Source: Myxococcales bacterium (GTDB taxonomy: Bacteria; Myxococcota_A; Polyangia; Nannocystales; Nannocystaceae). Taken from it: a stretch of DNA of 64,000 bases. Below, piece after piece: positions 1 through 64,000 of the stretch. The notes beneath the pieces are model-generated. The model was given only the letters and a program-made list of their open reading frames with translations, had not been told where the DNA came from and did no database searches. Numbering within the stretch: position 1 is the stretch's first letter; each line of letters starts with the position of its first letter. Location of the stretch: positions 1 to 64,000 of the forward strand of contig JAAZXR010000017.1 in NCBI GenBank assembly GCA_014240065.1, written 5' to 3'. A program made the position numbers and the translations under genes.

Positions 1-29
1 GACGGAGACGGAGACGGAGACGGAGACGG
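1..29 (+). repeat. Tandem hexanucleotide repeat GACGGA
   Basis: Four perfect copies of GACGGA plus a partial fifth, encoding (Asp-Gly)n in the MYXO-CTERM protein. The array reaches the left window edge, so its full copy number is unknown; a second short run lies at about 70-80. A 6-bp unit keeps the frame when copies are gained or lost. Confidence 0.8.
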
Positions 30-393
30 CGACGCGACCGCGGACGCGGACGCTTCCGCGTCCGGCGATGGAGACGGAGACGGCGACGCGGACGCGACCG
101 CCCCCGCGACCGCGGACGCCAGCGGATCCGCGGACGCCGACGGAAGCGGCACCGCCGAGGGTGGAGACGCCAGCGCCAGCGGTGGAGACGCCAGCGCCGG
201 CGACGATGGGACCGGTGGCAGCGCGGACGGATCCGCGTCGGGCACCGATTCTGATGGGGCGGCCATCGATGACGCGGACGGGTGCGCCTGTGCGACGGAC
301 GCTGGAGAACAGGGAAAAACAGGCGCCCTCGCGTCCCTCATGTTCCTCGGGCTCGCGGGGCTCGGTCGGCGTCGGCGACGGCTGAAGCGCTAG
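1..393 (+). CDS. C-terminal part of an Asp/Gly/Ala-rich MYXO-CTERM surface protein (5' end outside window)
   Basis: Reading frame 1 is open from the first base and stops at TAG 391-393, giving 130 residues with no start in the window. The first ~95 residues are low-complexity DG/DA/SG repeats. They are followed by GCACATDAG, a hydrophobic stretch (ALASLMFLGLAGLG) and a terminal Arg cluster (RRRRR). Cys, transmembrane segment and Arg cluster in that order are the hallmark of the MYXO-CTERM sorting tail, which in Myxococcota marks proteins for processing and cell-surface display. The functional domain lies upstream of the window and cannot be named. The repeat region may bind divalent cations or act as a stalk (inference). 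It is convergent with the next gene. Confidence 0.75.
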   Translation, partial: DGDGDGDGDGDATADADASASGDGDGDGDADATAPATADASGSADADGSGTAEGGDASASGGDASAGDDGTGGSADGSASGTDSDGAAIDDADGCACATDAGEQGKTGALASLMFLGLAGLGRRRRRLKR

Positions 394-422
394 TCGTTCA
401 CACGCAGGCGCGCGAAGCGACG

Positions 423-454
423 CCACCGTTCGGAAGCAAGGAACCGAGCGGTGG
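423..454. terminator. Hairpin between two convergent genes, possible bidirectional terminator
   Basis: Arms 423-433 and 444-454 pair over 11 positions (ten Watson-Crick, one G-T) around a 10-nt loop. The hairpin sits between the stop of the MYXO-CTERM gene and the stop of the opposing RCC1-repeat gene. There is no U-tract on either side, so intrinsic termination is only a guess from position. Confidence 0.4.
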
Positions 455-511
455 GCGGTCGTGTGTCTCCTAGCAGAGGCAGCGAGCGGCGGAGAGGCCG
501 TAACACGGCGG

Positions 512-1720
512 TCAGGGTGGGGGAGACGACTGCTCTTGGCTGTTGCTACCCCAGCACTCGATAGTGCCGGACGGGCGAACTCCGCAGCTGTGTCGACCGC
601 CCGCAGAGATCCGCGCGAACGCTCCCGAAGGAGCGAGGGCTTGCCCCGCATAGTTCGAACCCCAACACACCACGGCCCCGCTGCTCCGGTGGGCGCACGC
701 GTGTGTACCACCCGCGGTCAGCCCGACAAAATCGTTCCCGAGCGGCGGCGAGGATTGTCCCCAGTCGTCGTTGCCCCAACATACGAGGTTGCCGTTCTCT
801 CCGATCCCGCACGAGAAGTCGTCACCCGCCGCGATGCTCTTGAAGATGACGCCGGCGGGAGGCGTCGCGAAGCCATCTGCACCGTTGGCCCCCCAGCACT
901 CGGCGGTTCCAGTGTCCCGGACGCCACAGGTGTGAACTCTGCCGGCAGACACGTCCCGGAAGCCGCCGGCGGGTGCGTCTGCCTGTCCTTGGCCACTTGC
1001 ACCCCAACAGAGGACATCGCCGTCGCCACGGATCGTGCAGCCGTGGCCACCGCCTTCAGTGACGACGACGAAGACGCCGTTGACCGGGGTGGTCGCGCCG
1101 CCTCGCCCCCAGCAACGCACGCCGCCCGAGGCAGGCACCACGCAGGTCCTCGTGCTGCCGGCGTCCACGAGGGCGGCGTCGATTCCGTCTGGAACATACA
1201 GTTGGCCGTTGTCGTTGGCGCCCCAGCACTCGACACCGCCCGATTCCCTGAGGCCACATGTGTGGCGACCACCGGCGGCCACATCGACCCACGCCGAAGT
1301 GTCAGGGGGGTCGGGGGGAACGCCGCCTCCATCGTCGCTCGTGGTGGTGATCGGACCGCCGTCTTCGCTGTAGGTGTAGCCGTCGTCGACCTCGCTGTTG
1401 TAGCCCTCGTCGTAGCCCTCGTCGTAGCCCTCGTCGTCTCCGCTGTAGGACCCGTCGTCGTAGACACCGCCGTCCGTGCCGGCGGACGGGCCCTCGTCAG
1501 TGCCGCCGGTCGAGGTCCCGTCGGGGGGCGCCTCCGGAGCATCCTCGGGGCTCCAGCAGAGGTAACCGACACACACGAGCCCAGGATCGCAGACCGAATC
1601 GAGCAAGCAGGAGCAGCCCTCAGCGCCATAGATACAAGGCTCACCGCACCCGGCCGACCAGCCCAACGCCCCGGCGAGCGCGGCTGAGGAGAGGAAGGCC
1701 GCGATGGTGAACGATCGCAT
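512..1720 (-). CDS. RCC1-repeat (beta-propeller) lipoprotein
   Basis: 402 aa. The N-terminus is a lipoprotein signal with lipobox SAGC (Cys25). A Cys-rich segment (about residues 25-60) and an acidic Gly/Tyr/Asp linker carrying YDEG repeats follow. The C-terminal ~270 residues hold seven units of the pattern (H/T)xCxxxxxGxxxCWG, matching RCC1/BLIP-II-type repeats and the seven blades of one propeller. Each blade has a conserved Cys pair that could form a disulfide outside the cytoplasm. Such proteins are common in Myxococcota and usually have no assigned substrate; a protein-interaction role is inferred from the fold only. Start is ATG at 1720. Convergent with the gene on its left. Confidence 0.8.
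   Translation of the reverse strand: MRSFTIAAFLSSAALAGALGWSAGCGEPCIYGAEGCSCLLDSVCDPGLVCVGYLCWSPEDAPEAPPDGTSTGGTDEGPSAGTDGGVYDDGSYSGDDEGYDEGYDEGYNSEVDDGYTYSEDGGPITTTSDDGGGVPPDPPDTSAWVDVAAGGRHTCGLRESGGVECWGANDNGQLYVPDGIDAALVDAGSTRTCVVPASGGVRCWGRGGATTPVNGVFVVVTEGGGHGCTIRGDGDVLCWGASGQGQADAPAGGFRDVSAGRVHTCGVRDTGTAECWGANGADGFATPPAGVIFKSIAAGDDFSCGIGENGNLVCWGNDDWGQSSPPLGNDFVGLTAGGTHACAHRSSGAVVCWGSNYAGQALAPSGAFARISAGGRHSCGVRPSGTIECWGSNSQEQSSPPP
1401..1436 (-). repeat. Three tandem 12-bp units inside the RCC1 lipoprotein linker
   Basis: Three perfect copies of TAGCCCTCGTCG (plus strand) encode the YDEG repeats of the linker. The unit length preserves frame, so the linker length could vary between strains. 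Confidence 0.8.
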
Positions 1721-1785
1721 GAGGGTCCAACGGTACCGGGGATCCGCACGCGAGGCTAGTCGCGGTCGGTCGAAGGCAGCTCTGA

Positions 1786-1812
1786 GCGCACCGCCGATGA
1801 GCGGCGGTGCGC
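1786..1812 (-). terminator. Perfect GC-rich hairpin just downstream of tRNA-Arg
   Basis: Arms 1786-1796 and 1802-1812 form a perfect 11-bp stem with a 5-nt loop. It lies 3 nt beyond the 3' end of the minus-strand tRNA. No U-tract follows on the minus strand, so it may be a terminator without U-tract or a barrier protecting the precursor before 3' trimming. Confidence 0.5.
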
Positions 1813-1815
1813 GGC

Positions 1816-1888
1816 GCTCGCTGCAGGGATCGAACCTGCGGCCTACGGTTTAGGAAACCGTCGCTCTATCCGACTGAGCTAAGCGAGC
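1816..1888 (-). tRNA. tRNA-Arg (anticodon CCT)
   Basis: The minus strand folds as a standard cloverleaf: acceptor arms GCTCGCT and AGCGAGC, D arm GCTC/GAGC, anticodon stem ACGGT/ACCGT around loop TTCCTAA (anticodon CCT), and T arm GCAGG-TTCGATC-CCTGC. Length is 73 nt; CCA is not encoded. It reads AGG arginine codons, which are relatively rare in this GC-rich window. Confidence 0.95.
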
Positions 1889-2000
1889 GTGACGGGGAGT
1901 GTCGCGAGGTCGCATCCGCATTGCAAGGGCCCAGGGCAGGCGCTCGGGAGGAGGCGGCGCGCAGTACGACGGCAGAGGCAACGTTGGACAGACTCCCTGT

Positions 2001-2028
2001 ATATTACCGATAATATATATTATGTAAA
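2001..2028 (-). promoter_or_regulatory. Candidate sigma70-type promoter for tRNA-Arg
   Basis: On the minus strand TTTACA (2023-2028, 5 of 6 to the -35 consensus) and TAATAT (2001-2006, 4 of 6 to the -10) are separated by 16 nt, about 110 bases upstream of the tRNA. This is the one clearly AT-rich island in the 244-base gap between lepB and the tRNA. It also contains a perfect 14-base palindrome at 2010-2023. Confidence 0.35.
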
Positions 2029-2132
2029 GTCAAAGAGAGGAGATCGGCCCTGCGAGCGCCCCCGAGCGCGGTTGCTCCGCTGGCACCGCCGCGACCCGCG
2101 CCTCGTGGTGAGCAGCAGCCCGTGCCTGCCGC

Positions 2133-4463
<2,331 letters not shown>

Positions 4464-4502
4464 GGTGGTCGTTCAAGCTTTGGGCGTGGGAGCGCCCCGG
4501 CG

Positions 4503-6323
4503 CTAATCGATCGTCAAGATCGCATGAAAGGCGCCCTGGGGGATCTCCACGTTGCCCACGGCCTTCAAGCGGCGCTTGCCCTTCTTTTGCTTCTCGATGA
4601 GTTTGCGTTTGCGACTCGCGTCGCCGCCGTAGCACTTGGCGAGCACGTTCTTCCGGAGCGCCTTCACCGTGGTGCGTGCGATGACCTTGGCGCCGATGGC
4701 CGCTTGGATCGCGACCTCAAATTGCTGCCGCGGGATCTCCTCCTTCATCTTCGAACACAGGTCCCTCCCCCGATGGAAGGACGCGTCCCTGTGGGCGATC
4801 AAGGACAGCGCGTCCACGCGTTCCCCGTTCACCATCAAGTCGAGCCTCACCAGGTTCGCGCGCTGATATCCACCCGGTTCGTAGTCCAGGCTCGCGTAGC
4901 CCCGCGAGACGCTCTTGAGCCGATCATAGAACCCGAACACGACCTCCGCGAGCGGCAGGGCGTAGACCACCTGGACCCGCGTCGCGGTCAGGTAGGCCAG
5001 GTCTTTTTGCACGCCACGCCGCTCTTGACACAGCTTGATGACCGAGCCGAGGTGCCCCTCTGGGACTTGGACGCGCGCGAGGATGAGGGGCTCCTCGATA
5101 AACTCGATCTTCCCCACCTCCGGCATCCTCGCAGGGTTCTCCACCACGAGGACCGACTCATCCTTGCACGTCACCCGATACTTCACGCTCGGCGCGGTGG
5201 TGATGATGTCGAGGTCGTATTCCCGTTCAAGACGCTCTTGGATAATCTCCATGTGGAGCAGGCCCAAGAAACCAAGTCGGAAGCCGAATCCAAGCGCGTC
5301 GGAGGTCTCGGGTTCGTAGGTAAAAGACGCGTCGTTAAGCGAGAGCTTGCCGAGCGCGTCGCGGAGGTCGTCGTAGTCGGCCGAGTCGGAGGGGAACACG
5401 CCGGCGAAAACCATCTGCTGGACATCTTGAAAACCGGGGAGGGCCTTCGCCTCGTCGTCGTGGCCGTGGACCAGCGTGTCGCCCACCTTGGAGTCCGCCA
5501 CCTGCTTAATATTGCAGATAAAGAACCCCACCTCCCCCGCCTCTAGACACGGGAGATCCTTCGCGACAGGCGCGAACACCCCCACATTCGTCACCTCGTA
5601 TTCCTTGCCGGTCGCCATGAGGCGCACCTTGTCCTTGGGTTTCAGCGTGCCGGAGAACAGGCGGATCACGGAGATGACCCCACGGTACGAGTCCCACCAA
5701 GAGTCGACGATGAGGGCCTGAAGCTTCGCTTGAGGATCGGCTCTCGGTGGGGGGATGAGGGTCACGATGGCCTCCAGCAATTGCTCAATGCCCACCCCTG
5801 TCTTCGCGCTCACGAGGATCGCGGAGTCGGCGTCGAGCCCTACCATCTCCTCGATCTCCTCCTTCACGCGTTCGACGTCGGCGCTGGGGAGGTCGATTTT
5901 ATTGATCACGGGGATGATCTCGAGGTCGTGGTCCAACGCGAGGTAGACGTTGGCCAGCGTCTGCGCCTCGACGCCCTGCGCGGCGTCCACCACCAGCAAC
6001 GCCCCCTCGCATGCGGCGAGCGACCGCGACACCTCGTAATTGAAGTCAACGTGGCCGGGGGTGTCGATCAGGTTGAGCTGGTACGAAGCCCCCTCCCCGT
6101 CCGTGTAGGACATGCGGACCGTCTGCGCCTTGATCGTGATTCCCCGCTCTCGCTCGATGTCCATGCGGTCGAGATATTGGGCGGCTTTGTCGCGGTCCGT
6201 GAGCAGCCCAGTGGCCTCCATCAGGCGATCCGCGAGCGTACTCTTCCCATGATCGATATGCGCGATGATGCTGAAGCTTCGGATGTGCTCGCGCTCAGCG
6301 GGCGTGGGGGGGCTGTTTTCCAT
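4503..6323 (-). CDS. lepA: Elongation factor 4 (LepA), ribosomal back-translocase GTPase
   Basis: 606 aa from ATG 6323 (start [17 protein letters not shown]), the normal family length. An in-frame start at 6389 would add 22 unconserved residues. G-domain motifs are AHIDHGKST (G1), DTPGH (G3) and NKID (G4). The elongation-factor G-like domains and the LepA-specific C-terminal domain follow, ending [17 protein letters not shown]. LepA binds stalled or mistranslocated ribosomes and helps 30S biogenesis. First gene of the lepA-lepB pair; its upstream region is shared with a divergent lipoprotein gene. Confidence 0.97.
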
Positions 6324-6395
6324 GGTCAGAGAGTCGCTGAGTACCACAGGCGCCCCGAACTTGCCGACGCCTACAGTTCGGCCTAGCATGACACG

Positions 6396-7277
6396 GTGAG
6401 CGTTGAATCACGACAAGGCGGCGCCCCTCTCCTTTCGAGGTTTCGCAGCGGGACCGCCGGCGTCGTCGCCGTCTCGCTCATGATGCTCGGCGGTTGCGCC
6501 AGCACCTCGCCCAACGCGCAAAACGAGGGCTCGCGCTCGCCGGCGGATGAGGCGCGGCCGGCGCGCGCGGCGAGCAATTTGCAGGCCCTCGTGATCGACG
6601 ACGCGCGGTGCCAATCCAGCGGAAATCGCGTCTCTCAAGTAGATCTCAACCACGACGACTTCGCTGATCTGATCACCGTGTACCAGAACGGAGAGAACGG
6701 AGAGACGGTCGGGTGCAAACAGGCCGACCTCAACTTCGACGGACGCCTCGACGCGTTCTACTACTACGGCCCGGAGGGGGAGATCGACCGCGAGCAATTT
6801 GATCTCGACTTCGACGGGCGGATCGATCTAGGCCGCTATTTTGACGGCGAGGTAGTGACGAAGGACGAGCAAGATCTCGATCTCGACGGCGCTGTGGACA
6901 CCTGGCGCTTCTACGACAAAGGCCGAATCGTCCGCATGGAGACGGACCGCGACGCAGACGGGCGCGCGGACATGTTCACCTACTACGTGCGCGAGCAAAT
7001 CGACCGGATCGGCTACGACGTCAATGGCGATGGAAAGGCAGATCAGTGGGATCACGACGCGGCGCGACGCGCCCGAATCGCGATCGAGAAGCGCAAGGAG
7101 GCGCGAGCCCCACCGGCGGAGGAGCCCGAAGACGAGGAGACCGTCGCGGAGCCAGGAGACGCTGATGGCGAGGCCGGTGACGACAACAGCGCGGGCGAAA
7201 AGTCCGTCGACGCGCAGGCCAGCGAGACCAAGGCTGCGGGCGAGAAGGCCGGCGGCGAGAAAACGCCAGACAAGTAA
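6396..7277 (+). CDS. Lipoprotein with EF-hand-like DxDxDGxxD repeats
   Basis: 293 aa from GTG 6396. The signal peptide ends in lipobox LGGC (Cys34). Residues ~70-215 carry at least five units of the type [36 protein letters not shown] and DVNGDGKAD, each followed by an aromatic-rich beta segment. This resembles calcium-binding FG-GAP/thrombospondin-type-3-like motifs. The last ~80 residues are a charged Glu/Ala/Lys-rich tail. Probable periplasmic or outer-membrane calcium-binding lipoprotein; the specific role is unknown. Divergent from lepA, with only 72 bp between start codons. Confidence 0.7.
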
Positions 7278-7360
7278 TCCGCCGGAGGCGCTCCACCGCG
7301 CGCCTGGAGGGGATCAGCCCTGATTCACACGGTGGCGCGGATTTGCGGTATCGTGGCCTG

Positions 7361-7909
7361 GTGAGCAGCAGTTCCTCTCAAGAACGCGACAACGCGCCGC
7401 CCCCGATGACGACCCTCGTCGGCGCTGGGGAGGTCGCTTCTCCAAAAGAGGACGCGGCTGCTGTCGTCGAGCCGGAGCTGCCGGCAGAGGAGACGCCCGC
7501 CGCTGACTCGGGCTCCGCCACGGATTCCTCTCCCGACGAGGTGATTGGCGAGGAGGTGGTCGCGACCGCGCCCTTGGTCGACGATGCGGCCGCTGAGTTC
7601 GGCCCCCCGTTTACGCCTCGGAGCTTCGGCGGCGAGCTCGTGTGGGCGAACAGCGAGGCGTTCACGAGCAAGGTGCTCCGGATTCGCGCCGGGGAGGTGG
7701 TGTTGATCTCCACAAAGGGCCGCAGCGACATGGTCGCGATGCTCACAGGTGGGCGCGCTGTGCTCGAGGTGGAGGACGACGGGGAAATCCTCCGTGAAGA
7801 GATCAGCCCGGGCACCCCCACATCGATTCGGCCCGAGAGCGCCCATCGAATCGTCGCGATGACCGACGTGGAGCTCTTCACGGTCTACGCGAACGATGGC
7901 GCGGCCTAG
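7361..7909 (+). CDS. Cupin-fold protein with disordered N-terminus
   Basis: About 182 aa from GTG 7361; an in-frame TTG at 7343 and ATG at 7406 are alternatives and no clear ribosome site decides. The first ~75 residues are Ala/Glu/Pro-rich and probably disordered. The C-terminal ~95 residues read as a single cupin barrel: KVLRIRAGEVVLISTKGRSD, then VAMLTGGRAVLEVEDDGE, PGTPTSIRPESAHRIVA and DVELFTVY. This is the usual order for small ligand-binding or sugar-isomerase-like cupins. The metal-ligand His pair of enzymatic cupins is not evident, so a catalytic role is doubtful. Its stop overlaps that of the opposing cytochrome gene by 4 bp. Confidence 0.6.
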   Translation: MSSSSSQERDNAPPPMTTLVGAGEVASPKEDAAAVVEPELPAEETPAADSGSATDSSPDEVIGEEVVATAPLVDDAAAEFGPPFTPRSFGGELVWANSEAFTSKVLRIRAGEVVLISTKGRSDMVAMLTGGRAVLEVEDDGEILREEISPGTPTSIRPESAHRIVAMTDVELFTVYANDGAA

Positions 7910-9282
7910 GGCCGCCGGCTGGGCGCGCCGCCGCCCAGACCACCGCCGAGGCCAAAACCGACGCAGTCGAGCTCCGGCGTCCCTGGTGCGTGACAGCGGA
8001 GGCACACTCGCCGGTTGAGGTTGGCGAGCTGACGACAGCGGAGGCTCCCGGCGTAACCTGCCCCGTGGGGGTTCGCGCCGAGCCCCTGCTGAGAGTGCTG
8101 GCTCGTCGCGTGGCAAGTCAGGCAGCTGTCTTCTTGATGGCAGGACACACAGGTCGAGATGTTGAGACGCGCGGCCTGGGCGTGGGCCTGTGGTTGGCCC
8201 GGCGCCCCAGACCATCCGCTGCCGTGGAACGTGCCCGCGCTCGGTGACGTGAACGGGCTCCCCGCGCCCGCCCCGACGCCGAGTCGTTCGTGGCAGCTGA
8301 GGCAGTCGGACTGTAACCGGTGGCAGGTTCCACAATCCGAGGTCCGGGTGCGGGCTTCGATGCCGTGGCTCCGGACGAAGTCGGGCCTGTGAATGGTGAG
8401 CGGGCGAGTCGCCCCTGCGTGACACGACTGACACTCATCCTCACCGTGACACTCGGCGCAGCGATCCCCCTCGACGCTCGCGACCGCGCCGTGGCGCTCG
8501 ACGAAATTGAGATCGTGCCCCATGCCCCACGAGTGCTCGTTGCCCGGCACGAGCTTCGCGGCCCCGCGTGTCGGCGCCATCGACCGTCGCAGGCGACCTG
8601 ACCGGTCCGTAGGGTGGCAGGTGCGACAATCGTCAGCCGCCCGCTTGCCGTCGTGGCAGCTGATGCACGACGCCTCGGACGGAAGCGAGGCGCGCGCGCC
8701 GGCGCCGGCTTGAACACTGCGCATGCGATCGTGACAGCCCTCGCACGTGCCCCCGCCCCGCAGGTGCATGGCGTGGTTGAAAACCAGCAAGGGCGAGGCT
8801 GAATTCCGCTGCCGTCTGCTGCGCTTGGCGGAGGGGAGTTTGTCGTAGAGGTGGCAGGTTTCGCAGGTGGCGGCGCGCCGCTGCGCTCCCCGCTGCGGGG
8901 CCTGTGCCGTGGCGATCCACGGATGCTGCGTGTCGTGGCAGCCATCGCAACTCTCCACCGCCACCCCAAGATCATCGGAGGCGCGGGTGCTCGTGAGCGC
9001 TCGCGCATGGCACGGAGCACAGGTGAGGCCTAGATCGAGGTGCGCGCGATGATCGAAGACGACCGTGGCCCGGCGCTCGGGGTACACGGGGCTCCTCGCG
9101 GCGCCGCCCCACGCGGTCCCCCCTGTTCGCGCCGACGGGCCAGTCATCGTCGCCCGTGGCGCACCCGCGGTGTCAGGCGCCTGCGCGTGAGACGAGCGTG
9201 TGGGCGCCCAGCAAATCCCAGCCACCACGAGCGCGGCCGCGTAGGCGACGAGGAGGATTTGCAAGACCGTCGGACGATTCAT
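7906..9282 (-). CDS. Periplasmic multiheme c-type cytochrome, 13 CxxCH motifs
   Basis: 458 aa from ATG 9282, preceded by a good GAGGAGG ribosome site. A hydrophobic N-terminal segment (ILLVAYAAALVVAGICW) ending near SHA-Q acts as a Sec signal or anchor. Thirteen CxxCH heme-attachment sites follow (CAPCH, CDGCH, CETCH, CEGCH, CISCH, CRTCH, CAECH, CQSCH, CGTCH, CLSCH, CVSCH, CLTCH, CLRCH), with additional His residues that could be distal ligands. Heme is attached after export by the Ccm/Ccs machinery (family knowledge). Its start overlaps the stop of the upstream beta-barrel gene as ATGA, so the two are probably translated together and may work as an electron-transfer unit across the outer membrane. 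The substrate is unknown. Confidence 0.88.
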   Translation of the reverse strand: MNRPTVLQILLVAYAAALVVAGICWAPTRSSHAQAPDTAGAPRATMTGPSARTGGTAWGGAARSPVYPERRATVVFDHRAHLDLGLTCAPCHARALTSTRASDDLGVAVESCDGCHDTQHPWIATAQAPQRGAQRRAATCETCHLYDKLPSAKRSRRQRNSASPLLVFNHAMHLRGGGTCEGCHDRMRSVQAGAGARASLPSEASCISCHDGKRAADDCRTCHPTDRSGRLRRSMAPTRGAAKLVPGNEHSWGMGHDLNFVERHGAVASVEGDRCAECHGEDECQSCHAGATRPLTIHRPDFVRSHGIEARTRTSDCGTCHRLQSDCLSCHERLGVGAGAGSPFTSPSAGTFHGSGWSGAPGQPQAHAQAARLNISTCVSCHQEDSCLTCHATSQHSQQGLGANPHGAGYAGSLRCRQLANLNRRVCLRCHAPGTPELDCVGFGLGGGLGGGAPSRRP

Positions 9283-10745
9283 CGCCGCGCGCCTCCTCGG
9301 ACCTGCCAGTCCATGGACAACAGGAGCATGGTTCGAAACGACCAGCGCCAGCGTGAGCCAGTCCCGGGCTCCGCGAGCCAACTCAAGGAGATGCCGTCCC
9401 AGAGGTTCCCGCGAACGATCGCCTGCAGCGAGGTGTTCCAGCCTTCGCTCCACGGGGTCTCGGCGCGGTCCACGTAGTTCCCGTACAAGCGCCCCTCAAG
9501 CACCAATCGATCCCACAGGAGAGACGACGCGACGTCGGCGAAGCCAGACACCCGGGCCCCACCCTCACCCGCGATCGCGCGCGCGTCCATCATCCCGCGC
9601 AACCGCCCGCGGTAGGCGACGCTCAGGCCTCCCCCCTGGCTGGTCGCCGCCACCGGCGAGGACCAGCTGCTCCCGCCGGCGCCGGCGCCGTCGCGAAAGA
9701 TTCGAACCAGGCCGTGCGACGAGAGCTGCCAACGCGGACCAAGAGTCACGTCCCACGTTAGCTGACCGAGCTCGACGACGGCGAGGTCGAAGACGTTGAA
9801 GATGGAATCCAGGCTGAAAATCGGCGTGGTGTGTTGGTACGACAGCGAGGCCGCGTGCAGCTTCGTGAGCCGGCTGCGCACCTCCACGCGACCATCCGTT
9901 ATCGCGGCTTGGCCGAAATCATAGCGAATGGAACTGTCGACCGCGAGTCGACCGCGGGGGCCACGCCAAGCGAGGCGAGCGGCGAGGAGGGACTCGAGCA
10001 CCGCGCTCGACTCCGGCAAGTTAAGGTCCGCGCGCTGCTCGCTGGACGGGGCCGTCTCAAACGTCTGTCGCCAACCAACGGAGGCGATCCAGCCGGGCAC
10101 GTCGAGGAGCGACGCCTCCACGGCCACCATCGGCGCCACCGCGCGTCGATGCGCCGAGGTGTCCGTCCCGTCGAGCTCATAGTTCGGCGCGCCGAGGACG
10201 TCCGCTCCGCGCACCATCAGCCCAGACGCCACGGCGATCCCCAGGTGTGCGGGCGTGCGCGCGCGCAGCCATCCGCCATCGAAGGCGTAGAAGTCCAGTC
10301 CCGTCATGGAGAACTGTCGGCCTACGCGGGCGTCGAGCCAGCCACCCAGGCGCGTCCCTTCGACGAAGGCGTACATCACGTCCACCTGGCGCCCATCGAT
10401 CGTGTCTACCAGACGCTGCGCGTCCTGCTCGGCTTCTCGGAGATAGGCGCCAAAGTCGTGCCGAAGACGCATGGAGGTCACGATTCGCAGCTGCCCGTCT
10501 TCGGGGTCACGGCGCAGCGTGCTCGCGTCCGTGGGCGGGAGGAGATCGTAGACGCCGAGGTTGACGTATTGAACGAGCCGCCGGCGAGGGACGGTGGCGC
10601 GGGCGAGCCCGGTGAGGCGGAGCGTATAGGCCTCGCCGTAGGTGCGGGTCTGGACGCGGACTTCAGACGCGCGGCACGGCGCCGGTGGCCATATGCCCCA
10701 CACAACGACCAGAGCCAGCGCCGCGCTCCTCGCCGTTGTGTGCAT
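9279..10745 (-). CDS. Outer-membrane beta-barrel protein coupled to the multiheme cytochrome
   Basis: About 488 aa from ATG 10745 (MHTTARSAALALVVVWG...); in-frame starts at 10757 and 10844 are less likely because they lengthen the leader. A Sec signal peptide ends near CRA-SEV. The rest is a run of alternating amphipathic strands (for example LRIVTSMRLRHDFGAYL, AASLSYQHTT, LVLEGRLYGNYVD, WRWSFRTMLLLSMDWQV) typical of a barrel of 20 or more strands. No named family was recognised. The ATGA overlap with the 13-heme cytochrome recalls porin-cytochrome conduits of the MtrAB/PioAB type by gene arrangement, not by recognised similarity. Confidence 0.65.
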   Translation of the reverse strand: MHTTARSAALALVVVWGIWPPAPCRASEVRVQTRTYGEAYTLRLTGLARATVPRRRLVQYVNLGVYDLLPPTDASTLRRDPEDGQLRIVTSMRLRHDFGAYLREAEQDAQRLVDTIDGRQVDVMYAFVEGTRLGGWLDARVGRQFSMTGLDFYAFDGGWLRARTPAHLGIAVASGLMVRGADVLGAPNYELDGTDTSAHRRAVAPMVAVEASLLDVPGWIASVGWRQTFETAPSSEQRADLNLPESSAVLESLLAARLAWRGPRGRLAVDSSIRYDFGQAAITDGRVEVRSRLTKLHAASLSYQHTTPIFSLDSIFNVFDLAVVELGQLTWDVTLGPRWQLSSHGLVRIFRDGAGAGGSSWSSPVAATSQGGGLSVAYRGRLRGMMDARAIAGEGGARVSGFADVASSLLWDRLVLEGRLYGNYVDRAETPWSEGWNTSLQAIVRGNLWDGISLSWLAEPGTGSRWRWSFRTMLLLSMDWQVRGGARR

Positions 10746-10789
10746 GGTGTACGCCATCCCTACCGGGCCCATGCTAGCGTAGTTCACGG

Positions 10790-12775
10790 ATGCTGGTTCG
10801 AAACATGCGGCGGCGGGGGACCTCGCGGACGAACCCTCGATCACTTCTCGCCCCGGTCGTTGGCTGCGCCCTCCTCGTGGCAGGCGCCTTCAGCGGCGCG
10901 GGATGTACACACGCCCGTCGCGCGCAGGAGACCGCGCCACCGTCGAGCTGGCTCTCCTCCGATTTGTTGTTGACGACCACGGGCCAGGCAGACGAAGAAC
11001 TGCGGCTGTTGAGGCAGCTGGAAAGCCAGCAGACCGCGGCCAGTGAGATCGCGCGTCTCGGCCGGCTCTACGATCTGTTCGACTGCGCTCGATTTACGCG
11101 AAGCGCGCTCGTCCGTGACCTGTTCTGGGAGGCGTTGGGCGGCGCGCCCCCGAGCGGTCGTCGCGGACGCGCGGCGACGGCGGCGGCGCTTGAGATCATG
11201 CTCGAACGGGCGTGGAGCATCGAAGCGCAGCACCCCGACCTGTCCGAGGCGCAGCGCCTGTTCTTGGCGGATTTTGTCGCGCTCGTCTCGGTGGATATGT
11301 TTGGCCCAGAAAATGAGGAAGCGCTGGAGATCCAGTCCGATGCCTTCCGGCGCGTCGCGAGCTCCGGCGCGCCGAGTCTCCGGGACAACGCGCAGTGGCG
11401 GATCTACGATCACGTCCGCGCCGTCGTTCGCGGCGTCAACGCGGCGCCAGTGGAGCGCCGCCGCGCGATCGGTGTGCACACCTTGTACGTGACGGAGCTT
11501 GGCCCTGAGCGTTGGACCACGCCCACGCGAGACCACGAGCGACCGCCGTGGCCCGCCGCGGCGGCGCTCTTGGCCCCCCTCGTCCGCGCCACGGAGGCCC
11601 TCCGCGAGTCTCCCGCCTGGGGCGCGAGCGTGGCGGCGGTTGAGCGGGCGGATCGGTCCGCGCTGGAGGCGTTCGTGCGGGCGTACCCGCGGCCGCGGGA
11701 TCCTTCGCTACCGCTGCCGGTCGTGCCCGTCGGCACTGGGCGCCCCGACGACGACAGCCCGTTGCTGTGGGTGTCGGATGACGCCCTTTGGTTCGAGGCT
11801 GCGGGCGAACAGGCGCGGCCATATCTCCCCCGCCAGGATGACGAGACGCTCGTGAGCACGCTGTCGGCCGAGCTCGCCAAAGATGGCCGGGGGATTCTCC
11901 TCGTCGGCAGCGAGGAGAAATCGCCCTCCTCGGGCCTGTTCACGGCGCTCGGGTTGGCGACACGCAGCGGCGCCTCCACGATTCGCTTCGCCGTCCGCGA
12001 GCCCCTGTCGGACGCATCGCGGCATGTCCTCACCGCGTTCCCTGTGCGGGTCTTGGATCCGACCGCGGTGACGCCGGGCACCGCGGCGTTCCATGAATCA
12101 GCGATCGAGCTCCGCCTCGGAGGCGACGGTCTGCGGGTTGTTGTGGACGGCGCCGAAGTCGCCGAGGGGCTCGCTCCTGGCGCGGGCTACCCGGACACAC
12201 TCTCGGTGCTGCGTCGGGCCTTCCCCAGGACGGAGGCTGTGAGGCTCCGGCTGGCTCCCGACGTGATGTACCTCCAGGTCGTGGACCTCCTCCGGGCGCT
12301 GCTCGGCGGCGCCTCGCCGCGGTACCGGGGCGTCGGATTGATCCCCTCCACCTTTGCTGATGCCACGCCCACGACCGCGACGAGTGACCCGCGCGCGGCG
12401 AGGAAGATGCGCGCGGCGTGGGGCGCGGTGCGAGCGCGCGCGGCCCGTGGCCTCACCGCCCCGAGCGCCATCGCGCAGCCCTACCCGCTCCGGGAGGTGG
12501 ACCAGCAGCGGATCGCGGTGCTCGGCGCGTCGCTGTCTACTTGCCTCCCGGACCTGCACGCGCTCCCGCGCGCGGCCTTGTCGGTCACCGTCGTCTTCGA
12601 CGAGGGACACGTCCAACAGCTCGATTCCACGGGTGACTCGCGGGCGTTGAAACCCGCGGGGGAATTTCAACGATGTGTGAAAGATCGGACCATGGCCGCT
12701 CGATTGCGGGCGCATCGAGAGCGGGTCTCCGTCACCTTCACGTGGAGCCGCGCAGATTTTATTCGCGACCGTTGA
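10790..12775 (+). CDS. Lipoprotein with ExbD/TolR-like periplasmic segments
   Basis: 661 aa from ATG 10790 (ATG 10805 is possible). Lipobox GAGC after a hydrophobic leader. Residues ~40-290 are helical with no recognised family. Two later segments look like the ExbD/TolR periplasmic fold. One is around DDALWFEAAGEQARPYL...GILLVGSEEKSPSSGLF; the other is around LRVVVDGAEVAEGL...VRLRLAPDVMYLQVVDLLRAL...VGLIP. The extreme C-terminus has a short beta domain with two Cys (LSTCLPDL, FQRCVKD), reminiscent of AgmX/TonB-C-like ends of myxobacterial proteins. No transmembrane proton-channel helix is present, so it is not a motor subunit. Its end overlaps the convergent DUF3857 gene by 17 bp. Confidence 0.55.
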   Translation: MLVRNMRRRGTSRTNPRSLLAPVVGCALLVAGAFSGAGCTHARRAQETAPPSSWLSSDLLLTTTGQADEELRLLRQLESQQTAASEIARLGRLYDLFDCARFTRSALVRDLFWEALGGAPPSGRRGRAATAAALEIMLERAWSIEAQHPDLSEAQRLFLADFVALVSVDMFGPENEEALEIQSDAFRRVASSGAPSLRDNAQWRIYDHVRAVVRGVNAAPVERRRAIGVHTLYVTELGPERWTTPTRDHERPPWPAAAALLAPLVRATEALRESPAWGASVAAVERADRSALEAFVRAYPRPRDPSLPLPVVPVGTGRPDDDSPLLWVSDDALWFEAAGEQARPYLPRQDDETLVSTLSAELAKDGRGILLVGSEEKSPSSGLFTALGLATRSGASTIRFAVREPLSDASRHVLTAFPVRVLDPTAVTPGTAAFHESAIELRLGGDGLRVVVDGAEVAEGLAPGAGYPDTLSVLRRAFPRTEAVRLRLAPDVMYLQVVDLLRALLGGASPRYRGVGLIPSTFADATPTTATSDPRAARKMRAAWGAVRARAARGLTAPSAIAQPYPLREVDQQRIAVLGASLSTCLPDLHALPRAALSVTVVFDEGHVQQLDSTGDSRALKPAGEFQRCVKDRTMAARLRAHRERVSVTFTWSRADFIRDR

Positions 12776-15428
12776 TGGTGAACTGAAGCTCTTGGCGTTC
12801 GAGATCGTCGACCGTCCGCGCGAACTCGAGGAACGCCGGGTACTCGTGGGCAGGGACCGCGCGGAGCTTGAGGTTCGTGCCCCACTCTTGGGTGACGAAA
12901 TTCCGTCCTTCGCCGCCGTCCGTGACCGCGCGGCTGTAGCGCCCGAACTCACCGTCCAACGCCTGCTCCGCGGGCACGCTCACGACGGTCCCTCCCTCAA
13001 CCTCAATTCGTACGCGCGCAGAGATCTGCGGCGCGTACTGGACCGCGAGCTCACTCCACCGCTCCGGCAGCCGCGCGTATTGGAGCGCGGGATTCATGGG
13101 GACCACCGCCGCTCGCAAGTCGAGCGCGCCCGACCGTTGACGACCCACACCGCGGGCGTCTGCGACGAAGTGAAACACCAGCGGGCTGTCGTTGTCTTCC
13201 TCACCCTCGATCTCCACCGACTCGAGGGACAACGTCGTGCCTGGCATGACCCGCTGGAGCTCCGCCTGCTGGAACACCTCGAGCAACCGGTCGCGGTCGA
13301 ACATGGTGAGGGCCTGCCTCCACTGAATGGCCTCCGCGCCGCCGAGCTCGATGCTACCCGTGAGGTGCCCCTCCCCCGCCAGACTCACGCGCAGGTCCAG
13401 ATCGTAGGCGCGTCGATCCGCGAGGGGTGCCGGCACCGCGGGCACGTCGCCGTACAGGTCGTCCGCGGCCAGCGGCGCGCCCGGTCGAAGCCGAATCGCC
13501 CGCGCCGCCAACGTCATCGAGTGGTACGCGAACGGCATGACCTTGGAGCCGGGGACCAGCGCCACCGGTGGCGCGTCGTCCTGCATCCACACGACGAGCA
13601 GCGGGACCGCGTAGTCTTCAACCGGGGGATACTCCCCCGCCTGTGTGGGGGTCGCGAATTGACTCTTCGCGAGCCACAGCTCCGTGCGGACGCCAGCCTC
13701 ATCGAGCATCCCCATCATGAGCATCATCAGATTCCCAGACCGCTCCGCGAGGGTCTGGGTGATCGTGCCCGTCATGCTGCCACCGCGCTCAATATTCTCG
13801 GACACCCACGCCCAGATCACGCGGGTGATCGCCTCTTTGTCCGTCGTGTCGGCGACCAAGCTCCTGACCAGCCGCCGGAGCTCTTCATTGCGGCGCAAGG
13901 TCAGGCGAAGGTTCGCCTCGGTGATGCGGCGCCACTGGAGCAGGTCGAGGTCCGTGAACACGCGCACGGTGGGCATCTCGTCGGAGAGCGATCGGGCGTC
14001 CGGCTCGGGCGTCCGTCGCATCATCTCCTGCGCCAGGAAGAGGAGCTCCTTGCGATCACCGAGCGCGGTCTCGTCCGCGGCCGGAGGATCGTTCCGCGCG
14101 TCAACCCGATAGGGCAACGACGCGGGCATGTTCACGACCAACTCGCTGCGATGGAATGGGGTGGAGGTGCTCTGGAAACGAAACCCGCCGAGGTCAATAT
14201 GGCCCGGGAGGAGCGAGCTCGGGGCGCGTGAGATGATGTACTCCAGCTCAACGAAATCGCCGATCTCGAGGTCGCGGAGGCTCACGCCAGACTTGCCGGA
14301 GATGACCTCGGGCTCTACGACGCGCCCGTCGGGCTTGATCGTTCGCAAGGTGAGGAGCTCGGCTCCCTCGGGCACGTCCATCTCGCCGAATTTGTCGAGT
14401 GATTCCTTGGAGTGAAGCGAGACGATTTGGTGAATGAGGTGCCGCTGCGAGAGGTCGTCGTGAATCCACACGACGTCCCGGTCGAGGACCAGCACGTCCG
14501 ACGCGCCCTCGTATCGCGCAGCGATCGGGAGGTACGCGCGCACGCTCTCCTCTCCGTCTGCGCGACGCGAGAGCAGCGGATCGACGCCGAGCCCCGCGCG
14601 CTCCGCCAAGGTCAGGACGCCCGGTCGCGATGGGATCTGATGCAGGAGGTTTCGCACCACACGCGTCGCCGCTTGTGTGCGGCCCAATTCAAACGCGAGG
14701 TCGAGATAGGAGGTGGCGACTCCGAGATCCAGGGGGTTGAACTCAAGCTGCAGCTCGCGCACAGCGAGCGCCGCCTCGATCTCCCCGAGCGCCACGAGGT
14801 CGCGCGCCTTCCGGCTCAACAGGTCCGGGCTGTCGGGCCGCGCTTGAAGGCCGCGCTCAGTGATCGCGAGGGCCATGGCGTAGTCTCCGCGGCTGCGAGC
14901 CCACTCCGCGCGGCGGGCGTCGTCGCGGTCGCAAGGGGCGTAGGCCTCGATCAACGCGTCCTCACGATGGGACTGGGAGCGCCGACGCGCCAACGTGATT
15001 TCACCGCGTCGCACCCAACACGAATCTGGGGCGAGTTTCTTCGCGCGCGCCAACGCCTGCGCCGCCTGCACGTCACTGTCGCGTTGGAAATATAGACCGG
15101 TCAACAACACCTCTACCTCGTAGAGGCGCCGGACCTCCGCGGGCAGCGCGTCGACCATCGCGAGCAGCTCTTGGATTTCGTCGCGATCGAGGGTCATGCG
15201 CATCAGCTGCACGCGGGCGCTCGCCAGCTGTGGATCGATGTCGAGCGCCGCCTGCAGGTGGCCTTGCAGGCGCGTCGAAGACGCCGAGCCGCCGCGCGAG
15301 GGCTCGTTCTGCTCGAATCGCGCCTGCTGCAAGAACGCCTCCGCGAAGCTCGCGTTGCGGAGCTCGTGGGCGCTCCGCTCCGCGCGGTCGTAGTCTCCCT
15401 CGCCGAGCTCTCGCATCAGCCGCAGCAT
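12759..15428 (-). CDS. TPR/DUF3857/degenerate transglutaminase protein, downstream frame of a split gene
   Basis: 889 aa as an ORF (MLRLMRELGEGDYDRAERS...). TPR-like helices occupy residues ~1-300, a DUF3857 beta domain ~330-500 and a transglutaminase-like core ~520-610. The core reads SGNLMMLMMGMLDEAGV where its paralog at 16647-20519 has the catalytic DCKDKASLLKVML, so the nucleophile Cys is missing. A C-terminal beta domain (~690-880) ends at QELQFTINGRE. Upstream of its ATG the same frame continues sensibly (VAELYSPWLAM) back to a TGA at 15468-15470. That is exactly where the overlapping upstream frame stops making sense. This frame is therefore probably the second half of one ~1,290-residue protein, not an independent gene. 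Confidence 0.75.
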   Translation of the reverse strand: MLRLMRELGEGDYDRAERSAHELRNASFAEAFLQQARFEQNEPSRGGSASSTRLQGHLQAALDIDPQLASARVQLMRMTLDRDEIQELLAMVDALPAEVRRLYEVEVLLTGLYFQRDSDVQAAQALARAKKLAPDSCWVRRGEITLARRRSQSHREDALIEAYAPCDRDDARRAEWARSRGDYAMALAITERGLQARPDSPDLLSRKARDLVALGEIEAALAVRELQLEFNPLDLGVATSYLDLAFELGRTQAATRVVRNLLHQIPSRPGVLTLAERAGLGVDPLLSRRADGEESVRAYLPIAARYEGASDVLVLDRDVVWIHDDLSQRHLIHQIVSLHSKESLDKFGEMDVPEGAELLTLRTIKPDGRVVEPEVISGKSGVSLRDLEIGDFVELEYIISRAPSSLLPGHIDLGGFRFQSTSTPFHRSELVVNMPASLPYRVDARNDPPAADETALGDRKELLFLAQEMMRRTPEPDARSLSDEMPTVRVFTDLDLLQWRRITEANLRLTLRRNEELRRLVRSLVADTTDKEAITRVIWAWVSENIERGGSMTGTITQTLAERSGNLMMLMMGMLDEAGVRTELWLAKSQFATPTQAGEYPPVEDYAVPLLVVWMQDDAPPVALVPGSKVMPFAYHSMTLAARAIRLRPGAPLAADDLYGDVPAVPAPLADRRAYDLDLRVSLAGEGHLTGSIELGGAEAIQWRQALTMFDRDRLLEVFQQAELQRVMPGTTLSLESVEIEGEEDNDSPLVFHFVADARGVGRQRSGALDLRAAVVPMNPALQYARLPERWSELAVQYAPQISARVRIEVEGGTVVSVPAEQALDGEFGRYSRAVTDGGEGRNFVTQEWGTNLKLRAVPAHEYPAFLEFARTVDDLERQELQFTINGRE

Positions 15429-16650
15429 GGCGAGCCATGGTGAATAGAGTTCGGCGACGAAGCGGTGTCACGGCCGGTCCGACGCTGAACTGGACCGACG
15501 CCGGCACCGAAGCAAGACTGGCGAACGCCGACGCGGCCGTCCGCGCCGACGAGGCGACGTTGACGGGCATCCCGTCTCCGTCGAAGACGTTGAGCATCGC
15601 CGTCGAAGTCACCCCTGGCACCGCGAGGTGAAGGTCCAACGTGTGCGCACCTGCGGGCACACGGAGCCACCGGTGCATGTCGTTTTGAGGCCACCGCGTG
15701 GTCGTGTCGTTGCGCGCCACGAGCTGCCCGTCGACATAGAACCGGAACTCGTCGTCCGCGACCACCTCCACGTACAGGTCCGCGGCGGCGCTCTCGATGG
15801 TGGTCCGCAGTCTCCGAACGCCGCCGGTGACCGCGGCGTTCCACACGCGCACGCTGCAACGGTGCGCCGCCAGCACCCGGGCCGCGTCGACGGACTGGAA
15901 CGGATCATCGGGGGACAGCGAACGGAGGTCGGCGGCGCCGAGGCGTCCCTCCAGCGCGCTCACCTGCCAGTCGCGGACACACCCCCTCGCGTCGAACGCT
16001 TCGCTCGGATCGGCCTTCGCGTTGATCATGATCCGAGCGGCCCCGATGGAGGCGATCACCCCCAGCGACGGCGCCCTCTTCGACATGCGGCGCGCGTCGA
16101 GCCGCGGCAGCAGGGTGGCGTCGAGCGACGGACGGATCCCAATTCGCGAGAGTAGATCACGAAGGGCGAAGGCAGTGATCGCCTCCCCGACCGCGCGCGG
16201 CGTGCCCGCCCACCCGTCCTCACGGAGCGCGGCCTCCACGATGCGGAGGCTGTTGCGCCGGGCGAGCGTGTGGTCGAGGTGAGCGCGACCGATCATCACG
16301 AGCGAGGCCTGGCTGACCAGGTCGCCCTCTTCGGCGGCCATGCGCAGGTGAGGCATGGCCGCCTCGCTGTCGCCTCCGTGGAGCCACAGCAAGTGACCGA
16401 GATCGCGACGCGCCTGGGCGTCGTTGGGGCGCCGCTGCACCCGCTCTCGCAGGCGCGCCACGCGGCGACCAAGCTCATCCTCGGGGATCGCAATCACCGC
16501 GCCGTTGGTCCGGGCTACGGTGGCGCAGCCACCCGCGATCCCGGTGAGGCTCACGAGGAGCGTCGCCGCGGTCGCCCCTCGCGTGAGCCGCCGGGCGAAG
16601 AGCCGCCGGGCGCGGCTCGGGCGAGTCGGTGTCCGCCTGGATGACTTCAT
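15073..16650 (-). CDS. N-terminal portion of the split TPR/DUF3857 protein (lipoprotein signal), real coding to about 15460
   Basis: Starts at ATG 16650 (MKSSRRTPTRPSRARR), overlapping the stop of the preceding paralog as ATGA. Signal with lipobox AGGC (Cys ~42), TPR/Sel1-like helices (ARRDLGHLLWLHGGDSEAAMPHLRMAA), then a beta-sandwich (DLYVEVVADDEFRFYVDGQLVARND...LRVPAGAHTLDLHLAVPG). The paralog has a comparable carbohydrate-binding-like unit at the same place. After about position 15460 the frame turns into Arg/Ala/Pro-rich out-of-frame text up to its stop at 15073. Dropping one base near 15459-15467 joins it in frame to the 12759-15428 ORF. Either a real inactivating or programmed frameshift, or a sequencing error. 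Confidence 0.7.
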   Translation of the reverse strand: MKSSRRTPTRPSRARRLFARRLTRGATAATLLVSLTGIAGGCATVARTNGAVIAIPEDELGRRVARLRERVQRRPNDAQARRDLGHLLWLHGGDSEAAMPHLRMAAEEGDLVSQASLVMIGRAHLDHTLARRNSLRIVEAALREDGWAGTPRAVGEAITAFALRDLLSRIGIRPSLDATLLPRLDARRMSKRAPSLGVIASIGAARIMINAKADPSEAFDARGCVRDWQVSALEGRLGAADLRSLSPDDPFQSVDAARVLAAHRCSVRVWNAAVTGGVRRLRTTIESAAADLYVEVVADDEFRFYVDGQLVARNDTTTRWPQNDMHRWLRVPAGAHTLDLHLAVPGVTSTAMLNVFDGDGMPVNVASSARTAASAFASLASVPASVQFSVGPAVTPLRRRTLFTMARHAAADARARRGRLRPRGAERPRAPQRELRGGVLAAGAIRAERALARRLGVFDAPARPPAGGARHRSTAGERPRAADAHDPRSRRNPRAARDGRRAARGGPAPLRGRGVVDRSIFPTRQ

Positions 16651-19600
16651 CGGATGGCCTCCGTCTCGAACACTTGATTCAGGGCGTCGTCTACGGATTC
16701 CAAGAACGCGCGGAACTTCGGATACTCGTCGGCGCTCACCCGGGGCCGAAGGAACGCCATGTCGATCGTGAAGCGGGCCGTGTCCCCTTCGAAGCTCGCC
16801 GTCAACGCCATCCGGCCAAACGGGGATTCTACCGTCGCGTCCCCAGGCCCGCGCACGAACCGTTGTCCCTTGGGCGCGTGCAGGGTCACCGATCTGACGC
16901 TGCGGCCAGGGACACCGAGGACCATGGGATGACTGCGCTTCACTTGCGGGGCCAAGGCGCGGACCATGCTCTGGTCTGCTTCCCGCACCATGAGGCGGAG
17001 CCCGCCGGCCGTCTCGTCGGCCCACCGCGGCACACGCATGGATGTTTTGATGAGCACTGGCTCCAAAATATCTGAGATCATTGAGAATTCCGCGTCATCC
17101 ACCTCGACGCCTGGGAATTCTCTTGAGAGCCGCTGGGTGACGCGCGCGATCCGTTGGTCGCCAGCCTCGTACATCGCCCGCAACGCCGCGGCGCCGGTTC
17201 CTCGCACCTCCTCCGAGGCCTGGACCTTGGCGCTACCGTCCGCCGAGAGGCGGACGTCAAAGTCTCGCGTGCGACGGTTGTTGTCCGGACCGCTCATGGG
17301 AATCCTTGAAAACTCCGCCCCCGCTCCGTCGTTGACGATAAGGACCGTGGCGCCCTGGTCGCCCGCGGGGAGCTCGTCGTCGCCAGCCCACTCCGCGGTG
17401 CCGTCGAGGAAGAGCTCAAATTCGGGGACGTAGACGATGGCGTGGTTGAAGCCGGCCAAGCTCGCGAGGCCCGCCGGGAGTGGGCCTTGATCACGGGTGC
17501 GCACCAACACCAGGTGGCTGTCGATGTCCGCCTCCTTGAGCATCACCTTCAACAGGCTGGCCTTGTCTTTGCAATCGCCAAAGCGTCTGTCGTAGACCTC
17601 GGTGGTGCGATAAGGCTTGTAGCCGTGGATTCCAAACTCGAGCCCCACGTAGCGGGTGTTCCGGACCACGTGGCGGTAAATCGCCGCCACCATGGCACGC
17701 CGCGACGCGTCCTTCGGGAGCGTCTTCAGCGCGGACGCGACCCCGGCGCGAATCTCTTCGTTGACCAACAACTGCCCCTTCACTAGATCCCAATACCAGT
17801 CGCCCACGGCGGTCCAGTCGGCGAATGTGCTCACGTGGACGAACTCCAGCACCTCGGACCAACCGGGCATGGACGCCTCCGATTTCAGGCCCGCCTGCGC
17901 CTCGCGCGTGACCCGATACGTCGCCGTGAGCCCGTCGTCACTCACGGCCCGCTCGACGGGGACGTTGAAGTACAAGGTGCGCTCCGCTGGCGCCTCGAGG
18001 ACGTAGGAGAGGCGCTCCGTTGGTTCGCCGGCGCCCAGCACAGTGATGTCACCAAAATAGTCGTCGAAGATATTGCGGCGCGCCACGGCGCGCCGAGCGA
18101 AGACCACCTCCACCACGTCTCCTACGCGCAGGCTGGGGAAATATACCTGGAGCTGCCGCTTGTCGTAGAACATGCGGTAGCCCGCCTCAACCATGGAGGC
18201 CACGCGGGTTTCGCCGAGCTCTTCGATCCTGCCGTCGACCCGTCGGACCCGCGCCCGACGCACCTCCACGAAGCTCTCGCTCGGATCGTAGGTCGTCGCT
18301 TGCACGGCTTGGCTGCGCACACCACGGTCATCGAGCACCTTGATGATCCGGTGGTCCAACCCCTCCGAGAGTCCGTTGTCCAAGACGCGGGTCGCGTGGC
18401 CGCGGTACAGCACCGCGGCCTCCTTCCCCTCCCAGCGAGCTGGTTCGGAGGTCTGAGCCGCGATCACCTGCTCAAGATCCACGTCGTAGCGGCGCAGCAG
18501 GTCGTCCTCATCTTGGGGGTCCAACACGGCGATGAGGTCACGGACCGCAGGTTGCTGCGGCCGGAGATCAAGTGAACGGCGCAGCGCCTTTAGCCCCATG
18601 GTTCGTTCTCCGAGGTCCGACAAAATGACGCCCCGCATGCGGTGGAACTCAGGGTTGAGCGGGTTCAACACGAGGGCGCGATCCATGGAGTCCACCGCGT
18701 CCTTGTAGGCGGCCACGCCCACCTGGTACTGAGCGAGCCTCGTCCAGTGGCTCGGGATCGTCGGCTGTTGCGTCGCCTGTCGCGCCGCGATCACCAGCGC
18801 GCTCTCCACGTCACCGAGCGCCATCGTCAGGTCCAATACCGCCGAGCGGATTGACCCGTCCCCGGGATATTGGCGTTGGAGCTCACGGTAAATTTCGAGG
18901 ACCTCCGGTGTCCGGCCCAAGTCCACGAGCACGTCTGCCCTGCTGCGCCGGAGCGTCAGCGAGTCGGGATAGCGGGCGACCATGTCATCGAACCATCGCA
19001 GCGCCCCAAGGGTGAAGCCCTCTCCGTAGAGCCGATACAGCCGCGCCAACTCGACCTCAACATCATCGGGAGAGAGCTGGCTCGCGCGCGCGAATCCATC
19101 TTGGGCGCGCCGACCGAGCCCGAGGCTGTCGTCTCGTCGCGCGAGCTCTGCGAGCATCGCCCCGCGCAGCCACGCCGGGGTCTGCGGGTCGGCCTCCCCG
19201 CGCCGCAGCCCCTCGCTGATCAGGGCGCGGGCCTCGTTGAAATCCTGCACCAAGAATGACGCCAACCACGCGCTCATCGGCGTCTGGACCGCCGCGTCCA
19301 TGGCGCGGGCGAACTCGGCGCGGCTCGGATCCTCTGGCGCGTAGGGGTCCGCCCAGCGATAAAGCGCCGCCAAGGCGCGCTGTGAGGCGTCGGATGTCTT
19401 GGGGTCGTCGCGTGACGCCTCGAGCAGCGCCCGGAGAGTCCGGGCGGGCTGAGACCGCCGGCCCGTGGAGTCAGCGGCCTCGTCCGCGGCGACGACGGCG
19501 GCCAAGGCGGCGTCGGATGCCTCGGCCGGCAGTCCGTCGCTGTCCCAGGTCTCGAGTCCACGAATCGGCGCGCCCCGGCGATCGCTGATCCTCATATAGA

Positions 19601-20519
19601 ACCCCCAGAGCCCCTCCTCGACCCCAAGCTTCACGAGCACGCGGTGCCAGCCCTTGTCGAGCACCACGTCGTATCCATCCTGGAGGTGGTTGGGGTTGCG
19701 GTACACGTCGCCGCCACCGACATACACGCCGTCGAGCCAAATCTTGTGCGCGCCGCCTGTCCCCACGTGGAGCGTGGCCTTGGTCCGCGCAGGCGCCCGC
19801 ACCCAGGTCGTCGCGTACCCCGTCACATGAACGTTCGGAGACAACAGCTCGTCGAGCGAGACATATCCGCGGGCGCTGTCAGCCGCGGGACGATGCCGCC
19901 ACCCGAGGGGCTCCAACGGCACCTTGCCTTCGAAGGTCTGATGCGCGCTGAACGGCTCCGTCTCGGGTCCGTAGACCTCGTCGTGACCGCTCTCGCCCGC
20001 GTTCTCGAACGGACCCGTCACGTGCCACCCCATGACCCAGCCCCCTCGCGTCAGCTTGTCTTGCGCGGCGGCCGACTCCCCGCTGAACGCGAGGAGGCGG
20101 GACAGCGAGTGGGACGCGACAGATCGGATCAGCGGATCGTGACGGCGGTCTGACTCGACCTGTTGAAGCTCCTCCATGAGCCGCGCGGTCGAGATCTCAC
20201 CGTAGAGTGTGTCCACGAATCCAAGCAGCCCCTCCACGGCGCTGAGGTCACCGCGCCGGCCGGGACGCATGAGCGCGCGGCGGCGCTCAAACTCCCGCTC
20301 CCACGGACCGGGGAGGCCGCGCGCAGCGTCGCGAACTCCCAGGCGCGCCAGACCTTTTGGCGCGGATGTGACGAGCTCCGCGGAGCGCTCCAACGGCGCG
20401 GGAGTGGCCGGGGACGTCCTCGATGTCGCGGCCCCTGCCGACCCGACCGTGAGCAGCGTCGCGGCGAGCAGGGGGGCGCCGTAGGCCAAAGAGAAGCTGT
20501 CGGAAGGGTGTCGCATCAT
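16647..20519 (-). CDS. Large exported TPR/DUF3857/transglutaminase-like protein
   Basis: 1,290 aa from ATG 20519 (MMRHPSDSF). Signal peptide to about AGAA (~31). A beta-sandwich of PA14/carbohydrate-binding style follows at ~220-330 (ATTWVRAPARTKATLHVGT, HKIWLDGVYVGG, GWHRVLVKLG). TPR helices lie at ~380-660, a DUF3857 domain at ~690-870, and a transglutaminase-like core near 930-1030. The core has a full-looking Cys-His-Asp set (GDCKDKA, FNHAIVYV, FLDGTAEW). The C-terminal beta region (DUF2569/DUF3858-like position) is unassigned. DUF3857-transglutaminase proteins are common in Bacteroidota and Myxococcota, with no firmly established substrate. First gene of a two-gene operon with the split paralog; divergent from ubiA. 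Confidence 0.82.
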   Translation of the reverse strand: MMRHPSDSFSLAYGAPLLAATLLTVGSAGAATSRTSPATPAPLERSAELVTSAPKGLARLGVRDAARGLPGPWEREFERRRALMRPGRRGDLSAVEGLLGFVDTLYGEISTARLMEELQQVESDRRHDPLIRSVASHSLSRLLAFSGESAAAQDKLTRGGWVMGWHVTGPFENAGESGHDEVYGPETEPFSAHQTFEGKVPLEPLGWRHRPAADSARGYVSLDELLSPNVHVTGYATTWVRAPARTKATLHVGTGGAHKIWLDGVYVGGGDVYRNPNHLQDGYDVVLDKGWHRVLVKLGVEEGLWGFYMRISDRRGAPIRGLETWDSDGLPAEASDAALAAVVAADEAADSTGRRSQPARTLRALLEASRDDPKTSDASQRALAALYRWADPYAPEDPSRAEFARAMDAAVQTPMSAWLASFLVQDFNEARALISEGLRRGEADPQTPAWLRGAMLAELARRDDSLGLGRRAQDGFARASQLSPDDVEVELARLYRLYGEGFTLGALRWFDDMVARYPDSLTLRRSRADVLVDLGRTPEVLEIYRELQRQYPGDGSIRSAVLDLTMALGDVESALVIAARQATQQPTIPSHWTRLAQYQVGVAAYKDAVDSMDRALVLNPLNPEFHRMRGVILSDLGERTMGLKALRRSLDLRPQQPAVRDLIAVLDPQDEDDLLRRYDVDLEQVIAAQTSEPARWEGKEAAVLYRGHATRVLDNGLSEGLDHRIIKVLDDRGVRSQAVQATTYDPSESFVEVRRARVRRVDGRIEELGETRVASMVEAGYRMFYDKRQLQVYFPSLRVGDVVEVVFARRAVARRNIFDDYFGDITVLGAGEPTERLSYVLEAPAERTLYFNVPVERAVSDDGLTATYRVTREAQAGLKSEASMPGWSEVLEFVHVSTFADWTAVGDWYWDLVKGQLLVNEEIRAGVASALKTLPKDASRRAMVAAIYRHVVRNTRYVGLEFGIHGYKPYRTTEVYDRRFGDCKDKASLLKVMLKEADIDSHLVLVRTRDQGPLPAGLASLAGFNHAIVYVPEFELFLDGTAEWAGDDELPAGDQGATVLIVNDGAGAEFSRIPMSGPDNNRRTRDFDVRLSADGSAKVQASEEVRGTGAAALRAMYEAGDQRIARVTQRLSREFPGVEVDDAEFSMISDILEPVLIKTSMRVPRWADETAGGLRLMVREADQSMVRALAPQVKRSHPMVLGVPGRSVRSVTLHAPKGQRFVRGPGDATVESPFGRMALTASFEGDTARFTIDMAFLRPRVSADEYPKFRAFLESVDDALNQVFETEAIR

Positions 20520-20578
20520 GCGCGTTCAGGAGGAACCCGTGTCCTCGCCCGGGCGATAATGGTACATCTGCGGCCATC

Positions 20579-21472
20579 GTGCCATCCTTTCTTCCCATGA
20601 TTCACCCGCTCGTCAGCACGATGCGACCCAAGCAATGGGTGAAGAATCTGTTCGTCGTCGCGCCTCTCGTGTTCGCGCGTCGGGTCAGCGACCTCGACAG
20701 CGTGCTCTTGACCTTCGCCGCGGTCGCCGTCTTCTGTATGGTGTCGAGCAGCGTCTACGTCCTCAACGATCTCAAGGACGTGGAGAAGGACCGCGCGCAC
20801 CCCAAAAAACGCGATCGGCCGATCCCCGCGGGCACGCTGCCGGTGAAGGTCGCGTGGCGAGCCTTCGCCGTCCTCGCGGTCGGGTCGGTGGGGGCTGGAT
20901 TCGGGCTGTCCACGAGCTTCGGCCTCGCGACCGCGGCCTACCTGGCCATGAATATCGGCTACTCCTTCGGCCTCAAGCGGGTCGCGTATCTTGACGTGCT
21001 CTTCATCGCGCTCGGATTTCTCATCCGCGTGTGGGCTGGCGCGGCCGTCTTGAGCGTGTCGGCTTCGTGGTGGCTGTTGACCTGCACGGCCGTGCTCGCC
21101 ATGTACCTCGGGTTCGGGAAGCGCGCGCACGAGCTCATCACGATGGACGCGGGCCATCGCCGATCCCGCGAGTCGTTGGCTGGCTACAACCCGGTCGCCC
21201 TCGAGTGGATCTTGCACGCCCTCGGGTCCATCACCGTGACGATCTACGTGCTGTATACCCAGTCCGAGCACGTCCGAGCAGTTTTTGGTGACGTGCACTT
21301 GCTGTACACGATCCCCTTCCCCATGTTTGGGATTTTGCGCTTCAGCTACCTCGTCACGAACCGCCCCGACTCCGAGTCTCCCACCGAGGAGATGCTCCGG
21401 GATCCGCTGTTCATCACGAACCTGCTGATGTGGGGCGTCTCGTGCGTGCTCGTCGTCTACATGTTCATCTAG
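20579..21472 (+). CDS. UbiA-family prenyltransferase, decaprenyl-phosphate phosphoribosyltransferase type
   Basis: 297 aa from GTG 20579 (ATG 20597 is an alternative). Nine or so hydrophobic segments. The first Asp-rich site NDLKDVEKDRAHPKKRDRPIPAG and the later segment YSFGLKRVAYLDVLFIALGF...FLGFGKRAHEL-like region match the 5-phosphoribose diphosphate:polyprenyl-phosphate transferase branch of UbiA (mycobacterial Rv3806c type) better than the quinone or heme branches. It would attach phosphoribose to a polyprenyl phosphate in the inner membrane, the first step to decaprenyl-phosphoryl-arabinose. The next two enzymes, DprE1 and DprE2, are encoded 4 kb away. Chain length of the lipid is not deducible. 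Confidence 0.8.
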   Translation: MPSFLPMIHPLVSTMRPKQWVKNLFVVAPLVFARRVSDLDSVLLTFAAVAVFCMVSSSVYVLNDLKDVEKDRAHPKKRDRPIPAGTLPVKVAWRAFAVLAVGSVGAGFGLSTSFGLATAAYLAMNIGYSFGLKRVAYLDVLFIALGFLIRVWAGAAVLSVSASWWLLTCTAVLAMYLGFGKRAHELITMDAGHRRSRESLAGYNPVALEWILHALGSITVTIYVLYTQSEHVRAVFGDVHLLYTIPFPMFGILRFSYLVTNRPDSESPTEEMLRDPLFITNLLMWGVSCVLVVYMFI

Positions 21473-21490
21473 AGCGCGGGCGCCACACGC

Positions 21491-22660
21491 TCACTGGAGC
21501 TGCCGGCGGCGAGAGATGACGTTGTCCTCACCTTCACGGCGGTAGCCAAACAACCCCAACACCCGGCGGTTCACGCCGCGCAGCGGCGAGTCGGTCACTT
21601 TAAAGGCGTCCTCGCCGTCCACGGTGTGCACCCCGGGCAGCAGCTTCAACGCCCGATCGACCCTAAGCTGTCGGAGGATGTGCAAGAAGCTGAGCTTCGC
21701 GGCGGTCATGTCGCTCGCGAGGAAGAAACCATCCTCGCCCTCTCCTTGGTAGAGCGGGAGCAGAATCCGGCCGTCCATGGGAGCGAGCACCGGCCCGCGG
21801 CGGTCGTGCGCGAGCACGGTGCCCTGCGTGACGCGTTGGAAGCTGGCGAAGCCCGACACCATTTTGAAGTCGTCCTGTTCGTGGACGGGGTGCCGATACA
21901 CGATCTCGACCGCCTGCGGGCGCCCCTTGGTGGCGGCGGCCAGCGCCTGCGTCGCGCTCTTCACATGGGTCAGGCCGGGGTCGAGGATCCCGATGGACGC
22001 CAGCAGCACCCAGATCGCCGCCACTTGCCGCTCGATGGTCCGCGGATCCTCATGCTGACCGCCCTCGACCGCCAACCCAGGGACGCCAAGATCGTTGTAG
22101 TGCCCGAGCAACGTGCCGTCGGCGGTCTCCTCGAGCCCGAAGATCACCGGGAGGCCAAGGGCGAACGCCAGCCGGTGATTGCCCGGCGCATCCGCGAGAC
22201 AGCAAAACGCGGGAGTTTTGCCGCTCGTGGAGTGGAGGTCCAGCAATACGACCCCCCCTGCCTCCTCCGTCGGGGACGCTCGCCGGGCATCCTCGAGGAC
22301 CTCGACCAGCTCTCGTTGTTCCTCATCCTCGGCGCTCACAACCCCGAGCGCGGGGCTGGACGACGTTCGGCCCCACCGCCGATTGAGATCGCGGTCAATG
22401 AACCGCTGGTTGCAGGCGATGGCCTTGCGATTCCCTGAGACGGCGAGGATGCGCCCGCGCACCGCGATCTGATCGTGATCGATGGCGCGGTTCAAGCGCC
22501 GGACCGACTCCAAGCCGGAGCGCTCGTTCCCGTGGATCCCCGCGAACACGACGAGGGTCGGGCCTTCCATGGGATCCCCCACGTCCAACAGGACCCGCGG
22601 CGGCAACCCGGGCTGGGACACGTGCTCTGCCGCCCCGGGGAGTGGATAGTGGTTCTTCAT
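21491..22660 (-). CDS. Succinylglutamate desuccinylase/aspartoacylase-family zinc hydrolase
   Basis: 389 aa. Zn-site pattern AGIHGNERSG (His43, Glu46) with the third ligand in LLDLHSTSGK (His143). The substrate-binding DRDLNRRW box and the catalytic Glu region AVEGGQHED complete the M14 AstE/AspA fold (residues ~30-260). A C-terminal beta domain (~280-389) is usual in this family. It cleaves N-acyl amino acids or related amides in the cytoplasm; the exact substrate is unknown. Only 7 bp downstream of the GCS2-CBS gene, so probably co-transcribed and possibly acting on its product. Confidence 0.82.
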   Translation of the reverse strand: MKNHYPLPGAAEHVSQPGLPPRVLLDVGDPMEGPTLVVFAGIHGNERSGLESVRRLNRAIDHDQIAVRGRILAVSGNRKAIACNQRFIDRDLNRRWGRTSSSPALGVVSAEDEEQRELVEVLEDARRASPTEEAGGVVLLDLHSTSGKTPAFCCLADAPGNHRLAFALGLPVIFGLEETADGTLLGHYNDLGVPGLAVEGGQHEDPRTIERQVAAIWVLLASIGILDPGLTHVKSATQALAAATKGRPQAVEIVYRHPVHEQDDFKMVSGFASFQRVTQGTVLAHDRRGPVLAPMDGRILLPLYQGEGEDGFFLASDMTAAKLSFLHILRQLRVDRALKLLPGVHTVDGEDAFKVTDSPLRGVNRRVLGLFGYRREGEDNVISRRRQLQ

Positions 22661-22667
22661 CCGAAGT

Positions 22668-24584
22668 CTATTCTCCCTTAAGATACTTCTCGAGCAGCCG
22701 ACTCGACACCCCGATGAGATCGCGCTCGGTCACGATACCGACGAGCCTCGCGTCTTCGTTGAGCACGGGGAGGCATCCCACCCGGCGTTCGCGCATGATC
22801 TGCATGGCGTTGAGCGTCGGTGTTTCTGGCGTGATTGTCACGGGGTCTTTTCGCATGATGTCGCGCACGGCTTTGGCCCCCTTTGGCGTCCCTCCGTGCG
22901 CGATCATCCGCAAGAGCGCGCGGTGCGAGACCAGCCCCACGAGGTGCCCGTCTTCGTCTTCGACCGGGACGTGGCGAATATGTTCCCAGTCCATGACGCT
23001 CGCGGCGAGGTCCACGAGGTCTTCCGGGTGCAGCGTAAACAAGTCTGTGGTCATGAACTGGCCGACCGTGAGGAAGTCGTGGCGAGACTCGTGGCGCCCG
23101 GGGGTGCCAGCGAGCGGCCATCGGTGGACGGGATTCCCCGTCTCCGCCCCCGCGATCATCGCGGAGGTCAGGGTCCTGGCCCGTTGCTGTGGTTGAACGT
23201 CTTCATCGAAGCGCGCGTAGGAGTCGAGCAGCCACTGGGCGCCCGTACGCTTGCGCGCCACCCGCTCATCGAGGACGCCGAGAAAACGGTCGATGTCGCC
23301 GTGGTGCAGGCCCGCGTCACGCAGACCTTGTCGGGCGAGCGGCAGCAGGTGCCGCCGGATTAATTCTGGGGCGGCGTGCTCTCTGCCGTCCACCCAGCGC
23401 AGGCGGCCCTCAAGTCCGTGCCGGGCCGCGGTCTGAAAGTTCGCCTTGGCGTCGTCGAAGGACATCGCCGTGCGGATGTCGGGGTAGACGCTGGCCATCC
23501 CCGACATCAGCCCGAAAAAGAACGCCGCGTTCGCCACCTCGTCCACGATCGACGGGCCCGACGGCAACAGCCGGTGCTCGATGCGCAGGTGGGGCTTGCC
23601 ATCCCCCACGCCGTAGCACGCGCGGTTCCAGCGATAGACCGTACCGTTGTGCAGTTTGAGGGCGTCGAGATCCGGCGCGATGCCCTCGTCGACGAGCCTT
23701 AACGGATCAGGAATCTCGACATCCTTGGCGAGGATGCTCCGAAATCGTGAGATGTCCTCGCGGAAGATTTCGAGCACCGAGTTGTCCACCCACTTCTCGC
23801 CAAAGCTGACCCGGGCGCGTGTCTGCCTGGCCTTGTGAGACTTGGTCCGCGTGTCCACGGAATGCTGAAACAACGCGACGCGGGTCTCGTGCCACAGCCG
23901 GCTGCCGAACAGCACGGGCGAGTTGACGGAGGCGGCCAGCACAGGCCCGGTGATCGCCTGCGCGAGGTTGTACAGCGGGGCGAACTCTGCGGCGCTGACC
24001 TGAAAATGGATCTGGAAGCTCGTGTTGCAAGCCTCCAGCATCACGTTGTCGTGGGAGATATCAATCTCGTCTGTGCCCTTGATGACGATGTGGAAATCGT
24101 CACCGCGCATCCGCTTCATCACGCGGTTCAACTCCGCGTAGCGCGGAAGCTTCGTCATATTCTCCAACGAGAGGTCGGCGTGGCGGAGCGTCGGCAGGAT
24201 CCCGCACAGCACGACGTGCGCGTCATTCTCGGCGGCGGCACGTCGCGTCAGGTCGACCACCTCCCGCATCTCCGCCTCCATCTCTGACAAGCAGGCGCCC
24301 CCGAACAGGCGCGGTGAGAGGTTGGCCTCGATGTTGAACTGCCCGAGCTCCGTCGTGAGGCGCTCGTCTTTCGCAGACGAGAGCACCCTGTCTGCGATCC
24401 CAGTGGGGCGCATGGCCTCGTCGACCAGAAACATCTCCTGCTCCGCGCCGATTCGACGGACGCCCGACTCGATCATCCCCGTATCGAGCATGCGTTCGAG
24501 GGCACGTACATCGTCGAGGAGCGCCTTTACAAAGTCACGCTGCTGGTCAGAATCTGCCGATGTGGAGACGTCGGGATCGCCCAT
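22668..24584 (-). CDS. GCS2-type glutamate-cysteine ligase-like enzyme fused to a CBS-domain pair
   Basis: 638 aa. Residues ~15-420 are the carboxylate-amine ligase (GCS2/YbdK-like) fold: RIGAEQEMFLVD, TTELGQFNIEANLSPR, HFQVS, and the substrate region RIEHRLLPSGPSIVDEVANAAF. The C-terminal ~130 residues form two CBS units (LTVGQFMTTDLFTLHPEDLV...VGLVSHRALL and VRDIMRKDPVTITPETPTLN...GIVTERDLI), which in other enzymes bind adenosyl nucleotides and regulate activity. The enzyme would join glutamate to an amine such as cysteine using ATP, with energy-state control by the CBS pair (inference). Followed after 7 bp by an AstE-like hydrolase. The reading frame is continuous through the junction. Confidence 0.8.
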   Translation of the reverse strand: MGDPDVSTSADSDQQRDFVKALLDDVRALERMLDTGMIESGVRRIGAEQEMFLVDEAMRPTGIADRVLSSAKDERLTTELGQFNIEANLSPRLFGGACLSEMEAEMREVVDLTRRAAAENDAHVVLCGILPTLRHADLSLENMTKLPRYAELNRVMKRMRGDDFHIVIKGTDEIDISHDNVMLEACNTSFQIHFQVSAAEFAPLYNLAQAITGPVLAASVNSPVLFGSRLWHETRVALFQHSVDTRTKSHKARQTRARVSFGEKWVDNSVLEIFREDISRFRSILAKDVEIPDPLRLVDEGIAPDLDALKLHNGTVYRWNRACYGVGDGKPHLRIEHRLLPSGPSIVDEVANAAFFFGLMSGMASVYPDIRTAMSFDDAKANFQTAARHGLEGRLRWVDGREHAAPELIRRHLLPLARQGLRDAGLHHGDIDRFLGVLDERVARKRTGAQWLLDSYARFDEDVQPQQRARTLTSAMIAGAETGNPVHRWPLAGTPGRHESRHDFLTVGQFMTTDLFTLHPEDLVDLAASVMDWEHIRHVPVEDEDGHLVGLVSHRALLRMIAHGGTPKGAKAVRDIMRKDPVTITPETPTLNAMQIMRERRVGCLPVLNEDARLVGIVTERDLIGVSSRLLEKYLKGE

Positions 24585-24640
24585 CTTCCCATATACGGTA
24601 CGTTGGTACGGGTGCCGAGCGCAAGGCCCCCTCGCCCGCC

Positions 24641-25099
24641 ATGATCATCGTATTTCAACGAGTACAGCGCGCCTCCGTGACCATCGACGAGGAGATCACC
24701 GCCAGCATCGGCGATGGGGGCGTGGTGCTGCTCGGCGTGGAGCGGGGCGACACCGCCGCAGAGACGTCCGCCCTCGCGTCCAAAATCACCGCCCTGCGTG
24801 TCTTCCCCGGCGCCCGCCCCATGGACCGCAGCGTGGTCGACGTGGGCGGCTCGCTGCTCGTCGTGAGTCAATTCACCTTGGCGGCGCGCGTGGACAAGGG
24901 CCGCCGGCCCAGCATGGAGGGGGCGGCGGCCCCTGAGGACGCCGCCCCGATCTACGAGGATTTCATCGAGCGCGTTCGGTCGCAGGGGGTCGTCGTCGCG
25001 TCGGGCGTCTTTGGTGCAGACATGAAGGTGTCCTTGGTCAACGATGGACCCGTAACGCTGGTGCTGCGCGCGCGTGACGGGGTCGTGCGAGCGCTCTAA
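24641..25099 (+). CDS. dtd: D-aminoacyl-tRNA deacylase
   Basis: 152 aa from ATG 24641, the normal family start (MIIVFQRVQRASVTID). In-frame upstream codons to 24560 are not conserved in character. Key motifs are the SQFTL box (LLVVSQFTLAARVDKGRRPS) and NDGPVTLVL, a variant of the NxGPxT cross-subunit Gly-cisPro element. The homodimeric cytoplasmic enzyme hydrolyses D-amino acids or glycine mischarged onto tRNA. It converges on dprE2, with the stop codons overlapping by 4 bp. Confidence 0.93.
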   Translation: MIIVFQRVQRASVTIDEEITASIGDGGVVLLGVERGDTAAETSALASKITALRVFPGARPMDRSVVDVGGSLLVVSQFTLAARVDKGRRPSMEGAAAPEDAAPIYEDFIERVRSQGVVVASGVFGADMKVSLVNDGPVTLVLRARDGVVRAL

Positions 25100-25842
25100 A
25101 ATCCGATACGCCGCATGACAAATCGCGGGATATTTCGGATGACGAGCATCACCCAGCGCCAGATCGATGGTGCGAAGACGACGGGCGTCCCGCGGTCCAT
25201 GCCCTTGATGGCCATGGCGGCGACCTGCTCGGCCTCGCCCGCGAACGGGGGCGGCTTCAGCCCGGCGGTCATGGAGGTGTGGACGAAGCCTGGTTTCACG
25301 CAGACCGTCCGTAGCCCGTCGCGACGGAACCTGTGGTCGAGCCCCTCGAGGTAGGCGGTGACCCCCGCTTTGCTCGCGCCGTAGATCACGACAGGCGTGC
25401 GTCCTCGCTCTCCCGCCACCGACGAGAACACACACAAAACCCCGCCCCCCGCGCGGGCGAGGGCCGCGCGGGCGTGCTCGCAGAAGGCGACGGTGTGCGA
25501 AAAATTGATCGCGCACAGCGCCAGCGCTCGATCCGGGGTGGCCTCCAGCTCCTCTTGCGTCGCGAAGTCTGCGGCCGTCACCACGACCCGGTCGATTCCA
25601 CCCAGCACCTCCTCGGCGTGGGCGATGGCCCCCGCGAACGTAGAGGGGTCGGCGAGGTCACAGCGCGCGCTCAAGATCGCGGCGGCGCCGCTGCGCACCG
25701 CGAGGTCTGCCGCGGAGCGCTCAAGATCGTCCACGTCCCTGCCCAACAGCAAGACGCGGTCGCCACGCTGTGACAAGATCCTGGCCATGGCCCGGCCGAT
25801 GCCCTTCGTGCCACCGAGCAGGACGACGCGCGCGCCGCTCAT
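25096..25842 (-). CDS. dprE2: Short-chain dehydrogenase, DprE2-type epimerase subunit
   Basis: 248 aa. Rossmann start RVVLLGGTKGIGRAMARIL, the NAD-binding Asp region ARCDLADP, catalytic YGASKAG (YxxxK) and the preceding FSSVAGE serine. A hydrophobic C-terminal stretch (IWRWVMLVIRNIPRFVMRRI) is typical of DprE2 and of membrane-associated SDRs. Its start overlaps the dprE1 stop as ATGA. DprE2 reduces the keto intermediate made by DprE1, completing ribose-to-arabinose epimerisation on the polyprenyl carrier. Without dprE1 next door it would only be called a generic SDR. Confidence 0.8.
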   Translation of the reverse strand: MSGARVVLLGGTKGIGRAMARILSQRGDRVLLLGRDVDDLERSAADLAVRSGAAAILSARCDLADPSTFAGAIAHAEEVLGGIDRVVVTAADFATQEELEATPDRALALCAINFSHTVAFCEHARAALARAGGGVLCVFSSVAGERGRTPVVIYGASKAGVTAYLEGLDHRFRRDGLRTVCVKPGFVHTSMTAGLKPPPFAGEAEQVAAMAIKGMDRGTPVVFAPSIWRWVMLVIRNIPRFVMRRIGF

Positions 25843-27248
25843 CGAGTTCCTCCCTGCGGTCCGTCGGGGGAGTCAACCCCTCGATGGTTCGACGAGTGGA
25901 CGGTCGCAGGCGCGTCCGCGGGATCGAGGAGGCGCGCCGACTGGCGACTGCGGATGCGGAGGGCCGGGTCATACCGGCGCCGAACCGCGGAGAAACGTGA
26001 CAGGCGTGGTTCCATGGCTTCAAAATCTGCGCGCTGGGTGAAGGCGTCTTTCGCGAGGTAGATGCGGCCGCCGAGCTCGACGACTTCGCGGTTGAGGGCG
26101 TCGACGATGGTCTGCGTTTGACCGTTGATCGCGATGTCCAGGGCGATGGAGATCCCCTCCATGGGGAAGGAGAGCAAGGACCGACTCTGCGGTCCGCAGT
26201 CTTTGATGACGCACAAAAACGACGCGCCGCCGAGCTGCGTGAGTCGCTCGAAGAACCGATGCACCCCCTGCGAACCGACCGCGCGCGGGAGGACGCACTG
26301 GTACTGCGTAAACCCTCGGCTCCCGTAGATTCGATTCCATCGCAGAATTTTGTCGAGCGGGTGAAAAAAATCGCTGGGATGGACGACGCCACGCTTCGCG
26401 CGAGGGACGTGCCCGCGATAGATCAACGCGTTAAACACCTTGATCGAGAGGCGATTCAACGCCCAGTTCGGGAACGAAAACGGCACCGAGACGCGCGCCT
26501 TCGGGCGCGGAGTCTTCCGTCGTCCAGCCTCTTCGGGGGTCGCCCACCGCCCCCGATAGAGCACCCCGCGTCCCATGGCGTCCCCTGTCGAGAGGCAATC
26601 GATCCACCCCATCGTATAGGGCCACGCCGCCGCCGCCGCGCGCAGGCCCTCCAAGAAGGCGGCGAGATTATCCACCCGCTCCGACTCTTGATAGATCCAG
26701 GGGCTCGGCACTCGCTGCATTCGAAACGTCACCGCATGGAGGTGACCGGTCAGGCCCATGCCTCCCACCGTCGCGTCGAACAGCTGCGCCTCCTTGTTGG
26801 GACCGCAGCGCACCATCCGTCCGTCCGCCGTGCGCAACAGCAAGTGCGTGACGTGGGCGCCGAAGCAGCCGTTCTTGTGATGTCCCTTCCCGTGAACGTC
26901 CGCGGCCACCATGCCTCCTACGGTGACATACGCCGTGCCCGGCGTGACCGGGACGAACCAACCCCGGCCCAAAAACGCCCAGATCACGTCGTGGAGGCGG
27001 GCGCCCGCCTCCACGGTGAGCTCGCCGGTTCGATCGTCGAACGACAAGAACCGATCCGCCTTGATCGTGGTGGCCACGTCGAGCACGCCGGGCGGAGGCA
27101 GCGCCGAATCACCGTAGCTGCGCCCGAGGCCGCGGCACAGCACGGCGCCGTCGGTGAGTCGCTCGATGCGCTCGTCGGTCACTTCGCGCCCCGGGTGCAT
27201 CAAGTTACCCCAGCCCCCTAGCATCGGGGTTTGTTCGGAGTCGGCCAC
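25839..27248 (-). CDS. dprE1: FAD-linked oxidoreductase, DprE1-type decaprenylphosphoryl-ribose oxidase
   Basis: 469 aa from ATG 27248 (MADSEQTPMLGGWGNL). FAD-binding type 4 (VAO/GlcD fold): LCRGLGRSYGDSALP, PVTPGTAYVTVGGMVAADVHGKGHH, then the D-arabinono-lactone-oxidase-like C-terminal half (FTQYQCVLPR, DFEAMEPRLSRF). The HGKxHH box and the opening GWGN are characteristic of DprE1. The enzyme oxidises the ribose 2'-OH of polyprenyl-phosphoryl-ribose, and DprE2 then reduces it to arabinose. Forms a two-gene operon with dprE2. Confidence 0.85.
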   Translation of the reverse strand: MADSEQTPMLGGWGNLMHPGREVTDERIERLTDGAVLCRGLGRSYGDSALPPPGVLDVATTIKADRFLSFDDRTGELTVEAGARLHDVIWAFLGRGWFVPVTPGTAYVTVGGMVAADVHGKGHHKNGCFGAHVTHLLLRTADGRMVRCGPNKEAQLFDATVGGMGLTGHLHAVTFRMQRVPSPWIYQESERVDNLAAFLEGLRAAAAAWPYTMGWIDCLSTGDAMGRGVLYRGRWATPEEAGRRKTPRPKARVSVPFSFPNWALNRLSIKVFNALIYRGHVPRAKRGVVHPSDFFHPLDKILRWNRIYGSRGFTQYQCVLPRAVGSQGVHRFFERLTQLGGASFLCVIKDCGPQSRSLLSFPMEGISIALDIAINGQTQTIVDALNREVVELGGRIYLAKDAFTQRADFEAMEPRLSRFSAVRRRYDPALRIRSRQSARLLDPADAPATVHSSNHRGVDSPDGPQGGTR

Positions 27249-27307
27249 GGCGCGCCAAGACTAACAGACTCGAAGGTGCCCGGCGAGGGAGGAGGCCGCC
27301 TCGCGCG

Positions 27308-28525
27308 TCAGCCTCTCGGTGTCCCCAGGGGCGGCGGGCCACCCGACGGCATCGACTCGAGGTAGAGGCTCTGACTCGGGAACGCGAACGAGAGCCCGAG
27401 CGCCTGCAACCGCTCCATGATCTGGAGCAGCACGTCCTCGCGGGTCTCCATATACTCCGCCCACTGCGTCGTCGTGGTGAAGCAATAGACGAAGATGTCG
27501 AGGCTCGACGGGCCGAAATCCGTGAAGTTCACGAGCGAGAAGGTCTGGTCGATGCGCGCGTCCTTCGCGAGCAAGTCGCGAATCGCCGCCACGCCGGCGC
27601 GCAGCTGCTCCGCGTTCGCGTCATAGGTGACGCCGATCGTCAGCTTGATCCGCCGCTTCTTCATGCGCGACCAGTTGTTGATGGCGGACGTGGTGAGCGC
27701 GCTGTTTGGCACGGTGATCACGCTGTTGGCGAAGGTGCGGATCCGTGTCGTGCGGAGGCCGACCTCTTCCACCGTGCCCTCGTGGCCAGAGAGCTCCACC
27801 CAGTCTCCCACCTGGAACGGTCGGTCGACAAAGACGACGATAGAGCCGAAGAGGTTCGCGATGGTGTCCTTGGAGGCGAGCGCGATCGCGGCGCCGCCGA
27901 TCCCCAAGCCGGTGAGCAGCGAGGTGATGTCCCAGCCGACCGCTTGGGAGCCGAGCAAGATCGCGGCGATCAGCAGCGTGGTCTTCCCGGCCTGGCGCAC
28001 CAGCGGGACGAGCTGGTCGTCGAAGGTGTCCTCGGTGGACTGCGCGAGCACGACCCATCGGTCGCAGAACCCGTCGACCAGTCGGAGCGCCACCGTCGTC
28101 ACGAACGGCAGCTCGGCGAGGAAGAAAAGGTTGGTCTCGTCTTCGCTCGCGCGGCTGAGGAAGCTGTTGATCCCATCGACGCCGCCGTCCCATGCGTGGT
28201 AGCCGACGATGCCCACATACGCGCCCAAGATCGCGACCATCCAGCGCACGGGTCCAACCCACGCCGCGAAGAACGCCCGCCGGAGCGCCCCCTCTTTGAG
28301 CGACGAGGTGAAGCGCGCCAAGATCAGGTTGACGACCAGGCCGAGGAACAGCCCGAGGCACCCGCCGATGCCCCCGAACGTCGCCTGCACGCGCAGCGCC
28401 TGCGGCACCAGCTCACCCGTCCCGATCAGCGGGTTCGTGAAAAGCGTGGAGCCCCACATCATCGCGCTGAGTAAACCTGTCGACTGCACGTCTACGGTTG
28501 TTGCGCAGGCCTGAAGACAATGCAA
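27308..28525 (-). CDS. MscS-family mechanosensitive channel
   Basis: 405 aa from TTG 28525; ATG 28462 also opens the frame and the true start is uncertain. Four or five transmembrane segments occupy ~40-230. The pore helix and its exit are diagnostic: GLGIGGAAIALASKDTIANL, then FGSIVVFVDRPFQVGDWVEL. The beta domain carries VEEVGLRTTRIRTFANSVITVPNS and the C-terminal alpha/beta domain is present. It opens with membrane tension to release solutes on hypo-osmotic shock. The three extra N-terminal helices make it longer than E. coli MscS (286 aa). Divergent from the FMN reductase gene. Confidence 0.9.
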   Translation of the reverse strand: MHCLQACATTVDVQSTGLLSAMMWGSTLFTNPLIGTGELVPQALRVQATFGGIGGCLGLFLGLVVNLILARFTSSLKEGALRRAFFAAWVGPVRWMVAILGAYVGIVGYHAWDGGVDGINSFLSRASEDETNLFFLAELPFVTTVALRLVDGFCDRWVVLAQSTEDTFDDQLVPLVRQAGKTTLLIAAILLGSQAVGWDITSLLTGLGIGGAAIALASKDTIANLFGSIVVFVDRPFQVGDWVELSGHEGTVEEVGLRTTRIRTFANSVITVPNSALTTSAINNWSRMKKRRIKLTIGVTYDANAEQLRAGVAAIRDLLAKDARIDQTFSLVNFTDFGPSSLDIFVYCFTTTTQWAEYMETREDVLLQIMERLQALGLSFAFPSQSLYLESMPSGGPPPLGTPRG

Positions 28526-28600
28526 GCCGCGACCGCGACGCGCGCTCGGGGTTCCGATCGAGGGGATGCAAAATCCCTAGTTCGCGGCTATGGTCTGCCC

Positions 28601-29203
28601 GTGTCACCGCGGATCCTCGTCATCGTCGGCTCGCAGCGCCCGGAACCGCGCCTTCGCGCGCTCGCGGGCGTCGCGGCCCAGAGCGCGACGAACGCGGGGG
28701 GCGACGTCGAGCTCTTGGACCTCGCGACCCTCTCGCTCCCGGTCATGCTCGTGGGTGACGCGGGCCAGGACGAACTCCCGGCGATCCAGCGGGTGCGAAA
28801 AACCGCCCGCGAGGCCGACGGATTCATCATCACCACGCCGGAGTATCACGGGAGCATGTCGGGCGCCCTCAAGAACTGGTTTGACTTCCTCTACGAGGAG
28901 CTGGCGGGGAAGGTCGCGGGGGTGCTCGCAACCACGGGAGGCGGCAGCGGCGACATGTCGATCGCAGCGGTCAAGACCTCGTTCCAGTGGTGTCACGGGT
29001 TCGTGTTGCCGTTTCACGCGGCCGCGACCGACCCCTCCCTCGTCGAGGAGGCCTCCATGACGCCGCGGGTGCGAGCGCGGGTGGAGCGAATTGGGCACGA
29101 CGTGGTCCGGTACGCGCGCGTGATCCGTCCGGCGTTCGAAGAGGCGCGCGCCCGGGCAGCCGAGGGATCGCTGTCGGGCTTCGCTGGAGAGCACGGGACG
29201 TGA
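28601..29203 (+). CDS. NADPH-dependent FMN reductase
   Basis: 200 aa from GTG 28601 (VSPRILVIVGSQRPEPRLRAL). The 27 in-frame codons upstream look non-coding. Flavodoxin-like fold: phosphate loop GSQRPEPRL, TPEYHGSMSGALKNWFDFL (isoalloxazine-binding TPEYxxxxxxxLKN motif), and a TGGGSGD loop. It reduces FMN, quinones or metals with NAD(P)H in the cytoplasm. Its stop overlaps the cutA start (GTGA), so the two form an operon and may share a metal- or redox-stress role. Confidence 0.88.
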   Translation: MSPRILVIVGSQRPEPRLRALAGVAAQSATNAGGDVELLDLATLSLPVMLVGDAGQDELPAIQRVRKTAREADGFIITTPEYHGSMSGALKNWFDFLYEELAGKVAGVLATTGGGSGDMSIAAVKTSFQWCHGFVLPFHAAATDPSLVEEASMTPRVRARVERIGHDVVRYARVIRPAFEEARARAAEGSLSGFAGEHGT

Positions 29204-29541
29204 GCGAGCCGGATGGCGCGTCGATCCGGCTGATCGTCTCTACGATCCCGGAGGCGTCCGCGGCCGCATTCGTCCGTGACCTCGTCGAGCGGCGACTGAT
29301 CGCGTGCGGCAATATCGTGCCCGGCGTCACCTCGATCTACCGATGGGAGGGGAAGATCATCGAGGACGCGGAGGCCATGCTGTGGATGGAGACGACCGTC
29401 GAGAGGCTCCCGGCCTTGCGCGCGGTGTTCGACGCTGCGCACCCCTACGACGTCTCAAAATTCATCGAAATTGCCCCCTCGGAGTGGAGCCAGGCCTTCG
29501 CGGCGTGGGTCCAGTCCTCAACCGGCGGCGGAGGCTCGTGA
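29200..29541 (+). CDS. cutA: CutA divalent-cation tolerance protein
   Basis: 113 aa from GTG 29200, overlapping the upstream stop by 4 bp. Signature stretches are STIPEASAAAFVRDLVERRL, CGNIVPGVTSIYRWEGKI, EAMLWMETT and HPYDVSKFIEIAPSEWS. The Cys of IACGNIVPG is the usual copper-site residue. CutA forms a PII-like trimer. It is linked to copper and divalent-metal tolerance, though its biochemical function remains unsettled. Confidence 0.95.
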   Translation: MSEPDGASIRLIVSTIPEASAAAFVRDLVERRLIACGNIVPGVTSIYRWEGKIIEDAEAMLWMETTVERLPALRAVFDAAHPYDVSKFIEIAPSEWSQAFAAWVQSSTGGGGS

Positions 29542-29579
29542 CGGCCCTTGCTGCCCTGCGCGCGCCGGCGCCGCGACGG

Positions 29580-30005
29580 CTACGCCAGGGCCGCCGCTGC
29601 TCCCTGGGTCTCGAGCATGTCGGCCCACGCTTCTAGATAGCGGACGAGATCGCCGCGGTCGTTGCGGCGCAGGGGCTCGGGCCCGCCAGGCAGGTACGTG
29701 AGGATCTCGCGGTTGCGCAGGTGTTCCAGATCTGCGAGCGCTCCCACGGAGAAGCCGAACCGGACCATCCGCGCGGCGACGTCCTCTAGATCGAGCCCGC
29801 TGACGGGGCACGAATTATTCAGGTGTTCCGTCCATTCACCGGCGACCATGCGATAGATCTCGCGGTCATCGAGCGCCGTGATCGTCTGGGCCAGGTGTCC
29901 GCAGTTGCACTGACCGGCGTGACCCCAGTGGTATTGGGCGCCGCCCCGCAGCCTCGCGGCCGTCTCCCGCAACGCTCGGATGATCCTCGGGCTCGGCTCT
30001 CTCAC
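29580..30005 (-). CDS. Conserved hypothetical protein with a CNCGH motif
   Basis: 141 aa from GTG 30005. Not recognised as a named family. The most striking part is QYHWGHAGQCNCGHLAQTI (about 25-43), with two Cys, three His and aromatics that could bind a metal. NSCPVSGLD adds another Cys. The rest is helical (DLEDVAARMVRFGFSV, ADLEHLRNREILTYL). No signal peptide or membrane segment. Convergent with cutA. The motif looks like one that is conserved in uncharacterised Bacteroidota and Myxococcota proteins; no function is claimed. Confidence 0.6.
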   Translation of the reverse strand: MREPSPRIIRALRETAARLRGGAQYHWGHAGQCNCGHLAQTITALDDREIYRMVAGEWTEHLNNSCPVSGLDLEDVAARMVRFGFSVGALADLEHLRNREILTYLPGGPEPLRRNDRGDLVRYLEAWADMLETQGAAAALA

Positions 30006-30092
30006 CCTCGAAGCCTAGTCGGAAGATCCAAAAACGACAAGCCGCCCGGCGGACGGCGGCGCCGCGCCGATTCCACCCGCGGGGCGCCCGCG

Positions 30093-32279
30093 CTAGCCGC
30101 CGAGGTTCGTACGCAAGAAACTCCAGAGATCCGCCCACTCCTCGATTCGCTTGCGCGTGGGCTTGCCGGCGCCGTGGCCGGCCTTGGTGTCGACGCGAAT
30201 CATGACGGGCGCCGCGCCTTCGTGTCCGGCCTGCAGCGTGGCCGCGAACTTAAAGCTGTGCGAGGGCACGACGCGGTCGTCGTGATCGGCCGTGTAGATC
30301 AAGGTGGCGGGGTAGGCCGTCCCGGGTCTGACGTTGTGCACCGGGGAGTAGGCGTAGAGCGCCTCAAACTCCTCCTTGTTGTCCGAGGATCCGTAGTCGG
30401 AGACCCAGGCCCACCCGATCGTGAACAGGTGAAATCGCAGCATGTCCATCACCCCCACCCCCGCGAGCGCGGCGCCGAACAGGTCGGGGCGCTGGGTGAT
30501 CGACGCCCCCACCAACAGCCCCCCGTTGCTTCGGCCGCCGATCCCGAGGGTCTTCGGCGTCGCGATCCCCTGCGCGACGAGCCATTCCCCGGCCGCGATG
30601 AAATCGTCGAACACGTTCTGCTTTTGAGTCTTCGTCCCTGCGAGGTGCCACGCCTCGCCGTACTCCCCTCCCCCGCGGAGGTTGGGCTGGGCGTAGATGC
30701 CCCCCTGCTCGACCCACACCGCGTCTGGCACGGAGAACCGCGGGGTCAAGGAGATGTTAAATCCGCCGTAGCCATACAGATAGGTCGGCTGCGTGCCGTC
30801 GGGCACCACGTCCGCGCGATGGACGATGAACATCGGGACTTTCGTTCCGTCTTTGCTCTCATAAAACACCTGCTTGGTGACGTAGGCGCTCGGATCGTAG
30901 TCAAGCTCGGGCGCCCGGTAGACCTCGCTGTCGCCGTCTTTCAAATCGAGCCTGTAGATCGTCGGCGGGCGGGTGAAGCTCTGGAATGAAAAGAACGTCT
31001 CGCTGTCCCCGGGATCTCCGCCAAAGCCTGAGGCCGAGCCGATGTCCGGCAACGCCAGATCCCGCAGCTTGTCGCCCTTCAGATCAAACATCGAGATTCG
31101 GCTGTGGGCGTCGTGGAGGTAGCTCGCGACGAAGCCGTCGCCCACGCGTGACACGCCGCGGAGGGTGTCTTCGTGCTCCGGGATGAGCTCTTTCCATCGC
31201 TCGACGTCGGCGGACTTCAGCCGCAGCTCGATCAATCGACCACGGGGCGCGCTGTGATCCGTACGAAACCAGAACCGCTCCTTGTCGTTACCCACGAACC
31301 CGTAGGAGGCGTCAAACTCAGGCAGCAGCGGTTTGACGTCGAGGCCCGCGACGCCGGACCTCCCAATCTTCGCGAAAAAGATCGCGTTCTTTTGTTCCGT
31401 GCCGACGTTGACGTCGATGACGACGTAGCGCCCGTCGTCGGTGACCGACGCGCCAAAACCCCACTCTGGCCGGTCGGGGCGCGCGTAGACGAGCGTGTCT
31501 TTGGACTGGTCCGTCCCGAGTCGGTGGTAATAGAGTTTTTGCTCACGGTTGACCCCCTCGTACTCGTTGCCCTCAGTCGGCGCGTCGTAGCGGCTGTAGA
31601 AGAACCCGGCGCCGTCGTGGGTCCACGAGGCCCCCGAGAACTTGCTCCACTCCACCACGTCCGCGAGGTCTCCTCCGGTCGCGATTTCGCGGATCCTCCA
31701 GGTCTTCCAGTCGGAGCCCGCGCTCGACAGGGCGTAGGCGAGGTGCTGCCCGTCATGAGAGATGGACAGCCCGTTCAACGCGACGGTCCCGTCGGCGGAG
31801 AGCTTGTTCGGGTCAAGGAGCACCCGGGGCTCCGCGTCGAGAGAATCCATCGTGTAGAGCACGCTTTGATTTTGGAGCCCGTCGTTCTTGAACACGAAGT
31901 AGCGCCCCCCCTCTTCGAAAGGGACCGAGTAGCGCTCGTAGTCCCACAGCGCCTCGAGTCGTCGCTGAAACGTCTCCCGATCCTTGAGGCGATTGAGATA
32001 TCCCTTCGTGACCTCGTTTTGGGACGCGACCCACGCGGCGGTCTCCGCCGAGTCGAGGTCCTCAAGCCACCGGTAGGGATCGGCCACGGCCACCCCATGG
32101 TAATCCTCGACGGTGTCCCCTCTCCTGCTCTCCGGGTACACGAAGGCGCCCGCGGAGGCGGCGGCGGTTTGCGCCCCGGCTCCCTCCGGAGTCCGCGTCT
32201 CCTGGTCGGCGCTGCGGTCGCAGGCGCCCGCGAGACTGAGAGCACAAAACAACCACACGACGCGATGACGGCTCGACAT
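30093..32279 (-). CDS. Prolyl oligopeptidase (S9A) lipoprotein
   Basis: 728 aa from ATG 32279 (MSSRHRVVWLFCALSLAGAC); the frame upstream of this is not coding. Lipobox LAGAC (Cys20) places it on the periplasmic or outer-membrane face. S9A start YPESRRGDTVEDYHGVAVADPYRWLED, a seven-bladed propeller (~90-440), then the alpha/beta-hydrolase domain with nucleophile GGRSNGGLL, Asp in TADHDDRVVP and His702 in KAGHGAGKPT. It cleaves after proline in short peptides. The full catalytic triad is present, so it should be active. Its C-terminal end converges on nothing: the next gene to the left is on the same strand. Confidence 0.93.
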   Translation of the reverse strand: MSSRHRVVWLFCALSLAGACDRSADQETRTPEGAGAQTAAASAGAFVYPESRRGDTVEDYHGVAVADPYRWLEDLDSAETAAWVASQNEVTKGYLNRLKDRETFQRRLEALWDYERYSVPFEEGGRYFVFKNDGLQNQSVLYTMDSLDAEPRVLLDPNKLSADGTVALNGLSISHDGQHLAYALSSAGSDWKTWRIREIATGGDLADVVEWSKFSGASWTHDGAGFFYSRYDAPTEGNEYEGVNREQKLYYHRLGTDQSKDTLVYARPDRPEWGFGASVTDDGRYVVIDVNVGTEQKNAIFFAKIGRSGVAGLDVKPLLPEFDASYGFVGNDKERFWFRTDHSAPRGRLIELRLKSADVERWKELIPEHEDTLRGVSRVGDGFVASYLHDAHSRISMFDLKGDKLRDLALPDIGSASGFGGDPGDSETFFSFQSFTRPPTIYRLDLKDGDSEVYRAPELDYDPSAYVTKQVFYESKDGTKVPMFIVHRADVVPDGTQPTYLYGYGGFNISLTPRFSVPDAVWVEQGGIYAQPNLRGGGEYGEAWHLAGTKTQKQNVFDDFIAAGEWLVAQGIATPKTLGIGGRSNGGLLVGASITQRPDLFGAALAGVGVMDMLRFHLFTIGWAWVSDYGSSDNKEEFEALYAYSPVHNVRPGTAYPATLIYTADHDDRVVPSHSFKFAATLQAGHEGAAPVMIRVDTKAGHGAGKPTRKRIEEWADLWSFLRTNLGG

Positions 32280-32322
32280 GCGCGGGTTGTACCAAACTCT
32301 GATCCCCGGCGCAGGCGCCCCG

Positions 32323-33288
32323 TCACGGGCTGGGGGGCCGCGCCGGCGCGAATTCGCGGAACTCCTCCAGGAGCTCGGGATCCAACGCGCGGGGTGCTCG
32401 CGCCACGTCCTCAAGTCGGAACGTGGACACGAGGTCTTGGGGTCGGGCGCTGCGTACATCGTGCGTGAGCATTCCCATGCTGCGTGCGAGGAAGGCGACC
32501 ACTCGGGTGGGGTCGGCGCCGCCCTCGCGCAGCGCGGTGAGGTCGGGGGCGCCGTGCCGCTTGCTGAGCTTTCGCCCGTCCGGCCCGTGAATGACCGGCA
32601 CGTGCGCATACCGTGGCCGCGCCCCGTGGTCCGTCGAGGCCGGCGTCGACGGGGACAGGGCCTCCATGATCGCGAGCTGTCGCGCCGTGCTGTCGAGCAG
32701 ATCGGCGCCCCGGAGGATATGGGTCATCTCCATTCGTAAGTCATCGACCGCGACCGCGAGCTGGTAGCTCCAGACCCCATCCGTCCGCCGCACGACGCAG
32801 GCGCCGACCGTCTCCTTCACGCGCTCTTCGACGACGCCCGCGCACGCGTCCTCGAAGCGCGTACAGGCCGGCCCCGGATCCCATCGCAGCGCCAGCGGAC
32901 GGTGTGGCTGCGCGGGGCGCTCGGCGCAGGTCCCCGCGTACGGCCCGCCGCCGCTCGCTCGCAACTCTCGTCGCGTACACGAGCACGGGAATGTGCTCAG
33001 GCGCGCGGCTGCCTCCGCGTAGATCTCACCGCGCTCGGACTGTCGATACGGGCCGAACCTCCCGCCGAGATCCGGGCCCTCGTCCCAGTCGATCCCGAGC
33101 CACCGCAAGTCTTCAAGCTGGTCGCTCTCGAGCGCCGGACGACATCGCACGGGATCCACATCTTCCACCCGCAGCACGAAGACGCCACCCAAGCGCCGCA
33201 CCTGGGTCCACGCGAGGAGCGCCGTGCGGGCGTTCCCGAGGTGGAGGCGCCCCGACGGCGTCGGCGCGAATCGTCCGCGGACCTTCAT
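32323..33288 (-). CDS. gluQ: Glutamyl-Q tRNA(Asp) synthetase
   Basis: 321 aa. Class I synthetase core: RFAPTPSGRLHLGNARTAL (HIGH-like HLGN), RVEDVDP, and KLSKRHGAPD (KMSKS-like KLSKR). A Cys cluster CSCTRREL...YAGTC forms the zinc site typical of GluQRS. The protein lacks the anticodon-binding C-terminal domain of full GluRS, as expected. It transfers glutamate to queuosine at position 34 of tRNA-Asp. The C-terminal ~35 residues are more variable. Lies 43 bp upstream of the prolyl oligopeptidase gene. Confidence 0.9.
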   Translation of the reverse strand: MKVRGRFAPTPSGRLHLGNARTALLAWTQVRRLGGVFVLRVEDVDPVRCRPALESDQLEDLRWLGIDWDEGPDLGGRFGPYRQSERGEIYAEAAARLSTFPCSCTRRELRASGGGPYAGTCAERPAQPHRPLALRWDPGPACTRFEDACAGVVEERVKETVGACVVRRTDGVWSYQLAVAVDDLRMEMTHILRGADLLDSTARQLAIMEALSPSTPASTDHGARPRYAHVPVIHGPDGRKLSKRHGAPDLTALREGGADPTRVVAFLARSMGMLTHDVRSARPQDLVSTFRLEDVARAPRALDPELLEEFREFAPARPPSP

Positions 33289-33373
33289 CGCCGTCGATGG
33301 TGCCTCCTTCTATCGTGGATGTCGAAATTGACGGGTGCGCCGCGCGGCCCCGCGAGAGCCGCCTCCCCACGTC

Positions 33374-33850
33374 TCACGGCAGGTATCGCTTCGGCAGTGG
33401 TTGCTCGGCCCTCTCGGGTGTCCACAGCAGCGACAGGATCCACCAGCGCTCGCCGTCGTGGCGCAGATGCAGGCTGTTGATCCCCCGCTCCTCATGACCG
33501 CCGCGCTCGCGCCTGTAGGTGCTGAACACCTGCGCGATCGGGCCGAATCGCTCGGTGCGTCTCGACAGCTCGCGCTCGCGCCGCGGGCCGCGCTCCTCCC
33601 GGAGGGCGAGGTAGGCCTCGACGCTCAACGGTCCGCGAAGTTCGTTGTCGTCGCCCGCGCCGACGATCGTGGCTTCGGGGGCGAACAGCGCCCGAAAGCG
33701 CGATGGTGGGCTCGACTCGGGGGAGGCGAGTTCGTAGAGATCCTGGACGACGTCGTCGATGGAGAAGCCGACCGTCTCCTCGGCCCGGCCGGACAAAATT
33801 TGATAGACACCGGAGCGCTGCGCCCCACCTCGAACAGGTTCTTCAGCCAC
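33374..33850 (-). CDS. NTF2/SnoaL-like domain protein
   Basis: Up to 158 aa from GTG 33850; the exact start is uncertain because no ribosome site stands out. The pattern of an N-terminal helix (SIDDVVQDLYELAS), then LFAPEATIVGAG, SVEAYLALREERG, and beta strands (ERFGPIAQVFSTYRRER, GINSLHLRHDGERWWILSLLWTPE) is the cone-shaped NTF2-like fold. Members range from small-molecule isomerases to binding scaffolds; nothing here picks out a reaction. Divergent from the mevalonate operon across a ~150-bp gap. Confidence 0.65.
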   Translation of the reverse strand: MAEEPVRGGAQRSGVYQILSGRAEETVGFSIDDVVQDLYELASPESSPPSRFRALFAPEATIVGAGDDNELRGPLSVEAYLALREERGPRRERELSRRTERFGPIAQVFSTYRRERGGHEERGINSLHLRHDGERWWILSLLWTPERAEQPLPKRYLP

Positions 33851-33946
33851 TGAATCCTCAACGTATCACACGTGAGGGTCCGCACCATCGCCGTCGAGAG
33901 TTCGCGGTGACAATCCCCTCCGGAGCGCTGTTCTCCGTCATTGAAC

Positions 33947-33987
33947 GTGCGTGGCGCGCACCAGGCCCCGCGTAAAAAGCTGGGGCC
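33947..33987 (+). promoter_or_regulatory. Two inverted repeats in the leader of the mevalonate-squalene operon
   Basis: The first is GTGCG/CGCAC (33947-33951 with 33957-33961, 5-nt loop). The second is GGCCCC/GGGGCC (33964-33969 with 33982-33987, 12-nt A-rich loop), ending right next to the GGGAGGAG ribosome site at 33988-33995. They could be an operator or an RNA leader structure controlling the operon. The 33851-33999 gap holds no gene and no convincing -35/-10 pair was found. Confidence 0.3.
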
Positions 33988-34068
33988 GGGAGGAGCTTTA
34001 TGAGCGGAATCTTGCAGGTGCGGGTAAGCTCCGATCCCACGGCGCTCCTCGCCGCACGGAGGCTCCCA

Positions 34069-35115
34069 ATGGCTGATCGTCTCGACATCTCCCAGCGAAA
34101 AAAGGACCACCTCGCGCTGTGCGCCGGCGACGACGTCGGCTTTCGAGGAAAGGGGACGCTGCTCGATCAGGTGGAGCTGATCCACAACGCGATGCCCGAG
34201 CTCCACCTCGACGAGGTGGACACGTCCATCGAGCTGTTCGGCAAGCGGCTGCGTGCGCCCGTGGTGATCTCGGCCATGACCGGAGGCACGCCGGAGGCCG
34301 CGGCGATCAACAAGGACCTCGCGCAGGTGGCGGAGGAGCTCGGGCTCGCCATCGGGCTCGGGAGTCAGCGCGCGATGTTCGAGCGACCCGACACCGCGTG
34401 GACGTTCCAGGTCCGTGACGTGGCGCCCGAGGTCCCGCTGTTCGCGAACCTCGGGCTGGTCCAAGCGCGACAGATGTCGACCGCGGACATTCGTAAGGTG
34501 TGCGCGGACGTCGGGGCAGACGCGCTCTGTGTGCATCTCAACCCCGCGATGGAGATCGTTCAACCCGGCGGCGACCGCGATTTCTCGGGTGGCTTCGCCG
34601 TGTTTGATCGGCTCATCAACGACCTCGGGATCCCAGTGATCGCGAAGGAGACGGGATGCGGCCTGTCAAGGGGGGTGGGTACGCTGCTGCGCCGGGCCGG
34701 TGTGACGCATGTGGACGTCAGCGGCGCCGGCGGGACCAGCTGGGTCGCGGTCGAGGCTCATCGCGCGCTCGACGATCAAAAGGCGCTGGCCGAAGAACTC
34801 TGGGACTGGGGGATCCCCACGGCGGCCTCGCTCGTCCAGCTCCGCGGACTCGGGCTGACGGCCATCGCCACGGGCGGCCTGCGCACGGGCACAGATGTCG
34901 CCCGCGCCATCGCCCTCGGTGCCCGCGCAGGCGGCTTGGCCGCGCCGGTGCTCAAGGCCTACAAGTCCGGCGGACGAGCGGGCGCGCGACAATTTTTAGA
35001 ACGCGTCATCATCACGGTCCGCAGCGTCATGTTGTTGACCGGCGCGCGGACCGTGGATGAACTCACTCAAACCCCCCGCATTCTTGGGCCCGACCTGCAG
35101 CGCTGGATCCCGTGA
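34069..35115 (+). CDS. fni: Isopentenyl-diphosphate isomerase, type 2 (FMN-dependent)
   Basis: 348 aa from ATG 34069 (MADRLDISQRKKDHL), preceded by GGAGG at 6 nt. An in-frame ATG at 34000 has an equally good GGGAGGAG site and would add 23 residues. Motifs: RKKDHL near the N-terminus, VISAMTGGT (FMN), GSQRAMFE, NLGLVQARQ, CVHLNPAMEIVQPGGDRDF (with the Q of the active site), DVSGAGGTSW and ATGGLRTGTDVARAIALGA. It interconverts IPP and DMAPP using reduced FMN and NADPH. First gene of the mevalonate-squalene operon; its stop overlaps the mvk start as GTGA. Confidence 0.93.
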   Translation: MADRLDISQRKKDHLALCAGDDVGFRGKGTLLDQVELIHNAMPELHLDEVDTSIELFGKRLRAPVVISAMTGGTPEAAAINKDLAQVAEELGLAIGLGSQRAMFERPDTAWTFQVRDVAPEVPLFANLGLVQARQMSTADIRKVCADVGADALCVHLNPAMEIVQPGGDRDFSGGFAVFDRLINDLGIPVIAKETGCGLSRGVGTLLRRAGVTHVDVSGAGGTSWVAVEAHRALDDQKALAEELWDWGIPTAASLVQLRGLGLTAIATGGLRTGTDVARAIALGARAGGLAAPVLKAYKSGGRAGARQFLERVIITVRSVMLLTGARTVDELTQTPRILGPDLQRWIP

Positions 35116-36044
35116 CCTTCGCGCTGCACCCTCACGCCACGGCGGCTGGCAAGGTCATCTTGCTCGGCGAACACGCCGTCGTATACGGGGAGCCCGCCCT
35201 CGCCGCGGGGCTCCCCGAGGGCCTCACGTTGCGGGCGACACCCCTCGGCGTGACGACCGAGGTGGCGACCCTGTCGATTCCCGCGTGGGAGATCGACGTG
35301 CAGCTCGACATCGAAAACGAGCACCCCGCCGCTCGCGCCGCCCTGGCCGTGCTTGGGCACTGCGACGCGCCGCTTCGCGGGTACCGGATCGTTGGAGACG
35401 CGCGCATCCCGGCGCGGGCCGGGCTCGGATCCTCCGCGACCCTCACGGTCGCGCTGGCGCGGCTCGGGCTCGGACCGCGCGCCGCGGCGAGCGCGATCCT
35501 GGAGGCCGCCACGGAGGGCGAGCGCGTGTTCCATGGCGCCCCCTCGGGCATCGACGCGCACGTCGCCTGCCACGGGGGGGTGGTGAAGTTCTCGCGCGAC
35601 CTCGGGGCGAACAGACTCGCGCTCGAACGATCCTTTGATCTCGTCATCGTGCCCACCGGCGTGCCCCGCGACACAGCGGTTCAGGTGGCGGGCGTGCGTG
35701 AACGGCTGGCGGCGAGCCCGGAGGTCTACGAGCCCTTGATTCGCGCCCTCGGTTCGACGACGATGGCCGGCATCGACGCCGTGCTCCATCACGACCTCGC
35801 GCGCCTCTCAACGCTCATGAATTCCGCCCATGACATGCTGAACGCCCTCGGTGTCGGGCATCCACAGCTCGACGAAGCGCGTCGCGACGCGCTCGAGGCC
35901 GGCGCCCTCGCGGCGAAGCTCACCGGCGCCGGCGGCGGCGGATGCGTCGTCGCCCTCCCCGCGAGCGGAGCCGTCGACGCGGTCATGGGTGGGCTCACAG
36001 AACGGGGGCACGCTCCCCTCATCGCGAGGATCGGGCCGCCATGA
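35112..36044 (+). CDS. mvk: Mevalonate kinase
   Basis: 310 aa from GTG 35112. GHMP kinase motifs: AAGKVILLGEHAVVYG (motif 1), ARAGLGSSATLTVAL (motif 2, ATP phosphate loop) and AKLTGAGGGGCVVAL (motif 3). The SGIDAHVACHGG stretch carries the catalytic Asp. It phosphorylates mevalonate to 5-phosphomevalonate. Distinguished from the other GHMP kinases here by the LGEHAVVYG form and length. Overlaps both neighbours by 4 bp, indicating translational coupling. Confidence 0.92.
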   Translation: MTFALHPHATAAGKVILLGEHAVVYGEPALAAGLPEGLTLRATPLGVTTEVATLSIPAWEIDVQLDIENEHPAARAALAVLGHCDAPLRGYRIVGDARIPARAGLGSSATLTVALARLGLGPRAAASAILEAATEGERVFHGAPSGIDAHVACHGGVVKFSRDLGANRLALERSFDLVIVPTGVPRDTAVQVAGVRERLAASPEVYEPLIRALGSTTMAGIDAVLHHDLARLSTLMNSAHDMLNALGVGHPQLDEARRDALEAGALAAKLTGAGGGGCVVALPASGAVDAVMGGLTERGHAPLIARIGPP

Positions 36045-37072
36045 GAGCGATGCGCGCCACGGCCCACACCAACATCGCGCTGGTGAAGTACTGGGGCAAG
36101 CGCCCGGACGGCGGCCGCGATCTCAACCTCCCCGCGGTCGGGTCGTTGTCCATGACCTTGGACGAATACCGCACCGTGACCGTCGTGCGACCCCGCGCCG
36201 CGGCGGACGCCTTCGCGCTGGACGGGGCGACGCTCACAGGCGCGGCCGCGGACCGCGTCGCCAAGCACCTCGACCGCGTGTGGCGCACGCGTGGAGCTGA
36301 GGCAGGCCCACGCCCCTCCTGCGAGGTGGACTCTGTCAATCACGTCCCTACCGCGGCGGGCCTCGCGTCTTCGGCGTCGGGCTTTGCGGCGCTGACCTTG
36401 GCGGCCGCGGCCGCGCTCTCCGAAGACATGGTCGAGGGCATGGCCGAGGGCGACGGCGCGGATCGTCGCCTCCTCAGCGCGCTGGCGCGGCGAGGTTCGG
36501 GCAGCGCCGCGCGATCACTTTGGGGCGGCTTCGTGCGTCTTGATCGCGGCGAAGAAGCCGACGGGCGCGATTGCATCGCGCGCCCGGTCGCGTCTCGTCA
36601 CCACTGGGATCTCAAGATGCTCATCGTCCACACGACCACCGGCGCGAAGACGGTCGGATCCACCGGCGGAATGGAGCTGTGCAAGAACACCTCGCCCTAC
36701 TACGGCGCGTGGGTAGCGTCCTCGCAGCGAGACCTTGATTCGGCGACCTCGCGGCTACAAAACCGGGATCTGCGCGGCCTGGGGGAGGTCATGGAGCACA
36801 GCTGTTTTAAGATGCACGCCTCCATGTGGGCGGCCCGGCCTCCCCTCATCTATTGGAACGGAGTGACCGTTGAGGTGATGCGCGAGGTCCAACGCGCCCG
36901 CGCCGACGGCCTGCAAGGATGGGCGACCTCGGACGCGGGGCCCCACGTCAAAGTGCTCTGCGAGGCGGCGACGGCGGACGCGCTCGTGGCCCGCCTGGAG
37001 TCCGTCGTCGGCGTGGTGGACGTGAAGGCCCTGGGCGTCGGTCCCGACCCAAAAGTGGAGGCGGCGACGTGA
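36041..37072 (+). CDS. mvaD: Diphosphomevalonate decarboxylase
   Basis: 343 aa from ATG 36041 (MRAMRATAHTNIALVKYWGK). Family signatures: the N-terminal HTNIALVKYWGKRPD, LSMTLDEYRT, and the GHMP loop PTAAGLASSASGFAAL. RGSGSAARSLWGGFV carries the catalytic Ser/Arg region, and DAGPHVKVLC lies near the C-terminus. It decarboxylates mevalonate diphosphate to IPP with ATP. Its presence with a phosphomevalonate kinase shows the classical (eukaryote/Gram-positive style) route instead of the archaeal one. Stop overlaps the next gene's GTG. Confidence 0.94.
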   Translation: MRAMRATAHTNIALVKYWGKRPDGGRDLNLPAVGSLSMTLDEYRTVTVVRPRAAADAFALDGATLTGAAADRVAKHLDRVWRTRGAEAGPRPSCEVDSVNHVPTAAGLASSASGFAALTLAAAAALSEDMVEGMAEGDGADRRLLSALARRGSGSAARSLWGGFVRLDRGEEADGRDCIARPVASRHHWDLKMLIVHTTTGAKTVGSTGGMELCKNTSPYYGAWVASSQRDLDSATSRLQNRDLRGLGEVMEHSCFKMHASMWAARPPLIYWNGVTVEVMREVQRARADGLQGWATSDAGPHVKVLCEAATADALVARLESVVGVVDVKALGVGPDPKVEAAT

Positions 37073-39360
37073 CCATCATCAGCGCCCCCGGCAAGGCGTT
37101 CTTGTTCGGAGAGTACGCCGTCTTGGAGGGCCATCGAGGGGTCGTCGCGGCGGTCGATGTGCGGGCGTTCGCGTGGGATGTGGTCGCGCTCAATGACCCA
37201 GGGAGCGGCGAAGAGGATCCGCGCCACGGCTGGCCGGAGTGCGACCCGACCGCGGAGGTGCTGGCCGCGATCAGCGCCGCCAACCAGTGGCTCGCCGAAC
37301 AAGGCGACGCGCCCGTCACGTCACGGCCGGCGCTTGACAGCCGGCGCTTCGCGCCCGGACTCCGCAAACTCGGCTTCGGTTCGAGCGCGGCGGTCACCGT
37401 GGCGACCGTCGCGTGGATGCTCGCCGCTCGCGGATATTCGGCCACCGACGACCTCACGCGCCGGCACGTACACCGCATCGCCCGGGAGGCCCACCGCCGC
37501 GCGCAAGGCGGCGGCAGCGGCGGGGACATCGCCGCATCGACCTTCGGGGGCCTGCTCTCCATCTCAGGCGCCGAGGTCCGCCCCCTCCCCAGCCCACCGT
37601 GGTTGCACATGGCGTTCTTTGACGCGGGCGCCCCCGCCAGCACCCGCTCGCTGCTCTCGGAGGTGCAGCGCGGCGCGGCGGCTCGCCCCGAGGCCTACGC
37701 CGCCGCGATCGAGGCCCTCGGCGCAGCGGCGAATCTCGGGCACCAGGGGCTCAACACGGCCGACGCGACGCGCGGTTTCACGGCGGTCCGCGACGCCTGT
37801 CGAACGCACGGTGACGGGCTCGCTCAGCTTGAGGCGCTCGCGAACCTCGAAATCTGCACGCCCAACATCCGCCGGGTCATGGAGCTCGCGTCCTCTTTGG
37901 GGCTGTGCGCCAAACCAAGCGGCGCAGGCGGCGGCGACATATTGGTGGCCTTCGCGACCAGCCGCGCCGCCCTCGACAAGCTGTCGCGGCGCGTGTGGAG
38001 CGAACTGATGGTCCGCCCGATCAGCGACACCGAGGGGCTCGCTGAGGGCGTCCGCGCAGAGGATAAATCGCCCGTATCCAGCCGCATCTCCGGGCTGTAC
38101 CGCCGACCGGTGCGGTCACGCCAGCGCGCGGTCGCCCGGATGGCGGGGCTCGACGATGAGGCGCTCAGGCCCGAAGCCCACGAGCCCTTCGGCCTCGAGC
38201 AGGCGGAGCATATGATCGAGAACGTGATCGGGCTGATGCCGCTGCCCGTCGGCGTGGCCACCAACTTCACCATCAACGGCAAGGACGTGCTGGTGCCCAT
38301 GTGCGTCGAGGAGGCCTCGGTGGTCGCCGCGGCTTCCAACGCCGCCAAGATGATCCGGGACGGGGGGGGCTTCATCGCGCACTCCGATCCCCCTTGGATG
38401 ATCGCGCAGATCCAGCTGGTGTGCGGCCCGACCGCGACCGCGACGGCCGAGGAGGTGCAGGCGAAGGTCCTCGCTCACGAGGCGGAGCTGCTGAAGATCG
38501 CCGACGAGGCCCACCCGCGGCTCATCGCTCGGGGCGGCGGCGCCCGAGCGCTCCAGGTGCGGGTCCTGGCGTCGGACACCGTGGTGGTTCACCTCCTCGT
38601 CGACTGCCAAGACGCCATGGGGGCCAATTTGATCAACACGGTGGCGGAGGTGGCCGCGGCGCCCCTTGAGGCGCTCACTGGATGGACCCCCTGCCTCCGG
38701 ATCCTGTCCAACCTCAGCGACGCTCGGGCGTCCCACGTCAGCGCCCGAATCCCCCCAAGCGCGCTCGCCTCGAGGGACTGGAGCGGCGAGATCGTGGTGG
38801 ATCGCATCGTGGAAGCGTCGCGATTCGCGGAGCTCGATCCCTACCGGGCCACCACCCACAACAAGGGCATCATGAACGGCGTAGACGCTGTGGTGCTCGC
38901 CACCGGGAATGACTGGCGCGCCATGGAGGCCAGCGCCCACGCCTACGCTGTGCGCGGGGGTCGCTACCGACCCCTCGCGACGTGGACCCGCGACTCGCGC
39001 GGCTGGCTCTCGGGGACGATGAGTCTCCCCACGGCCATCGGCGTCGTCGGCGGCGCCACGCGAAGCCACCCGGCTGCCCGGGCGGCGCTCCAAGTGCTGG
39101 GCACCCCCCACGCGAAGCAGCTCGGGTTGGTGATCGCGTGCGTTGGCTTAGCTAGTAATCTCGCGGCGTTGCGCGCCTTAGCTACCGAAGGGATTCAACG
39201 TGGCCACATGGGGCTGCACGCGCGGTCCATCGCAGCAGCCGCCGGCGCGAGAGGCGACGAGGTCCCACGGCTCGCGCGCAAACTCATCGATTCAGGCGAA
39301 ATCAAGCTTGAGCGCGCCCGCGCTCTGCTCGCGACGATTCGTGCGAGTTTGGCGCCATAG
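37069..39360 (+). CDS. Phosphomevalonate kinase - HMG-CoA reductase fusion protein
   Basis: 763 aa from GTG 37069, one uninterrupted frame. Residues 1-~315 are a GHMP kinase of the phosphomevalonate kinase branch: SAPGKAFLFGEYAVLEG, KLGFGSSAAVTVATV, QGGGSGGDIAASTFGG and KPSGAGGGDILVAF. Residues ~345-763 are class II HMG-CoA reductase: MIENVIGLMPLPVGVATNF (Glu384), VPMCVEEASVVAAASNAAK, DCQDAMGANLIN (Asp516), THNKGIMNGVDAVVLATGND (Lys599) and GHMGLHARSIAAAAGARGDE (His717). All four catalytic residues of the class II reductase are present, so both halves look active. It would make mevalonate from HMG-CoA and later phosphorylate phosphomevalonate, two non-consecutive steps. A short linker (~315-345) is Arg/Ser-rich. 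Confidence 0.93.
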   Translation: MTIISAPGKAFLFGEYAVLEGHRGVVAAVDVRAFAWDVVALNDPGSGEEDPRHGWPECDPTAEVLAAISAANQWLAEQGDAPVTSRPALDSRRFAPGLRKLGFGSSAAVTVATVAWMLAARGYSATDDLTRRHVHRIAREAHRRAQGGGSGGDIAASTFGGLLSISGAEVRPLPSPPWLHMAFFDAGAPASTRSLLSEVQRGAAARPEAYAAAIEALGAAANLGHQGLNTADATRGFTAVRDACRTHGDGLAQLEALANLEICTPNIRRVMELASSLGLCAKPSGAGGGDILVAFATSRAALDKLSRRVWSELMVRPISDTEGLAEGVRAEDKSPVSSRISGLYRRPVRSRQRAVARMAGLDDEALRPEAHEPFGLEQAEHMIENVIGLMPLPVGVATNFTINGKDVLVPMCVEEASVVAAASNAAKMIRDGGGFIAHSDPPWMIAQIQLVCGPTATATAEEVQAKVLAHEAELLKIADEAHPRLIARGGGARALQVRVLASDTVVVHLLVDCQDAMGANLINTVAEVAAAPLEALTGWTPCLRILSNLSDARASHVSARIPPSALASRDWSGEIVVDRIVEASRFAELDPYRATTHNKGIMNGVDAVVLATGNDWRAMEASAHAYAVRGGRYRPLATWTRDSRGWLSGTMSLPTAIGVVGGATRSHPAARAALQVLGTPHAKQLGLVIACVGLASNLAALRALATEGIQRGHMGLHARSIAAAAGARGDEVPRLARKLIDSGEIKLERARALLATIRASLAP

Positions 39361-39391
39361 CATGCTACACACCGAGAGGGTTCTTCCTGCC

Positions 39392-40372
39392 ATGCCAAGC
39401 ACACCGACCGCGACTAGCACCCGCCTCTACGCCGTCCCAGAGCCGACCGTCACCCGTAAGGACGACGCGAAGGCCTTCCCAGATGGCGCTCCTCTTGGCC
39501 CGTGGACCACGGAGACCGCCTATCGTTATTGTGAGCGCATCGCCACCTCTCACTACGAGAACTTCCCGGTGGCATCCCGCTTCGTCCCTAGTCACCTGCG
39601 ACCCCACGTCTGGGCGATCTATGCGTTCGCGCGCACAGCAGATGACTTCGCCGACGAGCCCCGCTTCGAAGGGCGCCGGCGCCCTTCACTCAAGGCGTGG
39701 GAGCGCCTGTTAGAAGACGCCTACCATCAAGAGGCGACGCATCCGGTTTTCATCGCTCTCCGAGACACGGTTCGGCGAAACAATATCCCGATCGCCCCGT
39801 TCTCAGCGCTGTTGAACGCCTTCCAGATCGACCTCACGAAGACGCGCTACGGGTCGTTCAATGAGCTCAAGTCCTACTGCGCCAACTCGGCGAACCCCGT
39901 CGGACAGCTCGTGCTGTACGTCCACGGACACCACGAGCCCGAGCTCCATCGTTTCTCCGACGAGATCTGCAGCGCGCTGCAAATCGCGAACTTCCTCCAA
40001 GATGTGAGCGTGGACATCCCCCGCGGGCGCTGCTACCTGCCCGAAGAGGATCTGCTGCACTTTGGGGTCGAGCACGAAGACCTCATGCGCGGCGACGCGA
40101 CCGAGGCGTTCATCGAGCTGATGCGCTTCTCCGTGGCCCGCACCCGCACCATGTTCCATCGCGGCGAACCCTTGATCCGTCGGGTCTCCCCGGGGCTGTC
40201 CATGGAACTCGACGCCACCTGGCGCGGCGGCATGCGAATTCTCGACCGCATCGAGGCCATGGATTTCAACACCTTGACCGAGCGTCCCGTGCTCGAGCGG
40301 CGCGACTTCGCGGGGATCGCGATGCGCTCGCTCGTCGCGTTCGGCGGTCGGTTTTTACGGGGAGAGGCCTAA
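39392..40372 (+). CDS. hpnC: Squalene synthase HpnC
   Basis: 326 aa from ATG 39392, with a GAGAGGG site 12 nt upstream; ATG 39362 is an alternative. Trans-isoprenyl diphosphate synthase (SQS/PSY) fold: first Asp motif ARTADDFADE, the region FQIDLTKTRYGSFNELKSYC, and second motif ANFLQDVSVDIPRGRCYLP. Its adjacency to hpnD and hpnE identifies the HpnC role. HpnC converts presqualene diphosphate to hydroxysqualene. The N-terminal ~40 residues (Thr/Pro-rich) are an extension beyond the usual start. Confidence 0.92.
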   Translation: MPSTPTATSTRLYAVPEPTVTRKDDAKAFPDGAPLGPWTTETAYRYCERIATSHYENFPVASRFVPSHLRPHVWAIYAFARTADDFADEPRFEGRRRPSLKAWERLLEDAYHQEATHPVFIALRDTVRRNNIPIAPFSALLNAFQIDLTKTRYGSFNELKSYCANSANPVGQLVLYVHGHHEPELHRFSDEICSALQIANFLQDVSVDIPRGRCYLPEEDLLHFGVEHEDLMRGDATEAFIELMRFSVARTRTMFHRGEPLIRRVSPGLSMELDATWRGGMRILDRIEAMDFNTLTERPVLERRDFAGIAMRSLVAFGGRFLRGEA

Positions 40373-40378
40373 CGCGTT

Positions 40379-41287
40379 GTGGGCAGCCTCCGACGATTCT
40401 CGTCCAGAGGCGCCACCTTGTGGAGGCGACTTCGCACCCGCAGCAGCTCGAACTTTCAGTTCGCGTTCATGTTCTTGACCCCGCACCAGCGTCAGGCGCT
40501 CGAGGCGGTCTACTCGTATTGCCGAGCCATCGACGACATCGTCGACGAGCGCGACGCTGGGCCGGCGGGGATCCGAGCGGCGCGTGAACAGCTCAACGAA
40601 TGGCGCGCCAGGATCGAGGGCATCGTCCACGGGGAGGGTCGCGAGGCTCTCGGCGCACCGCTGGTAGGGCGCCTCGCCGACGCGATCCACCGCTACCAGC
40701 TCCGCGAGGCCCCCCTGCTCGAGATCATCGAGGGCTGCGAGATGGATCTAGAGCGATCGACCTACAGCACCCCTGAGGAGCTTGAGCGCTACTGCTACCG
40801 CGTAGCCTCTTGCGTCGGGCTTTTGTGCATCCCCATCTTCGGTGAAGACGGTCCAGAGGCTCGCGCGTACGCACAACACCTCGGACTCGCGCTCCAGTAC
40901 ACCAATATCCTGCGCGACGTCGGCGAGGACGCCCAGCGCGGCCGGGTCTACCTCCCCGCGACGATTCTGGCTCAACACGGATTAACCGCCGGCGAGATCT
41001 TCGGTGGCAAGTATGACGCTCGCTTCATCGGCGCGGCCGCTCAATTCGCCGCCCTCGCCGAGCGCGAATATCGCCTGGCTTGGGATCAGCTGCGGCTCGT
41101 GAAGGCCCCCCTCAAGCTCGTCCCCGCGGAGGTGATGGGCCGCACGTACTACGAGATCCTGCGTGAAATCCGACGCTTCAATTTCGACGTATTCTTGCGT
41201 CGGGCGTCACTTCGCCGCCGGGTCAAGCTCCGCGTCGCCGCCGTGACCATCGCTCGAAACGCGGTCCAGCAGAGCAACCTGCAATAG
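40379..41287 (+). CDS. hpnD: Presqualene diphosphate synthase HpnD
   Basis: 302 aa from GTG 40379, 6 bp after hpnC. SQS/PSY fold: SYCRAIDDIVDE (first DxxxD), EGCEMDLERSTYSTPEELERYCYRVASCVG and NILRDVGEDAQRGRVYLP (second DxxxD). It condenses two farnesyl diphosphates to presqualene diphosphate. Compared with hpnC, the two Asp motifs are closer to textbook. Paralogous to hpnC, consistent with the three-gene bacterial squalene route. Confidence 0.93.
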   Translation: MGSLRRFSSRGATLWRRLRTRSSSNFQFAFMFLTPHQRQALEAVYSYCRAIDDIVDERDAGPAGIRAAREQLNEWRARIEGIVHGEGREALGAPLVGRLADAIHRYQLREAPLLEIIEGCEMDLERSTYSTPEELERYCYRVASCVGLLCIPIFGEDGPEARAYAQHLGLALQYTNILRDVGEDAQRGRVYLPATILAQHGLTAGEIFGGKYDARFIGAAAQFAALAEREYRLAWDQLRLVKAPLKLVPAEVMGRTYYEILREIRRFNFDVFLRRASLRRRVKLRVAAVTIARNAVQQSNLQ

Positions 41288-41294
41288 AGGATCT

Positions 41295-42647
41295 GTGGGA
41301 AGCGCTCGCACCATTGTCATCGGCGGAGGGCTCGCCGGACTCGCCGCCGCGACTCGACTCGTCGAGGCCGGACACGAGGTCACCGTCCTCGAGGCGGCGA
41401 AGTATGGTGGTGGGCGCTCCCGCTCGTTTCACGATCCAGTCCTCGACCGCGAAATCGACAATGGACAGCACCTGATGATGGGCTGCTATCACGAGACTCA
41501 GGCGTTCTTGCGGACGATCGGCTCGGAAGACGACGCGGTCTACTACCAGCGGAATCTCGCGGTCAAGATGGTCAAACCCGGCGGGGTGTTGGTGGAGTTC
41601 TCTTGCCCCGCGTTGCCCGCCCCCTTCCACCTGGCCGCGGGATTACTCGGGATGCGCGGGGTGGGCATCTGGGCGAAGGCCGCCGCGCTGCGGGCCGGGC
41701 TCATGCTTCGCAACGAGGTGGTGCGCCCCGACGACAATGAGACCTGCGACGCGTGGCTGCAACGGATGGGCCAGACCCTCGAGCTCCGCGGCGCCTTCTG
41801 GGAGCCGCTGATCTGGGCGGTGTTGAACGAAGACCCCTTGGTCGCGTCCGCGGCGATGTTGGTGGCGGTCCTCGACCGAGCGTTCATGAGCACCCGGGAC
41901 GCCTCCCGACTCGGGGTCCCGAAACGCCCCCTGAGTCGGCTCTACGTCGACCACGCCTGCGACTATCTCACCGCGGGCGGGGCCGCGCTGCGCTTCGGCG
42001 CCGCGGTCCGCGAGATTCGGGTGGAGGGGGGTCGCGCGGTGGGTGTGCGGCTCAAGGACGGCAGCACGCTCGACGCCGCGAATCTGATCTCGGCGGTCCC
42101 CCCGCACGCGCTGCTGTCCATGTTGCCGGCCCAAGCGACGCAGCACTGGGCCTTCGTCGACGTCCAACGCCTCGACACCTCTCCGATCATCAACCTCTGG
42201 GCGCTCGTTGATCGTCCGTTGTTTGAAGGGCCCTTCGTCGGCCTCGTCGGCTCCCCGCTCCACTGGGTGTTCGACCGCGACCAAATCGACCCTCTCCCGG
42301 GCAGCGAGGGGAACCTCTTGTCGGTCACAATTTCGGGCGCCCGGAGCTACATCGACGACGACCCCGCGTCGCTGGAGGGCCTATTCGAATCGGAGCTTCG
42401 CAAGTACTTTCCACGCAGACCGTTCGAGCTGCGCAAGTTTCGCGTCGTCAAAGAGCGGCGGGCAACGATCAGCCACGCCGCTGGGACCTACCACCGGCGA
42501 CCGGAGACGAAGAGCCCGGTGCCGGGGTTGCTGCTCGCTGGCGATTGGACGCGGACCGGCCTGCCTGCGACCATCGAATCGGCGGTCAAGAGCGGTCACG
42601 ACGCGGCCGCGGTCGTGTTGGACCATCAGCCTCCGCGGCGCCCTTGA
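41295..42647 (+). CDS. hpnE: Hydroxysqualene dehydroxylase HpnE
   Basis: 450 aa from GTG 41295, 7 bp after hpnD. Rossmann FAD motif TIVIGGGLAGLAAATRLVEAG, followed by VLEAAKYGGGRSRSF and DNGQHLMMGCY. The C-terminal FAD segment is GLLLAGDWTRTGLPATIESAVKSG. Amine-oxidase/phytoene-desaturase superfamily; HpnE reduces hydroxysqualene to squalene. Last gene of the biosynthetic run; its end overlaps the opposing ygfZ gene by 22 bp, so transcription from the operon may read antisense into ygfZ. Confidence 0.94.
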   Translation: MGSARTIVIGGGLAGLAAATRLVEAGHEVTVLEAAKYGGGRSRSFHDPVLDREIDNGQHLMMGCYHETQAFLRTIGSEDDAVYYQRNLAVKMVKPGGVLVEFSCPALPAPFHLAAGLLGMRGVGIWAKAAALRAGLMLRNEVVRPDDNETCDAWLQRMGQTLELRGAFWEPLIWAVLNEDPLVASAAMLVAVLDRAFMSTRDASRLGVPKRPLSRLYVDHACDYLTAGGAALRFGAAVREIRVEGGRAVGVRLKDGSTLDAANLISAVPPHALLSMLPAQATQHWAFVDVQRLDTSPIINLWALVDRPLFEGPFVGLVGSPLHWVFDRDQIDPLPGSEGNLLSVTISGARSYIDDDPASLEGLFESELRKYFPRRPFELRKFRVVKERRATISHAAGTYHRRPETKSPVPGLLLAGDWTRTGLPATIESAVKSGHDAAAVVLDHQPPRRP

Positions 42648-43543
42648 ACCCCGTCGTCGTCGCCCAGAGGCCCGCTCCGGACGGTGGCCGAGCCGCCCCC
42701 CTCCATCACCAGCGGCACCCCGTCACAGGCGAACGCGCGCCGCACGATCGCGAGCCCGGGGCGCGTCGTCTCCCCAGGCCCCGCCGCCCCGAGCGTTGTC
42801 AGCCGGCCGGCGTCCGCGCGGCTCTCGTGTCGCAGCGCGGTCGGGGGCGGGGACTCGGGGGCGTCGTCGACTGGCACCTCTACGCGGACCATCACCCGGT
42901 TCACTTGGCCGCGCGCGTGGATTCGTGCGAGCGGCTCTTGCCCCATAAAACAGCCCTTGTCATAGGACACCGCGCCGACGAACCCGGCCTCGGGTGGAAA
43001 GACCCCCGCGACGATCTCTCGCGACCACGCGGGGCAGCCGGTCGCCACGCGATGTCGCGTCCAAGCCTCGTAGGACATCTCTTGGAGGCCCGCGAGCGCC
43101 GCCGAGACGGCGCTGGCTTCGCCTTGGATCCAGGCGCCCGCGGCAGGGTATTCGCAGGGGCGCACGACCACCTGGGCCGCCTCGTCGGTCGCGGGGGGCG
43201 TCCACGCCGGGTCGAGTACGAGCGCGGCCTCGATGTCGTCGCGGCGTTCGAACGAGACGTCGTCCATGATCACGTGACGATCGAGTCGAGCGTGGGCTTG
43301 GTCGAACTCCAGCGCGGGGATCCAGAGCCAGAGGTCGCCGGCTTCCCCCACCACGACGAGGTCATTGACCACCTTGCCTTTGACCGTCAGCATCGCCGCG
43401 GCGACGGCCCGCCGCGCCGCGTGCGTGACGTCGCCCGAGATCGTCCCTTGGATGAAACGCTCCACGTCGGGGCCAAAGGCCCGCAAGCCCCGCCGAGATT
43501 CCCCCGCGAGTCGACACATAGGGACGAAATAACCGCCGCGCAT
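42626..43543 (-). CDS. ygfZ: YgfZ/GcvT-like folate-dependent Fe-S assembly protein
   Basis: 305 aa from ATG 43543 (MRGGYFVPMCRLAGES); the frame upstream to 43624 is probably non-coding. The family box KGCFMGQEPLARIHARGQVNR is clear (K-G-C-[FY]-x-G-Q-E with the conserved Cys). The N-terminal DVTHAARRAVAAAMLTVKGKV region matches the GcvT-like fold. YgfZ helps assemble or repair certain Fe-S clusters using tetrahydrofolate. Convergent with hpnE and divergent from the TolC-like gene. Confidence 0.9.
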   Translation of the reverse strand: MRGGYFVPMCRLAGESRRGLRAFGPDVERFIQGTISGDVTHAARRAVAAAMLTVKGKVVNDLVVVGEAGDLWLWIPALEFDQAHARLDRHVIMDDVSFERRDDIEAALVLDPAWTPPATDEAAQVVVRPCEYPAAGAWIQGEASAVSAALAGLQEMSYEAWTRHRVATGCPAWSREIVAGVFPPEAGFVGAVSYDKGCFMGQEPLARIHARGQVNRVMVRVEVPVDDAPESPPPTALRHESRADAGRLTTLGAAGPGETTRPGLAIVRRAFACDGVPLVMEGGGSATVRSGPLGDDDGVQGRRGG

Positions 43544-43633
43544 GCACCAACGATGCGGTTTTCGACGCGCGGACGCAACTCCCTGCTCACGAACTTGCAG
43601 CGCAGGCGATCCGAGGGTACCCATACGATTCCC

Positions 43634-45421
43634 GTGGTCGCATGGTCCCTACCCTCGCTGCGCTCCGCCGCGCGCCCCCTCGGCCGCGGGATCGCCTGCG
43701 TCGTCCTCGCGGCGTTCATGGCGCCCTCCATCGCGTCCGCGGGGCCTCCCGAGGAGGCCCGCCGCAGCTTCGAGCTCCCCGACGCGGCCCGCGCGGACCC
43801 CTACGGCCCGCGGCCCGCCGACGCGCCGCGGCTGACCTTGGAACAAATCCTCACGTTTAGCCTGCAAAACCCCCTCATCGAAGCGGCGCAGGCGAAGGTC
43901 GAGGCACAAAAGGCGGTGGTGGATCGCACGCGCTTCGCTTGGGTCCCGACCATCAAAACTAATTTTTGGTTGTCACCGGGGGTCAATATTCGCTGTGATG
44001 ACGTCAGCCTCGCGCAGCTTGGTGACGACGGGGCGCCGCTCGTCGACCCGTCCACCGGCAACCCGCAGGCGTTCGACTTCCAGTATTGTCGTCCAGGATC
44101 CAGCGACGACCTCGACGTACAGACCATCAAGGGGTACCTGTCCCAGCTCTCGGAGGCCGGTGTGTTCATCCGGCTGCAGGCGGAGTTTTTTATCCCGGTG
44201 TACACCTTCGGTCGCTTGCTCGGCGCGAAGCGACTCGCCAAGCTCAGCGTGGTGGTCGCGGAGCTCGAGCGCGAACAGCGACGCATCGACACCGTCCGCC
44301 GGGTCCATCAAGCGCACGCGTCCTTGTTGCTCGCCCGCGAGACCCTCCGAATTCTGGAGGAGGCGTGGCGATTTTTGCAACGCGAGCGCGACGGGCTCGA
44401 GGCCGATCTCGCGCCCGAGTTTGACGCCGACCCGAACGACGTCGACGACTCGCGAGACCCGGCGGATCAGTTTGAGCTCGAGCTCGGAGAACTCGAACTC
44501 GCGTCGCGGGTTCGCGATGTGCGGGCCCTCGAAGCCAACGCGCTCGCCGCATTGTGGGCCCTCGCCGGAGACGCGGCGCCCTTCGGCTTCGACATTGAGG
44601 CCGATCGGCTCGAGGTGGTCGACCTCGAAGGGGGACTCAAGGAGCTCTCCGAGTATCAGCGCATGGCCGCGGTCCACCGCCCCGAGGCGCGGCTTGCGGA
44701 GGCGGGCGTGGAGGCGCTTCGCCAACGTGAGAAGCTCGCGCGCAGCGCCTTCCTTCCTTCGCTTGGTGTGTCGGTACGAGCCACCTACGGCTTCGGCAAC
44801 CGCTCCGAGCAGGTGCCCGCCCTCTACTATTCGAAACGACTAAACTACGGATCGATCAACTTCGGTCTGGTGATGAACTGGGATCTCGACTTCCACACTT
44901 CGACGTTCGGGTTGCGCAAAGCGCGGGCGCTGCGGCGGAGCGCCCAGCTCCAGCAGGAGGCCGCGGGCCAGCTCATGGCGGCCGAGATCGACCGAGCACG
45001 CCGCGCGGTCGAGTCGGCGCTGCAGCAGCAGGCGCTCATCGCGGGGGCGCGTGACAGGTCGTGGTCGCTGGTCCTTGATCAGCGGGCGAAGCAGAGCATC
45101 GGTTCCGGTGACTTCACCAAGCTGCGCTCCTCGTTGCGGCAGTGGGCTGAGTACGAGTTCAAGCGGCTCGAGACCATCGCGAACCACAACATCGCGGTGG
45201 CCCGGCTGTCGCGCGCCGTGGGCGTCTCGTTGCAGCGCGCTGCGACCCCAGCGCAGAGCGAGGATCGCGCGCGGTCGTCCGAGGTTCCGGGCCCCGGCTC
45301 GTCCGGGGCGAGCGCCCCGCGGCCCGCGCGCCTACCTGGGGCGCCGCCGTCCGCGGATCCAGAGGGCGTCGATGGCGACGAAAGAGCGACCCCACCGCCG
45401 CCACAAATCGGCGCTGAATAG
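43634..45421 (+). CDS. TolC-family outer-membrane efflux protein
   Basis: About 595 aa if started at GTG 43634, which leaves a normal signal peptide (RPLGRGIACVVLAAFMAPSIASAG). ATG 43553 is in frame but sits 9 bp from the divergent ygfZ start. TolC repeats: LTLEQILTFSLQNPLIEAAQAKVEAQKAVVD, a Cys-bearing beta region (~140-190), a long coiled coil (RLAKLSVVVAELEREQRRID...), and a second half with the same strand-helix order ending in SRAVGVSL. An acidic insert (DADPNDVDDSRDPAD) and a Pro-rich tail follow. Forms a trimeric channel through the outer membrane. Downstream of hpnCDE and directly upstream of an MlaC-like gene. Confidence 0.85.
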   Translation: MVAWSLPSLRSAARPLGRGIACVVLAAFMAPSIASAGPPEEARRSFELPDAARADPYGPRPADAPRLTLEQILTFSLQNPLIEAAQAKVEAQKAVVDRTRFAWVPTIKTNFWLSPGVNIRCDDVSLAQLGDDGAPLVDPSTGNPQAFDFQYCRPGSSDDLDVQTIKGYLSQLSEAGVFIRLQAEFFIPVYTFGRLLGAKRLAKLSVVVAELEREQRRIDTVRRVHQAHASLLLARETLRILEEAWRFLQRERDGLEADLAPEFDADPNDVDDSRDPADQFELELGELELASRVRDVRALEANALAALWALAGDAAPFGFDIEADRLEVVDLEGGLKELSEYQRMAAVHRPEARLAEAGVEALRQREKLARSAFLPSLGVSVRATYGFGNRSEQVPALYYSKRLNYGSINFGLVMNWDLDFHTSTFGLRKARALRRSAQLQQEAAGQLMAAEIDRARRAVESALQQQALIAGARDRSWSLVLDQRAKQSIGSGDFTKLRSSLRQWAEYEFKRLETIANHNIAVARLSRAVGVSLQRAATPAQSEDRARSSEVPGPGSSGASAPRPARLPGAPPSADPEGVDGDERATPPPPQIGAE

Positions 45422-45472
45422 CGCGTGTGCGGCTCGCGTCTGGTGGACGTACACTGCCCGCGAGCAGCGAAT

Positions 45473-46111
45473 ATGCCTCAGCCTCTCAAGATCGCCCTCC
45501 TCGCCCGTGCGTCCATTCTCGGGTTCACGCTCCTCGCTCCAGGCGCCGCCGATGCGGCCGCGCCCGCGAGTCATGCGGCGTCCGCGTCGAAGTCACCGTC
45601 CGCGTTAGCGGAGCTCGAGCGTCACCACAAGGCGTTGTCCAAAATGCTCAAGGCGGGCGTGAAGCGCTCGGCCCTCCAAGCCACGGTGGATCCCATGCTC
45701 GACTATCACTGGCTCGCCGAGGCCACCTTGGGCGGGAGCGCCCGCGCGCCCGCCGTCTGCGCGACACGGTGTGCAGAATTCGAGGCCTTGCTGACGCGGC
45801 TCGTCCGCCGCAACTATCTGCGACTCATCGAGGACGCGGGTGATCGACCGGTGGTTTTTGAAGGCCAAGTCGCGGGGCGCAATCAGGTCTTCAAGGTCAC
45901 CACCAAGGTGTCGACACGCAAAAATGGCCGGGTTCAAACCATGACGATCGCCTATGTGATGCACGCCTCCGGCGACGCCTTCACGGTGCGTGACATCATC
46001 ACGGACGGCGTCTCCCTCGTTCGAACGTACCGCTACGAGTTTCGGACCATGGTCGACGAGGGGGGGATCGCCCTGGTGATCCGCAACCTCGAATCCAAAC
46101 TCAAGCAATAG
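45473..46111 (+). CDS. MlaC/HpnM-type periplasmic lipid carrier
   Basis: 212 aa from ATG 45473. Signal peptide with cleavage near ADA-AAP. The mature part has the MlaC (Ttg2D/tolT) fold: MLDYHWLAEATLG, FEALLTRLVRRNYLRLIED, KVTTKVSTRKNGRVQTMTIAYVMHA, FTVRDIITDGVSLVRTYRYEFRTMVDEGG and a C-terminal helix. MlaC moves phospholipids between membranes; the hopanoid-cluster homolog HpnM is the likelier reading beside hpnCDE. A Cys pair (VCATRCAEF) is unusual. Starts 51 bp after the TolC-like gene on the same strand. Confidence 0.82.
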   Translation: MPQPLKIALLARASILGFTLLAPGAADAAAPASHAASASKSPSALAELERHHKALSKMLKAGVKRSALQATVDPMLDYHWLAEATLGGSARAPAVCATRCAEFEALLTRLVRRNYLRLIEDAGDRPVVFEGQVAGRNQVFKVTTKVSTRKNGRVQTMTIAYVMHASGDAFTVRDIITDGVSLVRTYRYEFRTMVDEGGIALVIRNLESKLKQ

Positions 46112-46170
46112 CGGGGCTCTCGCACGTTTCTGCGTTCACTGGATGCGCCGAGGCTGGTACGCTCTGGTCT

Positions 46171-47973
46171 GTGATCAGGCTGCGCCTATCGCTGGGATTC
46201 CTCTGCGCGACCACGTTGCTGTCGGCGTGTTCCGAGCGGGAGGCGATCCTCGAAGGACAGGCGGGGACGCCGTTTAGCATCGCGGCGGAGGATGGGCGCG
46301 ACGTCCCTCGCGCCGCGGTGCGTCTCGCGGAGTGCGAGGGCACGCCCGGCGGATGCAGCAGCTATTGCACCGATACCCCGGACGCGTGCGCCGTGCTCAG
46401 CCCCGACGCGTGCCAGCTGGCGCTCGTCGACTCGGGATCGCCGTTCACGATGCTCGCCCAGGGAGACAGCTGGAGCGTCGAGCGTGCGTGCCTTGAGGTC
46501 CGCGCGTCTCCCGGGCTCGCGAGCTCAGAGGATTCCTCCGATCCCGACGCGGTCGCGCGCCTCCGGTTCAAAGACGCCCCCGTCCTGTACGCGCCGACCT
46601 CCGCCGACGAGTGGGGCTGGGAGGTCGGGGACGAGCGCGCGCAGATGCAGCACACCCCCGTCGTCATCGGGGGCAACCTCATGAGCGAGTTCGCCGTGAA
46701 GTTCCGAGACGAGGCCCCCGCCCCGGCGGGCACGGTCGACATCTCCTTCGCCAAGACCTTTCCCGGCACGGAGGACGAGCTCGCCTCCGCCGGGAGCGTC
46801 TACCTCAAGCTCCAGTACCCCTCTCGCTTGTCCGGCGGGCAGCTCGACGACCAATGCGGGTTCGATGGCACGAACTGCAACCTGCCGGAGTTGAGTTTGA
46901 GCACCGGCCAATTCGTGTCGCTGCTCAAGCCTCATCGCATGGCGATGGACGTCTGCGTCGCGCCGCCCCCATGCACGATGCACTACGACCACGTGGCGAG
47001 CGCCTTCGACGAAGCCCCGACCTGCCGCGCGTCGCCCAGCCGGGTGAGCAACGAGGCATGCGTCTCCGCCGACGACCCCGCTCGCGGTGGCAGGAACGCG
47101 ACGATGGTCGTGGCGACCGGGATCCCGGGCGCGGCGCTCGTCGCGGACAGCGCCGCGTTGATCTTGGGTCCGCTCGACCTCCTCCCCGCCTGCGCGGACC
47201 TCACCGCGCCGATCCCTGATGATGTTCGCGCGTGTGTCGTCACCTCGGCCGGCGCCTTCGCGCTCCCCGGGTGGCCGCGTCACGAGGGCCTCACCGTGCT
47301 GCAGGTCCGCGCCTTCGGCGTCGTGGGGGGCAACTCCGACGCGAAGGGCCCCGGGGCCTGCGACCGGCTCCAGCAGCGACTGCGGGGGCTCCTGTCCCAA
47401 TGCATCGAGACCCTCGTCAATGACAGCCCTTGGGCGCCGCCCGTGCTGCCCGAGCAGCGGGTGGACACCGGGGTGACAGTGGTCGGAGAGGTGGCCTACG
47501 CCCCCGGCGCCTCCTCACCAGATCCAGATCGCTGGATTCGCACGATCGTGCTGCCGCCCGACCTCCCGTTCGTCAACTTCTCCCGCCGCGACTCTGGCAC
47601 TGACGCCGCGCAAGTCGACGGGTTCCTCGGCACCGCGCTGCTCGAGGAGACGGAGCTGGTCCTCGATTATACGGAGGACCTCCGCCCCCCAGGATTAAGG
47701 ATCAAGTGCCTGCGACCCGGCGGCGGCAGCTGCCTCTCCGTCCCCGCGTGCGAGGCGTCCTCGTCGACGACCTCGGGGCAAAGCGCGGTGGGATCGGTGA
47801 GTTGTTGTCACGGGCTCCCGCAGCCGCTGCTCGCTTCCATCGTGCGGCCAGACGGTGACCAGCTCGAGCCATCCCCGCGAATCGAAGACCGCTGCTGCAC
47901 CGCGCTCGGACCTGCCCTGCGTGACAGCCTCGTCGACGACTATGGCGCGTGCGCTGGCCAGCCCCGACTCTAA
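46171..47973 (+). CDS. Lipoprotein with retropepsin-like aspartic-protease signatures
   Basis: 600 aa from GTG 46171. Lipobox LLSAC (Cys20). Two blocks recall single-domain retropepsins: CQLALVDSGSPFTML (D-S/T-G motif, about residues 83-96) and DGFLGTALLEETELVLDYTEDL (the GxLGxxxL...xxxDY block, about 488-509). They are much farther apart than in retropepsins, with a Cys-rich insertion between them. At least 20 Cys residues suggest disulfides in an exported protein. Protease activity is a hypothesis only; no other family recognised. Ends 25 bp before the stop of an opposing gene. Confidence 0.5.
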   Translation: MIRLRLSLGFLCATTLLSACSEREAILEGQAGTPFSIAAEDGRDVPRAAVRLAECEGTPGGCSSYCTDTPDACAVLSPDACQLALVDSGSPFTMLAQGDSWSVERACLEVRASPGLASSEDSSDPDAVARLRFKDAPVLYAPTSADEWGWEVGDERAQMQHTPVVIGGNLMSEFAVKFRDEAPAPAGTVDISFAKTFPGTEDELASAGSVYLKLQYPSRLSGGQLDDQCGFDGTNCNLPELSLSTGQFVSLLKPHRMAMDVCVAPPPCTMHYDHVASAFDEAPTCRASPSRVSNEACVSADDPARGGRNATMVVATGIPGAALVADSAALILGPLDLLPACADLTAPIPDDVRACVVTSAGAFALPGWPRHEGLTVLQVRAFGVVGGNSDAKGPGACDRLQQRLRGLLSQCIETLVNDSPWAPPVLPEQRVDTGVTVVGEVAYAPGASSPDPDRWIRTIVLPPDLPFVNFSRRDSGTDAAQVDGFLGTALLEETELVLDYTEDLRPPGLRIKCLRPGGGSCLSVPACEASSSTTSGQSAVGSVSCCHGLPQPLLASIVRPDGDQLEPSPRIEDRCCTALGPALRDSLVDDYGACAGQPRL

Positions 47974-47998
47974 CGTAGGCGCCCCCTCGTCGACCAAC

Positions 47999-48694
47999 CT
48001 AGGAGTGAAACATCTGCTCAAGACGCTCGCGGTCGAACCCGACCATGAGGCTGCCCTTCACGTCGATCACCGGGACAGACCCGGTCGCGACCCCGGCCTT
48101 CTCGGCCTTCGCCTTCAACTCGGCGGCGGCCCCTACGTCCTTCTCAATATCCCGAGTCACATAGGGCACCCCCTTCTTGTCGAGGTAGGCGGTCAGCTGT
48201 TTGCACACGCCGCACCAGTCCGTCTTGTAGACCACCACATCCCTCGCCGGCGGTGGCGGCGGCGGCGCTGAGAGGTCTCCGGGGAGGGTGACCGCGCTCG
48301 ACAGACCTCGACCAAGCGCGAGCTCTTCAAACATATCCAACCGAATGGTCTCGAGCGGATGCACCCCCGCGGCGCTCGGCCCGTCGAGATTCACGACGTA
48401 GCTCATCCCCGGCGGTGGGCGGCGGCCGTCCAGGAGGTTCACTCGGACGAGGCCGCGCGCCCGCGCCGGCACCACGGACGGATCCGTGCTGTCCTTGAAC
48501 TCCCCGCGGTCGCCCGCGTAGGTGAGGGAGTAGGCGTCGGTGGCCAAGTTGAGGCCGACCGCGGCGACCTCCGTTCGAATCGCCTCCGGGGCGGCCCGCT
48601 GCTCTGGCGCGGGGGGGCGCTCTGGCCCGCACGAGACGAGCACCCCGACGAGGAGCGCCGACCTCGCTTTCTTGGGTCGGCCCAGCCGCGTCAT
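47999..48694 (-). CDS. Lipoprotein with C-terminal glutaredoxin-like domain
   Basis: 231 aa from ATG 48694 (MTRLGRPKKARSALLVGVLVSC); the open frame further upstream to 49057 covers the divergent promoter region and is unlikely. Lipobox VLVSC. The N-terminal half is an unassigned beta-rich segment, followed by a proline run (PPPPPP). The last ~85 residues are a thioredoxin-fold glutaredoxin: VVVYKTDWCGVCKQLTAYL (CxxC), DIEKDVGAAAELKAKAEKAGV and GSVPVIDVKGSLMVGFD (cis-Pro). Probably a surface-tethered disulfide reductant or sensor. A glutaredoxin outside the cytoplasm has no obvious glutathione supply. Confidence 0.75.
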   Translation of the reverse strand: MTRLGRPKKARSALLVGVLVSCGPERPPAPEQRAAPEAIRTEVAAVGLNLATDAYSLTYAGDRGEFKDSTDPSVVPARARGLVRVNLLDGRRPPPGMSYVVNLDGPSAAGVHPLETIRLDMFEELALGRGLSSAVTLPGDLSAPPPPPPARDVVVYKTDWCGVCKQLTAYLDKKGVPYVTRDIEKDVGAAAELKAKAEKAGVATGSVPVIDVKGSLMVGFDRERLEQMFHS

Positions 48695-48808
48695 CGCCTC
48701 GCGCGTCAGCCAGGATGACCCCGTTGATTCGTGATTTGCGCGGCGTTCTCGTGCGTTTCTCCGGTCCATACTCGCGAGGCAGTATAACGAGGTCCGCGAC
48801 CTGAAACC

Positions 48809-50533
48809 ATGGCCTCGAAATTCATCTTCACCGGCGCGCCAGAGCGCGGCATCCTCTCGTCTGCTGTGCGTGTTCTCGCCGGGTTGTTGGTGACGATCGC
48901 GCTGATGACCGCCCTGCTGTACTCCGGCTACATCGAATACACGAGCTTCGAGCCCGCGCAGCTGCGCGAGGCGAGCGGGCCTGCGGATCCGCCCACTGTG
49001 GACCTCTCGGGGCGGAAAATTGCATTTGAAAACTCGTCGATGACGAGGGAAGGCCACCTGTGGCGACGGTCTTTGCGGGGGACACCGGAGGAGATAGGCA
49101 CGGCCTCAGGCGTGCTCACCGGGAGGCTCTATACCAAGATCGACCGGCGCCTCGCCGCGCTCGCCCGCAACCGCTATGGCGACGGGATTGAAGCCTGGGC
49201 GGAGCACATGCTCTTCCGCTGGGATTATCGCGGCACGACGAACGCCCTGCGGCCCGACGACCAGCGCGAGCTCGCGGCCATGATCGGCGCCTTCCCTCCC
49301 CTCCGGCAAAACGGCTTGAGCTTGTACGAGCGTCTCCATGTCATGCAGTGCATGGTCGACGTGACCCAGCGCCTCGACGACTTCCTCATCGAGGGGGTCA
49401 CCTTCGCTGCGGTGCCCTCCAAATCCGCCACGTCCACCGACCGCAGCAACGTCATCGTGGGTCGCAGCATCTCCATCGATCTCGGGGAAGACTTCGACGC
49501 CGACCGCCTGGTCAGTTTCTTTCATCCCGACGGTAAATATCCCTTCGTCTCCGTCGGCTGGGCCGGGCTCGTGGGTGTCGTCACCGGGGTCAACGCTCGC
49601 GGGGTCTTCGTCGCGGTCAACCCCGCCCAGACCGACGACCCTCCAGAGAATGGCCGCGCGCTCACCATCGTCGCCCGCCAGCTGCTCGAAGAGGCGGACA
49701 ATATCGAGGGCGCCCTCAAGATCCTCGACGGCATCACCGTCCGTAGCCCCGGCATCCTCACGATCGCGGACGGCTTCTCTCGCCGCGCCGTCATCGTAGA
49801 GATGAGCCCAGGGGGCAGCGATGATCGACGCGTCGTTCGTGGCGACAAGAGCGCCATGCTGTGGGCGACGGACCACATGATTCGAGACGTCTTTGAGCGT
49901 GACGCACACAACGAACGGCTCGCGCGCTCCACGAGCTCGGGGAGCCGCTACAAGCGCCTCGGGGAGTTGCTGCCGCGCAGCGGCGCGATGTCGGTCCCTG
50001 ACGCGATCCAGGTGCTCCGGGACAGAAATGGCGCGGGGGGAGCGCTGCTTGGCCTGGCGAATAAGGCCGCGCTCGAGAACCTCCGAACGACGCACGCCGT
50101 CGTCGTCGACCTGAGCTCCATGGTGATGTGGGTCAGCGAAGGGCCCTCTGGCATCGGGAGGTTTCAGTCCTTCGATCTCCGGCGAGAGCTGGGACGCTCG
50201 GACCGTCCGCCAGCGCCACTCGACGATTATCCCCCTGATCCGCTGCTGTACTCGGAGATCTTCTACGACTTCCAGACCGCCCGGCAAGAAGTGCAGCACG
50301 CCACCCGCCTGCTACAGGCGGGCGAGCGCGAGCAGGCCCTCACCTCCGCTCGGATCGCCCTGGCGCTGGCTCCCGACCTCGGCGATCTGCATCGACTCCT
50401 CGGCGATATTGAGCGCGACCTCGGCCACTTTGAGGCCGCGGTGGAGCACTATCGTCGCTACCTTGAGCTGGTGCCGGGCAAGGAGCGCGACCAAGAGGTG
50501 GTGCGTGGAATCATGCAGGAGCTCGGCGGGTAA
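48809..50533 (+). CDS. Membrane-anchored C45-like Ntn-hydrolase fold protein with C-terminal TPRs
   Basis: 574 aa. One N-terminal transmembrane segment (AVRVLAGLLVTIALMTALLYSGYI). The core (~95-420) follows the acyl-CoA:6-APA acyltransferase-like (C45) layout: GLSLYERLHVMQCMVDVTQ, NVIVGRSISIDLGEDFD, SVGWAGLVGVVTGVNARGVFVAVN, SPGILTIADG and LWATDHM. The position where these enzymes have GCTSF or GCSSF reads EGVTFAAV, so the nucleophile Cys is absent. The C-terminal ~90 residues are two TPR units. It may be a binding protein and not an amidase. Its end overlaps pdxJ by 23 bp. Confidence 0.65.
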   Translation: MASKFIFTGAPERGILSSAVRVLAGLLVTIALMTALLYSGYIEYTSFEPAQLREASGPADPPTVDLSGRKIAFENSSMTREGHLWRRSLRGTPEEIGTASGVLTGRLYTKIDRRLAALARNRYGDGIEAWAEHMLFRWDYRGTTNALRPDDQRELAAMIGAFPPLRQNGLSLYERLHVMQCMVDVTQRLDDFLIEGVTFAAVPSKSATSTDRSNVIVGRSISIDLGEDFDADRLVSFFHPDGKYPFVSVGWAGLVGVVTGVNARGVFVAVNPAQTDDPPENGRALTIVARQLLEEADNIEGALKILDGITVRSPGILTIADGFSRRAVIVEMSPGGSDDRRVVRGDKSAMLWATDHMIRDVFERDAHNERLARSTSSGSRYKRLGELLPRSGAMSVPDAIQVLRDRNGAGGALLGLANKAALENLRTTHAVVVDLSSMVMWVSEGPSGIGRFQSFDLRRELGRSDRPPAPLDDYPPDPLLYSEIFYDFQTARQEVQHATRLLQAGEREQALTSARIALALAPDLGDLHRLLGDIERDLGHFEAAVEHYRRYLELVPGKERDQEVVRGIMQELGG

Positions 50534-51254
50534 TCTCCAGGTAGGCCTCGACCGTTTGGGCCAGCCCTCGAAAGATCGCGGTGCTGATGAGCGCGTGCCC
50601 GATCGACACTTCGTCCACCCCGGGGACGCCAGCCAAAAATGGCCCGAGGTTGTGAAGGTCGAGGTCGTGCCCGGCGTTGACGCCCAGCCCGAGCGCGGCG
50701 GCGTGTTCGCTCGCCGCTGCGTACCGCGCGACCTCCCTGTCTTGCTGGCCGGTGCCGAACGCCCGCGCGTAGGGCTCTGTGTAGAGCTCGACCCGGTCGG
50801 CCCCGACGCTCGCTGCCCACGCGATGGCCTCGCGTTCCGCCTCCACGAACAAGCTCACGCGGATCCCGCTGGCCTGGAGGCGACGGACCACCCCTCCGAG
50901 GTGGACGGGATCCGTGTCCGCGGCCCACCCTGCCTCGCTCGTGATCTCGCCTGGCCGCACCGGGACGAGGGTGCACTGCTGCGGCCGGACGCCCAGGACC
51001 CGGTCGACGAACGCAGGCCGCGGATCGCCCTCGATGTTGAACTCCACGGTCTCGCGGCGGTCCGCGAGGTGTGCCGCGATGGCGTCCACGTCGCTCGCCC
51101 TGATATGCCGCTCATCTTCACGCGGATGGACTGTGATGCCGGGGGCGCCGGCCGCCACGCACACCGACACCGCCTCAACGATACTGGGGACGTCACCGCC
51201 ACGAGCGTTTCTTAACGTGGCAATTTTGTTCACGTTGACGCTGAGCTTCGTCAC
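50511..51254 (-). CDS. pdxJ: Pyridoxine 5'-phosphate synthase
   Basis: 247 aa. Signatures: LSVNVNKIATLRNARGG, ITVHPREDERHIRASDV, VEFNIEGDP, CTLVPVRPGEITSEAGWA, LFVEAE, VELYTEPYA, LGVNAGHDLDLHN and VSIGHALISTAIFRGL. This TIM-barrel enzyme condenses 1-deoxyxylulose 5-phosphate with 3-amino-2-oxopropyl phosphate in the DXP-dependent vitamin B6 route. That implies the cell makes DXP for B6 even though isoprenoids come from mevalonate. Confidence 0.96.
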   Translation of the reverse strand: MTKLSVNVNKIATLRNARGGDVPSIVEAVSVCVAAGAPGITVHPREDERHIRASDVDAIAAHLADRRETVEFNIEGDPRPAFVDRVLGVRPQQCTLVPVRPGEITSEAGWAADTDPVHLGGVVRRLQASGIRVSLFVEAEREAIAWAASVGADRVELYTEPYARAFGTGQQDREVARYAAASEHAAALGLGVNAGHDLDLHNLGPFLAGVPGVDEVSIGHALISTAIFRGLAQTVEAYLEITRRAPA

Positions 51255-51350
51255 ACGCCCCGTCTACCATCGCATTCGACCTACGCCAAACCAGTCGCGC
51301 TCGACCTCGCCCGGGAACCGAGAGGCCGCGGAACGGCGGTCTCGCTGGCA

Positions 51351-52769
51351 TCAGTCACCGTCGGGTTCCGGGGCTGAGGCGACCGGGCCCGCGTGCTCGG
51401 AGCGCCCCGGGTCCCCGGAGTCGCCCTGCGCGCGTCGACGACGCGCCTCCAGCGCTGCCTTGGCGCTGGCCTCCCATCCTCGGCTGCCTGGGTCGGCGAG
51501 CCCTCTCCCCTCCGTCGCGAGCGCCGGGGGGAGACACTCCCCCCCGGACGGGTCCACGCCTTCGGGGTGGTCGTGTGGATACTCGTAACCTGCACCAGCG
51601 CCGTGCGCCCTCGACAGCGCGTCGACGGGGTTGCGAAGTTGATCGGGGACCGCGAGTGGCCCCCACCGCTGCACCAACCCTCGCGCGGTTTTGTAGGCTC
51701 TCAACGCGGAATTGCTCTTGGGCGCGAGCGCGAGATAGCAGACCGCCTGGGTCAGCGGGAGCACCGCCTCCGGCAGCCCGACGCGATGGGCTGCCTCCGC
51801 CGCCGCGTTGACCACGATGAGCGCCTGGGGGTCGGCGTTCCCGACGTCCTCGGAGGCGAAGATCACGAGGCGACGGGCGACGAACATGACGTCTTCCCCA
51901 CCCTCGAGCAGCCGGGCGAGCCAGTAGGTCGCGGCGTCGCCGTCGCTCGCGCGCATGCTCTTGATGAGCGCCGAGGCGAGGTTGTAGTGGGACTCCCCGG
52001 TCTTGTCGTGCGCGAGGCGTCTGGCCCCGAGCGCGTGGGCGAGCAGCTCCTCGTGGAGCGACGTGTCGCCGTCCTCGAGCAAGTCTGCGGCGACCTCTAG
52101 GGTGTTGAGGGCCCTCCGCACGTCTCCGTGGCACGCCGCCGCGAGCCCGCACAAGGCCTCGTGGCTCGCTTCGAGGCCGCGTGTGCCAAGCCCGACGGTC
52201 TCATCGTCGAGCGCGCGGCGGAGCACGGGCACCATCTCCGCCGCGCCCACAGGCTTCAGCCGGACGACCCGCGCTCGACTCAGGAGCGCCGCGTTTAATT
52301 CGAAGCTGGGGTTCTCCGTAGTGGCGCCGATGAGCGCGCAGACGCCTCGCTCGACATCAGCGAGCAGCGCGTCTTGCTGGCCTTTATTGAAGCGATGAAT
52401 CTCGTCGATGAACACGACGGTCGCGCGGCCCTCCCCCGTGCGGCGGTGACGCGCATCCTTGAGCACCTCCCGCACGCGCCGGACCCCATCCGAGGTCGCG
52501 CTGAGGGTCTCGAAGTGGGCGTGGGTGGCCTGCGCGAACAACCTCGCGATCGTGGTCTTGCCGGAGCCGGGCGGGCCCCACAAGATCATGCTCGGGATCC
52601 GGCCTTTGGCGCGGCTCATTCGCTCTAGAAATCTCCCGGGCGCCGTCACGTGATCTTGCCCAAGAACCTCCGAGAGCACCGTGGGCCGCATCCGCTCCGC
52701 GAGCGGCGTCAGCGTCGGGTCGAGCAAGCTCGCGCGCTCGAAGAGGTCATCGTCGCCTGTCGCGCCCAC
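51351..52769 (-). CDS. rarA: Replication-associated recombination protein A (AAA+ ATPase)
   Basis: 472 aa from GTG 52769. Walker A ILWGPPGSGKTTIARL, Walker B VVFIDEIHRFNKGQQDALL, sensor 1 ALIGATTENPSFELN and sensor 2 region GDVRRALNTLEVA. The tetramerisation domain has the family text HYNLASALIKSMRASDGDAATYWLARLLEGGED...VIFASEDVGNADPQALIV. It acts at stalled replication forks. The last ~45 residues are a low-complexity Ala/Arg/Gly tail beyond the family end. Divergent from the neighbouring lipoprotein gene with only 22 bp between starts. Confidence 0.95.
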   Translation of the reverse strand: MGATGDDDLFERASLLDPTLTPLAERMRPTVLSEVLGQDHVTAPGRFLERMSRAKGRIPSMILWGPPGSGKTTIARLFAQATHAHFETLSATSDGVRRVREVLKDARHRRTGEGRATVVFIDEIHRFNKGQQDALLADVERGVCALIGATTENPSFELNAALLSRARVVRLKPVGAAEMVPVLRRALDDETVGLGTRGLEASHEALCGLAAACHGDVRRALNTLEVAADLLEDGDTSLHEELLAHALGARRLAHDKTGESHYNLASALIKSMRASDGDAATYWLARLLEGGEDVMFVARRLVIFASEDVGNADPQALIVVNAAAEAAHRVGLPEAVLPLTQAVCYLALAPKSNSALRAYKTARGLVQRWGPLAVPDQLRNPVDALSRAHGAGAGYEYPHDHPEGVDPSGGECLPPALATEGRGLADPGSRGWEASAKAALEARRRRAQGDSGDPGRSEHAGPVASAPEPDGD

Positions 52770-52791
52770 AGTGGTGGTACCGTAACAGCAG

Positions 52792-53634
52792 GTGCATGCA
52801 TCCCGATCCAGAGCCCGCGAGGTTCTCGCGTGCCTCGCGCTTTGCGGCGTCGTCTCCGCGTGCGGCCCGCGCGAGTTTGAAGGTCGGGTGTCACAGGCGA
52901 AAGATGAGCAGCAGCGGCGCTACGACGGGCGCTTTCCGTACCGGCCTCCGACGGAGGTCGAGAAGATCGAGCGTCTCATCGAGTTCGTGCGCAAGAGCGA
53001 CGGCGTGTACTACCGACGCGACAGAGAGCTCGCGCCGGGCCTCGCCGCCTCGTGGATGGAGCGTCGGTATTTTACGCGATGGGGACGCCAGATCCGCACA
53101 GCCTCGCGGTTCGTGGGGATCGTCTCGGAGCGGCCCTTCGGTTCGTCGCGACCGTTTATTTTCCGCTCCTCGGATGGCGACGAGACCCTCGTGCGCACCC
53201 TACTATTCGACGAGCTCCAGCGGCTCGAATCAACGCAGGGGCGGGTCGTCAACGCGATCATGGATCCGCGGGATCTCCCGCCGGCGCCGCTCCGGCAGAG
53301 CGGCAAGCCTCCAACACACCCCATCGAAAAGGCGATCGAGCTGGTCGAATCCGCGCCCGGCGACGTGCGGTTCGTGATCACGGATCGCAAAGGGGTGGAG
53401 CGCGCCGAGGCCGGTCCGGACTTCGCCTCCTACCTGCGCAGCAAGACAAAGTGGCTCGCCGCCGACATCGGCGACGTCGAACAGTGGATCGACGAGGTCG
53501 CGACCCGCGACTTCATCAGCTACGAACCCCTGTATGTGGACGCCGGCGCGGAGGCCCGGGTCTCACTGGACGTCTGGCTCCGCGACGCCCGCGCGACAGC
53601 GGCGGACCCGCAGCCCGAGGTGGCGCGCCCGTGA
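52792..53634 (+). CDS. Lipoprotein with two DUF5329-like repeats
   Basis: 280 aa from GTG 52792. Lipobox GVVSAC (Cys24). Unit 1 (~55-140) reads EVEKIERLIEFVRKSDGVYYRRD...TASRFVGIVSERPFGSSRPFIFRSSDG...LLFDELQRL. Unit 2 (~180-260) reads HPIEKAIELVESAPGDVRFVITDRKGVERAEAGPDFASYLRSK...DFISYEPLYV. Both follow the DUF5329 order of a helix, a short strand with a charged pair, an Arg/Lys-rich helix and an F-I strand. DUF5329 has no known function. The next gene's GTG overlaps this stop. Confidence 0.6.
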   Translation: MHASRSRAREVLACLALCGVVSACGPREFEGRVSQAKDEQQRRYDGRFPYRPPTEVEKIERLIEFVRKSDGVYYRRDRELAPGLAASWMERRYFTRWGRQIRTASRFVGIVSERPFGSSRPFIFRSSDGDETLVRTLLFDELQRLESTQGRVVNAIMDPRDLPPAPLRQSGKPPTHPIEKAIELVESAPGDVRFVITDRKGVERAEAGPDFASYLRSKTKWLAADIGDVEQWIDEVATRDFISYEPLYVDAGAEARVSLDVWLRDARATAADPQPEVARP

Positions 53635-54017
53635 ACGCCCGCCCTGCGCTCATGACCGCAGCGATCCTGGGGTTGCTCGCGGTCGCCGCCGGCGCGTTCG
53701 GAGCTCACGGCCTCGCCGCGCGAGTGGACGCCGACGCCCTCGGATGGTGGAAGACCGCGAGCGCGTACCAGCTCGCCCACGCCGTCGTCCTCGTGGCGCT
53801 CGCCACGAGCGGCGCGACCTCGCGGCCGATGGTCCGCCGAGCCTTCCTCTGCTTCGTCGCGGGCGTCGTGATTTTTTCCGGGACCTTGTACGCCATGACC
53901 CTCGGCGCGCCTCGATGGATGGGCATGGTCACGCCGGTCGGAGGGCTCGCCCTCATCGCCGGCTGGGCCTGCCTGGCCGTCGCGGGCTATCGGGGCGTGG
54001 AACCCCGCGGCGAATGA
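53631..54017 (+). CDS. DUF423 small membrane protein (YgdD/TMEM256 family)
   Basis: 128 aa from GTG 53631, overlapping the previous stop (GTGA). Four hydrophobic helices: LMTAAILGLLAVAAGAFGAH, AYQLAHAVVLVALA, AFLCFVAGVVIFSGTLY and TPVGGLALIAGWACLAVAGY. The AGAFGAHGL, YQLAHA and GxxxFSGTLYAM motifs are standard for DUF423. Inner-membrane protein of unknown function. Longer frames opening upstream overlap the lipoprotein and are rejected. Confidence 0.9.
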   Translation: MNARPALMTAAILGLLAVAAGAFGAHGLAARVDADALGWWKTASAYQLAHAVVLVALATSGATSRPMVRRAFLCFVAGVVIFSGTLYAMTLGAPRWMGMVTPVGGLALIAGWACLAVAGYRGVEPRGE

Positions 54018-54024
54018 GCGGTCC

Positions 54025-54639
54025 TCAGTTGAGCCCGACGCTGCGGTTGAGTCCCACGAGGCGGACCGGGTCGATTCCCAGGCTCTCCAACGCGTCGGTC
54101 CACATGGTCGCGGAGGGTGTGTCGAGCACGAAGTCTTGGACCACCCCAGGCACATCCGCTGGGCCCTCCGGGTCACGCACGGGGACCACCACCCAGCTCC
54201 CGGCGGCGATCTCCTCCTCAATTTGCCCGGCGCCCCACCCTGAATAGCCGAGCAGAAACAAAAATCGCCCGCCGTCGTCACCAAAGCGCTCGTGCCCATC
54301 CCGCACCACGCCGTCGAGGGTGGTGGTGAGCGAGAGCGAGGTGAGGATATTCGTGGCGTGTGGATCCCAATCTGGACGGTCGTGGATCACCCAGCCGCGC
54401 GCGGGCTCCACCGGGCCTCCCACCCCCACCTCGGTCTCCGGATCCCCCTTCCATTCGAGCCCCACGCCGGAGGCCACATCGGAGAGGCGATGGTCCACCC
54501 GATGATTAAGCACCAGGCCGAGCGCGCCGTCCTGGTCGTGCTGCAGCATCAACACGACGGCGCGGTAGAAATTCGGATCCACGAGTTGAGGTACTGCGAC
54601 CAATAAGTGGCCGTCCAGTCCATCCAACGCGCTCGCCAT
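54025..54639 (-). CDS. YqgE/AlgH family protein
   Basis: 204 aa from ATG 54639 (MASALDGLDGHLLVAVPQL); GTG 54663 is possible. Family features: HLLVAVPQLVDPNFYRAVVLMLQHD, GALGLVLNH, VGGPVEPARGWVIH and FLLGYSGWGAGQIEEEIAAGSW. Cytoplasmic protein of unknown biochemical role, once proposed as a transcriptional regulator (AlgH). Convergent with the DUF423 gene, 7 bp apart. Confidence 0.93.
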   Translation of the reverse strand: MASALDGLDGHLLVAVPQLVDPNFYRAVVLMLQHDQDGALGLVLNHRVDHRLSDVASGVGLEWKGDPETEVGVGGPVEPARGWVIHDRPDWDPHATNILTSLSLTTTLDGVVRDGHERFGDDGGRFLFLLGYSGWGAGQIEEEIAAGSWVVVPVRDPEGPADVPGVVQDFVLDTPSATMWTDALESLGIDPVRLVGLNRSVGLN

Positions 54640-54734
54640 CCCCACCCACAAAGCGTAGCGCACCCGCGTGAACTCGTCATTCGATTGGGCCGACCTGCGA
54701 CGGCATGAACCTCGAACCTGCGCCGACGCCGCTA

Positions 54735-54766
54735 TAAAAAAACCGGGTCTCGCGAAAGACCCGGTT
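54735..54766 (-). terminator. Intrinsic terminator of tRNA-Leu
   Basis: Arms 54741-54750 and 54757-54766 form a perfect 10-bp stem (AACCGGGTCT) with a 6-nt loop. On the minus strand it is followed by a run of seven U. It starts 3 nt beyond the tRNA 3' end: a textbook rho-independent terminator. Confidence 0.92.
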
Positions 54767-54769
54767 TCG

Positions 54770-54854
54770 TGCCAGAGGAGGGACTCGAACCCTCACGGGG
54801 GGTTACCCCGGCGGATTTTGAGTCCGCTGCGTCTACCGATTTCGCCACCCTGGC
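54770..54854 (-). tRNA. tRNA-Leu (anticodon CAA)
   Basis: Class II tRNA on the minus strand, 85 nt. Acceptor GCCAGGG/CTCTGGC (one G-U), anticodon stem GCGGA/TCCGC around CTCAAAA (anticodon CAA), a long variable arm, and T arm GAGGG-TTCGAGT-CCCTC. CCA is not encoded. Reads UUG. Lies 35 bp after the isoaspartyl peptidase gene on the same strand and may be co-transcribed with it. Confidence 0.95.
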
Positions 54855-54889
54855 GGGAGCATGGAGGTAGCACGAGGCACCCACGGACA

Positions 54890-55840
54890 TCAAGCGTCAT
54901 CCGCCTCCGCCGTGAGATCTTTGAGAGAAGGGGCGCACAGGCCCCCTTGTGCCGATCCCGGCGTGCCGTGTTTCCAGCGAGCCCACGACATGTGCCGACA
55001 CGCGTGGGCGACGAAGGGCTCGCCGTGTGCGGTGATCCCCACGACGCCGACCGCCGCTCCAGTGGCGGCCCGCAGCTCTTCGCAGTAGCGGCTGGCACAA
55101 ACCTCCGGCGCTTCAAAAGAGCGCGCGATCCGCTCCAGAAGCCGCACGCAGGTCACCTCCCGGAGCATCGCCTCACCCATACCGGTGGCCACGCACGCGC
55201 CGAGTTCTTCCGTGGCGTAAAATCCAGCGCCGGGCACCGGGGTGTCGCCCACGCGCCCTGGCGTCTTCAACAACACGCCGCCCGTGGATCCCGCGGCGCA
55301 ATAATCGCCGCGCGCATCGCGAACCACCGCCCCGACCGTGTCCGCGCGTCCGTCCTTGTCCATGCGACCCGCGGTGGCCGCGTCATAGCGGCGCTGGGCC
55401 TTTTGGGTCCACACCTGATCGCGCCCCCACACACCGACCCCTTGGGTCTGGATCCAGGCCGCCCCCGCCTCCCCACACAACAGATGATGTCGCGACTGTT
55501 CGAGCACCAGGGCCGCGGCCTCGACCGCGTTCGCGAGGGCGGGCATGGAGGCGACGGCGCCGATTCGTAGATCCCGCGATCTCATGATCCCCGCGTCCGC
55601 CTCAAAACTCCCGCTCGCGTTCATGCACGAGCCTCTCCCCGCGTTGAAGGCCGGTGTGTCCTCCATGTGCCGGACGGCCGCGACCGCCGCGGCCTGGCAA
55701 TCACCGCCCGCCGCGAGCACCTTCGCCGCGACCTCAGCGGCGCGGCGAGTCCCGACCACGACAGACTCGTGCAACGAGGCGTGCACCACCCCGGCGCCCC
55801 CATGAACGACGATCTGTGCGCGGTCCGTGGAGACGGTCAT
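54890..55840 (-). CDS. Isoaspartyl peptidase / type 2 L-asparaginase (Ntn-hydrolase)
   Basis: 316 aa. VVHGGAGV near the N-terminus, FNAGRGSCMNASGSFEADAGIM, and the autocleavage site ADTVGAVVRDARGDYCAAGSTGG, where Thr becomes the N-terminal nucleophile. The substrate segment GRVGDTPVPGAGFYA and the TGMGEA loop are present. The precursor self-cleaves to alpha and beta chains, then hydrolyses beta-aspartyl dipeptides and asparagine. No export signal is present. Start overlaps the ybeY stop (ATGA). Confidence 0.94.
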   Translation of the reverse strand: MTVSTDRAQIVVHGGAGVVHASLHESVVVGTRRAAEVAAKVLAAGGDCQAAAVAAVRHMEDTPAFNAGRGSCMNASGSFEADAGIMRSRDLRIGAVASMPALANAVEAAALVLEQSRHHLLCGEAGAAWIQTQGVGVWGRDQVWTQKAQRRYDAATAGRMDKDGRADTVGAVVRDARGDYCAAGSTGGVLLKTPGRVGDTPVPGAGFYATEELGACVATGMGEAMLREVTCVRLLERIARSFEAPEVCASRYCEELRAATGAAVGVVGITAHGEPFVAHACRHMSWARWKHGTPGSAQGGLCAPSLKDLTAEADDA

Positions 55841-56325
55841 CCGGTGAATCCATAGGATCTAGAAATGTCGGCCACGCGAATCCGCCGCAGCAGTCGTCGC
55901 TCCACCCGATGCATCCGCCGCCCCTGCCGGCGCGTGCGATGGTCGTGGCCAAGCAGGTGAACGAAGCCGTGCACGAGCAGCACGCTCGCCTCATCGAGCC
56001 ACGTAGAGAGGCCGCCGACGCCGGCCTGACGGCGAATCTGCGCCCAATTCAGCGCGATATCTCCCCACCCCGAGGTGGTGGGATCCTCGTGGGGATCACC
56101 GGCCGGGAAGGAGAGGACATCCGTAGGCCCCTCGATCCCCATATGCTCCCAGTGCAGGCGACTCATCTCGAGATCCCCGACGATTCTCACGGTCAATGCC
56201 GCGCTCACGCCCCCAGGGAGCCCCGCCGCGCGCGCGATGCGAGCGAGCCTCCTCGCCAGGGTGCGCGGGACCTCCGGCGGGATCTCTCGCAGCTCGTCGG
56301 CGACGTAAATTGAGAACCGCTCCAT
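55837..56325 (-). CDS. ybeY: Endoribonuclease YbeY
   Basis: 162 aa from ATG 56325 (MERFSIYVADELREIPP). Metal site VHGFVHLLGHDHRTRRQGRRMH gives the three-His Zn motif (HGxxHLxGxDH). The family strands TVRIVGDLEMSRLHWEHMG and PTDVLSFP are present. It matures 16S rRNA 3' ends and takes part in ribosome quality control. In many genomes ybeY directly follows phoH; here tldD and a kinase-like gene lie between them. Confidence 0.93.
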   Translation of the reverse strand: MERFSIYVADELREIPPEVPRTLARRLARIARAAGLPGGVSAALTVRIVGDLEMSRLHWEHMGIEGPTDVLSFPAGDPHEDPTTSGWGDIALNWAQIRRQAGVGGLSTWLDEASVLLVHGFVHLLGHDHRTRRQGRRMHRVERRLLRRIRVADISRSYGFTG

Positions 56326-56373
56326 CGCTGGAGTGTAACGAAAACGAGCGCCGAGGACCGACAAAAAACGCGC

Positions 56374-57309
56374 TCAGGCCCGCGCCGAACGCCTGCTGCG
56401 GTCGCCTTCAGCGCCCTCGTCGGCGCCGAGACTCGGAGGCGGTGCGGCAGGGAATGCCAGCGTCATGATCGTCATGTCAGCGGCAGAGCGCCCCGCGAGG
56501 GTCCCTCGCATACTCTCCGCCACCCGCGCGACGAAGGACAGCCCCGACTTTTTGTCCTCCGCATCGAGCGCCGGCACCTCGCGTTTGTCCGCGGCGCTCA
56601 ACCATTCGCCCACCACCTCGGGCAGCGCCGCGCCGCGATTGTGGATCTCGATATGGACCCGACCCTCCCGTTGATACGCGCGCACATCGACGGTCCACGG
56701 CCCCGCGCCTGGCTCAAAGTCCGCCGCGGCCCGCACTCCGTTCTCGACGAGGCTCGACAGCGCACGCAGCACCTCGGGGCCGTTGCCCTCCACGTACAAA
56801 TCAGCCTCGAAGTCCGTGGCGAGCAAGGCTGGCACCGCGCTCCGAGTCACGGTGAGGATTTCAAGGCGCCGCAGGATATCCCCCACGTCGAGGGTCGAGC
56901 TGCGCGGACGCGGGGCGGGTCCGTCCGCCTGGGACTGCAACGGATCACCCCGGCTCACCGTCGCACACGGGACCGGCTCATGTGGCTCGAAGGTCTGCTC
57001 ATGGGTGCTCGACGCGAGGGCGCTGAGGTCGTTCACAAGCTGCCGAAGCTGGCGCGAGGACTCGCTCATCGCCTCCAGCGTCCCTTGGACCCTGCGCGCG
57101 TCTTCCTGTGAGAGCGCCTCGATGGCGTGGCGCAGCGGGCCGAGCACCATCTCCACCGCCATGGACAGCGAGCCGACGGGGTTGCGGAGCTCTTGGGCGA
57201 GCCGATGCATGCGCGCGACCTCGCCGGCGGCCGGGCGCGCCTCGCCGACGAAGTCTCTACCATCGAGCTCGTAGGAGGCATCATTCGCGCGGGTGTCGCC
57301 GTCTCCCAT
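56374..57309 (-). CDS. Histidine-kinase-like protein without the phosphoacceptor His
   Basis: 311 aa from ATG 57309 (MGDGDTRANDAS). Residues ~30-110 are an HisKA-type helical hairpin, but the H-box reads RLAQELRNPVGSLSMAVE: Gln stands where family members have His (HELRNP). The codon is CAA. A ~50-residue linker follows, then an HATPase-like domain (~145-290) with a weak N-box LSSLVENGVRAAADF and SGLSFVARVAES; the Gly-rich G1 box is not clear. No transmembrane segment. Possibly a pseudokinase or phosphatase-type partner in a signalling complex. Same strand as tldD and ybeY. Confidence 0.65.
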   Translation of the reverse strand: MGDGDTRANDASYELDGRDFVGEARPAAGEVARMHRLAQELRNPVGSLSMAVEMVLGPLRHAIEALSQEDARRVQGTLEAMSESSRQLRQLVNDLSALASSTHEQTFEPHEPVPCATVSRGDPLQSQADGPAPRPRSSTLDVGDILRRLEILTVTRSAVPALLATDFEADLYVEGNGPEVLRALSSLVENGVRAAADFEPGAGPWTVDVRAYQREGRVHIEIHNRGAALPEVVGEWLSAADKREVPALDAEDKKSGLSFVARVAESMRGTLAGRSAADMTIMTLAFPAAPPPSLGADEGAEGDRSRRSARA

Positions 57310-57387
57310 CTCCTCTATGTGCCGTCTGCTCGCAGCGGCGCAACTCAAAAACGGGACACCTGTAGCCCCCACACCGACCTTGGTGGC

Positions 57388-59115
57388 TCAGGAACGTCGT
57401 TTTCTGCGCCCTCGCGCCATCAGGCCTGCGGAGCGCCCGTGGCTCCCATCTTCGAACACCGGCGCCGGGAGGAGTGGCTCATGGAATCCGGTCGTGCTGC
57501 GCTGCTGGAGCTCGATCTCCGAAAACAGCATCATGGGAGCGAAGCCGCTCACCGGCACCGATCCGCTCTCCGCCCAACACCAGCCGTCGTCGCGGCCGGT
57601 AGGACCACCGAAGGAAACGATCCGCTGCAGCGCGGAGAGCGGCGTACCGATCAGCTCCACGTCCCGCACCCGTCGCCTCCGTCCGGTCTCCACGTCCACA
57701 AGATAGACCGCGGACGGCTCGCTCTTGAAGGCTTGGAAATCGTAGCTGCTCGTCTGTGTCTCGCCTTGGCGCACGCGCTCCACGACCAACGCCTCTCGTC
57801 GACCGGCGGCGCGCGTCAGCGAGAACAACTGCGCGCGCAAGGCCTCCTGCGTCGCGGGCGGCACCTCTTCAGACGGGGCGATGACCAGGTTCCCCATGCG
57901 GGCCATGGGGAAGCGCACCCCGTCGTGCCGCGCGTGCCCGTTGGAGGTCTTGCTGGAGGGGATCGGGGCGCGCGACTGTAAAAAACCCTCGAGCACCCCG
58001 TCGCGAACGAGCGTCACGCGCTCCGCGGGGACCCCCTCGTCGTCCACGGTGAAGCTGCCAAAATAGGGCGCGCCGGTCTGGGGGCACCGCATGGTCGGAT
58101 CGTCGAACACGTCCAACCCGCGCGGGAGGATCAAATCACCTACGCGCGCGGCGAAGGTCCGCGTCTCGCCGCGCGCCACCAGGCGCTCGCCCTCAAGGCG
58201 ATGTCCGAGCGCTTCGTGAAATAGACACGCCACCGGTTGGCCGTACAGCAGCGCCGGCCCTAGATACGATCCCGGGCTCACAGCGTGCTCGAGTTCCTCG
58301 AGCTCTGCGAGCACCGCGTCGAGCGCGGCCGTCAACTCTTCTTCGCTAGGGACGTCCTCAACGCGCCGCCGATACAGACTCCGATCACTCTCGACGTACA
58401 CCCCGTCCGGGCTCAAGACCCACGCCGTCACGTTCGCTTCCACGTAGACGTCCTCGGTGATCACACGGGCGGCGTCTGTGTTGCACATGATCCGCACGGT
58501 GCGCTCCACTCGCAGGTTGACGCTCGGGTCGTAGACCTTTGGCTGCTCAAAAAAACGTCGGGACAAGCGTCGCACCACCTCGGTCCACCGCCCCGGCTCG
58601 AGCGCCCGCGGATCCACGAGGTCTGAGTGCTGCGCGCAACGACGCTTCGAAAAGCTGTCCACAGCGTCCCGTAAATATTCAGAAACGCGCGCTTTTTTGT
58701 GATCGAGATAGGCTTCTTGGGCCTCGTCGAATCGCAGCTGGGTCAGCTTCCAAAGCGCCATCTGAAGCGCCTCGGCGGAGAGTTCATCCGGCGCATCAAT
58801 CCAATCGAAGCTCTCGAGCTCCTCGTCCTCGTCCCCGAGCCCGCCGTCCATCACGTTGTCGAAGCGGGGGCTCCCCACACGCACCTGCGCGAACACACGA
58901 TTGCGGTGGGCGTGGCGGCGCCGCGTCATCGCGCCCCACGCCGCCGACAACTCCACCAGCTCGGCGCGGCGAAGGCTGTAGGTGATGTGATACGGCCGCG
59001 GGCTCCCGGGAATCCTCATATGCGAGGCGGAGCGCTCCATCTCCGCGACCATGGCGGCGAGCAGCGCCTCGGGGGCGAGCGCTGCCGGCGATGACTCGAT
59101 GGATTCGGTGACCAC
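57388..59115 (-). CDS. tldD: TldD/PmbA-family metalloprotease
   Basis: 575 aa, longer than typical TldD (~480). Zn site PVACLFHEALGHRLEGERL (HExxxH). Further family blocks are FGSFTVDDEGVPAERVTLVRDGVLEGFLQSRA and MARMGNLVIAPS. The C-terminal beta region carries the SYDFQAFKSEPSAVYLVDVETG stretch. TldD/TldE heterodimers thread and degrade unfolded peptides; a pmbA/tldE partner is not in the window. The ~150-residue N-terminal part (helical, charged) is atypical. Gap of 78 bp to the kinase-like gene. Confidence 0.88.
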   Translation of the reverse strand: MVTESIESSPAALAPEALLAAMVAEMERSASHMRIPGSPRPYHITYSLRRAELVELSAAWGAMTRRRHAHRNRVFAQVRVGSPRFDNVMDGGLGDEDEELESFDWIDAPDELSAEALQMALWKLTQLRFDEAQEAYLDHKKARVSEYLRDAVDSFSKRRCAQHSDLVDPRALEPGRWTEVVRRLSRRFFEQPKVYDPSVNLRVERTVRIMCNTDAARVITEDVYVEANVTAWVLSPDGVYVESDRSLYRRRVEDVPSEEELTAALDAVLAELEELEHAVSPGSYLGPALLYGQPVACLFHEALGHRLEGERLVARGETRTFAARVGDLILPRGLDVFDDPTMRCPQTGAPYFGSFTVDDEGVPAERVTLVRDGVLEGFLQSRAPIPSSKTSNGHARHDGVRFPMARMGNLVIAPSEEVPPATQEALRAQLFSLTRAAGRREALVVERVRQGETQTSSYDFQAFKSEPSAVYLVDVETGRRRRVRDVELIGTPLSALQRIVSFGGPTGRDDGWCWAESGSVPVSGFAPMMLFSEIELQQRSTTGFHEPLLPAPVFEDGSHGRSAGLMARGRRKRRS

Positions 59116-59124
59116 GGCGCGGGG

Positions 59125-60195
59125 TTACCCCTCCGGTGGCGAGGATGGCAAGTCTTTCGTGAGCGCGTCGTGCGGCGCGGCCGGTGACGCCTCCGCCTGG
59201 ACGCCCAGGGCCGCCCTCTTGGGGTCACGCGCGCGCGCGCGCTCGCCGCGTTGTTTGGCGGATTCATCGTAGGCCCGCACGATGTCTTGGACGAGCGCGT
59301 GCCGCATCACGTCATCGGCCGAGAAACGCTGCACCCCGACGGCCGACACGCCGCGGAGCACATCCAGCGCGTCCGCGAGGCCGCTTCGCTGTCCGCGCGG
59401 CAGGTCGATTTGCGAGGGGTCTCCGGTGACGACTGCCGTGGTCTGCTCGCCGAGACGGGTCAAGAACATCTTCATCTGCTGCGGGGTCGTGTTTTGTGCC
59501 TCGTCGAGGATGACGAACGCGTCGGCCAGGGTTCGGCCCCGCATGTACGCCAGCGGCGCGATCTCGATGACGCCCTGTTCGACCATGCGATGCACCTTGC
59601 CCGGCTCGATCACATCGAACAAGCTGTCGTAGATCGGTCGCATGTAGGGGCTGACCTTGTCTTCGAAGGTCCCCGGCAAGAACCCCAAGTTCTCCCCGGC
59701 TTCGATGGCCGGTCGCGTCAAGACGATTCTTCGGACCTCGCGGTCCAGCAGTCGCCGCGCCGCCATGCACACCGCCAAGTAGGTCTTTCCCGTCCCCGCC
59801 GGTCCGACACCAAAAGTGAGCGGGCGGCGCCGGATCAATTCGATGTAGCTCTTTTGCGCGAGGCTGCGCGGTGTCACCGGTCGCCCACCTCGCCGCGTGA
59901 TCAGCACGTCCCCAAAGCAGGCCTCGATGCGTCCTTCTGGCGTCGCCTTGAGCACCGCGAGCGCGCGGCCGAGATCCTCGGGACGCACTGGCTGCCCCCG
60001 CGATCCCAGCTCGTAGGCTTGACGCAAGCCCGACTCGACGGTCGCGCACGCGCCCGCGTCTCCGCGCAGCGTCAATTCTCCTCCCCGGATGGAGAGCGAG
60101 ACCCCCGTCGCCCGCTGAACCTCGGCGAGCGCTCGTCGTGTGGACTCCGGCGTCCCGAAGAGCGCCTGGAGCGCCCCCGGCGCGTCAAAGACCAT
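59125..60195 (-). CDS. PhoH-family ATPase
   Basis: 356 aa from ATG 60195, with GGGGCG 4-5 nt upstream; TTG 60216 is possible. An N-terminal KH-like region (~20-80) precedes the PhoH ATPase core: LTFGVGPAGTGKTYLAVCMA (Walker A), IVLTRPAIEAGENLGFLPG, AFVILDEAQNTTPQQMKMFLTRLG (Walker B) and VVTGDPSQIDLP. An RNA-associated P-loop ATPase, usually encoded beside ybeY. Divergent from mazG with a 69-bp gap. Confidence 0.93.
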   Translation of the reverse strand: MVFDAPGALQALFGTPESTRRALAEVQRATGVSLSIRGGELTLRGDAGACATVESGLRQAYELGSRGQPVRPEDLGRALAVLKATPEGRIEACFGDVLITRRGGRPVTPRSLAQKSYIELIRRRPLTFGVGPAGTGKTYLAVCMAARRLLDREVRRIVLTRPAIEAGENLGFLPGTFEDKVSPYMRPIYDSLFDVIEPGKVHRMVEQGVIEIAPLAYMRGRTLADAFVILDEAQNTTPQQMKMFLTRLGEQTTAVVTGDPSQIDLPRGQRSGLADALDVLRGVSAVGVQRFSADDVMRHALVQDIVRAYDESAKQRGERARARDPKRAALGVQAEASPAAPHDALTKDLPSSPPEG

Positions 60196-60264
60196 TTTTC
60201 GCCCCGTGTTCAACAACCCCCTTTTGGCTGCGCCGTACCCGCGGAATGTGGTAGGCGTCTACAC

Positions 60265-61164
60265 GTGAGCGTAGCACGACCCAAGGCCCCGAGGAGCCCC
60301 GTCGCCGAGGACCACCGTAAGCATGGACTGCGCGACGGACTTGAGGGACTCCGCGACCTCATGAGCCGCCTCCTCGATCCCGACGACGGATGCCCGTGGG
60401 ATCGGGACCAGTCCCTCGATAGCCTCAAGCCCTATCTTCTTGAGGAGGCGTACGAGGTCCACGAGGCCATGGACGACCCCGAGGCGCACCGGAAAGAGCT
60501 GGGCGATCTATTGTTCCAGATCGTCTTTCAATCGGCGCTCCGCGAACAGCAAGGTGCGTTTGATCTCGATGGCGTCGTCGAGGCGATTCGGAGCAAAATG
60601 ATCCGTCGACATCCGCATGTCTTCGACAGACAGCCGGGCGCGCCCACTCCGGACGCTGAGGCGCTGGCGCGCGAGTGGAACGAGATGAAAGCGCGGGAGC
60701 GTGCGCCGAGAGACGACGGCGTCAGCGCGGGACCGCACAATCCCTTGACCGGGGTCCCGCGGGGGCTCGGGAACCTGCAGCGAGCGTGGCGCCTGCAAGA
60801 CAAGGCCGCCGCGGTGGGATTTGATTGGCCGAATCTCGACGGCGTCCGCGCGAAGCTCCGTGAGGAGCTCGAGGAATTTGAAGAGGCGGTCCGTGGCGGT
60901 GACGAGGAGCAGATTCGAGACGAGCTTGGCGACGTGCTGTTCGTGCTCGTTCGGTACGCACAAAAACTCGGGCTCGAGCCAGAGGACGCGCTGCGCCGCG
61001 CCAACAAGAAGTTTGTTCGTCGCTTCACCCACGTGGTCGAGCGCTGTCATGAAGCCCAGATCCCTCTCGAACGCGCGGGGCTCGAGACCATGGAGCGGTT
61101 CTGGTCCGAGGCGAAGGCCGGCGAGCGGGGCGATTCAGCGCACGAAGACGACCGCGCCGGCTGA
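60265..61164 (+). CDS. mazG: Nucleoside triphosphate pyrophosphohydrolase MazG
   Basis: 299 aa from GTG 60265; the long open frame to the left of this lies antisense to phoH. Two MazG units: LLEEAYEVHEAMDDPEAHRKELGDLLFQ (~55-95) and LREELEEFEEAVRGGDEEQIRDELGDVLFVLVR (~195-230). Each has the ExxE and ELGD metal-binding pattern. The start CPWDRDQSLDSLKPYL is family standard. It removes non-canonical NTPs to NMP plus pyrophosphate. Confidence 0.94.
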   Translation: MSVARPKAPRSPVAEDHRKHGLRDGLEGLRDLMSRLLDPDDGCPWDRDQSLDSLKPYLLEEAYEVHEAMDDPEAHRKELGDLLFQIVFQSALREQQGAFDLDGVVEAIRSKMIRRHPHVFDRQPGAPTPDAEALAREWNEMKARERAPRDDGVSAGPHNPLTGVPRGLGNLQRAWRLQDKAAAVGFDWPNLDGVRAKLREELEEFEEAVRGGDEEQIRDELGDVLFVLVRYAQKLGLEPEDALRRANKKFVRRFTHVVERCHEAQIPLERAGLETMERFWSEAKAGERGDSAHEDDRAG

Positions 61165-61175
61165 CGCCACCACGA

Positions 61176-61255
61176 CGTCCAGGGGCACGCTGGACGCGGC
61201 GGCGCGGAAATAGGTGTGGCGCGCGCCGCCCCACAGCCCTACGTTAATAAGTAGG
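61176..61255 (+). promoter_or_regulatory. Three consecutive inverted repeats between mazG and the next gene
   Basis: (1) CGTCCAG/CTGGACG at 61176-61182 and 61190-61196. (2) A perfect 9-bp GC stem at 61198-61206 and 61222-61230. (3) CCTAC/GTAGG at 61238-61242 and 61251-61255, whose right arm is part of the ribosome site just before ATG 61259. The first two may end mazG transcription (no U-tract); the third could mask the ribosome site. Confidence 0.35.
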
Positions 61256-61258
61256 ACG

Positions 61259-61834
61259 ATGGCATTTGCGAAGCCCCACGCGCTCGACCGCTACCGGATA
61301 GGCCCCGGCGACAGCGGCGCGCGGCTGCAAATGGAACTCAGCCAGCATCATCTGCAGCGCGCGCGCGACGCCCTGACCTCTGGCCTCGGCCTGCTCGAGC
61401 GTGCCAGCGAACGAGGCGCGTGGGCGCGGAGCCGGCACGCCCAGGCGGCGCGCGGAATCCTCGCGGAGGCGGTGCTCTCGCTCGCCAGCGCCGCGGTCCA
61501 TGTCCCTGGGCTGCGAACGTGCACGACCGACGTCATCTTCGCGGAGAACCCCGATGTCGAGCTTGAGCTCCGGCGCCTCCATCAAATCACCACCCAGCTG
61601 TGGTGGCACAACTCGCCCCGGTTCCCGACCGAGGTGTTGAACGAGGCGCGCGGGGATGAGCGCCTCGATGAGCTCATGGTGTCGTACGTGACCGCCGACG
61701 AGCTGGAGCGCGCGGCGACCGTCGCCAAGACCACCGCGAGCGTCACGCTGCTCGCGCTGGGCGCGGCGTTCTCACCCAAAATCCTTCTCCTCTGCTTCGC
61801 CGCGATCAGCGTGCGAACGATCCTGCGTTCGTGA
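61259..61834 (+). CDS. Hypothetical helical protein with C-terminal membrane segment
   Basis: 191 aa from ATG 61259, preceded by GTAGGA. No family recognised. Helical throughout: MELSQHHLQRARDALTSGLGLLERA, GILAEAVLSLASAAVHVPG, and a predicted membrane segment TTASVTLLALGAAFSPKILLLCFAAISV followed by a short basic tail. This makes it a possible tail-anchored or single-pass protein. No signal peptide. Position after mazG is the only contextual clue. Convergent with the AMIN-like gene. Confidence 0.55.
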   Translation: MAFAKPHALDRYRIGPGDSGARLQMELSQHHLQRARDALTSGLGLLERASERGAWARSRHAQAARGILAEAVLSLASAAVHVPGLRTCTTDVIFAENPDVELELRRLHQITTQLWWHNSPRFPTEVLNEARGDERLDELMVSYVTADELERAATVAKTTASVTLLALGAAFSPKILLLCFAAISVRTILRS

Positions 61835-61843
61835 CGCCGCGTT

Positions 61844-62638
61844 CTATTGGACGTCGGGCGTCGTGAGTTCGGCGTCGGTGTCAGAAAACTCGAGGACCAA
61901 CACCTTGTAGCCGTGTTCACCATCCACCATGGCGACGTTCGGCGACGCCTCTCGACGCAGGGTCAGCGAGATCACCATGTCGGGCCCCCTCCGTTGCATC
62001 ATCACCGACGTCACCGGCGTGCGGAAGTAGCTGGTGTCGAGCCGCCGAATATTGTTCCGGACGCTCGCAGAGGTGTTCGGCAGCCGCACGCTGACGAGCA
62101 TGCCTTGGGCGGTGAGTTCGTACTCAACGCCGGCGCTCAACTGGAAGAACACGCGCGAGCCAGATTCCGTGCGCTCGAACCCAGACCAGGTGAGCACCGC
62201 GGGCATCACCCCGAGCTCCTTGGCCACGTGGGGGGGGAGGTTCTCCCCCGTCACAGTGACACCTTGATAGAAACCAATCGGGTTGATGGAGAGCTCCGTC
62301 TCGCGCGCGGATTTTACAAACGCGGGCTCCGGAGCGTCCTCCGAGCTGTAACTCCACGCGCCCGACAGATCGGTCGACGGCGTCTCTTCCGCTGGCTCTG
62401 GATCCGCGCTGGACTGGCCGCGGCGCGAGGTCGGCTGCCGTGGCGGCGGACGAGGTGGGCGACGTTGTGAGGGCGGCGCGGCCCGGCGCTGAGACGCGGC
62501 CCCCTCGGACGGGACGGCGACGGCCCCTTCGCCGCTTGGCGCTGGCGGTGGCGCAGCCAACGCAGGGATCGACAACGAGAGCGTGCATGCCGCGATGCAC
62601 GCGCCGTAGATGGGTGTGGCTGACTGGACCTTCGCCAT
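61844..62638 (-). CDS. Secreted protein with AMIN-like beta domain
   Basis: 264 aa from ATG 62638 (MAKVQSATPIYGACIAAC); the frame further upstream runs antisense-like through folC and is not coding. Signal peptide to about ALA-APP. A Pro/Arg/Ser-rich linker (~30-85) leads to a beta-rich C-terminal part: FFQLSAGVEYELTAQGMLVSVRLPNTSASV and VTSVMMQRRGPDMVISLTLRREA...YKVLVLEFSD. The pattern is that of AMIN-type domains that bind peptidoglycan or assist secretins such as PilQ; assignment by pattern only. Follows folC after 59 bp. Confidence 0.6.
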   Translation of the reverse strand: MAKVQSATPIYGACIAACTLSLSIPALAAPPPAPSGEGAVAVPSEGAASQRRAAPPSQRRPPRPPPRQPTSRRGQSSADPEPAEETPSTDLSGAWSYSSEDAPEPAFVKSARETELSINPIGFYQGVTVTGENLPPHVAKELGVMPAVLTWSGFERTESGSRVFFQLSAGVEYELTAQGMLVSVRLPNTSASVRNNIRRLDTSYFRTPVTSVMMQRRGPDMVISLTLRREASPNVAMVDGEHGYKVLVLEFSDTDAELTTPDVQ

Positions 62639-62697
62639 GATGGGCACAGCGTAGCGAACCAAGCGCTGGGATTCCAAGAAGCCGACCAGAACGCGCG

Positions 62698-63912
62698 TCA
62701 CCGGGTTGGATCTGTCAAGCCGCGGTCTTCCCCCGGTGGCCATCCCAGCCACGCTCCTCGCACCGGCCCAACCACCCGATGTGAGCCGCAGACCAGTCCA
62801 AAGCCCCCTTGGACCCCGAGCCACGGCAGGATCCCTGGGTCTTCCGGGCCGCTGAACACCTGATCCCAGGGAGCGTCGGGCACCTCTTGACCTGGCTCCG
62901 TCGGCACCCACCCCATCACCCGACCATCTGGGCACGCGTTCAGCATGTGGTGATTCGGTCGAGTCGGGGCCCACCCCACCAGCACCCGTTCCGGAAGCCC
63001 TAGGCGCGCGCGCACGGTGCTCGAGAGGGCGGCGAAGCCCGCGGGGTTGTGCGCGACGTCGAACACTGCGGTCGCGGCCCCTCTTCGTATCGCCTCGAAC
63101 CGCCCCGCCAAGCGCAGCCCATCGAGCAGCGAAAGGTCCCCCTCCGCCGCGCCTCCCTCGCCGCTCCACGCGGCCATCGCGGCCATCGCGAGCCCCGCGT
63201 TGGTGCGCTGATGAACCCCCGAGAGTCCCGCGGGACAGCGGCGCGCCGGCGCGACAAACTCGAGCGGGCACCCCTCGCGCGTCGCCACCGCCTCCAATAC
63301 AACCCTCACTTCCGGGGCCTGCGGCGCGGCGACGACCTTGGCCGCGGGGTGCATGACGGCGGCCTTCTCCTGCGCGATTTTTGCGAGTGTCTGCCCGAGG
63401 AACTCTTGGTGGTCGAGGTCGATCGACGTGACCGCGACCACCCGTGATCTGCGGACCCGGCTCGCGTCGAGGCGCCCTCCAAGACCGGCCTCAAGCACCA
63501 TGGATCGCACGCCCGCCGCTTGAAACTCGAGCAAGGCGATCATGGTGAGCACCTCAAAGAAAGTCAGCGGAGCTCCACAGGCCCGCTCCGCGGCCGCCAC
63601 CTCGCCGAGGCGCGCCTCGATCTGCTCGTCGTCGAGCGCTTGACCGTCCACGCGTACGCGCTCGCCCACCCGATGTAGATGCGGGCTGGTGAACAAGCCC
63701 ACCGGCCCCGCGCCCGTCGACTGGAGCAGCCGCGCCACCATCGCGGCGGTGCTCCCCTTCCCGTTCGTCCCCACGACGTGCACCATCGGCACGGCCGCGC
63801 ATGGTGAACCGAGGACCTCGTCGACCGCGGTGATCGCCCCCAGCCCCGGGCGCACCCCCATGGTCCGCCGGGCGAAGAGCTCCTCGCGCCAGCCACCCCT
63901 CGCCCCGCTCAT
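62698..63912 (-). CDS. folC: Folylpolyglutamate / dihydrofolate synthase
   Basis: 404 aa. Mur-ligase-type P-loop VVGTNGKGSTAAMVARLL, TSPHLHRVGERVRVDG, LEAGLGGRLDASR, TSIDLDHQEFLGQTLAKIAQEKA, and the C-terminal VFDVAHNPAGFAALS. It adds glutamates to folates and makes dihydrofolate from dihydropteroate. The start ATG overlaps the stop of the preceding accD as ATGA, matching the common accD-folC order. The C-terminal ~60 residues are Gly/Pro/Trp-rich and look less conserved. Confidence 0.93.
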   Translation of the reverse strand: MSGARGGWREELFARRTMGVRPGLGAITAVDEVLGSPCAAVPMVHVVGTNGKGSTAAMVARLLQSTGAGPVGLFTSPHLHRVGERVRVDGQALDDEQIEARLGEVAAAERACGAPLTFFEVLTMIALLEFQAAGVRSMVLEAGLGGRLDASRVRRSRVVAVTSIDLDHQEFLGQTLAKIAQEKAAVMHPAAKVVAAPQAPEVRVVLEAVATREGCPLEFVAPARRCPAGLSGVHQRTNAGLAMAAMAAWSGEGGAAEGDLSLLDGLRLAGRFEAIRRGAATAVFDVAHNPAGFAALSSTVRARLGLPERVLVGWAPTRPNHHMLNACPDGRVMGWVPTEPGQEVPDAPWDQVFSGPEDPGILPWLGVQGGFGLVCGSHRVVGPVRGAWLGWPPGEDRGLTDPTR

Positions 63913-64000
63913 TGGCCCGCGTGCTGGGCCGACTCGCTGCCGAGGAGCCGCAAAATCAACGCGAGGTGAACGCGCATATCGAGCCGAGAGACGATGCGAT
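63909..64000 (-). CDS. accD: Acetyl-CoA carboxylase carboxyltransferase beta subunit, C-terminal end only
   Basis: The minus-strand frame open at the right edge ends at TGA 63909-63911 and reads RIVSRLDMRVHLALILRLLG followed by SESAQHAGQ. The first part fits the C-terminal helix of AccD (D/R-I-V-x-R-x-x-M/L-R...L-L-R-L-L). Gene order accD-folC with an ATGA overlap supports it. Only about 30 residues are in the window, so the call rests on pattern and synteny. AccD carries the zinc-finger half of the carboxyltransferase that makes malonyl-CoA. Confidence 0.6.
   Translation of the reverse strand, partial: RIVSRLDMRVHLALILRLLGSESAQHAGQ

Follow-up and report, generated by a model that had tools for sequence, protein, structure and literature searches.

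A single gene in the isoprenoid operon of this Myxococcales bacterium (Nannocystaceae) encodes a 763-residue fusion of phosphomevalonate kinase (PMK) and class II HMG-CoA reductase (HMGR), its kinase part being best read as PMK. The gene is located at 37069..39360 (+ strand) of the window, i.e. the whole stretch of 64,000 nucleotides that was analysed. Judged by its predicted activities the chain is very probably bifunctional: the C-terminal class II HMGR domain would convert HMG-CoA to mevalonate and the N-terminal GHMP kinase domain would convert mevalonate-5-phosphate to the diphosphate, with the intermediate step being left to a mevalonate kinase that has its own gene, two genes upstream. 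We are confident of this overall picture, a bifunctional mevalonate-pathway enzyme of single ancestral origin that is presumably built from modular domains.

One open reading frame within an isoprenoid gene set

Translation of the frame yielded 763 residues with zero internal stops, and all three Pfam matches scored above their cut-offs: GHMP_kinases_N at residues 100-161 (31.8 bits, cut-off 22.3) and GHMP_kinases_C at residues 251-311 (31.9 bits, cut-off 21), which place the N-terminal part in the GHMP superfamily, and HMG-CoA_red at residues 348-718 (E 4.5e-104). Translation and domain search thus agree with the original prediction that one open frame carries both enzyme families, and the domain limits given there, 315-345, were corrected to about 330-338. 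The PMK-type kinase domain comprises residues 1-329 (37069..38055, +), the HMGR domain, identified by Pfam, NCBIfam, catalytic residues and fold, residues 335-763 (38071..39357, +), and the junction residues G327-S338 (38047..38082, +). An AlphaFold2 monomer model of the fusion, built on a 17-sequence alignment, had a mean pLDDT of 82, and structure comparison matched residues 1-333 of the model to GHMP kinases (best match 3k17, Z 34.9 over 307 residues) and residues 334-760 to class II HMG-CoA reductases (Z about 35).

The gene order is idi2-mvk-mvd-[PMK-HMGR]-hpnC-hpnD-hpnE, all on the + strand. Type 2 isopentenyl-diphosphate isomerase (idi2, 34000..35115; TIGR02151), mevalonate kinase (mvk, 35112..36044; TIGR00549) and diphosphomevalonate decarboxylase (mvd, 36041..37072; TIGR01240) are all above the cut-offs of their models, and consecutive genes from idi2 to the fusion overlap by 4 nt (GTGA, ATGA and GTGA), the last overlap comprising the mvd stop and the GTG start of the fusion gene. 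Squalene synthase HpnC (hpnC, 39362..40372; TIGR03464 above cut-off) starts 1 nt past the fusion stop and is followed by a presqualene diphosphate synthase-like gene (hpnD, 40379..41287), for which TIGR03465 is the best model with 245.8 bits, below the cut-off of 278.6, and by hydroxysqualene dehydroxylase (hpnE, 41295..42647; TIGR03467 above cut-off). The tight packing of this isoprenoid gene set, its 4-nt overlaps and its conserved order bear out that the fusion belongs to an operon, as had been proposed. Elsewhere in the window, a 776-residue open reading frame (2133-4463, - strand) combines, by eye, a signal peptidase I-like N-terminal half with a long C-terminal extension.

Searching the source genome (4.7 Mb, 97.7% complete) revealed neither a second HMGR nor another PMK candidate, as the GHMP_kinases_C domain occurred, besides the fusion, in the mevalonate kinase and in a homoserine kinase. 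DXP reductoisomerase (DXR), a marker of the MEP pathway, was detected in 0 of 29 Nannocystaceae genomes while the same search was positive in 10 of 14 controls, and this absence from the whole set argues against the MEP pathway as a backup. As DXR is absent and no other HMGR or PMK candidate was found, the source cell seems to depend on mevalonate for its isoprenoids, with the fusion as the only candidate found for two of its steps, and both fusion domains are, for the same reasons, probably needed. For HMG-CoA synthase the source genome yielded a single similar gene (L118:648-1922, on G000:C224), which is located outside the operon and scored 264 bits, below the TIGR01835 cut-off of 360.

Assignment of the reductase and kinase domains

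TIGR00532, the NCBIfam model for HMGR, matched the fusion with 356.6 bits (cut-off 259.95) and also matched all 17 aligned fusions. Alignment to the P. mevalonii enzyme places its residues E83, K267, D283 and H381, which we take to be catalytic, at E415 in VEEAS (codon 38311-38313), K599 in HNKG (38863-38865), D615 in GND (38911-38913) and H717 in LHAR (39217-39219; all + strand), and these four residues are invariant in 17/17 aligned fusions. Four motifs had originally been proposed as catalytic blocks; HNKG and LHAR keep this role since they carry K599 and H717, whereas ENVIG and DAMGAN are conserved blocks, the catalytic Glu and Asp being located in VEEAS and GND. The class II HMGRs of P. 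mevalonii (1qax) and Delftia acidovorans (6dio) have the same fold, the same four catalytic residues and about 46-49% identity in the structure alignment, but unlike them the fusion has an N-terminal kinase and carries H482 at the position of P. mevalonii D146, presumably the NAD-selecting residue. H482 and R484 are both invariant in the fusions and, as D146 is replaced by an invariant His, NADPH seems the more probable cofactor, which would befit a biosynthetic enzyme, although the model name contains the term 'degradative'.

The best kinase model on the fusion was TIGR01220 (PMK) with 111.6 bits for the whole chain and 117.1 bits for the domain alone, below the cut-off of 165.7. Because this cut-off is not reached we file the domain as a GHMP kinase that probably acts as PMK and leave it outside TIGR01220. 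As 7/7 standalone myxobacterial PMKs scanned stayed below the cut-off as well, the model in its current form fails to recognise the myxobacterial PMKs tested, and annotation relying on TIGR01220 would overlook them. The best structural match of the domain, Listeria innocua Lin0012 (3k17), is a Gram-positive-type PMK that shares the GGGD motif with it but is a standalone protein and only about 23% identical.

Motif 3 reads GGGD in 46/50 PMK-labelled rows vs GGGG in 35/36 mevalonate kinase rows, and in the kinase tree the 17 fused domains form one clade (support 98) that groups with standalone PMKs and is separate from the mevalonate kinases. Among the latter, two rows bear a PMK label; both come from archaeal loci and seem to be mevalonate kinases with a wrong label. 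The PMK profile leads the mevalonate kinase profile by a small margin, and Plesiocystis shows the opposite order, with the mevalonate kinase model scoring slightly higher; together with good fold matches to several mevalonate kinase structures this would fit a domain that is a further mevalonate kinase or some different GHMP kinase, with phosphomevalonate being handled elsewhere. We regard such an assignment as very unlikely, since the operon already contains a separate mevalonate kinase above cut-off, the fused domain carries GGGD and groups with the standalone PMKs, and no other PMK candidate was found in the genome. On the same grounds, operon context, tree position, GGGD and absence of another candidate, we infer that the N-terminal domain phosphorylates mevalonate-5-phosphate.

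One of the two domains might no longer be catalytic, e.g. if the kinase were retained purely as a scaffold. This is hardly credible, as the GHMP motif residues (K9, G102-S106, D153 and K282-D290) show, like the HMGR catalytic residues, no or almost no variation across 17 fusions, and the source genome holds no backup gene.

Distribution and origin of the fusion

A 175-residue query spanning the junction gave a stop-free match in 24/29 Nannocystaceae genomes. The other five are uninformative, three of them (G016, G024 and G025) being cut at contig edges and two being only 54% and 65% complete; the junction is thus intact in 24/24 informative genomes, which represent Nannocystis, Plesiocystis, Enhygromyxa and Paraliomyxa. 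The records of the carriers include Nannocystis exedens, N. poenicansa, N. bainbridge, Plesiocystis pacifica, Enhygromyxa salina, Paraliomyxa miuraensis and MAGs. A stop or frameshift at the junction was looked for and none was found, the source genome being among the 24 in which the junction is open. The recurrence of the same open junction in these genomes rules out a local sequencing error or frameshift, and protein-level conservation across the junction rules out chance read-through of overlapping genes.

This pair was seen as separate genes in 0/29 Nannocystaceae genomes. Among 152 Myxococcota genomes the junction was open only in the four Nannocystaceae, the match elsewhere covering one part or being broken by stops, so that an uninterrupted junction occurred in 0/148 of the other Myxococcota genomes sampled. 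The search for the same architecture in other Myxococcota, which the original prediction had called for, hence confines it, among the genomes sampled, to the Nannocystaceae. A scan of 84,980 species by two reductase peptide patterns, from which the best 80 of 391 matches were retained, revealed no independent fusion among these 80 loci. The PMK-HMGR fusion is a fixed trait of Nannocystaceae.

The fusion gene is broken in two assemblies from the Nannocystis genus group, by frameshifts in one (G028:C2:2882604-2884830, L119) and by a contig end in the other (G025:C33:2-685). One Enhygromyxa salina genome has a second HMGR (L126, G015:C115:194545-195609), to which TIGR00533 and TIGR00920 (NADPH, class I-type) fit better than class II, and two Nannocystaceae genomes have, in addition to the fusion, an extra standalone class II HMGR (L124, G006:C583; L125, G012:C607), possibly due to MAG contamination. 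In a group of Bathyarchaeota/Crenarchaeota MAGs a mevalonate kinase-like gene is followed, after about 0.7 kb, by a class II (bacterial-type) HMGR; archaeal loci with both genes are L082, L084, L086, L089, L092, L094, L099, L103, L105 and L106.

In many other Polyangia the PMK and HMGR genes are adjacent and in the same operon order, commonly with a 4-nt overlap, often at ATGA, or in frame a few codons apart. The standalone PMKs of these bacteria thus resemble the fusion in operon position and order and group with its kinase domain in the tree, but their PMK and HMGR are two separate proteins, unlike the Nannocystaceae chain. The HMGR tree, built from 85 domains, united the fused rows (support 99) with one exception, L048; this row bears the label HMGR alone, but its sequence starts at a contig edge, which makes it unscorable as fused or unfused. 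As the fused rows cluster in both domain trees, the simplest reading of the sequences is one fusion event in the Nannocystaceae ancestor, in whose operon the stop and start signals separating adjacent PMK and HMGR genes would have disappeared. Stop-codon loss without special advantage is an equally simple history as a useful fusion, because the genes of the relatives are adjacent and often overlap. Fixed stoichiometry, which the fusion had been proposed to provide, is compatible with the single-origin history.

Nannocystaceae are known for sterols. For the sterol-producing Nannocystis pusilla (Na p20) a study from 2023 reported that neither PMK nor HMGR could be recognised (PMC10152446). The fused gene may account for both gaps and is a likely answer. 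Named congeners carry the fusion, and it is broken in two assemblies of the same genus group; breaks of that kind could make annotation miss both enzymes.

Linker, possible regulation and comparison with known systems

The distance from G327 to S338 is exactly 12 residues in 17/17 fusions, P335 is invariant, and the linker block 331-340 has a pLDDT of 85 in the model. The fusions carry RPPxxSRxxGFFK, or a close variant of it, at the junction, and standalone reductases start a few residues before SRIPGFYK. Kinase loops vary widely in length across the fusions, and several other segments are as constant as the linker. The constant linker, the only hint of this kind in the sequences, suggests a constrained domain arrangement. 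If the chain were made whole and then cut into two enzymes, the fusion would be without lasting effect; we give this next to no credence, as the linker is short and constant in length with an invariant proline and no variable spacer, and the frame is intact in 24 genomes, one of them a single-contig chromosome.

Class II HMGRs are dimers or hexamers in which the active site lies between subunits, and they bind statins weakly. In the fusion the HMGR part would adopt the usual dimer or hexamer and carry one PMK per subunit, the two domains probably acting as independent catalytic modules on a short, fixed linker. In addition to bifunctionality, and not as an alternative to it, the fusion might have a regulatory or spatial purpose, with the kinase sensing substrate or ATP and tuning the reductase, or with the assembly recruiting more enzymes of the pathway to the HMGR core. 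Flux through the mevalonate pathway is commonly held to be controlled at HMG-CoA reductase. The linker, with its constant length, invariant proline (17/17) and pLDDT of 85, and the retention of the fusion in every informative Nannocystaceae genome are in line with such a purpose, but packing alone would fix the linker length, several other segments are equally constant, and direct channelling between the sites is unlikely as the steps are non-consecutive, so that we consider it unlikely. Rather unlikely, too, is the specific form in which the kinase is docked on the reductase and relays the mevalonate-5-phosphate or ATP level to it; if true, Nannocystaceae would possess a protein-encoded HMGR feedback loop, unlike the eukaryotic sterol-sensing one. 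A stable natural HMGR-PMK fusion that occurs throughout this sterol-associated family is a convenient system for asking if flux changes when non-consecutive steps are joined.

Natural fusions of isoprenoid-pathway enzymes are known (MvaE, IspDF), and the PMK-HMGR pairing is apparently undescribed: the original prediction knew of no such fusion, and none was found described in the open-access literature either. MvaE of enterococci is an acetoacetyl-CoA thiolase-HMGR fusion and resembles PMK-HMGR in that a class II HMGR is naturally fused to another mevalonate-pathway enzyme. Its partner, however, is the thiolase of an earlier step and no kinase, and the PMK-HMGR chain had no Pfam match to a thiolase domain and contains a GHMP kinase instead. 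IspDF fusions join non-consecutive steps of the MEP pathway (PMC13001223) and are, like PMK-HMGR, natural fusions of non-consecutive steps in the synthesis of isoprenoid precursors, although in a different pathway and with unrelated enzymes.
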